A stretch of DNA of 33,944 nucleotides from a virus: positions 1 through 33,944 of IMG/VR virus record IMGVR_UViG_3300038825_000273. One strand, 5' to 3'. This document shows, one piece after another, positions 1 through 33,944 of the stretch; within the stretch, counting starts at the first letter, position 1, and every line of letters begins with the position of its first letter. Both the position numbers and the translations under genes were made by a program. Below the pieces are notes generated by a model, which was not told where the DNA came from, ran no database searches, and saw only the letters and a list, made by a program, of their open reading frames with translations.

Positions 1-99
1 GATGTCATTTATTAAGTAAATCGCATCTGCTTTAAGGTTAGGGTTAAAGGTAGAGTCTGAGTTAATCTCAAAAATATAATTGAATAGGTCGCTTGTAAC
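1..99. repeat. Terminal direct repeat, left copy (circular assembly overlap)
   Basis: The first 99 bases are identical to bases 33846-33944. The length, 99, is that of a common assembler k-mer, and a long gene continues in frame through the join, so this is best read as overlap left by assembling a circular or circularly permuted molecule, not as a biological terminal repeat. The unique unit is 33,845 bp. Confidence 0.95.
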
Positions 100-249
100 T
101 TTGCTATGTGGTAACTTAATAGTCTTAGAGAAACTAGCCTTCCTTTTATCGGGTTGCTCAATATCCTTAATACTGTAATTTATAACCGTACCTATTCCAT
201 TAATTAAAGGAATGTCTACTTCGTTTATTATTAACTTCTCTGTAACCAT
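1..249 (-). CDS. N-terminal part of the 965-aa tail/baseplate protein that crosses the join
   Basis: The ATG is at 249 and the frame runs open to base 1 (83 codons), then continues without interruption at 33845 into the long frame that ends at 31197, for a total of 965 residues. This part begins MVTEKLIINEVDIPL and contains a KRKASFSKTIKLP stretch followed by FNPNLKADA; I recall this kind of N-terminus from large tail proteins of Bacteroidota phages. The gene follows a 399-aa tail-like protein with no gap. In the linear window it appears as two pieces only because of where the circle was cut. Tail location is inferred from family resemblance and neighbours. Confidence 0.85.
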   Translation of the reverse strand, partial: MVTEKLIINEVDIPLINGIGTVINYSIKDIEQPDKRKASFSKTIKLPHSKVTSDLFNYIFEINSDSTFNPNLKADAIYLINDI

Positions 250-1449
250 TTACATTCTTTGTCTATAATCGTCATAACCTAGCTCTAGCTCTACTTCTAT
301 TTTGAACAGCTTGTCGCGTACTACTTTCTTTTTAGTGTAGTTAGTAGCCTTTATCTTAGCGACTGCTGTAAGTTCGTTCCCTTCTTGTAAGTATATCTCA
401 GGACTAGACATAAGTTCTAGTAACCAGTTGCTCTCCTCCTCGCTTATCCAGTCGGACATGAGCTTAATAGTTTCGCTTTTCTTAGTGTAGTAAGTTACCT
501 TTTCGCGCTCATTCATGCTATACACTATGTCATTGCCTACTACTGTGTCAACGTTTACCTTCATATCCTTGCGCTCTATGTCAGTCGTGGACATATCACC
601 TAAGTAAAAAGTAAAGCTATCAAATGCCCCTAAGTTGTTTTGGAATATTAAAGTGTTGGTATTGTACTTGCAGCTTTCCTCTAGTACAAAAGTTCTAGTT
701 TCTGAATAAGAGCCTACTCCTCTAGCTTGTATCTCATAAGAGCCTACTGTAGAATCTATAATAGGCTGCGCTCCTACCAATAAATTAGCTACATCTATAT
801 TATTTAAAGAAGCAGGAGAGCTAGGTACAAATTGAATGTCTGAGCTACTAGCTGTTACATCTATCTTTGCTCCTGCTAAAGGGCTGCCATTTAAATCAAA
901 TACATTTACGTTTATAAAAGTTATAGCAGGGTCATCCAAGTAATAAAGCCACCCATGAGAGTTTAAAGATACCTTATGGTTATCTGGCATATTGGTAAGA
1001 AACTTCTTAGTAACTCCATCTAGCTCGTACTCGGTAACATCCCAATTTATAAAAGGTCTTTTCTCTAAAGATGCATTAAAAGCCTTTCTGCTAGTGTCTA
1101 TTGTTAAGTCGGGATATTGTACTACAGTAGTGCCATACTCCTCGCCAAACTTTACGATATAAGATAGTGAGCTATTATCTGCGTCATAAGTTCCTGCATC
1201 TGCTGTAGGGTTACCCACATCGCTAGTTAAAGCAGATTCTAGCACTCTGTGAATATCTACCTTCCCCTTACTGTCGGATGGTCTTACTGGTATCCTAAGC
1301 CTTACTGTTTTAGTTGCTGAGCCATTTATATAGATATCTACTAAATGAGCAAAGTTAGGCTCTGTAGTATTGTCGGAGGTTATTAAGTACTCCATTTTAT
1401 TATAAACAGGCGCAAAGTCCTTAGGGGTTGCATTTATAATTATTGCCAT
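250..1449 (-). CDS. Tail/baseplate structural protein, 399 aa
   Basis: A 399-residue beta-rich protein. From about residue 270 it has an NNLGAFDSFTFYLGD stretch followed by an ERKDMKV segment, then a SDWISEEESNWLLELMSSPEIYL segment near residues 330-355 and a basic C-terminus. I recognise this pattern from tail-region proteins of Bacteroidota phages, where its exact role is not established. A middle segment (about 170-235) looks like an Ig-like or carbohydrate-binding beta domain. It lies directly between the tail-completion-like gene (2010) and the giant tail gene (249), touching both. A baseplate or distal-tail role is inferred from position; no enzymatic motif is visible. Confidence 0.7.
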   Translation of the reverse strand: MAIIINATPKDFAPVYNKMEYLITSDNTTEPNFAHLVDIYINGSATKTVRLRIPVRPSDSKGKVDIHRVLESALTSDVGNPTADAGTYDADNSSLSYIVKFGEEYGTTVVQYPDLTIDTSRKAFNASLEKRPFINWDVTEYELDGVTKKFLTNMPDNHKVSLNSHGWLYYLDDPAITFINVNVFDLNGSPLAGAKIDVTASSSDIQFVPSSPASLNNIDVANLLVGAQPIIDSTVGSYEIQARGVGSYSETRTFVLEESCKYNTNTLIFQNNLGAFDSFTFYLGDMSTTDIERKDMKVNVDTVVGNDIVYSMNEREKVTYYTKKSETIKLMSDWISEEESNWLLELMSSPEIYLQEGNELTAVAKIKATNYTKKKVVRDKLFKIEVELELGYDDYRQRM

Positions 1450-2010
1450 TTATTTTAGTTTTTTAAATTGCTCTGTTATTACTGCTCTTAAGTCCTCGCC
1501 TCCTGCTGCTGTTAAATCTTTTCTAAGTTTGTCTAGTCTTTGCTCAGTTACTACTTTGTCATAAAAGTGATTGCCTCTTATACCGTTCTGTTTCCAACTT
1601 CTAGCCATTGCAAAGGCTTGACTGTCTCTGTCTCCTGCCTTGTATTGCTTTCCTGCTAAACTTGTTATAGTAGTTCCTTTAGCTACAAATAAACCTTTAT
1701 TATTCATCCATTGCTTAGCAAAGTAAAAAGGTATTTTACTAGCAGTCATATAAGAGTACGGTGTGTTATTCTTTACTGTCTTAGTACCGTTTACTCCCTT
1801 GTTTACATAATCGTAATAGTCCTTTAGTTTAAGTTGGAATAAATAACCTTGTCCATTAACTACAGCAGTAAAGTCTATCTGCTCTGCTAAGTCTCCACTA
1901 ACATAAGCCTTATCTTTAACAAGCTGCGCCCTTAAGTCTGTTTGCATTTCATTGCCAAACTCTTTAAGTACATCTGTTATTGTGCTATGTGGTGTGGCTA
2001 TTTCGGTCAT
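1450..2010 (-). CDS. Probable tail completion / head-tail joining protein, 186 aa
   Basis: A 186-residue soluble protein that overlaps the end of the chaperone extension frame by 4 nt. It contains a YYDYVNKGVNGTK motif near residues 65-77, an aromatic PFYFAKQWMNNKGLF segment, and an AFAMARSWKQNGIRGNHFYDKV stretch near 131-153. The organisation (short helix, beta segment around a glycine-rich loop, C-terminal helix) resembles HK97 gp10-like tail completion proteins that sit beside tail genes, but I see no signature that fixes the family. The position between tail chaperones and baseplate-like genes supports a virion assembly role. Confidence 0.55.
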   Translation of the reverse strand: MTEIATPHSTITDVLKEFGNEMQTDLRAQLVKDKAYVSGDLAEQIDFTAVVNGQGYLFQLKLKDYYDYVNKGVNGTKTVKNNTPYSYMTASKIPFYFAKQWMNNKGLFVAKGTTITSLAGKQYKAGDRDSQAFAMARSWKQNGIRGNHFYDKVVTEQRLDKLRKDLTAAGGEDLRAVITEQFKKLK

Positions 2011-2294
2011 CTTCTTTTTAGTTCTTCAATCCTTCTTTGTGCTGCTTCTGCTTTTTGTTTCTCCTTTACAAAGCTGCATATATTTAGAAACTCAATCACG
2101 TTCATTTTTTCGTAATAGGGTCTTTTTGTAAAGTCTCCATTGCAGAGATTATCGAGTGTGGCAATCCAACCCCATCGCTCTGCAAATCCTTCGCTACTTC
2201 CAAAATCGCGGTCTTGCTCTGTTCTGTCATCTTCTCCAGTTTCTGACTCAAATAATCCTGCATACATTTCGTTAAGCTCTGAGATAGATTGCAA
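2007..2294 (-). CDS. Tail assembly chaperone, frameshift extension (GT-like T domain)
   Basis: This frame encodes 95 residues and overlaps the end of the 226-aa chaperone by 193 nt in the -1 frame. Its first possible start is a TTG inside a run of nine T residues, so I read it as the extension made by -1 frameshifting and not as a separate gene; the fused product would be 258 residues (163 + 95). The ERWGWIATLDNLCNGDF segment and the C-terminal helix FLNICSFVKEKQKAEAAQRR are the kind of sequence found in T-domain extensions of Bacteroidota phages. By analogy with lambda gpGT it would help load the tail tube protein onto the tape measure. Confidence 0.75.
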   Translation of the reverse strand: MQSISELNEMYAGLFESETGEDDRTEQDRDFGSSEGFAERWGWIATLDNLCNGDFTKRPYYEKMNVIEFLNICSFVKEKQKAEAAQRRIEELKRR

Positions 2295-2782
2295 AAAAAA
2301 ACAGCGATAGGGTAAGCATCTTCTATTGACATTGTATTACGTATGTCATCCGCTAGGTTGCGAAAGTAGCTAGGCTCTATTGCCATTACTTTGTTATTCT
2401 TATCTACCGGAAAGATAACACTAGCTAGAATGTCAGGCATCTGCTCAATATGTACATTAGGGTTATCTGCAAAGCCTTTTAAGTAAGTTGTAAAGCTCAT
2501 ATATTGCCCTGCTTCTAAATCATTAACATGATTAACTATTCCGTACCGTTTACCGTTAATAGTGAAATATTGTTTTAGTATTCGGCTAGGCTCAACTAAT
2601 AAATGGCTAAGGTCAATAGCTAACTCAGAAGGTTTACATTTAAGTACATCCTCTCGTTTGTTGAAAATACACAATAGGTCTATAGTCCTAGTAAAAGGGT
2701 TATCGTATTCGGCACTCCTTATTTTATTGATTTGAATATAATCTTTTACAAGTACCTCTTTAAGGCTCTTTGGTATTCTCAT
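2102..2782 (-). CDS. Tail assembly chaperone (G-like), 226 aa
   Basis: Starts at an ATG preceded by the recurring 33-nt late element (2783-2815). The protein is 226 residues, largely helical, with DYIQINKIRSAEYDNPFTRT near the N-terminus and YGIVNHVNDLEAGQYMSF in the middle, a layout familiar from chaperone-like proteins next to tail genes in Bacteroidota phages. At codons 161-164 it reads V-F-F-C through a nine-T run, where a -1 slip gives the longer GT-like form. The unshifted form ends at 2102. Normally such genes lie before the tape measure gene; here the tape measure is several genes further on. Function is inferred from architecture and the frameshift site. Confidence 0.75.
   Translation of the reverse strand: MRIPKSLKEVLVKDYIQINKIRSAEYDNPFTRTIDLLCIFNKREDVLKCKPSELAIDLSHLLVEPSRILKQYFTINGKRYGIVNHVNDLEAGQYMSFTTYLKGFADNPNVHIEQMPDILASVIFPVDKNNKVMAIEPSYFRNLADDIRNTMSIEDAYPIAVFFCNLSQSLTKCMQDYLSQKLEKMTEQSKTAILEVAKDLQSDGVGLPHSIISAMETLQKDPITKK
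2292..2302 (-). promoter_or_regulatory. Slippery run (T9) for -1 ribosomal frameshifting
   Basis: On the coding strand the sequence is G, nine T, G. The frame-0 codons are GTT TTT TTT TGC; a -1 slip on T TTT TTT moves the ribosome into the downstream frame, which stays open to 2007. The site sits about 190 nt before the frame-0 stop, the arrangement expected for tail chaperone G/GT pairs. A homopolymer can also be miscounted by sequencing, but both frames carry sensible protein sequence. Confidence 0.7.
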
Positions 2783-2815
2783 ATTGTCTATTGTAAAAAA
2801 TTAAATTAGTTGTAT
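2783..2815 (-). promoter_or_regulatory. 33-nt late start-codon element, copy 1 (before tail chaperone)
   Basis: Coding strand: ATACAA, 15 nt, ACAATAGACAAT, then the ATG at 2782. The same words with the same 15-nt spacing precede the starts at 25089 and 27346, and a weaker copy precedes 20254. Whether it acts as a phage late promoter or a translation signal cannot be told from sequence. Confidence 0.65.
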
Positions 2816-2816
2816 A

Positions 2817-4025
2817 TTAATACACAAAATACTTTCCTGAACTTTGCATAGTTTTTAAAGCGTGGTTAGTTATTGCCCTACTCATTACGTAATCATCGTG
2901 TAAGCCTACAGGAGCTGAGTACTTTATAGCTCTTGTCTTTAGGTTGTATTCATAAGTAAATACTTCTAGCTCGTTAATCTGCCAGTCGTGTCCTATTATA
3001 CCTATATCCTTATTCTCAAACTTTACGATCAAGTCCTCAACTATATTTTGTTTGCTTTTGGATGTAGTTACAAATGGCTGTATAGAGTTCTTATTATAAG
3101 CTACCTTATTACGTATCTGTTCAAATATAGCATCCTGCGCTCCGTTGCTTTCTATTAAGGTATTAGGTCTGTACTTGTTTAATTGCTCTACAATGTTATT
3201 AATAATTGTACTCCATTCCATGTGCCTCCATCTTTCGGAATATACCTCTATATTGTTTGAATCTACAATAGTCAAAACTGTATAATCGTCCGACCTACCT
3301 AAGTCAATCCCTGCATAAAGGCTAGACGTATTTACAGACGTTTTAACACACTCTTGTATGTTTCTGAATACACTACTCCCATTATCTAAGAACTCGGCTA
3401 AATACTCTTGTTTAAATACATGGTCGGGTAAGTTCCTTTCTGCTTCTCTTATTTCTTCGGGGTCTATAAATGGGTTATCGTAGCTACTACCTCTAAATGA
3501 AATATAGTTGCTATTGTGTTCTGCTAGGTTGAATAGGTTGTAAAATTGATTCTTGCCTTTTGGAGTTGATAGTATTAAAACTTTCTTACCTCTAACCAAT
3601 ACGGTTGCTTTTAGTACTTCATTCCATGCCTCAGGTCTAAAGAAAGCGAACTCATCGCATATAAGAGCGTCAAAGGTTTCACCTCTTATAGAATCGTATG
3701 CATCTGCTGAGTAGAATTGAATAGAGCTTTTTGTGTCGAACTCTATTATTAAATCTCCCTTATTAATACTGGTTACAAATGGACTACCCTGCAAAGCCTT
3801 TTCCATGTCCTTAAAAACTTTCTTGGCTTGTTTATAGATAGGGGATACCCAGCCTATTTGCCATGATGCATTTTCTAACGCCCATTTAATACATTGGTTC
3901 TCGCCTAGTGTAGATTTACCGAATTGCCTACCAATAGAAACAATACAGTACTTTATATCTGTTTCTAGTGCCTTATGTATTTCTAACTGTTTAGCGTGTG
4001 GATTGTATAGCTTAGTGTGTCCGAT
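2817..4025 (-). CDS. terL: Terminase large subunit, 402 aa, apparent non-AUG start
   Basis: The DNA-packaging ATPase-nuclease. Counting from an ATC codon at 4025, the Walker A motif GRQFGKST is at residues 32-39, Walker B LICDE at 121-125, the coupling motif STP at about 153-155, and the RNase-H-like nuclease acids are D241 (AGIDLG), E292 (LIES) and D377/D378 (LHDDY). The first ATG in this frame is only at 3806, after Walker A, so a start there would remove the ATPase motif. The frame is bounded upstream by the TAA stop of the small subunit (4029-4031), which is in the same frame, and no ATG, GTG, TTG or CTG lies between. ATC at 4025 gives an N-terminus (GHTKLYNPHAKQLEIHKAL) where TerL proteins usually begin. 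Confidence 0.9.
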   Translation of the reverse strand: MGHTKLYNPHAKQLEIHKALETDIKYCIVSIGRQFGKSTLGENQCIKWALENASWQIGWVSPIYKQAKKVFKDMEKALQGSPFVTSINKGDLIIEFDTKSSIQFYSADAYDSIRGETFDALICDEFAFFRPEAWNEVLKATVLVRGKKVLILSTPKGKNQFYNLFNLAEHNSNYISFRGSSYDNPFIDPEEIREAERNLPDHVFKQEYLAEFLDNGSSVFRNIQECVKTSVNTSSLYAGIDLGRSDDYTVLTIVDSNNIEVYSERWRHMEWSTIINNIVEQLNKYRPNTLIESNGAQDAIFEQIRNKVAYNKNSIQPFVTTSKSKQNIVEDLIVKFENKDIGIIGHDWQINELEVFTYEYNLKTRAIKYSAPVGLHDDYVMSRAITNHALKTMQSSGKYFVY

Positions 4026-4028
4026 AGC

Positions 4029-4487
4029 TTATGTATTCCAAGAGGTTGTATGTGTTTTAATCGTATGGTTATGCTCTACCTTTTCGGGCTCGTTTAATCC
4101 AGTTAGTTTAGCAATAAACTCTAAGGCTCTTAATTTATCCTTGTTACTAGTTTGATTCATTATACGGTAAAACGCTTGTTTATCTTCTTTACTGAGTTCG
4201 TTATTAGCGCCTAGTTTAAATGTGTAGTCTGCATCTGAAATAATTTCTAAAGCTCCTTTAACTAATGCTGCTCTAGTTATTCCATGCTTGTTGCTTTCGT
4301 TCTCTCTTAGTTTTTCAATGGTTGCCCTAATGTTGTCCTTTGCTACTAAGTGACTTGCCTTAGATGTTAACCAATCTGCATCGGGATTAGTGACATTATA
4401 AGCCTGTCTATACGCTTCTGTTTGGTTACCTAGTGTAACACATAGCTCTGCAAATTTCTGTTCCTTAGGTGTTAGCTCCTTACTCAT
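4029..4487 (-). CDS. terS: Terminase small subunit, 152 aa
   Basis: Begins MSKELTPKEQKFAELCV, the typical opening of Terminase_2 family small subunits, followed by GNQTEAYRQAYNV (helix-turn-helix for DNA recognition, about residues 20-50) and a coiled helical centre (ATIEKLRENE). The C-terminus is polar and histidine-rich. The length is normal for the family. It recognises the phage packaging site and presents it to the large subunit encoded immediately downstream; its stop codon and the start of terL lie within a few bases. Its start overlaps the previous gene by 8 nt. Confidence 0.9.
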   Translation of the reverse strand: MSKELTPKEQKFAELCVTLGNQTEAYRQAYNVTNPDADWLTSKASHLVAKDNIRATIEKLRENESNKHGITRAALVKGALEIISDADYTFKLGANNELSKEDKQAFYRIMNQTSNKDKLRALEFIAKLTGLNEPEKVEHNHTIKTHTTSWNT

Positions 4488-4764
4488 TGTTTAGTATGTT
4501 TTCTGTTTTGTTTATCCAGTCCTCGCTTTTATTTGGGTGCTTAACGTGTAGCAGCTCATGTATTATATCTGCCTCCGTTAGTTCTCTGTCATGGTAGATA
4601 GTTCCTACCTTATTTTCTTTGTTTATTTCTATGCCTATAAAGTACCTGTCTTTTATTGGACAATCATTGTCATAAACCACTTGAGCAGGGTGTATCTCTT
4701 GTATTAAGAAAGTCCACTCTTTTAAGTCTAGTTTACTTTGCCATTTAGATACTTTCTTGTCCAT
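4480..4764 (-). CDS. Small HExxH metalloprotease-like protein, 94 aa
   Basis: I place the start at 4764, where the ATG overlaps the upstream stop as TAATG; a longer frame exists but would overlap the upstream membrane gene by almost 90 nt. Near the C-terminus (about residues 74-82) is ADIIHELLHVKHP, a clear HExxH zinc-binding motif with a further histidine close by. The preceding segment is a compact alpha/beta region with IGIEINKENKVGTIYHDRE. The domain looks like a minimal gluzincin/metzincin-type fold as seen in some phage proteins. Substrate unknown. It overlaps terS by 8 nt and is the last of the small-gene run. Confidence 0.7.
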   Translation of the reverse strand: MDKKVSKWQSKLDLKEWTFLIQEIHPAQVVYDNDCPIKDRYFIGIEINKENKVGTIYHDRELTEADIIHELLHVKHPNKSEDWINKTENILNNE

Positions 4765-5018
4765 TAGTTTAATATAAAATACATACTTAATAATGCTCCT
4801 ACTGTATAACCTATAGAAGAAGACAAAGCTAGGTAAAACCTTTCTAACCATGTTTTAGCATCTGCTACAAAGCCTGCAAAAGGTAAAGCTATAAAAGGAC
4901 CAACAAAAGCCCAAAACATTGTATTAATCATTGCTTTATCTGCTACACTATTTATATACATTGTGCTACCTATTTCTAAAAACAAAGCAGAAAAAAAAAT
5001 AATTAAATGTCTAGCCAT
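4764..5018 (-). CDS. Small multi-pass membrane protein, 84 aa
   Basis: An 84-residue hydrophobic protein with an N-terminal segment (about 3-20), a second (about 33-52, MFWAFVGPFIALPFAGF) and a third (about 64-83, ALSSSIGYTVGALLSMYFIL); a KTWLER linker separates the last two. I recall similar short proteins from other phages, annotated only as membrane proteins. Start and stop overlap both neighbours (8 nt and TAATG), which supports the frame. No function can be assigned. Confidence 0.7.
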   Translation of the reverse strand: MARHLIIFFSALFLEIGSTMYINSVADKAMINTMFWAFVGPFIALPFAGFVADAKTWLERFYLALSSSIGYTVGALLSMYFILN

Positions 5019-5169
5019 AGAACTCAGTCTTATCTAGTTTAAACTTTCCTATTCCATTCTCATTGAATGAGCATATAATATACTTCTTAGTCTCGTGACT
5101 TATGTATATTTTTTTGTCTTTGTATGTGTATTCTTTGCTCCAGTCCATTGCTTCATATTCTTTTACCAT
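5011..5169 (-). CDS. Hypothetical protein, 52 aa
   Basis: ATG at 5169, TAG at 5011-5013. The protein starts MVKEYEAMDWSKEYTYKDKK and continues with short beta-strand-like alternation (KIYISHETKKYIICSF) ending in KTEFYG. It is soluble, with no recognisable motif. The gene overlaps the next by 8 nt and the previous by 17 nt, which fits the compact packing of this region and supports it being real. Confidence 0.6.
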   Translation of the reverse strand: MVKEYEAMDWSKEYTYKDKKIYISHETKKYIICSFNENGIGKFKLDKTEFYG

Positions 5170-5317
5170 TCTGCTCTATTCTATTTCTGTTTAACATTTT
5201 TTCGTTTACCTCGCTATTGTTTACCACTTCAAATATAAAGTTACTGGGTAAGTATCTCCATCTTTGAATTAAAGAGGCATACTGTAGAGCTTTATAGTGT
5301 TTACGTTTTATCTTCAT
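5153..5317 (-). CDS. Hypothetical basic protein, 54 aa
   Basis: ATG at 5317, TGA at 5153-5155. A 54-residue basic protein beginning MKIKRKHYKALQYASLIQRW, followed by YLPSNFIFEVVNNSEVNEKM and a polar, basic end. Overlaps a 29-residue gene upstream by 17 nt and a 52-residue gene downstream by 17 nt. A nucleic-acid-binding role would fit the charge but there is no motif to support it. Confidence 0.5.
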   Translation of the reverse strand: MKIKRKHYKALQYASLIQRWRYLPSNFIFEVVNNSEVNEKMLNRNRIEQNGKRI

Positions 5318-5390
5318 ATTTCTTTTTTAATACAATAAAGCAAATTATAAATAATGCAAATACCCAACTAAATAACGCTATATCTTCCAT
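5301..5390 (-). CDS. Tiny single-pass membrane peptide, 29 aa
   Basis: ATG at 5390, TAA at 5301-5303. The sequence is a short polar start (MEDIA), one hydrophobic helix (LFSWVFALFIICFIVL) and a charged tail (KKKYEDKT), i.e. a textbook N-out/C-in single-span peptide. It lies in the only gap between the kinase-like gene and the basic 54-residue gene, which supports translation. Function unknown. Confidence 0.5.
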   Translation of the reverse strand: MEDIALFSWVFALFIICFIVLKKKYEDKT

Positions 5391-5399
5391 TTTTTTTGT

Positions 5400-5756
5400 T
5401 TAATACATTTTACTTATTCGTTCGTTAATTCCGTAGTCTAGTAATACTTGCTTTCCTTTGTACATTCCCCAATTTTGCAGCTTATATAAATCGCAGTTAT
5501 CTATATCAAAATTACTTACTATTTTTTTTATTTTCTTTACGTAGTTATAATCTAACACATCTAAAGGCTCGCATCTTATTTGTATAACTATTCCAAATCT
5601 ACTCCAAACTAATGGAGCTAAATTACATAAAGCATTATACTTATTATAAACTTTCTTTTCATTCTTTCCTTGTAAGTAGCCTCGTCTATCAAAAGGTATT
5701 TTAAGGACTTTCTTTTTACCTATAAATACCAGTCGTGTAGATAGTTTAATCTTCAT
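5400..5756 (-). CDS. Small protein with protein-kinase-like features, 118 aa
   Basis: I do not recognise this with certainty. The order of elements is reminiscent of a drastically reduced kinase fold: VLKIP with K19 (like the ATP-binding lysine), E33 in NEKKVYNKY (like the alpha-C glutamate), a hinge-like IQIRCEPLD, then DLYKLQNWG (D89, N95) and VLLDYG (D107, like DFG). Kinases are normally more than twice this length, so it would be a mini- or pseudokinase. It overlaps the upstream 53-residue gene by 11 nt. An alternative is an unrelated phage-specific fold with chance resemblance. Confidence 0.55.
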   Translation of the reverse strand: MKIKLSTRLVFIGKKKVLKIPFDRRGYLQGKNEKKVYNKYNALCNLAPLVWSRFGIVIQIRCEPLDVLDYNYVKKIKKIVSNFDIDNCDLYKLQNWGMYKGKQVLLDYGINERISKMY

Positions 5757-5907
5757 ATAAGTTTATAAAATATACTTCTCCCTCTGTTTCTATAGTAGCA
5801 TTAGCTGCCCATATCGTAATGTAACCATTCATGTACTCTGTAACCATGTAAAGCTGTCCATCCTCATGCACTTCTAAGCAGTAACTATATACGTTCTCCT
5901 GTTCCAT
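5746..5907 (-). CDS. Hypothetical protein, 53 aa
   Basis: ATG at 5907, TAA at 5746-5748. A small acidic protein (MEQENVYSYCLEVHEDGQLY at the start, then MVTEYMNGYITIW and an acidic end). Alternating hydrophobic residues suggest a small beta sheet. It overlaps the upstream gene by 23 nt and the downstream gene by 11 nt, consistent with the packing around it. No family recognised. Confidence 0.55.
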   Translation of the reverse strand: MEQENVYSYCLEVHEDGQLYMVTEYMNGYITIWAANATIETEGEVYFINLYED

Positions 5908-6295
5908 ACTCATCCACTAGCTTATTATACCCTGCTATCATTCTCTCGTAATACTTCTGTCTGCATATACCACAACCTAAATTTACTCTTACATTCTTTT
6001 GAGTTTCTATGTACTTAACAAACAAAGTCGCTATTGCTTCATTTACTTCTTTTAGTGGAGAGATAGCTTTTACTTTTTTGTACGCTTTCAAGTGTGGTAA
6101 GTAAGGTTCTAGCTCCTCAAATAATGGATGCTTTTGTTTTATCCCTTTAAATGGTTCTAAGTGCTTTCCATGTGCTTCGTCTGGCATAGCATCTAACCAC
6201 TCTAAAAGGAGTTCTCTAGGCATTCCTTTAGTGTTTAATCCTAGTTTACTTGCATAGCTTCTTAAAGCTCCCCATTTTAACTCTCTATAATCCAT
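5885..6295 (-). CDS. SAP-like domain protein, 136 aa
   Basis: The start at 6295 overlaps the upstream TAA as TAATG; a longer frame would overlap the membrane gene by 82 nt and add an unlikely hydrophobic leader. Residues 1-33 (ELKWGALRSYASKLGLNTKGMPRELLLEWL) form a helix-loop-helix like SAP/HeH DNA-binding modules. The C-terminal third has CGICRQKYYERM, a CxxC pair that could bind metal, within a helical region. A DNA- or nucleoprotein-related role is plausible; I cannot name it. Confidence 0.65.
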   Translation of the reverse strand: MDYRELKWGALRSYASKLGLNTKGMPRELLLEWLDAMPDEAHGKHLEPFKGIKQKHPLFEELEPYLPHLKAYKKVKAISPLKEVNEAIATLFVKYIETQKNVRVNLGCGICRQKYYERMIAGYNKLVDEYGTGERI

Positions 6296-6540
6296 TAGTC
6301 TTGTTTTGCAAAGTATAAAAATATAACCATATAAGTAATGTCCATAAAAGCAATAGAGAAAGTTAAGCCTAACCAAAACGATAAACAGTAAGCACAGTTT
6401 AAAGGCTTAAAATCTAAAGTGTAAAGTATCTTACTTATCGGTTGGTAAACATACTTAAACCCTTCTTTAGTTGTGAATGTTTGTTTGAATAAGCTAGTCC
6501 ATCCTAAGATAGCTAGTATCGAAATTATTATTGTGCTCAT
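6295..6540 (-). CDS. Membrane protein with CxxC-L-FW motif, 81 aa
   Basis: Two or three hydrophobic segments: about 2-15, then 52-75 (FWLGLTFSIAFMDITYMVIFLYF). Between them is LNCAYCLSFW (C49, C52), which resembles the CxxCLxFW signature of small DUF1360-like membrane proteins known in phages and bacteria. It is translationally coupled to the sigma-like gene upstream (4-nt overlap) and to the SAP-like gene downstream (TAATG). Function unknown. Confidence 0.65.
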   Translation of the reverse strand: MSTIIISILAILGWTSLFKQTFTTKEGFKYVYQPISKILYTLDFKPLNCAYCLSFWLGLTFSIAFMDITYMVIFLYFAKQD

Positions 6541-7013
6541 TTGTTTTGCTTTCTTAGTTTGTTATAAATGCTTTCCATTCGTTCCTTTGCAGTTGCTCTA
6601 TGTATTCCTGTGTGATCGCTGAATAGTTTTATAGATAAGTTTCTTTTAACTATTTCCTCTACCCATATTCTCTCCATTTCGTCCAGTTGTTTAACTTGCT
6701 CTAAATACTCCTTATAAACATTCTCACTAATATAAGGAATATCTTTTAACTTTAAGTAGTCAAGCTCTGTAGATTCTAGCAGAACATTGTCAAAATGCAA
6801 ACGGTTAAACTCAGATCCTGACAAGTGAAACATCTTATAAGCTACTACGAAAATAAAGCCATCTATTTTGTTGAGGTTACTAGGTAGCTCATGAGTCAAA
6901 AAATATATGTTAACCTCCTGCGCTAAGTCTTGCCAGATGTCAGAATGCTTACAAATATTCTTACAAGCTGTTTCTATTACTTGCCTTTTTTCTTTTATAA
7001 ACTCTTCGTTCAC
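6537..7013 (-). CDS. Sigma-factor-like regulatory protein, 158 aa, GTG start
   Basis: A 158-residue helical protein. Residues 12-40 (CKNICKHSDIWQDLAQEVNIYFL) look like sigma-70 region 2, and residues 125-157 (SIKLFSDHTGIHRATAKERMESIYNKLRK) like a region-4 helix-turn-helix with a linker between, a layout seen in short phage sigma-like proteins. It starts with GTG, five bases after a TATATTTG box (7019-7029), implying a leaderless message. It heads the small-gene run that leads into terminase and structural genes, so it may direct late transcription; that role is inference. It may instead be a plain HTH regulator. Confidence 0.65.
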   Translation of the reverse strand: MNEEFIKEKRQVIETACKNICKHSDIWQDLAQEVNIYFLTHELPSNLNKIDGFIFVVAYKMFHLSGSEFNRLHFDNVLLESTELDYLKLKDIPYISENVYKEYLEQVKQLDEMERIWVEEIVKRNLSIKLFSDHTGIHRATAKERMESIYNKLRKQNK

Positions 7014-7018
7014 GTTTG

Positions 7019-7029
7019 CAAATATAATA
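7019..7029 (-). promoter_or_regulatory. Promoter-like box TATTATATTTG
   Basis: One of five intergenic copies of TAKTATATTTG on the coding strand, matching the Bacteroidota -7 element TAnnTTTG. No clear -33 TTG is visible. It ends 5 nt before the GTG of the sigma-like gene, so transcription would begin at or next to the start codon. Confidence 0.6.
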
Positions 7030-7086
7030 ATTTTTTTTGTTTAATATTTTTGATAACGTAATTACTAGATTTAGGTTTCTTTAGGC

Positions 7087-7293
7087 TCATTCTTTTTTAT
7101 TAAAATATCTCCTAATTAAATAACCCCTTAATACACTAGCAATAAAAAAAACAAAAGTAATTATTACATTTTGCGATATGGTTACTGGAATGTCCAACAA
7201 AGGGTATATTATTATTTGAATAATAAAAGAGGTAACTAACCCTATTACGGTATTAGCTACGCTCTCTATTATACTATGCTTCTTAGATTGCAT
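7087..7293 (-). CDS. Small membrane protein (DUF7220-like), 68 aa
   Basis: A 68-residue protein beginning MQSKKHSIIESVANTVIGL, with two transmembrane helices (about 12-32 and 38-56) and a basic RGYLIRRYFNKK end. The polar start followed by SxxES.AN...G and the closing R.YL.RR are familiar from the widespread phage family DUF7220. It overlaps the methyltransferase stop by one base (last base of its ATG region), so it is translationally linked to it. The role of this family is unknown. Confidence 0.7.
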   Translation of the reverse strand: MQSKKHSIIESVANTVIGLVTSFIIQIIIYPLLDIPVTISQNVIITFVFFIASVLRGYLIRRYFNKKE

Positions 7294-8315
7294 TAAGATA
7301 TTTCTAACTGTTTAATTTCATCTTTAAACCTTTCTTTAGTTAAAGATAAATTTATCTTAGCTTGTTTAAAATAACTATCCTTTAATTCTATTCCAATAGC
7401 TTTACGACCTAAAGAAACAGGACTATAAACCTCACTACCTACCCCCATAAAAGGAGTAAGAACTACCTCGCCTTTATTACTGTACATTTCTACTATCCTA
7501 TCTATAACATCTAACTGTAATGGGTGTACATGCTTTTCGTCATCCTCTTCTCTTGAATCTCTAAAAGGTAATACGTTATCTATTCTTATATCATCCCATA
7601 CAGAAGATGCGTAACGCTGCCAAATATAGTGACTTAATTTATTACTCTTTGGATCTTTATGGTCTTTGAAATTTTTATTTAAGTACTCCCATAATTCGTC
7701 CTCGTTTAAATCTGTCTTATTAGCATTATTCCATGCTCTTAAAATATTTGGCAGTACTGGTACTTCTCCAAAATACTTACTTAGTCCGTTTGGATGCGTT
7801 ACTGGAACTTCGTTATCTCCTTTCTTTGTAAATATCAAAACATAGTCAGGCATAGCGGTAAAGCATTTTGTAGAATCCTCTACTATAAATTTGTGCATTA
7901 AACTCCTTACCATTGTTCTCATCCTAACTTTTAAAGGTTCTTTCCATATAGTTATACGATTTCTATATTCAAAACCATATTTATTATGTAGTCTTATTAT
8001 TTCATTTGGAAAGTCCCAAAGCCTACAAGTATTATCAAATACATCCGTACAATGCACAGCAGTAATACGACCTTTTTTTGTTACTCTAGCTACCTCTTTA
8101 ATTAAGTATTCGTACTGTTCTAAAAATTGCTCTTTACTTTCGCAGTTGCTAAAATCATTCTCACTACTTGAATAATTATATAATCCTGCAAATGGAGGAG
8201 AATAAACAGAAAGGTCTATGCTTTCATCTTCTAAAGTTGGCATTACAGACATACAATCTCCATTATAAATAGCGTATTCATCTGTTACTAATTGGTCTTT
8301 TACATTGTTTTTCAT
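7293..8315 (-). CDS. DNA adenine/cytosine-N4 methyltransferase (beta class), 340 aa
   Basis: Transfers methyl groups to exocyclic amines of DNA bases. The catalytic motif IV is present as SPPF (residues 39-42) near the N-terminus and the AdoMet-binding motif as TPFMGVGSE (287-295) near the C-terminus, followed by GRKAIGIELKDSYF; motif order is that of the beta class (N6_N4_Mtase). The C-terminal half also has the HPLQLDVIDRIVEMYSN helix typical before motif I. It lies 2 nt from an SNF2-like helicase gene; no restriction nuclease of classical type is adjacent, although a VRR-NUC gene is two genes up. Protection from host restriction or epigenetic marking are both possible. Confidence 0.9.
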   Translation of the reverse strand: MKNNVKDQLVTDEYAIYNGDCMSVMPTLEDESIDLSVYSPPFAGLYNYSSSENDFSNCESKEQFLEQYEYLIKEVARVTKKGRITAVHCTDVFDNTCRLWDFPNEIIRLHNKYGFEYRNRITIWKEPLKVRMRTMVRSLMHKFIVEDSTKCFTAMPDYVLIFTKKGDNEVPVTHPNGLSKYFGEVPVLPNILRAWNNANKTDLNEDELWEYLNKNFKDHKDPKSNKLSHYIWQRYASSVWDDIRIDNVLPFRDSREEDDEKHVHPLQLDVIDRIVEMYSNKGEVVLTPFMGVGSEVYSPVSLGRKAIGIELKDSYFKQAKINLSLTKERFKDEIKQLEIS

Positions 8316-8317
8316 AG

Positions 8318-9694
8318 TTATATAAATTTTGGTTTGATTATTTCTTTGTTAAATTCTTTGTTTTTATCTTCAAATACTTGATTAACATTCTTTGTTAAAT
8401 TCTCGTATAAGTCTATTGCTTTTTGTGTCTTTTGTTTAAGAGCTTCTAGTACTCTGGTTTGTCCATCTGAAATAACCATATCAATAGTTACCTCGTTTTT
8501 TTGTCCAAATCTCCAAAACCTTCTAATAGCTTGGTAATACTGTTCGTAAGAATATGTAGGGAAGAATACAGAATGATTACAATGCTGCCAATTTAAACCC
8601 ATTCCAGTCATTTTAGCCTTAGTTATAATTCTTTTTATTTTACCCTGTGCAAAGTCTAAAAGTATTTTCTCTTTTTTTTCTATTGACATACTACCTAGTA
8701 TCTCTACTGCTTCCGTATCTAGTTGTTTTATTAGGCTGCTTTCATCGTTTAAATTTACCCAGTACACAGATGTTTTACCCTTAGCTAATTCTACAGCTTT
8801 TTTACATCTATCCTCTATGGTTTGCTTTTGCTCATGTCTAACCTCTTGAAAACTTTTAGCTATTACGTTAAACATCTGTATCTGTCCTTTACAATCTAAC
8901 AAAGAATTATTTTTAATTATATGCGTATTGTTTATTAGTTTTGGTAGGTTATACCTTTCGTTACTATATCCAATATCGCTAGGCATTTTTATCATTATAC
9001 TCCATTGGTTAACCCATGCAAAAAAAGATATTTCTGCGTGTGGCTTTAGATAATACTTTTCTCCTATTTGCCTTTTTTGCTTCGCTATACTTCCTTGATT
9101 GTTTTTAAAGAACTTTCCTAGCATATCCATATAACCCATATAACCTAAAGCCTCAGAGCTTGTACCTAATTCTATAAAATCGTTAGGACTAGGTGTAGCT
9201 GTTGAAAGGAATCTATAAGGTAACTTTTTAACAAATGAGGTTATTTGATTCTTAATTTTACCATCAAAGTTCTTAAGTATTGAGCTTTCATCTAATACTA
9301 CGCCTTTAAAGTCTTCGTTATTAAAATAGTGTAGCCTTTCATAATTACAAATAACTATACTTTTCGTGTGGTTTCCATCCTTTGAATATTCAATATCTGT
9401 TATACCCATCTTTTCGGCTTCTAAAATAAACTGAAAAGCTACAGCTAAAGGAGTTAATATTAATACTTTCCCTTTTGTGTGGTTTACTACATTTTGAGCT
9501 ATTGATAATTGTATTAATGTCTTTCCTAGTCCTGTGTCTGCAAATACAGCTATACGACCTTTCTTAACTGCTCTTGTTATTATTTCTCTTTGAAAGTCAA
9601 AAGCCATATCTGGTATGTAGTTAGGTTCAAAACCAAAACTACCTAGTAGGTGTTTTTTGCTTTTAATAAATTCTTCGTAATTCATTTCGTTCAT
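8318..9694 (-). CDS. SNF2-like superfamily 2 helicase/translocase, 458 aa
   Basis: ATP-dependent DNA translocase. Walker A is DTGLGKT (residues 53-59), motif II DESS (135-138), motif III STATPSPND (164-172), and the C-terminal lobe ends with the arginine-finger motif QAIRRFWRFGQK (about 395-406). The second ATG at codon 4 is a possible alternate start. The short leader between 9695 and 9778 has no terminator. The gene partner is the methyltransferase directly downstream; paired SNF2/DEAD-type helicase and methyltransferase genes occur in phage genomes, suggesting a common function, which is not established. Confidence 0.9.
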   Translation of the reverse strand: MNEMNYEEFIKSKKHLLGSFGFEPNYIPDMAFDFQREIITRAVKKGRIAVFADTGLGKTLIQLSIAQNVVNHTKGKVLILTPLAVAFQFILEAEKMGITDIEYSKDGNHTKSIVICNYERLHYFNNEDFKGVVLDESSILKNFDGKIKNQITSFVKKLPYRFLSTATPSPNDFIELGTSSEALGYMGYMDMLGKFFKNNQGSIAKQKRQIGEKYYLKPHAEISFFAWVNQWSIMIKMPSDIGYSNERYNLPKLINNTHIIKNNSLLDCKGQIQMFNVIAKSFQEVRHEQKQTIEDRCKKAVELAKGKTSVYWVNLNDESSLIKQLDTEAVEILGSMSIEKKEKILLDFAQGKIKRIITKAKMTGMGLNWQHCNHSVFFPTYSYEQYYQAIRRFWRFGQKNEVTIDMVISDGQTRVLEALKQKTQKAIDLYENLTKNVNQVFEDKNKEFNKEIIKPKFI

Positions 9695-9778
9695 AGTTTT
9701 TAATTTTAGTTTATGTCTGCAATTTTAAATAAAGTATTTCACTCTACCTAATTTTTTTATAGCTTTTTTATTTTATCC

Positions 9779-10030
9779 TTATAAATTACTTTTAGCTCTA
9801 TCAATATAAGCAGTAAACCCTAGAGCTTTTAGTTCTTTTATTCTATACTCTTGTAGTTTAGATACTACTCCCTTAGCTGCTTTCACTTCTATAAATATAG
9901 GTTCTTCTCCTTTCTTTAATGCTAACAGGTCTGGAATGCCTGACTTATTAGTCTTAATTAAATTCAAAACATAATACCCCCTGCTTTCAAAATCCTTAAT
10001 TATCTTTCTTTGGTATTTCGATTCTAACAT
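9779..10030 (-). CDS. VRR-NUC domain endonuclease, 83 aa
   Basis: A minimal PD-(D/E)xK nuclease. SGIPDLLALKKGE holds the catalytic D34, IFIEVKAAKG holds E48 and K50, and SKLQ provides Q60, the full set of the VRR-NUC family (PF08774). At 83 residues it is the usual size for stand-alone phage VRR-NUC proteins, which can cleave branched DNA such as Holliday junctions. Its start overlaps the end of the SF2 helicase gene by 35 nt in another frame, tying the two together, as often seen in phage replication modules. Confidence 0.9.
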   Translation of the reverse strand: MLESKYQRKIIKDFESRGYYVLNLIKTNKSGIPDLLALKKGEEPIFIEVKAAKGVVSKLQEYRIKELKALGFTAYIDRAKSNL

Positions 10031-11225
10031 CTTTTATAAAGGTTTGAGTTGTATAATTCTTTTTATTCATTACAGCCTTGTAAATCTTATCTTCTATCCC
10101 TCCAATACTGAACAACCAATATACAATATTATTGCTTCTTTTTATCGTTGTCATTCTATCCCTTGCCTGCCAGTAACTAACTGCGCTAAAATCTATATTG
10201 TACATGATAATATAATCTGCTTTCGATAGGTTAGTCCCTTCCCTTCCGCTTACAATCTGTAAAGCTATATGTTTATACGTTGTATTAAACTCCTCTATAT
10301 CCTGAGTGACATCTAGCACAGACTTAATAGCGTTCAGCTCCTCCTTAAATTTATAAAATATAGCTAGTTTTTTTCCTTCAAAATTCTTTTTAATATACTC
10401 AGCTTTTGAATAGTCAATAACTTTACTATTACCGCTTTCAAATTTAACCGTACCACTATAAAGCTGATGGAGTTTACTCATTAATTTTACTCCAGTATCT
10501 GCAAGTAATACCTCGTCTTTTCCTTCTACTACTAAATCCTTTTTAAGTCTGTTAGCTAATTTAATAGTGCTTTCTTTTATTGGTACTCGTAGTATTTTCT
10601 CTTGAATATTAGAATTGAATCCCGCTTCTTTTTGTGTATAAGTTAATAGTATAGGCTGGATGTATTCTTTAATCTTTGAGTAATCTACAATAGAATAGTC
10701 TTTAGCTTCTCCATACGACGTATAAATAGTTGCAGGAGTTCCAAATACTTTATGCCAATTATAGAAACTTCTGTTAGCTCTAAATGGTGTTTTGTGGCTA
10801 ACATATAACTGATGGTATATCTGAGCGTTAGATTCAGGTAATAGCGTTCCAGTCATTAAAATTAAATCCTTTGTTATGTGCTTAGATAATTCCTTAACTC
10901 TCTTAGAAGGTTTAGGATACGCTCCTAGTCCATGGCTCTCATCTGCTATAACTAAGTCGAATCTACCTTTTATTTTATGTAAAGATTCGTAATTAATAAC
11001 TGTTAAACTGTATTGATGTCCTGCTGTTTTATAGTCTGCTTCAATACTTGAGATAGCTTTTTTCTTAGTTACAAATAAAACATTGTTATAGTTCCTGCTT
11101 ATATCTAAAGCTATGTGAGTCTTGCCTGTTCTTACTTCAAAGTTTAGAATCAATATACCCTTTTTTCTAAGTATATCAAAACCATCTTTTGAGGCTTTCT
11201 TTTGGTAGTCTCTTAGCTCAAACAT
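9996..11225 (-). CDS. Superfamily 2 helicase, 409 aa
   Basis: Motif I is EVRTGKT (residues 30-36), motif Ia region FVTKKKAI, motif II DESH (95-98), motif III MTGTLLP (124-130) and motif VI QARDRMTT near 360. These define a DExH-type SF2 ATPase with SNF2-like organisation, similar to helicases that accompany VRR-NUC nucleases in phages. Length is typical of the compact phage form. It overlaps the small gene upstream by 8 nt and the nuclease gene downstream by 35 nt, so helicase and nuclease are likely made together for replication or recombination. Confidence 0.9.
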   Translation of the reverse strand: MFELRDYQKKASKDGFDILRKKGILILNFEVRTGKTHIALDISRNYNNVLFVTKKKAISSIEADYKTAGHQYSLTVINYESLHKIKGRFDLVIADESHGLGAYPKPSKRVKELSKHITKDLILMTGTLLPESNAQIYHQLYVSHKTPFRANRSFYNWHKVFGTPATIYTSYGEAKDYSIVDYSKIKEYIQPILLTYTQKEAGFNSNIQEKILRVPIKESTIKLANRLKKDLVVEGKDEVLLADTGVKLMSKLHQLYSGTVKFESGNSKVIDYSKAEYIKKNFEGKKLAIFYKFKEELNAIKSVLDVTQDIEEFNTTYKHIALQIVSGREGTNLSKADYIIMYNIDFSAVSYWQARDRMTTIKRSNNIVYWLFSIGGIEDKIYKAVMNKKNYTTQTFIKDVRIEIPKKDN

Positions 11226-11400
11226 TGTTCTTTACTGTTATGCTTTCGCTTTCCTTTAATGCTTTAAGTAGTGCCTCGTTAAGGGTAGCAAATTTAATAT
11301 ACTTTCCTTTGCACGTCATTACTTTTACTTGTTTTATTAGTAGGTCATTCTTACCATGTTTATTTTCTACTAATTCCATTCTGCTTATTTCAAACTTCAT
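11218..11400 (-). CDS. Hypothetical protein, 60 aa
   Basis: A 60-residue polar protein (MKFEISRMELVENKHGKNDL at the start; strands followed by a helix, LNEALLKALKESESI). It lies 4 nt after the primase-helicase stop and overlaps the SF2 helicase start by 8 nt, so it belongs to the replication operon. No motif or family recognised. Confidence 0.65.
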   Translation of the reverse strand: MKFEISRMELVENKHGKNDLLIKQVKVMTCKGKYIKFATLNEALLKALKESESITVKNNV

Positions 11401-11404
11401 AATC

Positions 11405-13786
11405 TTAAAATATATCTTCGTTATTATCTTCCCATTTATTAGCTTCGTCTATCATTACAAAATACCTAGAGCTATCCCTTCTTTTATCTAAAGTGTACCC
11501 TTTTAAGTTGCACCACTTTTGCACCCATAATAAAAAAGCTCTACCAGATAGATTAGTAAATTCTTTATATTCTTTTATAAACTCCTCTTTCTTTTCTGTA
11601 TTATAATATTTTACATTTGGCTTTAAGTTTCCATCCTCTATCCAGTCGTAAAAATCTTTGCTAGTGCTTTGTATAAATCTTTTGACGTCTGCATTAATTG
11701 ATACTGTGCTAGTCAATCCATTAATTAAAAACTTTTGAAGGTTGTTAATCATGTAATTGTCAAAGCTCACCCACTCGTTAGAATCCCACTCATCAAATAA
11801 CAGCTTACCATATTCATCTAGTGGAGTATGATTACCGTTAAAGAATTGATTAAACTCTATTTCGTGCCTCCTCCTATCGTGCGAATTACCAGCTCCATCT
11901 ATTACGTAGTTAGTAGTTATTATAACTTTCGGAGAGCGTTCAAATGGAATAAATATTTCATCTTTGTTTTTTCTATTTACTGTTATCCCTTCTGTAATTA
12001 AGCTAAATAAGTTCTCGAAATTAAAGTTCTTTTTTACGTCATCAAATGCTAGAGTTTGCGTGTCAATATCTACCCTTTGATATACAAAGTCAGAGCGAGA
12101 AGGGTCGAAACTTTTACCATCTATTTTGACTACTTTCTTAAAATAACCTATTGCAGTCAACATTAAACTTTTACCACTCCCCCCATTCGGGTCGTCGTTT
12201 ATCTCTTGGTCGTTTAATATTATAGCTTTTTGGTCTGTCTTATCTTTAAAGCTGTGCATTAAATAACCTATCGTATTTTCTAGTGAGTCCTTTCTATCCT
12301 TGTTATTATCTGAAACTTTGGAAACTAAGTCCTTAAAGTCGTTATCAATATCTTTGCTTTTGTTAAAATCTCTTTTTATTATTTGGTTTTCCCAGATGTA
12401 ACCATCTATATCCACGTAGTCAATTAACTCTATACTTTTTTTAGTTACCTCAACTACTCCATTAGAATAATATATGAACGAATTATCTTTAGTATCCTGT
12501 AACATCTTTAAGTCAATACTATCTAACATATTAAGGTATGAATCTTTAAAAAACTTCACAGAGCTAGTAAGATAGTTCCAAACATCCCACAGCTTTAAAT
12601 CCTCTACGTAGTCTAGTACAAAGTCTTTCATTTTTTCTACGCTAGAATTGGAAACTATATTCGATTTTACCCTAACAAAAATCGGAGTTTCTGACTTCTC
12701 GGCATAGTACTTAAAAAATCCTTTCGACTGTAGGAATATTTTAAAATCTGCATTGTTAATATTTACTTTTGTTACTCCTTGCTTATTAACGGATATACTC
12801 CAAAAATTCTCTATTGTTTCTTTTATCTCTGATATTATCTTATCTGCTTCTAATGGCTGCACTCTTTTTAATAGCTCCTCCTTTACTTCTATTTTACTAA
12901 CTCCATTGGATAGCTTTCTCTTTACATCTGTTATGGCTTTTGCATCTTCGAAATACTTTGTTTTAAAATCTCCTACTTTAGAGTAAGCGCTTCTATTTAT
13001 ATTGGTTACTTCATTAATCTTATTAGATAGATTGAATTGAGTTATCATGTAATCAATAGAGGTAGACTGATGTACTCCATAAGTATTAAAAGCAGAAGCT
13101 AGGATAAACAAATTATTATTTATTTGTCCTTCTATTATTCCGTATTTTGACTCCCACCATTTCATAACTAAAGATATTATTCTAGCTTCATCGTTTACTG
13201 GAATAGTTGGCACTCTTTCAATATAGTTATATCCTTCTTTTACTTCTATTTTATCCCACAGCTCAGAATCTTTATTAATATAAATATCACTATCATAAGA
13301 CTCATAGCATATTCTACTCACATTTTTATTTGCAGCATCAAAATACTTACTATTAAAATGCTTTTTTAATTCATTAAAATAAAGAGGATGTTCTTCTTTT
13401 GTGCATTTGGGTATTTTCACCAATGCTTTTAAGCCATTACCCGAAGGAGAAACGAAAACAGAATAAATATACTTATCTTTTTTTAATAGTTCTTTTTGTT
13501 CTTTTAAAACCTTTTTACTTTCAAAATTATCAAAATCTAAAACACAATAACCCGAATGATTAACTAAGCTGTTATCATTCCTAGAGCTGAACTCTCCATT
13601 AAACAAAACACAAATACATTTCTCTTTTAGTTTGTTTCTTTTCTCTTTATTAGATTCCTTTCTAATCTTTTGAATAAGCTCTTTAGACTTTCCTATTTTA
13701 ACTCTTTCCAGAGCTTGGTCTATTGTAATATAAAAAGCTACTCCTTTAGAATCAAATAAACTTTTATAAACTGTTATTTTCTCCAT
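11405..13786 (-). CDS. Primase-helicase with VirE-N type domain, 793 aa
   Basis: Likely the main replication enzyme. The N-terminal 190 residues match the BT4734/VirE-N type (archaeo-eukaryotic-primase-like) with HSGYCVLDFDNF (77-88), SPSGNGLKALVKI (113-125) and NVSRICYESYDSDIYIN (155-171); D84, D86 and H77 are candidate active-site residues. After a linker comes an SF3/D5-like helicase: Walker A GGSGKS (535-540), Walker B LAFDD (579-583), sensor ITTNY (623-627) and RRR (638-640). Such proteins are typical of Bacteroidota and their phages. The gene is preceded by a structured leader and a long non-coding gap (see those entries) and is followed by helicase/nuclease genes. Confidence 0.88.
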   Translation of the reverse strand: MEKITVYKSLFDSKGVAFYITIDQALERVKIGKSKELIQKIRKESNKEKRNKLKEKCICVLFNGEFSSRNDNSLVNHSGYCVLDFDNFESKKVLKEQKELLKKDKYIYSVFVSPSGNGLKALVKIPKCTKEEHPLYFNELKKHFNSKYFDAANKNVSRICYESYDSDIYINKDSELWDKIEVKEGYNYIERVPTIPVNDEARIISLVMKWWESKYGIIEGQINNNLFILASAFNTYGVHQSTSIDYMITQFNLSNKINEVTNINRSAYSKVGDFKTKYFEDAKAITDVKRKLSNGVSKIEVKEELLKRVQPLEADKIISEIKETIENFWSISVNKQGVTKVNINNADFKIFLQSKGFFKYYAEKSETPIFVRVKSNIVSNSSVEKMKDFVLDYVEDLKLWDVWNYLTSSVKFFKDSYLNMLDSIDLKMLQDTKDNSFIYYSNGVVEVTKKSIELIDYVDIDGYIWENQIIKRDFNKSKDIDNDFKDLVSKVSDNNKDRKDSLENTIGYLMHSFKDKTDQKAIILNDQEINDDPNGGSGKSLMLTAIGYFKKVVKIDGKSFDPSRSDFVYQRVDIDTQTLAFDDVKKNFNFENLFSLITEGITVNRKNKDEIFIPFERSPKVIITTNYVIDGAGNSHDRRRHEIEFNQFFNGNHTPLDEYGKLLFDEWDSNEWVSFDNYMINNLQKFLINGLTSTVSINADVKRFIQSTSKDFYDWIEDGNLKPNVKYYNTEKKEEFIKEYKEFTNLSGRAFLLWVQKWCNLKGYTLDKRRDSSRYFVMIDEANKWEDNNEDIF

Positions 13787-13798
13787 ATTATTTAAAAT

Positions 13799-13883
13799 AA
13801 AAAATCCCTATCAAAGTAGCCACATAGGATAGGCATTCTAAGATAAGGATTTTTAACAATGTTTGTGAGTTCCTATGTCACTT
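13799..13883 (-). promoter_or_regulatory. Structured leader / attenuator-like RNA of the primase-helicase gene
   Basis: In the transcript from the box at 13890, the arm at 13842-13854 pairs with 13800-13812 in a 13-bp stem (one G-U) whose 3' side runs directly into a T-rich tract 12 nt before the ATG, like an intrinsic terminator. An earlier segment (13871-13878) is perfectly complementary over 8 nt to 13822-13829, which lies inside the loop, so a competing fold is available. This is the layout of an attenuator or riboswitch-like switch; the ligand or trigger is unknown. Confidence 0.55.
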
Positions 13884-14139
13884 GAAGCACAAATATAATA
13901 CTTTTTTTTAACATAAAATACTTTCCGCGCTTTATTTTTATTTACGTCGATTCATTTTTTAAAGTGACGTGCCTACATCCTTTGATAGCATTAGCTTTTA
14001 AAATATTTACGTCACTTCGTCGTAGATTTGCAGAAAAAAATATTTTAGTTGTAACTTTCACTTTATGAAAATCTCTCATAGGCAAAAAAAAGTGACGAAG
14101 CGCGGATTTGTAGGAAACATAGGGTCTAAGAGTACGACG
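13808..14139. other. Repeat-rich intergenic region, candidate replication origin / operator cluster
   Basis: The longest non-coding stretch in the genome (13787-14214, 428 bp) lies between the SSB gene and the primase-helicase gene, close to a DnaA-like gene. It holds several inverted word pairs: AAGTGACG at 13962 and 14090 against CGTCACTT at 14010, with GTCACTT also at 13877; TCCGCGCTT at 13924 against AAGCGCGGA at 14098; CTATCAAAG at 13808 against CTTTGATAG at 13980; CGTCGTA at 14018 against TACGACG at 14133. I see no open frame of useful length and no standard DnaA box. Confidence 0.5.
13890..13900 (-). promoter_or_regulatory. Promoter-like box TATTATATTTG
   Basis: Copy of the 11-nt TAKTATATTTG word, reading toward the primase-helicase gene about 100 nt away. 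A start just downstream would give a leader containing the attenuator-like fold. Confidence 0.6.
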
Positions 14140-14141
14140 AT

Positions 14142-14171
14142 AAAAAAAAGGGAACTCAATTAAGAACTCCC
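14142..14171 (-). terminator. Intrinsic terminator after the SSB gene
   Basis: On the coding strand GGGAGTTC and GAGTTCCC form an 8-bp stem (two G-U pairs) around a TTAATT loop (14150-14171), extended by AAAA/TTTT and followed by eight T residues (14142-14149). It ends the SSB transcript 44 nt after the stop codon. Confidence 0.85.
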
Positions 14172-14214
14172 TTTTCTACTATACCCATTATTTAAAAATA
14201 AATCTATTACCTTC

Positions 14215-14556
14215 CTAAAAGGGTAAGTCATCCTCTGTCGTAGCTTGTACAGTCTCTTGCGCTGTAGCCTGAGCATCGTCTTTTGTGCATCTCCAAGACT
14301 GCAAAGTCGTGTAGTATTTGCCTTTCCACTCATTAGTATTCACATTAAATTTTACGCTTACCTTATCACCCACTTTGTTAAACTTTCTAAACATTGTACT
14401 AGCATCCTTGCCGAATACTTCAAACGCGTAAAGATTATTGTACTGTTCTTCTGTGGTTAGTGTGTAGGTTAACTTTTGCCAGTTGTCTCCTGCCTTGTTT
14501 ACTCCTTCTACTGTTTCGCCTATTGTTTCAATAGTTCCTTTTACTTCTAATTCCAT
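14215..14556 (-). CDS. ssb: Single-stranded DNA-binding protein (DUF3127-like OB fold), 113 aa
   Basis: Residues 1-95 form an OB-like core: ELEVKGTIETIGETVEGVNKAG, then an AFEVFGKDA segment, KVGDKVSVKFNVNTNEWKGKYYTTLQSWR. This follows the DUF3127 pattern, a family common in Bacteroidota. After a threonine/alanine/glutamine-rich linker the protein ends in the acidic tip EDDLPF, the feature by which bacterial SSBs recruit partner enzymes. It would coat replication and recombination intermediates. The gene forms its own unit between a promoter-like box (14581-14591) and a strong terminator (14142-14171), suggesting high, independent expression. Confidence 0.88.
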   Translation of the reverse strand: MELEVKGTIETIGETVEGVNKAGDNWQKLTYTLTTEEQYNNLYAFEVFGKDASTMFRKFNKVGDKVSVKFNVNTNEWKGKYYTTLQSWRCTKDDAQATAQETVQATTEDDLPF

Positions 14557-14580
14557 AATTTATTGTTTTTAAATTGGTTA

Positions 14581-14591
14581 CAAATATACTA
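14581..14591 (-). promoter_or_regulatory. Promoter-like box TAGTATATTTG before SSB
   Basis: Copy of the TAKTATATTTG word located between the DnaA-like stop and the SSB start, leaving a leader of about 20 nt. With the downstream terminator it delimits a single-gene transcript. Confidence 0.65.
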
Positions 14592-14595
14592 ATTT

Positions 14596-14994
14596 TTATC
14601 TATATAAGTCCATTAGTTTAGTACATAGTTCATTGTGATAGTTTCTATATTCTTTGTCTACTTCTATTAATCCTTTTATTTTACTAATAGAATGCAAAGC
14701 TGTTGCATGATCTAAGTCGAATACTTGCCCAATCTCTGTCAGGGTTATTCTTCTAACTTCGCGCCTTAAAAAGTATGCAGTAAATTGTTTAGCTCTTATT
14801 ATCTGAGCTTGTCTATTCTTTGCCTTAATCTTTTCTAGTGGCACATCAAAATATGCAAATATTATTCTGCATATATTGTCTATATGTTTATCGTGATTTA
14901 AATACATTTGTTTGTGTTTTCTGTAGAGTTCTTCGTCTACTGTTCTTAAATAGGCTTTAATTCCTTTGTCCGTTAAATAGTGGGCTTGATACAT
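14596..14994 (-). CDS. DnaA domain IV-like DNA-binding protein, 132 aa
   Basis: The second half (about residues 63-130: QIIRAKQFTAYFLRREVRRI, TLTEIGQVFDLDHATALHSISKIKGLI) carries the DnaA C-terminal helix-turn-helix and the signature DHATALHSISKI, equivalent to the DHSTVIHA-type motif that reads DnaA boxes. The AAA+ ATPase of true DnaA is absent, and the first 60 residues are an unrelated helical region. Such stand-alone domain IV proteins occur in Bacteroidota phages. It could mark the phage origin or interfere with host initiation. It lies near the repeat-rich gap that I propose as origin. Confidence 0.85.
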   Translation of the reverse strand: MYQAHYLTDKGIKAYLRTVDEELYRKHKQMYLNHDKHIDNICRIIFAYFDVPLEKIKAKNRQAQIIRAKQFTAYFLRREVRRITLTEIGQVFDLDHATALHSISKIKGLIEVDKEYRNYHNELCTKLMDLYR

Positions 14995-15005
14995 AGTTTT
15001 TAGTT

Positions 15006-15395
15006 TTAAAAATTTCTTTTACCTTGATTTGCATCACGCAGACCGCCCTTTGAACGCGCTTCTTTATGTTTTATTTTTCTATGTTCTGCTAGGTTTGAAT
15101 ACTTTTTTATCTTTTCAAAGTGTCTTTTCGATTTATACGACATATTAGAATTGTGTATTTCATTTAATTCATAATTTAATTCTGGATTTTTACCAGGCTT
15201 TTCAATTCTAAAATCTTCTGGAATATTTATTTCGTCAAGAATTTCATCAACGAAAGTTATTTTATCACAAGTAAAATAATAAAATCTCAATATCCTGTGC
15301 TGTTGCCTTATTAATAAATCGCCAACTCTCATATCATAATACCTTCCAAATTTAAGATAGGATTTCTTTGTTAATGTTCTTAGTAATGTTATCAT
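15006..15395 (-). CDS. Hypothetical protein, 129 aa
   Basis: A basic protein; a compact beta-rich part (MRVGDLLIRQQHRILRFYYF, then ITFVDEILDEINIPEDFRI) is followed by a basic tail (SKRHFEKIKKYSNLAEHRKIKHKEARS) that could bind nucleic acid. The upstream start overlaps the previous gene by 44 nt; Met22 at 15332 lies 20 nt past that gene's stop, fits the beginning of the compact domain and may be the true start. Set in the recombination cluster; function unknown. Confidence 0.6.
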   Translation of the reverse strand: MITLLRTLTKKSYLKFGRYYDMRVGDLLIRQQHRILRFYYFTCDKITFVDEILDEINIPEDFRIEKPGKNPELNYELNEIHNSNMSYKSKRHFEKIKKYSNLAEHRKIKHKEARSKGGLRDANQGKRNF

Positions 15396-15600
15396 AATGT
15401 TTTATATAAGTAAATAAGTTTATGTCTGTGTCTATTAATATTAATTTTCTGTTAAAGTGTTTCTCTAGCCATTTACCATGTTTATTGTACCAGTCTAAGG
15501 CTTCTCTTTTAGTTTTGTAGTATCTAGAGTACTCCTCTAGTCTGCCTTTCTCATTTCTCACTTTATAAATATAGGGTTTATCTCTATCCTCCTTTCTCAT
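15352..15600 (-). CDS. Hypothetical protein, 82 aa
   Basis: An 82-residue protein that begins MRKEDRDKPYIYKVRNEKGR and includes YYKTKREALDWYNKHGKWLEKHFNRK, an aromatic and basic helix pair. The start overlaps the exonuclease stop by 4 nt (ATGA), linking it to the recombination genes. It has no catalytic motif and I do not recognise a family. Confidence 0.65.
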   Translation of the reverse strand: MRKEDRDKPYIYKVRNEKGRLEEYSRYYKTKREALDWYNKHGKWLEKHFNRKLILIDTDINLFTYIKHYDNITKNINKEILS

Positions 15601-16241
15601 TCGCTTAGTATTGGTTGTTTGTTTAAAATAGAATCTTTGTACTCATTGTAGAACTCTCTACAGTCTTTTACTCTTTGAGCTATAAGTTCCTCCTTTTCTG
15701 TATCCCTTTCAAAACTAATAGTAGTAACTCTTAAAAATGGATCGTGTTTATCTACTTTGTGTATATCCCAGTTATCCCATTCTTTTAATAAGTAGTCAGG
15801 AGTACTAACCATGCAGTAAGCAAGTTCTGCTTTAGGCTTATCGTAAAGCCACATATATGACCTAAGTTGCCATTCGTATCCAGTTTTAACTGCGTCAATA
15901 TCTTCAGGAGATGCAGGGAATGTCTCTAAACTCCAAGAGCTTTTAATGTCTATTATTTTATCCTCTGCGTTTATATCACATTCTCCTGTTATAAACTCGT
16001 TCTCTAGCCTTTCTGTGTTCTTTAGATATAAAGTGCCATGTACCTCATTGTAAAGGTCTATAGAGGTGTCCTCCATGTCTATACCTTTGGTTAAGTATTT
16101 ACTGTCTATTGTAGACTTGTAGCCGAATAAGTCCTCTTTTACTAATTCCTTAATATAGGTCTTGCAAGTTGCTGACAATACCTCTGTCTTTTTTCTAGGG
16201 TTTGTCATAATCTTTCCTAGTGCTGAACTTCTAATTTTCAT
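15597..16241 (-). CDS. YqaJ/lambda-exonuclease-like recombination nuclease, 214 aa
   Basis: A PD-(D/E)xK nuclease. GIDMED gives E57, GECDINAEDKIIDIKSSWS gives D89, D98 and K100, and WQLRSYMWLY near residues 123-132 is the usual helix after the active site in YqaJ/lambda Exo family proteins. These degrade one strand of duplex ends to expose 3' single strands for an annealing protein; the ERF gene two positions upstream would be that partner. The 214-residue length is normal. Separated from ERF by one short coiled-coil gene. Confidence 0.88.
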   Translation of the reverse strand: MKIRSSALGKIMTNPRKKTEVLSATCKTYIKELVKEDLFGYKSTIDSKYLTKGIDMEDTSIDLYNEVHGTLYLKNTERLENEFITGECDINAEDKIIDIKSSWSLETFPASPEDIDAVKTGYEWQLRSYMWLYDKPKAELAYCMVSTPDYLLKEWDNWDIHKVDKHDPFLRVTTISFERDTEKEELIAQRVKDCREFYNEYKDSILNKQPILSE

Positions 16242-16258
16242 AATTTTAGTTTTATTTG

Positions 16259-16426
16259 TTATTTCTTTATATAATAGTTTTCTAATTCAAAAGCGTGAGA
16301 CTTTTCTAATTGTTCTATGCGAGTCTGCTGCGCCTTGACTAAACCTTTGTATGCTTCTATAGTGCTTTCTAGTACTATTATTCTTTTCTCTGCTGTTTCT
16401 AGTTCGTTTCTTAATATAGTCTCCAT
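16259..16426 (-). CDS. Short coiled-coil protein, 55 aa
   Basis: ATG at 16426, TAA at 16259-16261. The whole protein (METILRNELETAEKRIIVLE, continuing to about residue 50) shows heptad-like spacing of L, I and V, i.e. a continuous coiled coil. It lies between the ERF and exonuclease genes, with its start one base from the ERF stop. It could bridge or regulate those two proteins; that is inference from position only. Confidence 0.6.
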   Translation of the reverse strand: METILRNELETAEKRIIVLESTIEAYKGLVKAQQTRIEQLEKSHAFELENYYIKK

Positions 16427-16427
16427 G

Positions 16428-16952
16428 TTATTTAGCTTTTAGTTTTTTACCCATTTCCGTAACTCGGCTATGTTGATCTTTTGTTAAGTCAAAGTCTTTT
16501 ATTATAGTTCTTAAATCTCCTATACTAGCCTTTAGCATCATTCCCGAAAGGTTGCCGTCTGTTATCTTTTCTTTTTGCTTAGGCTCTTGAGTACCGCAAG
16601 CATCTACATCCTTGTCTGTGATAAGTCCTAGTATAGTAGAAAGGCTATATCTTCTCAAGTAAGTTACTCCACTTCCTAAAGTTTGATAGTCATTCATTCC
16701 TTTAAGAGTTACGTGTGGAATGTCTGAGCTGCTTTGTATTTGCTCTCCGCTTTCTACATGGAATACTGTAGTAACTAAACTACGTGCGTCTAAATTTTGA
16801 TAGAAGCCTAAGCCATGTTTTTTTAATAGTGGTTTAATTACTTTGAAAATAGAATTAAGGTTTGAGTAAGTGTAGTTAAACCCTTTTGTTTCTTCGTGGA
16901 TAGTTGGCACTTCATTTTGAAAGTCTGCCAATGCTTTGAATAAATTTTTCAT
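16428..16952 (-). CDS. erf: ERF-family single-strand annealing protein, 174 aa
   Basis: The N-terminal 120 residues match the ERF superfamily (PF04404): LFKALADFQNEVPTI, then FNYTYSNLNSIFKVIKPLLKKHGLGFYQNL, GEQIQSSSDIPH, and GSGVTYLRRYSLSTILGLITDKDVDA, where the GS.xTYxRRYxLxxxLGLxxDxDxDA pattern is diagnostic. The C-terminal 45 residues are helical and variable. ERF proteins anneal complementary single strands during phage recombination and genome circularisation; the matching exonuclease is encoded just downstream. Overlaps the upstream gene by 4 nt. Confidence 0.93.
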   Translation of the reverse strand: MKNLFKALADFQNEVPTIHEETKGFNYTYSNLNSIFKVIKPLLKKHGLGFYQNLDARSLVTTVFHVESGEQIQSSSDIPHVTLKGMNDYQTLGSGVTYLRRYSLSTILGLITDKDVDACGTQEPKQKEKITDGNLSGMMLKASIGDLRTIIKDFDLTKDQHSRVTEMGKKLKAK

Positions 16953-17134
16953 TTGTTTTCGTTTTTATGTTTATTAATTAGTTTCTGTTCTATTGCTTCG
17001 CGTTCTGTCGCGTGGTGTGAGATGTCTTTAATAGTGTAAGTTCCATTATCCCAAAAATCAGTAGTAAATACTTCGTAAAGGTCTTTATTTATTTTTTGCA
17101 TCTCATGTAGTGAGTGGGTTAGTTTTACTTTCAT
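16949..17134 (-). CDS. Hypothetical protein, 61 aa
   Basis: A 61-residue protein starting MKVKLTHSLHEMQKINKDLY, with an aromatic centre (FTTDFWDNGTYTIKD) and a charged C-terminal helix (EREAIEQKLINKHKNENK). Both ends overlap neighbours (TAATG upstream, ATGA downstream), so it is read in one operon with ERF. No family recognised. Confidence 0.65.
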   Translation of the reverse strand: MKVKLTHSLHEMQKINKDLYEVFTTDFWDNGTYTIKDISHHATEREAIEQKLINKHKNENK

Positions 17135-17313
17135 TAGTTAAATTTTAATTGTTTGGCCATTAATAAAGCTCCTACTAAAATATAGGAGTACTCGTGTCCT
17201 TCTCGTTTGTACTTTTCTTTAAAGGTCTTAATCATTGACTCAATAGCTACACATTGAGACTCTGTTTTTAATGTTGCAATACTTTTGCAAATTTTGTTAA
17301 ATGATGTTTCCAT
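17134..17313 (-). CDS. Hypothetical helical protein, 59 aa
   Basis: ATG at 17313, TAA at 17134-17136 overlapping the next ATG. Residues METSFNKICKSIATLKTESQ and VAIESMIKTFKEKYK form two amphipathic helices, followed by YSYILVGALLMAKQLKFN, a mildly hydrophobic helix. First gene after the terminator at about 17.4 kb, so it opens the recombination operon. Similar short phage proteins exist without known function. Confidence 0.6.
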   Translation of the reverse strand: METSFNKICKSIATLKTESQCVAIESMIKTFKEKYKREGHEYSYILVGALLMAKQLKFN

Positions 17314-17399
17314 AGTGTTATAGTTTAAAAGTTTTCAACAATATTAAATAGAACTTTTGGAATAAAAAAATTTTGAAGGACTTTTTTTTAATTAGGCAC

Positions 17400-17431
17400 A
17401 AAAAAAAGAGCTAACAAATGAATGTTAACTC
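17400..17431 (-). terminator. Intrinsic terminator upstream of the recombination operon
   Basis: GAGTTAACA and TGTTAGCTC (17408-17431) make a 9-bp stem with one U-G pair and a TTCATT loop, followed by eight T residues (17400-17407). It ends transcripts from the metallophosphoesterase unit, or very short transcripts from the box at 17463. Confidence 0.85.
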
Positions 17432-17462
17432 CCTTTCCAAACTAAACTAAACTACGAAAGTT

Positions 17463-17473
17463 CAAATATACTA
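17463..17473 (-). promoter_or_regulatory. Promoter-like box TAGTATATTTG, 30 nt before a terminator
   Basis: Copy of the TAKTATATTTG word just after the stop of the 60-residue gene. Transcription from it would meet the terminator after about 50-55 nt, giving a very short RNA, unless the terminator is conditional. The remaining gap to 17313 is AT-rich with no further gene. Confidence 0.5.
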
Positions 17474-17481
17474 CTTTTATT

Positions 17482-17664
17482 TTAGTTACTCTTTTTAATA
17501 TTTATTTCTTTTGCTCTTTCTATAATATAATTATCAACTTCAATCTCTGCTTGTGTGTACATTCTTACCATTTCCTCAAAGCTGTGCATAATGTCGTGAG
17601 GGTCTTGGATCGGAAAGTAAGTACTGTACTCTATTTCGTCATCTGAAAGCTCTATCCTTGTCAT
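17482..17664 (-). CDS. Hypothetical acidic protein, 60 aa
   Basis: A 60-residue acidic protein (MTRIELSDDEIEYSTYFPIQ, then HDIMHSFEEMVRMYTQAEIEVDNYIIERAKE). Probably two helices. Its ATG overlaps the metallophosphoesterase stop (ATGA), so it is the second gene of that two-gene unit, which the terminator at 17400-17431 closes. No family recognised. Confidence 0.65.
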   Translation of the reverse strand: MTRIELSDDEIEYSTYFPIQDPHDIMHSFEEMVRMYTQAEIEVDNYIIERAKEINIKKSN

Positions 17665-18695
17665 TTAAAATAATGTGTTAATCGTGCTATTTGTCCGTTC
17701 TCTTTATGATGTATAAAACCTTCTATCGCTTGTTTAGAAACATAACCGTTTCTATCGTGCCAACTATCCGCAGGAGATGGACTTCGTAAACTTTCTACAG
17801 TTACTCCTATGTAGTCCTTTGCGTTTTTATGGTGTACATGATGAGTATAAACATAACGGTAGTCTGTTTCACTCCAGAGTATAGGTCTTTCGGTTGCCAT
17901 TAGTAAAGGTAGGTCTTGGTTCTTTGCTCCATCGCCATGAGTCGTACCTATTAAATTTTTATGGTATTTAAAGTATTTACGGTGTGCTATACTACAATCA
18001 AAAGTTATGTTTTTACAATGTCGAAAATGTGTTTTAATTACATCAGCTAAAAAGAACCCAGTCATGTAATCGTGATTACTAGGGTTAAAAGTAAAGTGTA
18101 CATCTGCAATCTGAATAAGCTGCTCAATAACCTCAACATACAACCTCTTAGCATTTAAAAAGTTCTCATACCACATCCCATCTGTATCCTGAGGAGTTCC
18201 ACTTGTAGTATTTCTTTTAGGCGTGTCTGTATGCAGTATGTCGTTTCCTGCTATAAAGTTAATCTTGTCAATATTAAACCCACTAGACTTGTCTAAGATG
18301 CCTTGTACACCCTCCTTTACTTGTCTAACTGCTATCTGTTGATTGTATTCTTTGCCTGTTTCTAATATAGAGCATAGCTTACCTACATGAATATCTGCAG
18401 GATCTAACACTAATAAATGCCCGTCCTTTGACTTGCTTCGCTTTATAGTTGGGTACTTTGGAGAGTATTCTTGTAACTCTTTTATTAAGTCCTCAGCAAA
18501 TTTGTTTTTTGCTTCTGTTTTAAAGTTAGGGTTTTTAAAGAATAGACTACTCTTATCTGTTTTGAACCATCCATGTTTAACATCGTCGGGGTTTATCCCT
18601 GCTGATATACTCTCTTCTTTTATTCGTCTGTAGTTTTGGATAAGGTCAAATTCATCTTTCTTTAGTCGTAATCTTCGAGCGTTTCTGTTTTCCAT
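17661..18695 (-). CDS. Calcineurin-like metallophosphoesterase, 344 aa
   Basis: Metal-dependent phosphoesterase of the exonuclease-like type. The metal ligands appear in order: DPADIHVGK (D98/D101, H103), GND (150-152), PSNHD (205-209, a variant of GNHD), THGDGAKNQDLP (H253) and THHVHH (284-289). The first 90 residues are a charged N-terminal region absent from the core fold. Similar proteins are frequent in Bacteroidota phages, generally placed with DNA metabolism, but the substrate is not known. The start follows a promoter-like box by 5 nt, making this the first gene after the lysis block and possibly the first early gene. Confidence 0.85.
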   Translation of the reverse strand: MENRNARRLRLKKDEFDLIQNYRRIKEESISAGINPDDVKHGWFKTDKSSLFFKNPNFKTEAKNKFAEDLIKELQEYSPKYPTIKRSKSKDGHLLVLDPADIHVGKLCSILETGKEYNQQIAVRQVKEGVQGILDKSSGFNIDKINFIAGNDILHTDTPKRNTTSGTPQDTDGMWYENFLNAKRLYVEVIEQLIQIADVHFTFNPSNHDYMTGFFLADVIKTHFRHCKNITFDCSIAHRKYFKYHKNLIGTTHGDGAKNQDLPLLMATERPILWSETDYRYVYTHHVHHKNAKDYIGVTVESLRSPSPADSWHDRNGYVSKQAIEGFIHHKENGQIARLTHYFK

Positions 18696-18700
18696 AGTTG

Positions 18701-18711
18701 CAAATATACTA
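18701..18711 (-). promoter_or_regulatory. Promoter-like box TAGTATATTTG at the lysis/early boundary
   Basis: Copy of the TAKTATATTTG word, in the 20-nt gap between the spanin-like gene and the metallophosphoesterase gene. It ends 5 nt before the ATG, so the message would be leaderless, exactly the geometry seen at 7019-7029. Confidence 0.65.
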
Positions 18712-18715
18712 AAAA

Positions 18716-19141
18716 CTAAGCTACATAATTTCTCCTCAAAACAACAAAGAACAAAGCAGCTAGTATTACAATTAAAACTATCATATACCTATTATCCTTT
18801 TCTATTACTTTGACCTTATCGACTGGCACTAGTACCTCTTTTACAATAGTGTCTCCTTTACATTCGACCTCGTGGTATATCTCTTGTCTCAGGGTGTCGT
18901 AAAAGTACCTTAAAAAGACTTTCTCATTGTTTACTACAATAGTACTATCATGCTTTATTATAGTCGCTGTAGTGTCGTGTATATAACTTTCTATTATAAC
19001 AGTATCAACTACCTTGATAGTGTCCTTTATAACTAAGCCATGCTTATAGGCATAGTTCTCTGCTCTCTTTACTTTACGGTTAAGTCTGTTTTGTGGATTG
19101 CAGGATATTAAAAAAATACATATAAGTAGTATTATTCTCAT
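18716..19141 (-). CDS. Unimolecular-spanin-like lysis lipoprotein, 141 aa
   Basis: The N-terminus MRIILLICIFLISC has a lipoprotein signal with lipobox L-I-S-C (C14), which would place it in the outer membrane; the C-terminus has one transmembrane helix (about 116-135, MIVLIVILAALFFVVLRR), which would span the inner membrane. The middle is beta-rich with repeated D-T/V pairs (IKDTIKVVDTVII, GDTIVKEVLVPVDKVKVIEK). A lipobox plus C-terminal helix in one polypeptide is the design of unimolecular spanins such as T1 gp11. Its place as last gene of the lysis cassette agrees. Overlaps the upstream gene by 4 nt. Confidence 0.75.
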   Translation of the reverse strand: MRIILLICIFLISCNPQNRLNRKVKRAENYAYKHGLVIKDTIKVVDTVIIESYIHDTTATIIKHDSTIVVNNEKVFLRYFYDTLRQEIYHEVECKGDTIVKEVLVPVDKVKVIEKDNRYMIVLIVILAALFFVVLRRNYVA

Positions 19142-19317
19142 TTTTTAGTAAGACCTATTAAACTATCTTTAGCTCTAAGTAATAAGATGCCTAGTGCAGC
19201 TACTGCTCCTGCTTCTGTTTCTGTATGCCCTTTGCTTATGTATAAAGATACTGCTATACTTAGGATAGTTAAACCCATTAAAGTTGTTACTATTCCTGTT
19301 TTAAATAATCTTTCCAT
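19138..19317 (-). CDS. Small membrane protein of the lysis cassette, 59 aa
   Basis: ATG at 19317; TGA at 19138-19140 overlaps the next start. It begins MERLFKTGIVTTLMGLTILS, has a first membrane helix (about 7-27), a short HTETEAG turn and a second hydrophobic helix (about 37-48), then RAKDSLIGLTKK. Size and topology fit a holin or antiholin, and I recall similar proteins next to lysis genes in Bacteroidota phages. The gene sits between the amidase and the spanin-like lipoprotein. Function is inferred from topology and place. Confidence 0.6.
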   Translation of the reverse strand: MERLFKTGIVTTLMGLTILSIAVSLYISKGHTETEAGAVAALGILLLRAKDSLIGLTKK

Positions 19318-19325
19318 TGTGTTTA

Positions 19326-19940
19326 TTATAAATTGTTAATCATATTAAAATGTACCTCCGCAATGTCTATTCTACCTTGCTCTGATAATAAGAACTTTTT
19401 ACATTCGCGCTCATTTGTCATAAAGAAATTTTCAGAAAGTATTGCAGGGCATTTAGTGTGCTTTAAAACATAAAAGTTAGCTTCTTTGTCAGGGTCTCCA
19501 TCGGAGTAACTTTTCCTAAACTTTTCGCCTTCCCATTTCTTCTCAGCTTCTTTATATAGCTTAGTCGCATACATATCGCTTTTTGTTTCTCCTATTGAGG
19601 TATAAACCCCCCACCCATGAGCAGACTCTTTGCTAAAACCGTTTGAGTGAATAGATATATAAAGGCAGTTAATAGCTCCGTACTTTTTGCAGTACTCGTT
19701 TGCTTCTTTTACTCTGTCTCTTAGCGAAATGTCTTTTTGACTATCTGCTATTTTGTGTACTGTATATCCTGCCTCAACTAGCAATAAGTAAAGTATATCT
19801 CTTATCTGGCGGTTTCCTACACCTTCAAAATACTGAGAACCATCATCCCATTTTGGAGAACGCTTGCCTGATGTTTGATATTTTCCATCTATAATACCTC
19901 CATGCCCTGCATCTAATAGTATAACTAGTTTTTGTTTCAT
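19326..19940 (-). CDS. Endolysin: N-acetylmuramoyl-L-alanine amidase (Amidase_3), 204 aa
   Basis: Cleaves the lactyl-amide bond of peptidoglycan. The zinc ligands are H13 (DAGHGG), E39 (YFEGVGNR) and H98 (SIHSNG), and the catalytic glutamate is E170 (SENFFMTN), all in the order of the Amidase_3 family. The fold fills the 204 residues, with no signal peptide and no binding domain, so export needs a holin. Its ATG shares one base region with the end of the holin-like gene upstream (TAATG-type overlap), and a small membrane protein and a spanin-like gene follow. Confidence 0.95.
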   Translation of the reverse strand: MKQKLVILLDAGHGGIIDGKYQTSGKRSPKWDDGSQYFEGVGNRQIRDILYLLLVEAGYTVHKIADSQKDISLRDRVKEANEYCKKYGAINCLYISIHSNGFSKESAHGWGVYTSIGETKSDMYATKLYKEAEKKWEGEKFRKSYSDGDPDKEANFYVLKHTKCPAILSENFFMTNERECKKFLLSEQGRIDIAEVHFNMINNL

Positions 19941-20254
19941 TACTTGTTTATTAAAATGTCTAACTTTCCGTTAATTGTGGATATGCCTATTTTTACTTCG
20001 TTAATCTCAGCATTAATAGTATTGAATTCTTGTTTAGTTTTTTCCTCTGTCTTTTCAAACCTAGAGTGAATACCTGAGAACTTCTTAAACATTACCGACT
20101 CGTTTTTCTCTATGTCTTTTCGCATCTGTTTTATTTTTTCCTCTTGGCTTTTGTCACTCATTACCATCTTCCAGTAAAAGCCTAAAGCAGACCCAACTCC
20201 CACAACTATGTAAATAACATCCTTTAAAATAAAAGTTGCCTCCATCCCCTCCAT
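19940..20254 (-). CDS. Holin-like membrane/coiled-coil protein, 104 aa
   Basis: One N-terminal transmembrane helix (about 8-30, ILKDVIYIVVGVGSALGFYW) is followed by a long charged coiled coil (about 33-100). This topology resembles XhlA-like holin-associated proteins. The gene overlaps the amidase start by one base. The start at 20254 is preceded by a weaker copy of the late element (20255-20287); a second in-frame ATG at codon 4 is possible. It could be a holin or a membrane anchor helping the endolysin; no test from sequence distinguishes these. Confidence 0.65.
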   Translation of the reverse strand: MEGMEATFILKDVIYIVVGVGSALGFYWKMVMSDKSQEEKIKQMRKDIEKNESVMFKKFSGIHSRFEKTEEKTKQEFNTINAEINEVKIGISTINGKLDILINK

Positions 20255-20287
20255 TCTGTCTATTGTTTAAATTGTTTCTATTGGTTC
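20255..20287 (-). promoter_or_regulatory. 33-nt late start-codon element, weak copy 4 (before lysis genes)
   Basis: The inner part, ACAATAGACAGA directly before the ATG at 20254, matches copies 1-3 in 10 of 12 positions; the outer TACAA word is degenerate (about half the bases agree). It lies partly over the end of the upstream gene. Weaker than the other copies. Confidence 0.4.
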
Positions 20288-20515
20288 ACTCCATGCAGGC
20301 GTATTCATTAATTCTATCGCTTCGCTATGCGTGTATATTCCAACTGGTATAACTGTACCATCTGCAATAAAAGTAGGCTCGTATCCCTCTTGCCATTTAA
20401 TTACAAATTGAGTGTTATCTAAAGACTTTCTAATAGTTTCGCGTGATGTTTCCTCTATCTGTGTAAAGTCTATTAAGTCTAAATCTTTTATGTCTATTAC
20501 TGCGTATGTTCTCAT
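20267..20515 (-). CDS. Conserved phage protein, 82 aa, function unknown
   Basis: An 82-residue protein starting MRTYAVIDIKDLDLIDFTQI. It contains RKSLDNTQFVIKWQEGYEP and a closing YTHSEAIELMNTPAWSEP. I recall similarly built proteins beside tail-fibre and lysis genes in Bacteroidota phages, without assigned function. It directly adjoins the LamG protein gene, so it may be a virion or chaperone-like partner. Confidence is in the gene, not in a role. Confidence 0.65.
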   Translation of the reverse strand: MRTYAVIDIKDLDLIDFTQIEETSRETIRKSLDNTQFVIKWQEGYEPTFIADGTVIPVGIYTHSEAIELMNTPAWSEPIETI

Positions 20516-21211
20516 TTAAGGTACATTTGTAGAGTAAGATACTCCGTTAATTAAAGTTCCATTGTTTCCACCGCTTCCACTATCTATTGCAGTTGTTCCC
20601 ATTCCTTCCTCGAATCTATACCATGATATAGGACTAAGGTCTGTTAAGTCTGTTGGTGCTGCTGAAATGCTTATTATTTCTGTTGGTGTTAATGTTCTGT
20701 CGAAATATGATACCTCATCAACTATCCCGCTAAAATGTTCTGTACCTCTTTTGCTTATCAAACAGTTATTTGTGTTAGCTAATACTGTTCCCGTTATTGC
20801 AGTTGGTGTACCTTGCTGCATTCCGTTAATGTATATAGCTATATTGCTACCGTTGTATATGCATATAATATTGTACCAAGTCGACAACGTCGGAGTAAAT
20901 ACGTACTCTGTTACTTTAGCTACCCCTCCAGTAGTGGAGATGTAAAACTGTAATTTAGTACTGCTATACCTTACAATGTAATTAGTCACTCCGCTAAACC
21001 AATTACTAACAATAGGGTTATTTCCCGACAATGAGCTAAAATTAGCCCACATTGAAATACTAAATGCAGATGCCCCAGAAAACTTAGTACTTCCCGTATC
21101 AATATAATCGCCCACTCCATCATATTCAGTGGAATAAGTATTGACGAAAGGTGCGCCACCGCCTGCGCCTACTACTAGACCGCTATTATATCTATATCCG
21201 TATCCGTACAT
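20516..21211 (-). CDS. LamG/concanavalin-A-like virion protein, 231 aa
   Basis: After a glycine-rich leader (GYGYRYNSGLVVGAGGGAPF), residues about 25-185 form a LamG (Laminin_G_3) jelly roll: STEYDGVGDYIDTGS, FSISMWANFS, TWYNIICIYNGSNIAIYINGMQQG, and the closing FSGIVDEVSYFDRTLTPTEI. Such domains bind carbohydrates and are common in phage tail-fibre or capsid-decoration proteins. A C-terminal 45-residue piece (ISWYRFEEGMGTTAIDSGSGG) is the start of a second LamG-like motif cut short. A host-glycan adsorption role is inferred. Confidence 0.8.
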   Translation of the reverse strand: MYGYGYRYNSGLVVGAGGGAPFVNTYSTEYDGVGDYIDTGSTKFSGASAFSISMWANFSSLSGNNPIVSNWFSGVTNYIVRYSSTKLQFYISTTGGVAKVTEYVFTPTLSTWYNIICIYNGSNIAIYINGMQQGTPTAITGTVLANTNNCLISKRGTEHFSGIVDEVSYFDRTLTPTEIISISAAPTDLTDLSPISWYRFEEGMGTTAIDSGSGGNNGTLINGVSYSTNVP

Positions 21212-21215
21212 AGAC

Positions 21216-21491
21216 CTATTTTAAGATAGCTACTACTGAGCCACTAGTTAAAGTTATTGCGCTAAAGTAGTCTCCTTTTTGTGGTGTTATTAGTACTCCT
21301 GCCTTTACTCCAGTTGCAGGGGTTGTGATATAATCTGCTAGTACATCCGTAGCATCGTCTCCATTTACCTCTAGTCTAGCTATTACTGTGTCCTCTGCTA
21401 CGTAATAACTATCTGAATTTAGTACTTTCTCTGCTGTGTCGTTTATTACTACGACTCCGTTAATTGCTATTAGTTCTCCTGAGTTTGTCAT
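21216..21491 (-). CDS. Small virion-type beta protein, 91 aa
   Basis: A 91-residue protein rich in beta strands (NGVVVINDTAEKVLNSDSYY, VIARLEVNG) that ends GDYFSAITLTSGSVVAILK, a closing segment I know from short structural proteins in Bacteroidota phages. No signal peptide or membrane helix. It lies 4 nt before the LamG protein gene, so a decoration or fibre-base role is plausible, unproven. Confidence 0.6.
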   Translation of the reverse strand: MTNSGELIAINGVVVINDTAEKVLNSDSYYVAEDTVIARLEVNGDDATDVLADYITTPATGVKAGVLITPQKGDYFSAITLTSGSVVAILK

Positions 21492-21503
21492 TTTATTTAT
21501 TTA

Positions 21504-21959
21504 TTAATTTTGTGGTATTTGGCATTCATCGTATTGTAATGGTTGTTTAAGTTGCATGGACATTGTCCACCCTGTTAATGTGTCATCGAATCTCTCTGTA
21601 AAGCTAGAGATACTTCCAGTCTTTTCTATGCTTACAAACTTCCAATTATCTGTATAGAGCTTTTCAAAATATGCAATCGTATCTAATAAGATTAGTAAGG
21701 TATCGCTTTTAACCTCTGTTTCAACCGTTCCCTCGTTAGCCTTATCCATTACAAGGATATTAAAACCGTTAGTAATAAAACCATTCCCAATAGTTGCAGG
21801 GCTGTCTTGCACAAATAAAAGCGGATAGTTAAAGTCTTTAAGTAGAGAGTCGTGCTGTACTACTTCCCAGAGATCTCCGTTGCCAAACTCATTTATTTGT
21901 TTGTGAGCTGTTGCAAAGTCTTGAAACTCTTTTATCATTTGATTGTACGTGATTTTCAT
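21504..21959 (-). CDS. Probable tail terminator/neck-type structural protein, 151 aa
   Basis: A 151-residue alpha/beta protein: MKITYNQMIKEFQDFATAHK, then LWEVVQHDSLLKDFNYPLLFV, ILVMDKANEG, DTLLILLDTIAYFEKLY and a final WTMSMQLKQPLQYDEC. The plan (N-terminal helix, strands, and a helix DTLLILLDTIAYF before the last strands) resembles neck or tail terminator proteins near portal genes. Placed after the connector gene, this fits. Weak call; no signature motif. Confidence 0.55.
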   Translation of the reverse strand: MKITYNQMIKEFQDFATAHKQINEFGNGDLWEVVQHDSLLKDFNYPLLFVQDSPATIGNGFITNGFNILVMDKANEGTVETEVKSDTLLILLDTIAYFEKLYTDNWKFVSIEKTGSISSFTERFDDTLTGWTMSMQLKQPLQYDECQIPQN

Positions 21960-22020
21960 CTCTAAACTTTTTTAACTTTCTATCAACTATACTAAATTTC
22001 TTTACTTTATTTTTTGCCAT
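21889..22020 (-). CDS. Possible small basic protein, 43 aa
   Basis: ATG at 22020, 3 nt after the connector gene's stop; TGA at 21889-21891. It begins MAKNKVKKFSIVDRKLKKFR and is strongly basic. It overlaps the 151-aa gene by 71 nt in another frame, more than other overlaps here, so it may be chance; its ATG in the only gap between two genes is the main support. Confidence 0.3.
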   Translation of the reverse strand: MAKNKVKKFSIVDRKLKKFRDENHVQSNDKRVSRLCNSSQTNK

Positions 22021-22023
22021 GTT

Positions 22024-22584
22024 TTAATCGTTACAACAATCTCTAAGGTAGTCAAAGCCTGTGCCTCTATTCTTACCATTGCCCAAGTATAAGCCACCAG
22101 TAAAAGCAGAGTTTGCAGGGTAGATGTCATCTGTTTCAGAGTTACTTGTATATAAAGGAAATAGTGTATGGTTAGCTACAAGGTAATTAATTATATCTTC
22201 GGCAAACATCTCCGCTTTATCTCTCCATCTGTTTAATAAATGGTTAAGGTCATCGAAAGAGGTTACTTGACTATTCTCTGAGTTCTGTTGTACTACTCCT
22301 TTATTTCTATACTTGTATGCTAATATCGGTGTCATCTCAAATACTAAGTATTTTAATAAGCAAGGTGCTATATAAGTATTAACTAAAATTAAGTCGTTTC
22401 CTGCTAGCGTTCCTGCTCCTGCCTTTGCTATAATGTCATCAAATAAGTTAGTGCCTAGAATCGGCTTTATGTACTCCCTTTGAGCAGTCCAGAGCGCATC
22501 TACCATGAGCCTTTCGTCTACATTGTCATCTAGGATACTGTTATCCTTTATGTAGTCCATATCTATAAGTAATGTTCTAGCCAT
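22024..22584 (-). CDS. Head-tail connector-type protein, 186 aa
   Basis: A 186-residue helical protein: YIKDNSILDDNVDERLMVDALWTAQREYIKPILGTNLFDDI is the familiar N-terminal pattern of gp6-like head-tail connector proteins in Bacteroidota phages (DUF6712-like), and a second block LNRWRDKAEMFAEDIINYLVANHTLFPLY follows at about 110-145. It is close to the portal gene, as connectors usually are. It would form part of the neck under the portal. Overlaps the upstream small gene by 8 nt. Confidence 0.7.
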   Translation of the reverse strand: MARTLLIDMDYIKDNSILDDNVDERLMVDALWTAQREYIKPILGTNLFDDIIAKAGAGTLAGNDLILVNTYIAPCLLKYLVFEMTPILAYKYRNKGVVQQNSENSQVTSFDDLNHLLNRWRDKAEMFAEDIINYLVANHTLFPLYTSNSETDDIYPANSAFTGGLYLGNGKNRGTGFDYLRDCCND

Positions 22585-22732
22585 TGTGTTTCTCTTTTAC
22601 TTCCCTTCTTATTGCTTTTGCTCTTTTGCTATGTGGTCGCATTATAATAAACTCTATATCCTCTTTTAATTCGTCAGCTACTTTGACAGCTAAGTCCTTT
22701 TTAAATTTTAATCTTTGGTAACTACTAAGCAT
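22577..22732 (-). CDS. Hypothetical protein, 51 aa, after portal
   Basis: I place the start at 22732, where ATGCTTAG overlaps the portal stop; a longer frame starting at 22846 would overlap the portal's coding end by 122 nt. The 51-residue product begins MLSSYQRLKFKKDLAVKVAD and is a charged helix pair ending in a basic KRAKAIRREVKEKHN tail. It overlaps the connector gene start by 8 nt. No family recognised. Confidence 0.6.
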   Translation of the reverse strand: MLSSYQRLKFKKDLAVKVADELKEDIEFIIMRPHSKRAKAIRREVKEKHNG

Positions 22733-24524
22733 CTTTTTTAACTCTAACTGTTCTACTAGACCAGACATGTCGGCAGTAAGGCACTCTATTACCGTTTCTA
22801 TTCCACCATCCACCTCTATGTTTAAAGGTGCTTTGTCCAAAGTCATTAACCATACCTAGTAACTCCTCTCTAGTGTAGCTTTTACCTAGTCTTAGCATTT
22901 CTCTACAGTAGTCTCTAGTGCCTGCAATTATAGGAGAGCCTGTTAAGTCTGCTCTTAAAGCATATTTGTAAACTGTTATAATCTCGGATACTTCTTCTTC
23001 TCCCTCCTCAGTTACTTTTATCTGTGTCTTTTGAGGGTCTAAAAAACCGTTCCTTATTAGCCTTAAGATTCTTTGTCTTACTTCTGCTTCTGTTTCGCCT
23101 ACTTGCTGCGCTATCTCCTCTACCGTTGTTTTAGGGTTAGCCTTAATAATGTCTATAACTTGGCTGTCTATACTTCCTATGTCGGCAAAGTCAAAAGGGT
23201 TATAGTCTAACTCCTTTTCGCTTATTACTTCTAGCTCGTCATCGTGGTAGCCTAACTTACTTAAAGCTTCCCAAATAAGCTCCTCATCTTCGCTAAATGC
23301 TTGCTCTGTTTTCTTTTGTAAAGGCTTTTCTAAAGGCTTGTATCCTGCAAGTTCTCTTATTTCGTCAGTAGTTAATACAGAAACTAAAGTACTCTCTGAT
23401 ATTTGTACTTTTATAGGTGCTATCTTTTCTATTTTTAGACCGCTCGGCATTCCCAATAATAAAGCAAAGTCATTAAATAGCTTTTCGTACATTATTTGGT
23501 TAGGCTCAATGTAACTGCTATTCATTGCCTCTATTGCTACCCTTAACTCGTCTGCGTTATTGCTAAACCCTGTGTCTATTGTTTTAATAAATACAGAAGC
23601 ATCTACTCCATGTGCTGTGAATATCTCGTCTTGTACTTGTTTGTTTAAGTTAATAAACTTGTCATCTTGACCGTTTGGACTAACTGGTATTATATCAACT
23701 CCTTTGTCCTTTCCATCGTCAAAAATAATTATAGGCTCGCCTGCGTTATTGCTACCATGATGCTTATTTTTAATCTGCTTCTTTATGTATGCTTGAGCCT
23801 CTTGAGTAGGTTGACCATTATGGAAATTAAAAACTACACCACCACTAAAGCCTGATTTACAGTTGTTTAGAACATAATTGGATATTTCATAGTCGGCAGA
23901 AATGTAATTTATACCGCTTATGTAATTTGGTAAAGGGTACTCTTTTAAGTTTGGTCTGTAAGACTTGTAATAACAAATGTATCTTTCGCCTTTTACAGCA
24001 GAGCCATCGAAAGGGAATGAGGTTAAGGTTTCAAAGTCCTCGTTATTAGTTGGCTTCTTTGCTGCCCAATCGCTAGTGTAAAAATAAGTGTCCTCCTCTA
24101 CTCCTACGCGAATGTCTCCAAAGTCAATATGATTAATGATAAGTCCTTTGCCATCTTTCGTTACAATTACTTCTAAAGCATAACCACCAAATAGCTCGTT
24201 ATCTTTTACAATTTTTTTAGTAAGTTCAAAAAGCGAGTCATTACCTACGTGGTTAATAAAGTTTTCTAGCTTAACTCTGTCCTCCAAAGTTCTTACTGTT
24301 TCATCTACTTTCCACCCTCGACCACTTATGTAATTAGTCTTACCGTTAATAATACTATTGTGCTTTCCTGAGGTATTGTATAACTCTACTAAATAGTCAG
24401 GGTATAAATTTTTGTAAGGTGCTTCAGTTCCATAAACAATATACTCCTTTCCCCTTTCCTCTTTAAATACTGGAGGCTTGTTAGCTTCAAAATTAAAGAT
24501 TAAAATATTTTCTTTGTTCATCAT
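22725..24524 (-). CDS. Portal protein with C-terminal winged-helix and minor-capsid-like extension, 599 aa
   Basis: The first ~430 residues are portal-like: KNLYPDYLVELYNTSGKHNSIINGKTNYISGRGW near the start, later YISADYEISNYVLNNCKSGF and KINLNKQVQDEIFTAHGVDAS-type segments with IEPNQIMYEKLF, as in HK97/SPP1-type portals of Bacteroidota phages. Residues about 453-520 (DSQVIDIIKANPKTTVEEIA, GETEAEVRQRILRLIRNGFL) look like a winged helix-turn-helix. The last ~80 (TRDYCREMLRLGKSYTREEL, GGWWNR, YCRHVW at 583-588) resemble the C-terminal part of minor capsid proteins. It forms the dodecameric DNA gateway of the head. It starts with ATGATG and touches the 131-aa gene. Confidence 0.82.
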   Translation of the reverse strand: MMNKENILIFNFEANKPPVFKEERGKEYIVYGTEAPYKNLYPDYLVELYNTSGKHNSIINGKTNYISGRGWKVDETVRTLEDRVKLENFINHVGNDSLFELTKKIVKDNELFGGYALEVIVTKDGKGLIINHIDFGDIRVGVEEDTYFYTSDWAAKKPTNNEDFETLTSFPFDGSAVKGERYICYYKSYRPNLKEYPLPNYISGINYISADYEISNYVLNNCKSGFSGGVVFNFHNGQPTQEAQAYIKKQIKNKHHGSNNAGEPIIIFDDGKDKGVDIIPVSPNGQDDKFINLNKQVQDEIFTAHGVDASVFIKTIDTGFSNNADELRVAIEAMNSSYIEPNQIMYEKLFNDFALLLGMPSGLKIEKIAPIKVQISESTLVSVLTTDEIRELAGYKPLEKPLQKKTEQAFSEDEELIWEALSKLGYHDDELEVISEKELDYNPFDFADIGSIDSQVIDIIKANPKTTVEEIAQQVGETEAEVRQRILRLIRNGFLDPQKTQIKVTEEGEEEVSEIITVYKYALRADLTGSPIIAGTRDYCREMLRLGKSYTREELLGMVNDFGQSTFKHRGGWWNRNGNRVPYCRHVWSSRTVRVKKDA

Positions 24525-24916
24525 GTTACCTGATGTGTTTTATAGGTTATGTCTATGTCGTGCTGATTATAGGTAGTACTAGCACGCTCTAAGTCCATTA
24601 AGCCACTTTCTACTAGTCCTGTTGCTAAAGTAGGATCTAAGTTTGTTGTTGAGGTTTGCTCATAAACAAAATATTCGTATTGTCCTCCTGCGCCTAGAAT
24701 AAGCTCTCCTGCTAGTGGCGAGTCTGTACCCTCTGTAAAAGTAAACTCATTATACCTATCTTTGAATAAGCTAGTGTCTGCCATTATACAATAGTAACTT
24801 ACTTTCTCGGTTACATTTCTAAACTGAAATAAATAAACGGGAGTAGATAGTGTACTCTTTTCCTTTAGTGTTAAAGTTAGATTGCTTGTCGTATTTTCGT
24901 TTATCAAAATCGGCAT
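24521..24916 (-). CDS. Virion-associated protein, 131 aa
   Basis: A 131-residue beta-rich protein starting MPILINENTTSNLTLTLKEK, with YLFQFRNVTEKVSYYCIMAD and a FTFTEGTDSPLAGELILGAGGQYEYFVYEQ segment; similar proteins lie beside portal genes in Bacteroidota phages with no known role. Its ATG shares a base with the stop of the 57-residue gene upstream (TAATG), and it overlaps the portal start by 4 nt. A head-decoration or neck role is plausible. Confidence 0.6.
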   Translation of the reverse strand: MPILINENTTSNLTLTLKEKSTLSTPVYLFQFRNVTEKVSYYCIMADTSLFKDRYNEFTFTEGTDSPLAGELILGAGGQYEYFVYEQTSTTNLDPTLATGLVESGLMDLERASTTYNQHDIDITYKTHQVT

Positions 24917-25089
24917 TATTCAGAATCTGCTTTTTCTTTCTTTTCCTTCTTTTTCTTTTCCACTTTGAAAACATCTAAGCCCAATTTTTTGTATTTAGCA
25001 AACTCATTTTTATCGTTTACTATGGTAACATGTCCTACCGTTTTATGGTAAACTGTACCTCCGTTTAAAAACTCCTTTTTTAGTTCCAT
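24916..25089 (-). CDS. Small lysine-rich protein, 57 aa
   Basis: ATG at 25089, TAA at 24916-24918. It begins MELKKEFLNGGTVYHKTVGH with short strands (VTIVNDKNEFAKYKKLGLDVF) and ends in a run of lysines with an acidic close (KKKKEKKEKADSE). The start follows the strongest copy of the 33-nt late element and a terminator, so it opens a new transcription block that leads to the portal gene. Possibly a small virion-assembly protein; unrecognised. Confidence 0.65.
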   Translation of the reverse strand: MELKKEFLNGGTVYHKTVGHVTIVNDKNEFAKYKKLGLDVFKVEKKKKEKKEKADSE

Positions 25090-25122
25090 ATTATCTATTG
25101 TAAAAATTTTTATTAGTTGTAT
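25090..25122 (-). promoter_or_regulatory. 33-nt late start-codon element, copy 2
   Basis: Coding strand: ATACAA, 15 nt, ACAATAGATAAT, then the ATG at 25089. It sits between an intrinsic terminator (25142-25167) and the first gene of the portal block, where a new promoter would be expected. Confidence 0.65.
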
Positions 25123-25141
25123 AAAAAAAATAATAAAACAT

Positions 25142-25167
25142 AAAAAAAGGGTAACAAAAAGCTACCC
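25142..25167 (-). terminator. Intrinsic terminator after the tube-like protein gene
   Basis: GGGTAGC and GTTACCC form a 7-bp stem (one G-U) around TTTTT (25149-25167), followed by seven T residues (25142-25148). It lies 24 nt past the stop of the 171-residue gene. Confidence 0.85.
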
Positions 25168-25191
25168 TCTCTCTAATTTTATAGGTTATTT

Positions 25192-25707
25192 TTAACCGAT
25201 AGTTAAGCCTGCAATTACAGTAGAATCTACTTCTAACATTCGTAATTTTTCTTTAGCCGTTATACTGTAAGTGTAGCCATTGTGGTCTCCAAATGCTGCT
25301 CCAGTTACAGACGTTCCTGTTAATTTATCTGCTCCAAAATAAGCTCCTACTGTCCAGTACTTATCATTCATATCTTTGACAATAACGAACAATCTAGATT
25401 GGTCTACAAGAGTTAATTCTTGGTTTTCTGATGCTGTTAAGTTCTTAGTATTAAAGTCTAATACTGAATCGTAAAAGTTACTACCGTTCTCTAAACTTCC
25501 AGTATGAGTTTCAATTAATGAACCGTTTTCTTTCTCTAAAGAATATTGGTAAAAACTAGTAGCTGCTGCTTGAGTTAAGCCTGTTAATACTCCTGCTGCT
25601 GTACTGTCTATCGTAATATTTTCAAAGTTAGCAATTAGTACCTCTTGGATACCCCCTGCACTATTACGACAGTCTATTGCTCTTCCTTGTGTTAATGCAC
25701 ATGCCAT
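25192..25707 (-). CDS. Major tail tube-like structural protein, 171 aa
   Basis: Begins MACALTQGRAIDCRNSAGGI, then LIETHTGSLENGSNFYDSVLDF, LVDQSRLFVIVKDMNDKYWTVG and the closing GAAFGDHNGYTYSITAKEKLRMLEVD. I know this pattern from proteins encoded beside the major capsid gene in Bacteroidota phages; the NDKYWTVGxxxGxxL....G.AFGDxNGYTxxxTxKE segment looks like a tail tube or a closely related beta-sandwich. Flanked by terminators on both sides, consistent with a separately tuned, abundant virion protein. It could instead be a capsid decoration protein. Confidence 0.65.
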   Translation of the reverse strand: MACALTQGRAIDCRNSAGGIQEVLIANFENITIDSTAAGVLTGLTQAAATSFYQYSLEKENGSLIETHTGSLENGSNFYDSVLDFNTKNLTASENQELTLVDQSRLFVIVKDMNDKYWTVGAYFGADKLTGTSVTGAAFGDHNGYTYSITAKEKLRMLEVDSTVIAGLTIG

Positions 25708-25734
25708 ATCTTATATATTTTTTTTAATGTTTAT

Positions 25735-25765
25735 AAAAAAAGGGGTAAGGCTTTTTACCCACCCC
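25735..25765 (-). terminator. Intrinsic terminator after the major capsid gene
   Basis: GGGGTGGG and CCTTACCCC form an 8-bp stem with two G-U pairs around an A-rich loop (25742-25765), followed by seven T residues (25735-25741). It lies between the capsid gene and the tube-like gene and may let only part of the transcription pass. Confidence 0.8.
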
Positions 25766-25791
25766 TCTCTTAGTTAATTGTTAAAGTACTC

Positions 25792-26733
25792 TTAAGGTAC
25801 TAATGTAAATTCTACAACTTCGTCAGGGAATCTTACTTGTACTCCTCTTTTGAAAGTAACATCGAAGAAAATGCTCTTCTCAGATACTGGGTCTAATCTC
25901 ACAGACATTGCGTCTTCGTCAGCATCTCCATCCATTCCAATAACTACGTTAGAGTTTCTAGTTAAAATCATTCTTTCGTCTCCTGCTGCTCCTGGCAATC
26001 CTACAGTAGAACGTAAAGCTACGTTAGTACCGTAAAGTCTTACTTGCTCGCCATCTCCTGAGTAGTGGAATAAGTTAGCGTTTTTAAGTGCTACTACATA
26101 CTTCTTGTAAACTGATGTAGGAACCCATAATGAAAGGTCATCTGCTTCAGAGATATTGTCAGGAATAGACTCCCACATACCATCCAAGATGTCTAGTACG
26201 TTAGAGCTAGAGATTCCAGTTGCTTCCGTTACTGCTCCTGTGTTACCATCTACTGCTGCTCCTGCATCTACAATTTTCAAAAGACCATCGTAGTAGGATA
26301 GGTTGTTAGTACCTGAAGCTGTGTCTCCTTGAAAATCTGCTACAGTTAAAGCATTCTGTAAAGCGTTCATTTTCTTTTCCATGTATACCGCTTCAATCTC
26401 TGCAGGCATTTCTTCTTCTCCTGCTGCTCCTTTCTTTACTAGAACTTGCGCCCAGTATCCATTAAGGTCTTTAATGCATAAATCTTCTGAAACTGCAATA
26501 GGTCCTACTGTGATAGTTCTTTGTGAGAATGTAGTTGTGTCTGCTCCAGTTCTAGTACAAGAGTCTGAACCGAAGACAACATCTGTAGATAAAAACTGTA
26601 AGTTTGAGCTACCTTTAATTCCTGTTTGGATGTCTGCTACTTCTGCTAGTCCTCCAGTCGCTTGCATCTGCGCAATCAATGGAAAGTCTTGGTCTTCTAT
26701 GTATGCGCTTAGTGCGCTTAAATCAAATGCCAT
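25792..26733 (-). CDS. Major capsid protein, 313 aa
   Basis: A 313-residue protein with the layout of Bacteroidota phage HK97-fold capsid proteins: N-terminal LSALSAYIEDQDFPLIAQMQ (helix arm), then CIKDLNGYWAQVLVKKG and a helix (EIEAVYMEKKMNALQNALTV), SEADDLSLWVPTSVYKKYVVALKNANLFHY in the A-domain region, and MSVRLDPVSEKSIFFDVTFKRGVQVRFPDEVVEF at the C-terminus. It follows the protease/scaffold gene by 19 nt, the usual order in head operons, and is followed by a terminator. Structural fold is inferred from pattern and neighbours. Confidence 0.85.
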   Translation of the reverse strand: MAFDLSALSAYIEDQDFPLIAQMQATGGLAEVADIQTGIKGSSNLQFLSTDVVFGSDSCTRTGADTTTFSQRTITVGPIAVSEDLCIKDLNGYWAQVLVKKGAAGEEEMPAEIEAVYMEKKMNALQNALTVADFQGDTASGTNNLSYYDGLLKIVDAGAAVDGNTGAVTEATGISSSNVLDILDGMWESIPDNISEADDLSLWVPTSVYKKYVVALKNANLFHYSGDGEQVRLYGTNVALRSTVGLPGAAGDERMILTRNSNVVIGMDGDADEDAMSVRLDPVSEKSIFFDVTFKRGVQVRFPDEVVEFTLVP

Positions 26734-26752
26734 AATTATTCTTTTTTATTAT

Positions 26753-27346
26753 TTATTTTGTAAAAATTGATTTTTTCTTTGGAGAAATTACTCCGCTTCT
26801 TTTTTTCTTAATTGGTGCTACGCTAGACTCATTAGCTAACTCCTCTACTGCTGAAAACATAGCTTTCTCTTTTGTGTCTGCTTCTGCTTTGTATTTAGCA
26901 AACTCTGCTTTTACAGTTTCTAACTCCTCTGTAAGTTTTGCGAATTGCTCATTAAATACAGTTTCAGTAGATTCGATAATCTTTCTAATCTTAGCCTCTG
27001 TTACTGTTTCAGCTACAGGCTCAGGAGTTGCTTCTGTTTCCATTTCTTCCTCTTCCTCTGCTTCTACTTCTTTGATGTCTGTAATAGCTCCTTCCATTAC
27101 TGTTACTACTGTACCATCTGCTAGTGGATAGTCTCCGTTAGGCATTGGAGCTACTTCGCCCTCTACTTCTACGGTTACCATTGCACCAACTTCTAAAGCA
27201 GGGTCTATGTTAATCATTGTGCCATCTGCTAACTCAGCAGCCATTAACTTAATTTCAGTTACTTCTGGAGTAGCTTCTGCTTCTACTTCTTTTGTTTCTT
27301 CGCCAAAAATTAAGCTCTTTACTTTGTCTAAAGTTTCTTTACTCAT
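26753..27346 (-). CDS. Probable scaffold protein from nested internal start, 197 aa
   Basis: The internal ATG at 27346 (Met213 of the protease gene) is preceded by the same 33-nt element as two other starts, at the same spacing. The product would be 197 residues: an acidic, alanine- and glutamate-rich part with beta-like repeats, then a coiled coil (EAKIRKIIESTETVFNEQFA, EELETVKAEFAKYKAEADT) and a basic end (KKKRSGVISPKKKSIFTK), typical of capsid scaffolds. Nested protease/scaffold genes, where the scaffold starts inside the protease frame, are known from lambda C/Nu3. Expression is not proven from sequence. Confidence 0.6.
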   Translation of the reverse strand: MSKETLDKVKSLIFGEETKEVEAEATPEVTEIKLMAAELADGTMINIDPALEVGAMVTVEVEGEVAPMPNGDYPLADGTVVTVMEGAITDIKEVEAEEEEEMETEATPEPVAETVTEAKIRKIIESTETVFNEQFAKLTEELETVKAEFAKYKAEADTKEKAMFSAVEELANESSVAPIKKKRSGVISPKKKSIFTK

Positions 27347-27982
27347 ATTATCTATTGTTTGTTTATTTGTTACTTGTACATTGTCATATATACTTTTTTC
27401 AAAGTCTTGTATTGTTTCCCTTATTTTATTAATTAAATTTTCGTCCATTTCGACTGGCTCAAGTTGCTTAAACATACCTTCTACGCTAAAGCCTTTGAAC
27501 TCTCCTGCCTTTATAGAATTCCATATTTCGTCATTATCAACTTTAGCAGAACCCCATAGACTACCGTTAGGCACTTTCTCAAATTCCTTAGGAGCTACCT
27601 TTCCGCGTTCATTGTCTATTATAAGGTTGTCTAGCATATAAACCCCCTCCGCAATTTGTCTAGGATCATGCATAAGATTAAAATTGTTAGTCAGTCCTAG
27701 TCTGCTTTGCTTTTCTCTTATTTGCTCAATAGTCTTAGCTGAGAATTTAACAAAGAACTTTTCGCCATTCTCTCCGATTCGTGGGATAAGTAAATCGGCA
27801 ACCATAAAGTAGCCTTCTATGATTCTTTTCTCCTCGTCTTTTACATTAAACTTATACTCTGATTGTTTGCTAAATGCCATCCAATTAGATTCTATTGCAG
27901 GTTGATCTACCAAAGCTATAGCAGTTACTCCGCTTTCATCGTCTGTGTCTATTACTAATTCAAATACTTCTATTTTTTCCAT
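26753..27982 (-). CDS. Prohead protease (XkdF-like) fused to scaffold, 409 aa
   Basis: The first ~180 residues match the XkdF-like phage serine protease family (Peptidase_S78_2): VEGYFMVADLLIPR, FVKFSAKTIEQIREK, TNNFNLMHD (H105), and IKAGEFKGFSVEGMF (S166), where H105 and S166 are the likely catalytic pair of the herpesvirus-type assemblin fold. The remaining part is scaffold-like: acidic repeats, a coiled coil (about 325-390) and a basic tail. It cleaves scaffold and possibly capsid arms during head maturation. It follows the tape measure gene by 11 nt, an unusual order. Confidence 0.85.
   Translation of the reverse strand: MEKIEVFELVIDTDDESGVTAIALVDQPAIESNWMAFSKQSEYKFNVKDEEKRIIEGYFMVADLLIPRIGENGEKFFVKFSAKTIEQIREKQSRLGLTNNFNLMHDPRQIAEGVYMLDNLIIDNERGKVAPKEFEKVPNGSLWGSAKVDNDEIWNSIKAGEFKGFSVEGMFKQLEPVEMDENLINKIRETIQDFEKSIYDNVQVTNKQTIDNMSKETLDKVKSLIFGEETKEVEAEATPEVTEIKLMAAELADGTMINIDPALEVGAMVTVEVEGEVAPMPNGDYPLADGTVVTVMEGAITDIKEVEAEEEEEMETEATPEPVAETVTEAKIRKIIESTETVFNEQFAKLTEELETVKAEFAKYKAEADTKEKAMFSAVEELANESSVAPIKKKRSGVISPKKKSIFTK
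27347..27379 (-). promoter_or_regulatory. 33-nt late start-codon element, copy 3 (inside protease gene)
   Basis: Coding strand: GTACAA, 15 nt, ACAATAGATAAT, then an in-frame ATG at 27346. It has the same words at the same distances as copies 1 and 2 although it lies in coding sequence, which supports a real internal start or promoter. Confidence 0.6.
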
Positions 27983-27993
27983 TGTATTATATT

Positions 27994-30384
27994 TTAAAAA
28001 GTTGCGCTTTCTTCTATTACGCTTACATTGTTTTGTGTGTTGGTTATGTCTGTTTCAGTTACAAATACTTGTTGATTGCCTAAGATAGTGCTAGTGTTGG
28101 TTACTGGAGTAATAGCTGCTCCTCCTCCTGCTGCTCCTGCTCCATCTGCACTTACATTTTGCGATTCTGAGGTTACAGGACTGCCTCCACCTTGATAAGA
28201 TGTTGCTTTAATTGCTGCTATCTGTGCTATAGTTGTAACTGCTGCTGCTGCCATTGCTATAGCTGTAGCTATTCCAAAATCTGCTTTAGGTGTTTGTGCT
28301 AATATAGACATTTGAGCCTGTGCGCCATTTACTAAAGCCATTGCTATGTTTAGTTTCTTTTCACGTTCAAAACTTGCCTTTCTTAATTGCTCTTTTTTAG
28401 CCTCGTTATCTCCTGCATTCTTTAAGTCTGTTTCTAGTGCTGCGCTATTTAAAGATGAAATAGCTCCTATTATTTGGTTGGCACTTTCTAGCCTTTCTTG
28501 AGTAGCTTCTAAATTTGCTTGTCTTACTGTTTCTATTCTCGCTAAATCTTCATCTGTTGCTTGTTGCTTAATTTCTCCTAGAGCTGTTTCTTTAGCCATT
28601 GTTAGTTCTATTTCTAGCTCTGTAGTTAATAGACCTTGCTCCTCTAAAGTTGCTAAGTTGTTTTGAAAGTCCTCCTCTATTTGTAGCTTTTGTCTTTCTG
28701 TTTCGTCTTGCTCATTTGCTATTTTAGCATCGAATAATAGTTTTTCGTATTCGTCTCTTTTTGCTTGAGCTTCAATCTCTGCTGCGAGTCTTTTATCCTC
28801 CTCTGCTTTGTCTAATTCTGCTAGTGCTTTATGCTTCTTTTGAGCTATAAGCATTTCAGCATCAAAAGTAAGTAACCCTTTCTGCTCTAGTGCCTCAAGT
28901 TCTAACTGGGTATTATATTCTATTTCTGCTCTTGCCCTTTCTCCTTCGTCTTGAATTAATTGTATCTTTAATCTAGCTTGCTCCTCCTCAAATTCTGCTA
29001 AGGCTTTTGCATCTTCTATAAGTTGTTTTCTTTCTTCTTCTCTGCGCTTCTTTCTTTCTTCTGATTTCTTCTTATCGGCATCTGCTTTGGCTTTTGCTGC
29101 TGCTGCTGCTGCTTTTTCCGCCTCTTTATCTGATTCTGTTACAAAGTTATTGTTTTCCTCAATTAAAGCAACTTTCTCACTTAAACTCTTAGCTAGTTCT
29201 TTATAAGAAAGTGCATTTGCTTGCTTCTCGTTTATTAGCCTTTCAGTAGCAGCATCATTTATTTTCTCGTTTAATTTATCACTTGCTTCACTTAATTCAA
29301 AAAACCCTAAAGTACTGTAGTCTGCTACTGCTGCTCCTGCATCATTAAGAAAGCCAACGGCACTCTCGTACCATGCTCTATTATCCTCCTCGCTTGCTAG
29401 CAGTGCCTCTGTTTGCTCTTGAGCTGCCATCTTAATAAGTTCCTGAGCTTGCGCTCTTGCAGTAGCTGCTTCAATATATGCTTTTGTGTTTTTATCGAAG
29501 CGAGATTCAGCCTCTTCTAAAGTTTCTGCCTCCCCTATTGTTTGTCCTACTGTTTCGTTATAAGTTTTTAAAGCCTCCTCTTTACTTATTACTCCCTTTC
29601 TAGCTAAATCAAAAGCGTTCTCTACTTGATTAACTTCTTCGTAAACACTTTCTAACTCTCCAGAAACAGCTTCTAAACTATCGCTTAATGCTTTTTGCTC
29701 CTTAGCTGCTTTAGATGTGTCTTTTGCAAAAGCTAAAAAGGCTGCTCCTGCTGCTGCTATAACTGTAATTAAAATACCAATAGGATTGGCTTTTAAAACA
29801 GCATTGAAAACTTTTTGTGCTACTGTTGCTATTTTAATCTTTCCAGTTAAAACCCCTGTAATAGTTGCATAGGCTTTTTGTGCAGTAGATGCTATCCACT
29901 TAGCTGCTGTGGACTTCTTTAGAGCTATAGTGTCTTTTATCTGTTCAAAAGTTCCTTTTTCTAATAGGTTGTTATAAAGTTTTCTAGCCGAACTAATACC
30001 TTCAATAGCTCCCTTTAAACCCATAGAAACCATAATAGCCTTTTCGATATTCCTACCTACTTCCTCCATTGTTTCAGACTCGCCTCCTAATAAGATAAAT
30101 GAGGTTGTTAAGTCTCCCACTGCACCCGCCACTGATCCGATTTCTGAGGCTACCTGTTCTCTGTCTAGTCCTTCGAAGGATAGCTCCATGTTTTTAATTT
30201 CTGCACTAGTTTGAGCCATTTGAGTCGCAAGCCTTTTAAATTCTTTTTTGCCTGCGTCTGTGCTTCTATTGACTTTTTTAATTTTGTCACTTAACTGTTC
30301 GTAGCCATCCTCTAAGTCTCCTAGAGTCATGCTAGCTTTGTCTGCCTCAATAAATAGTTCTAAACTTATTTTTTCGTCTGCCAT
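27994..30384 (-). CDS. Tape measure protein, 796 aa
   Basis: Sets tail length and may help DNA entry. The N-terminal part is helical (LFIEADKASMTLGDLEDGYEQLSDKIKKVN), residues 201-220 are a hydrophobic segment (PIGILITVIAAAGAAFLAFA) of the kind seen in tape measure proteins after NP, and from about 400 to 690 runs a long charged, alanine- and glutamate-rich coiled coil (EERKKRREEERKQLIEDAKA and similar). Near the C-terminus an alanine-rich stretch (IATAIAMAAAAVTTIAQIAAIKA) and glycine-rich end follow. About 800 residues implies a tail of moderate length, so siphovirus-like morphology. It is 2 nt from the upstream gene. Confidence 0.85.
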   Translation of the reverse strand: MADEKISLELFIEADKASMTLGDLEDGYEQLSDKIKKVNRSTDAGKKEFKRLATQMAQTSAEIKNMELSFEGLDREQVASEIGSVAGAVGDLTTSFILLGGESETMEEVGRNIEKAIMVSMGLKGAIEGISSARKLYNNLLEKGTFEQIKDTIALKKSTAAKWIASTAQKAYATITGVLTGKIKIATVAQKVFNAVLKANPIGILITVIAAAGAAFLAFAKDTSKAAKEQKALSDSLEAVSGELESVYEEVNQVENAFDLARKGVISKEEALKTYNETVGQTIGEAETLEEAESRFDKNTKAYIEAATARAQAQELIKMAAQEQTEALLASEEDNRAWYESAVGFLNDAGAAVADYSTLGFFELSEASDKLNEKINDAATERLINEKQANALSYKELAKSLSEKVALIEENNNFVTESDKEAEKAAAAAAKAKADADKKKSEERKKRREEERKQLIEDAKALAEFEEEQARLKIQLIQDEGERARAEIEYNTQLELEALEQKGLLTFDAEMLIAQKKHKALAELDKAEEDKRLAAEIEAQAKRDEYEKLLFDAKIANEQDETERQKLQIEEDFQNNLATLEEQGLLTTELEIELTMAKETALGEIKQQATDEDLARIETVRQANLEATQERLESANQIIGAISSLNSAALETDLKNAGDNEAKKEQLRKASFEREKKLNIAMALVNGAQAQMSILAQTPKADFGIATAIAMAAAAVTTIAQIAAIKATSYQGGGSPVTSESQNVSADGAGAAGGGAAITPVTNTSTILGNQQVFVTETDITNTQNNVSVIEESATF

Positions 30385-30386
30385 TC

Positions 30387-31040
30387 TTAGTAAGTTTTAA
30401 ATAGTACAAAGTTTGCGCTGTATATTTGGTCTTGGGTTTTAGCTTGACCCCATTCTACTGTGATGTCTAGCGTATTTGCTGAGGTTGTGTCTATAGGTTG
30501 TACGTCTTGAAAAACAAAACCCTCCAGACTTCCTGTGTCTCTATTATATGCAAAATTTCCATTTGTGCAAATGTCTCCAGTTGCTCCGATAGTTGCTATT
30601 GTAAAGTCTAGCTCTAGCTCCCACCCCAAAGCAGTAACTGGACTCAAAGATATTGCTCCAGTAGATGCTAAAGTAGTTGCTCCTGTCTTTATTCTTATAG
30701 TTATAGTATCTCCATTTTGTGCAGAAATTACTCCTCCTATCTTTCCATGATAAGAGTCGCCTACGGTAAAAAAGTCAGCAGGCACAGTTAAGCTACCTTG
30801 CCCAGAACCTATAACGCCTGTTTCTGTGGTTGTGTTAGTTATGGTTGCGCTTTGTATTGTTTGCGCATAAAGACCGTATAAAGTAGCAGGGTTAGGGCTC
30901 CCTAGTATTGTGTCCGTACCTGAGCTATCTCTTAAAGTGTAAGCGTTCGCATTATCGCTATCTATAAAGATATAAAAGTCTCCACTTGGAGGGTTACCTA
31001 AAGTAGTTCCTGCTGCTGTGCCTATTTGTATATTTGCCAT
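30387..31040 (-). CDS. Virion fibre-type beta protein, 217 aa
   Basis: Begins MANIQIGTAAGTTLGNPPSG, then FYIFIDSDNANAYTLRDSSG, and from about residue 90 SYHGKIGGVISAQNGDTITIRIKTG with GWELELDFTIATIGATGDICTNG and a closing TTSANTLDITVEWGQA...SANFVLFKTY. The C-terminal half is a beta-sandwich type I know from tail-fibre or decoration proteins of many phages. Lies just before the tape measure gene. Role in adsorption or decoration is inferred. Confidence 0.65.
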   Translation of the reverse strand: MANIQIGTAAGTTLGNPPSGDFYIFIDSDNANAYTLRDSSGTDTILGSPNPATLYGLYAQTIQSATITNTTTETGVIGSGQGSLTVPADFFTVGDSYHGKIGGVISAQNGDTITIRIKTGATTLASTGAISLSPVTALGWELELDFTIATIGATGDICTNGNFAYNRDTGSLEGFVFQDVQPIDTTSANTLDITVEWGQAKTQDQIYSANFVLFKTY

Positions 31041-31047
31041 TTGTTTA

Positions 31048-31197
31048 TTATTTTAATATTAAGTCTCCGTTTATAACTAGAACGCCCTGCACGTTTAAAC
31101 CTCCGTAGTTAATCATTTGACTGTATTCTATTATCGTTAAAATGTTACTAGAAGCTATGTAATTAACTCCGCTGTATATGTCAGGTATGTATGTCAT
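31048..31197 (-). CDS. Small beta-type protein, 49 aa
   Basis: ATG at 31197, shared one base with the stop of the 965-aa tail gene (TAATG); TAA at 31048-31050. It begins MTYIPDIYSGVNYIASSNIL and ends GGLNVQGVLVINGDLILK, resembling a few rungs of a beta-helix. Position between two virion genes suggests a small fibre or joint component. No family recognised. Confidence 0.55.
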   Translation of the reverse strand: MTYIPDIYSGVNYIASSNILTIIEYSQMINYGGLNVQGVLVINGDLILK

Positions 31198-33944
31198 TAT
31201 ATTATTTTATAAGCTGCTCCATCAAACTGCAAAGTATAGGAGTTGTTTAATGCTGTTATGTTTTTAGTTAGTAACCCATCTATAGAGTTAGGTGCATTTA
31301 CTCTTATTTGTATTGTGTTGTTTAAAGCTATCTTTTTAAAGTTCCAAACTTTGCCGACTGTTGGAAAGTCAGGTAATGAAATAACTATGCTCCCTCCTGA
31401 GGTATCGCATAAGTAAGTACTTACCTTTTCGTCTGCTGTAGTATTTGAGTCTATAGTTACTACGCTACCTGATCCTTTTATTTCTCCATTAATATAAGTT
31501 ACATTTGACTCTGTGACCGTTACATTACTTGTATTAATTAGGGTTATGTTTTCTAGGTTTGACTCTATTACATTATTGTCTCCTTGTATAGTTATGTTTT
31601 TACAGTTAGAGCTTACCTTATTATTGTCTCCTACGATGTCAATGTATTTAGACGTTCTGTTTATGTTATTGCCAGAGCCTTTTACATTTGCGCTTTTCTC
31701 GGTTAGTATGTTATTATTTGACATTAACTTAAAAGAGCTTGCAGGCATCTTCTCGTCTGCTATTTCCTCTGTATATCCTCCTATTAATGGCACAGTAGTA
31801 CTAACAAAATTATCAGCAGTCTTTAGCTTTAAAAACTTACATTCACTTACCTCGTAGCTATTAGGTTTATACTTCACCTCCTGCAATCTGAAAAAGGCAT
31901 TGTCAAAAAAGTATTGTTTCTTAAAATCTAAGTTATAAATGTCTGTAGGGTTTAATAAAAACCATCCAGTAACTAGCTTACTATCTTTGTCTGTTTGCTC
32001 CTCTAATTCCTTTTTATGGTATTTATTATAGAGGTTGTTATTACTTACTGTAATGGTTCCAAAAGTGCTATCCCAATAAATCTCTTTAGGCAATCCGAAG
32101 CCTATATCTTCTGTAGGGTTATAAGGATCATCCCACATACCTGCATACGGGTAAACAGTATAAGATACACTAGTCAAGACACTACCTAAAGAATTTACTA
32201 TTCTTAAGTTCCAACTTTGATTGGTAGGCTTTACTCCATCATAGTATAGTATTCTTATATTTGCGTTTGTTCTAACTGGTTGCAAGTCTTTATCCACTCC
32301 TATAATAGTAGGTATAATTCTATCATGAACTATATCACCTACAGATGGCGTAGGACTAAACATTATATTTTGTGAGTATGAATCGCTATTAAAATCGTTC
32401 TGTATGTCTATCTCTCTATTTGCGTAGACTCTTTGCCATGTTTCCTCGTATAGCTTATTATAGTAGTCCGAATCTTTTTTATAAGAGTAATTGTATCTAG
32501 ATTTGTTTTTAGATGATAACATTTCATATTGAATATCTTTACTAACGTCTAGCTTTTTACTCCAGTCTACCACGTCTGAAACGTAATAGTCCTCTCTAGG
32601 TTCTATAAAAAGTTTTCTAGGGTTGTCTATGTCTGACTCAATATATAGGTTAAACATCTCTACCAAAGCCTTAAAAAAATCTCGTTTCTTTACTTTCTTA
32701 GGTATTGAGTTTCTAAACTCTATTGTGTTTTGACCTAGATAAGTATTGCTCAAAGGTATTACTGCAAAGGTGCTACTATTTTGTAATTGTATTGATAAGC
32801 TACCTGTAGACTCATTTCCTAAGCCATCTCTAAAATTGTTAGTTTCGCCATCGTCAGGAATAAACTCTGCTTTTACTTCTAGGGTTACTTCATCTCCTGA
32901 GTATAAATTTTGTATAGTGTCTACTCTTATTCTGTCTATTGGTGTGTTAGTGTTTGTATATTGCGAGTCGGGTAAGTCTGCTAAATTTACTCTTTGGTTT
33001 AAGTATTCTTGATTTAATGTAAAAGTGTAAGGAGTAGTAGGTACTGGAATAGCAGGATCTATTCTTCTCCATCCCTTGACTTGGTCTACTTGAGTTCCAT
33101 TGACTAAAACATTCAAAGTAATTTGCAAAGTACTTATCATATCCGATGTAGCTGCAAGTCCTGACGATATAGTGCCGAATACATCTATGTAGCCCGTTAC
33201 CTCATAAGTAGAGTCATTTCCTGCGCCTACTGTGAATTTACCAGTAGTAGGGTTGTATTGGTTGTCTGTATCTGTTACCTCTATAGTGGGTTTAATTAAC
33301 TCAAAAGTTCCCTGAGTCGTGGATGTATCTGTACCTGTAGAGTCGTAAATAGGTGTATTTGTTACTGCTTGTATATTTGCTAAATAACTGCTAGTCTTAC
33401 TAAACTCTTTACCGCTAAATGGAATAATTAAACTCCTAAAATATTGGCTATTAAAAAAGGTAGAATCATATTCAAAATCTGCAGCGCTAAACATTCTGTC
33501 TACATATTCCTTTACAAATGTCGCAGGTCTAAAGTCCTCTACTAACCATACAAAATCGTTAGCATCTTTTCCGTAATTCACCATAGGATAAGTATATCCA
33601 TTTCCTTTGACATAAGGCACAGTAACTCCATTTAATTGGTAGGATGTTTCCCAACTTTCAGCTATTCTTTGGATAGTGTAGTCGTGGTCTAGCTCAAACC
33701 AATTCATATCTAGGTCATCTACATAGTCATCTCCAAACTCTGTGAATATATTAGCTAACTCTCCTAATAGAATAACATCATAAGTATAATGCTCATTATC
33801 TAGCTTATTGACTTTCTTTAGCTGTAGTATTCCTTTAAAGACTGCGATGTCATTTATTAAGTAAATCGCATCTGCTTTAAGGTTAGGGTTAAAGGTAGAG
33901 TCTGAGTTAATCTCAAAAATATAATTGAATAGGTCGCTTGTAAC
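31197..33944 (-). CDS. Large tail/baseplate protein with C-terminal fibre region (main part of 965 aa)
   Basis: The frame ends at 31197 and is open past 33944, where it joins the 249-1 segment through the circular join; the true ATG is at 249, so the MNWFELDHDYTIQ methionine at 33707 is internal. After the N-terminal domain come YDHDYT-type and beta-sandwich tail segments; the last ~250 residues have repeated N-rich units (IDIVGDNNKVSSNCKNITIQ, GDNNVIESNLENITLI) with the regularity of a beta-helix, then a closing domain (TAADEKVSTYLCDTSGGSIV-like, IDGLLTKNITALNNSYTLQF) common at ends of tail fibres. Probable baseplate hub plus receptor-binding tip. Confidence 0.82.
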   Translation of the reverse strand, partial: VTSDLFNYIFEINSDSTFNPNLKADAIYLINDIAVFKGILQLKKVNKLDNEHYTYDVILLGELANIFTEFGDDYVDDLDMNWFELDHDYTIQRIAESWETSYQLNGVTVPYVKGNGYTYPMVNYGKDANDFVWLVEDFRPATFVKEYVDRMFSAADFEYDSTFFNSQYFRSLIIPFSGKEFSKTSSYLANIQAVTNTPIYDSTGTDTSTTQGTFELIKPTIEVTDTDNQYNPTTGKFTVGAGNDSTYEVTGYIDVFGTISSGLAATSDMISTLQITLNVLVNGTQVDQVKGWRRIDPAIPVPTTPYTFTLNQEYLNQRVNLADLPDSQYTNTNTPIDRIRVDTIQNLYSGDEVTLEVKAEFIPDDGETNNFRDGLGNESTGSLSIQLQNSSTFAVIPLSNTYLGQNTIEFRNSIPKKVKKRDFFKALVEMFNLYIESDIDNPRKLFIEPREDYYVSDVVDWSKKLDVSKDIQYEMLSSKNKSRYNYSYKKDSDYYNKLYEETWQRVYANREIDIQNDFNSDSYSQNIMFSPTPSVGDIVHDRIIPTIIGVDKDLQPVRTNANIRILYYDGVKPTNQSWNLRIVNSLGSVLTSVSYTVYPYAGMWDDPYNPTEDIGFGLPKEIYWDSTFGTITVSNNNLYNKYHKKELEEQTDKDSKLVTGWFLLNPTDIYNLDFKKQYFFDNAFFRLQEVKYKPNSYEVSECKFLKLKTADNFVSTTVPLIGGYTEEIADEKMPASSFKLMSNNNILTEKSANVKGSGNNINRTSKYIDIVGDNNKVSSNCKNITIQGDNNVIESNLENITLINTSNVTVTESNVTYINGEIKGSGSVVTIDSNTTADEKVSTYLCDTSGGSIVISLPDFPTVGKVWNFKKIALNNTIQIRVNAPNSIDGLLTKNITALNNSYTLQFDGAAYKII
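33846..33944. repeat. Terminal direct repeat, right copy
   Basis: Identical to bases 1-99; see the left copy. The tail gene is in the same frame in both copies, as expected for one circular sequence read past its starting point. Confidence 0.95.

Follow-up and report, generated by a model that had tools for sequence, protein, structure and literature searches.

Replication of phage P4 involves two iteron clusters, ori and, at a distance from it, crr. Among the described systems closest to the locus analysed here, the SaPI Rep helicase recognises its iterons through a C-terminal domain. The related D5-type helicase Cch2 of SCCmec uses its C-terminal domain to bind the origin and requires the iteron AAGTG for unwinding (PMC7581432). 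P4 alpha has a winged helix that binds the origin repeats (PMC4234260). With regard to RNA, a 109 bp candidate, HMP2_4078, was reported near phage D5_N genes in Bacteroidetes (PMC8040213). The locus described here carries, in our judgement rather likely, an iteron-type origin bound by the neighbouring primase-helicase together with an attenuator-like leader of the same gene.

The window, i.e., the whole stretch of 33,944 nucleotides that was analysed, is a complete circular phage genome with a 99-nt terminal repeat, and its minus strand carries all real genes. Phage records searched for DNA similarity gave no match. An earlier note on this DNA had pointed to the largest non-coding gap, and the interval 13787-14214 is indeed the largest between ORFs, flanked by the genes for an SSB-like protein (DUF3127) and a primase-helicase, with a DnaA domain IV-like gene situated one gene further upstream than the SSB-like gene. 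Read along the minus strand, the gap consists of the SSB gene's terminator-like hairpin (14171-14142), a repeat block (approximately 14140-13924), a promoter (13897-13890), and a 103-nt leader followed by the primase-helicase start codon. A promoter and terminator scan with the sigma-70 consensus, which is unsuited to Bacteroidota, found neither element. The cumulative GC skew, suggested previously as a check on the origin, turned out to be monotone with all real genes on one strand, and for this reason it is uninformative and speaks neither for nor against an origin at this place. The elements of the region are the following, where "box" denotes a copy of AAGTGACG and L numbers denote loci from other genomes:

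14596-14994, minus strand: DnaA domain IV-like gene (E 1e-14), not the determinant of the box word
14215-14556, minus strand: SSB-like gene (DUF3127)
14142-14171, minus strand: terminator-like hairpin that follows the SSB-like gene, GGGAGTTCTTAATTGAGTTCCC and next T8, from the sequence
14098-14106, plus strand: AAGCGCGGA, a possible degenerate box or secondary repeat, altered in L005
14090-14097, plus strand: box 1, AAGTGACG, followed by AAGCGCGGA; altered in L004 and L005
14018-14089, no strand: AT-rich stretch from box 1 to box 2, at most 78% AT (at 14027-14076), a candidate unwinding element
14010-14017, minus strand: box 2, AAGTGACG, inverted; invariant in the window and five relatives
13962-13969, plus strand: box 3, AAGTGACG; altered in L003 and L005
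13924-13932, minus strand: inverted copy of AAGCGCGGA; L005 has AAAGTGACG at this position
13890-13897, minus strand: -7 element TATATTTG of a Bacteroidota-type promoter (TAnnTTTG), from the sequence; same place in relatives
11405-13786, minus strand: primase-helicase, the proposed initiator (Pfam, PHROGs, AlphaFold, Foldseek)
11408-11725, minus strand: C-terminal winged-helix domain, residues 688-793, the proposed box reader (AlphaFold model, core pLDDT approximately 95)

The repeat block, located at approximately 13924-14140, includes the only GTGACG copies of the genome, namely the three AAGTGACG boxes; these are the only clear boxes in the window, and two of them are altered in close relatives. 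GTGACG occurs three times in the genome, AAGCGCGG twice, and CCGCGC twice, with every copy inside the gap. Repeated GC-containing 8-mers numbered 11 in the gap against a mean of 1.15 in shuffles (none of 1000 reached 11). Since 19 of 314 other 428-nt segments of the genome also reach 11, this count is weak by itself, and conservation weighs more. The gap was compared with those of five close relatives, at 97–99% identity. The AT-rich stretch between boxes 1 and 2 lies in the same place in relatives. In L005 (1880-2349), two AAGTGACG boxes are gone and a new AAAGTGACG appears where the others carry AAAGCGCGG, a loss and gain that, at the level of sequence, looks like binding-site turnover. The inverted words listed in the earlier note all recur where it had placed them, but rather than forming one array they divide between two devices and a set of chance pairs. 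The pairs CTTTGATAG/CTATCAAAG and CGTCGTA/TACGACG were rejected as functional words and attributed to chance because they are present in the window only, the five close relatives carrying GATAGCAAAG or GATAGCGAAG in the first case and CTATCGACG or CTATCGTCG in the second. The pair ACATAGG/CCTATGT, formerly counted among the words of the candidate origin or operator array, corresponds to the pairing of two hairpin loops of the leader RNA and not to an operator.

Of the primase-helicase relatives recovered by searching, 157 have a usable start, and many of these were found by eye to carry an array in the same place and with a similar layout, composed of one or more boxes, an AT-rich stretch of approximately 65–100 nt, an inverted box, approximately 40 nt of spacing, one to three further boxes, and the promoter. 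The box words include GTGTACC, GTGCCC, GTGTACT, GTGTTGC, GTGACG, GTGACA, and GTGGAA, among others, and in most of them GTG stands between an A/T-rich flank and a tail that varies ([A/T]GTG and variable bases). Several of the window's nearest relatives, at 50–54% identity, share the word CGTCAC/GTGACG. The earlier description of a candidate origin or operator array suits the repeat block, whose layout and box type recur before the same gene in distant relatives; the stretch 13808-13889 is a structured RNA leader that had been overlooked. Two other observations concern these loci. In L065:3204-3863 and L069:3204-3866, a gene resembling those of GIY-YIG-type endonucleases separates the array from the promoter of the primase leader, and relatives of the primase-helicase in L162 (Pedobacter sp. 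L105) and L185 (Tenacibaculum) are located on large bacterial contigs, probably as prophages.

The box word tracks the primase-helicase and not the DnaA-like protein. In the 83 pairs of loci that share the primase but not the DnaA-like protein, the computed overlap of enriched words averaged 0.62; it was 0.04 in the 11 pairs that share the DnaA-like protein but not the primase, and 0.03 where the loci are unrelated and both proteins differ. Natural swaps illustrate this pattern. In L036/L055 and L040/L064, the DnaA-like proteins are 96% identical, the primases 49–50%, and the box word differs; the DnaA-like gene and the terminator are near letter-identical, and the array changes directly after the terminator, in agreement with the primase type. 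A third swap is L014/L088, with 91% identity between the DnaA-like proteins and 38% between the primases. Between L034 and L037, primase identity is 87% over the body but only 66% over the last 115 residues, and the two loci have different box words. The tracking is a correlation, to which linkage could contribute in part, given that the array adjoins the primase gene.

The primase-helicase itself (BT4734-like_N, phrog_28855) bears the Walker A sequence PNGGSGKS and the motif FDDVKKNFNFE, and the model of the whole protein matched the folds of the SaPI5 primase-helicase, AsfvPrimPol, and viral D5-type enzymes, so that a fused primase and SF3 (D5-like) helicase is encoded beside the candidate origin. 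AlphaFold predicts a C-terminal domain of topology H-H-E-H-H-E-E, i.e., a winged helix. Foldseek alone gave no significant match for this domain, and the VIA-align matches include the P4 origin-binding domain 1KA8 with a Z of 5.5 and an rmsd of 2.6 over 69 residues, a middling score within the common-fold range for a fold that is itself common. Judging from these models, the predicted winged helix is the likely binder of the boxes.

The earlier note had suggested the DnaA domain IV-like protein as the binder. Such a gene lies upstream in 109 of the 157 relatives, and the DnaA-like protein of the window retains the DHxT motif. However, the word does not follow this protein in the natural swaps; GTGAC boxes persist in the same gap of L045, L047, L065, and L069, although no DnaA domain IV gene was detected in the 39–40 kb records of these loci or of L050; and no DnaA box (TTATNCACA) with fewer than 2 mismatches was found in the gap, which makes binding by the DnaA-like protein very improbable. 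A different explanation would treat the array as an operator only, at which the primase-helicase or another protein represses the promoter, with replication starting elsewhere. The boxes are indeed situated directly upstream of the promoter, and those of L009, L011, and L163 lie within 100 nt of the primase start codon. Nevertheless, boxes placed around an AT-rich stretch, together with an initiator-type enzyme that has a winged helix, suit the origins of P4, SaPI, and SCC better, and the genome bears no other GTGACG cluster; we regard a purely operator role as unlikely.

As the word follows the primase-helicase and this enzyme has a predicted P4-like winged helix, the best reading of the repeat block, on comparison with relatives, is an iteron origin of the P4/SaPI type that may double as an operator and would be bound by the phage's own primase-helicase. 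Similar to SaPI Rep and SCCmec Cch2, the locus combines a D5-like helicase, a C-terminal DNA-binding domain (predicted here), short iterons, and a candidate origin adjacent to the gene, and the Cch2 iteron AAGTG (PMC7581432) matches the core of the window box. In contrast to SaPI and SCC elements, in which the origin is downstream of the rep gene, the array is upstream of the gene, a leader RNA lies between the candidate origin and the gene, and the carrier is a Bacteroidota phage rather than a staphylococcal island. Likewise, P4 alpha resembles our enzyme in being a single protein with primase, helicase, and winged-helix domains (the fold match to 1KA8 is predicted here). P4 alpha differs in its primase, which is of the bacterial (TOPRIM) type, whereas ours has a BT4734-like N-terminus, and the window has one array, a second GTGACG cluster being absent from the genome. 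Because the candidate origin is upstream of the gene and we infer both its binding and its firing, we do not claim full membership in the P4/SaPI/SCC origin class. In the proposed mechanism, the primase-helicase would grip the GTG-type boxes via its C-terminal winged helix, the SF3 helicase would assemble on both sides of the AT-rich stretch, and the enzyme would open this stretch and then prime. Binding of the array by the primase-helicase could also couple replication to its expression.

Regarding the segment between the promoter and the gene, folding and scanning revealed these elements:

13787-13889, minus strand: structured leader RNA of the primase-helicase gene (interleaved stems and U tract, covariance model R2, family covariation)
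13865-13881, minus strand: hairpin P0, GUGA (13881-13878) with UCAC (13868-13865); its loop is arm A, CAUAGGA (13877-13871)
13794-13854, minus strand: terminator-like stem B, AAAAAUCCUUAUC (13854-13842) with GAUAGGGAUUUUU (13812-13800), then UAUUUU
13819-13834, minus strand: hairpin P3, GCC with GGC; its loop is arm A', UCCUAUG (13829-13823), complementary to A

The arms are interleaved in the 5' to 3' order P0(A), first strand of B, P3(A'), second strand of B, and the U-rich run, which stops 7 nt before the primase-helicase start codon. A stable hairpin and a U tract thus stand between promoter and start codon, as in an intrinsic-terminator attenuator. Covariance model R2 matched 13791-13895 with 23.3 bits, a weak match (E = 6.5e-4 within the gap and 0.42 in 277 kb), and model R1 gave no match to this leader. 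On the basis of this weak match together with every structural element in common, the window leader is taken as a diverged member of the leader-RNA family. Its stems hardly vary in the closest relatives, and so the evidence for the leader comes from distant kin. Folding of the growing transcript, modelled as secondary structure only, without kinetics or a loop-loop term, suggests that a long helix including A with A' forms first and that the complete terminator hairpin then wins.

In the family, 22 of the 105 distinct leaders of the primase-helicase gene passed a rule-based scan for interleaved stems with a U tract and 83 failed it, most relatives of the gene being without this leader; of 2100 shuffles, none passed. 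A covariance model made from P0 and B alone, with A/A' left out, was combined with a DNA pattern scan and yielded 46 strong matches across 80 loci, of which a few had been known before. The structure is borne out by strong covariation. For P0 and B, pairing reaches 98% and the covariation score is 0.78 versus 0.23 in shuffles (0 of 500), and A pairs with A' over 7–8 exact bp in all 28 distinct RNAs (mean 7.9; 4.9 when partners were exchanged). Conservation of the unpaired letters partly reflects the selection of matches, because the scan pattern fixed some of these letters; it left the arms free. Approximately 10 nt separate the end of the RNA from the gene that follows, and the genes in this position are those for DnaD-like loaders, DUF6291 proteins, primases, a methyltransferase, and the BT4734-like_N primase-helicase, as well as short first ORFs. 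Many Bacteroidota phages carry this architecture before replication genes, including the cultured Cellulophaga phage phi19:3 and Flavobacterium elemo phages. In phi19:3 (L315:4886-5000), the leader RNA is situated before gp007 (DUF6291-like), and the DnaA-like gp013 is upstream.

At gathering thresholds, Rfam 15 matched neither the window nor any of 20 related loci, permissive thresholds gave chance-level matches only, and no description of the RNA was found in the open literature, to which the search was confined. HMP2_4078 shares with the leader its occurrence in Bacteroidetes and the vicinity of phage D5_N genes; compared by description only, it differs in being palindromic and without a predicted terminator (PMC8040213). 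A separate group of leaders, designated class II, was observed upstream of the primase in L013-L042, L054-L064, L122, L152, and L159-L161. These have the form GGGG..GUCGGAGGCAUCCAC..AAAAGG-loop-CCUUU..CCCC with a U tract, and a stretch beyond this tract pairs with the loop over 6–9 bp in 25 leaders (mostly 4–6 when partners were exchanged). Class II was set aside as a different RNA with its own pairing.

Homing endonuclease genes were considered as the source of the leader, which would then have arrived with them and be a leftover of such an insertion. A control scan upstream of 1026 other genes gave 11 matches, of which three correspond to the same primase in duplicate loci; all of the remaining eight precede HNH, GIY-YIG, or similar-looking small genes, six of these being inserted between leader and primase. 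L101, L096, and L098 have neither leader nor HNH gene, and L095, L103, and L105 have both. The calls were made by eye, except for L105 (Pfam HNH_3 and NUMOD4). Small genes of the HNH/NUMOD4 type or similar lie between the leader and the primase start in L045, L052, L095, L103, L105, L108, L022, and L027. The same RNA, however, precedes many replication genes with no endonuclease gene, and the leader is conserved in the window group, which has none; the endonuclease origin was dropped because the RNA is found before replication genes, and we consider it improbable.

Changes in the arms bear on two further explanations. ElemoC and elemoE, which share one host, have the same DNA for at least 60 nt upstream of the leader, and the leader itself is strongly different with the fold kept; elemoA_2-5C has yet other arms. 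Arms also differ among L045, L047, L065, and L069, whose primases are similar. The loci of the elemo phages of one host with different arms between near-identical flanks are L316:4622-4760, L317:3733-3866, and L324:781-950. Drift constrained by the structure and selection favouring divergence of co-infecting phages could each account for such change. Together with the position of both pairing partners in hairpin loops, it would fit a trans-acting RNA similar to the P4 CI RNA of immunity, a short terminated transcript with a phage-specific loop acting on related phages in the same cell. Against this, the leader is almost absent from 249 Flavobacteriaceae genomes, so it is not mainly a prophage element, and no integrase was found among the window proteins scanned, which were part of the ORFs. 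Those genomes gave five matches, of which L310 alone is convincing; L311-L314, from the same genomes, and L309 were rejected by eye as ordinary terminators. We hold a trans-acting role to be quite unlikely, and give similarly little weight to a fast-diversifying identity RNA, whose loop-loop pairing, in cis or between molecules, would tie each replication operon to its own RNA.

The leader probably works as an attenuator of the primase-helicase gene, given the loop-loop pairing around a terminator-like hairpin just before the start codon. Like the intrinsic-terminator attenuators of phage and bacterial leaders, it comprises a promoter, a folded leader, a terminator-like hairpin, and a U tract before the start codon; unlike known attenuators, it shows P0–P3 loop-loop pairing and phage-specific arms and has no Rfam 15 match. 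Termination and its control are what we infer from this structure. Transcription of the primase-helicase gene would start at TATATTTG and run into the folded leader, where P0 and P3 would pair via their loops (A with A') around hairpin B. The balance of the two folds would set the amount of primase-helicase, and early synthesis of the initiator would be limited until something favours read-through.

With this locus, a large group of uncultured Bacteroidota phages gains a concrete and testable candidate origin, and the natural swaps point to the DNA-reading domain of the primase-helicase. The leader represents a widespread structured RNA before phage replication genes that is without an Rfam 15 family. 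If it were an identity RNA after all, a phage could, by way of its short terminated transcript, switch replication off or on in close relatives that occupy the same cell. Its occurrence in cultured phages (phi19:3 and the elemo phages) makes its function directly testable.
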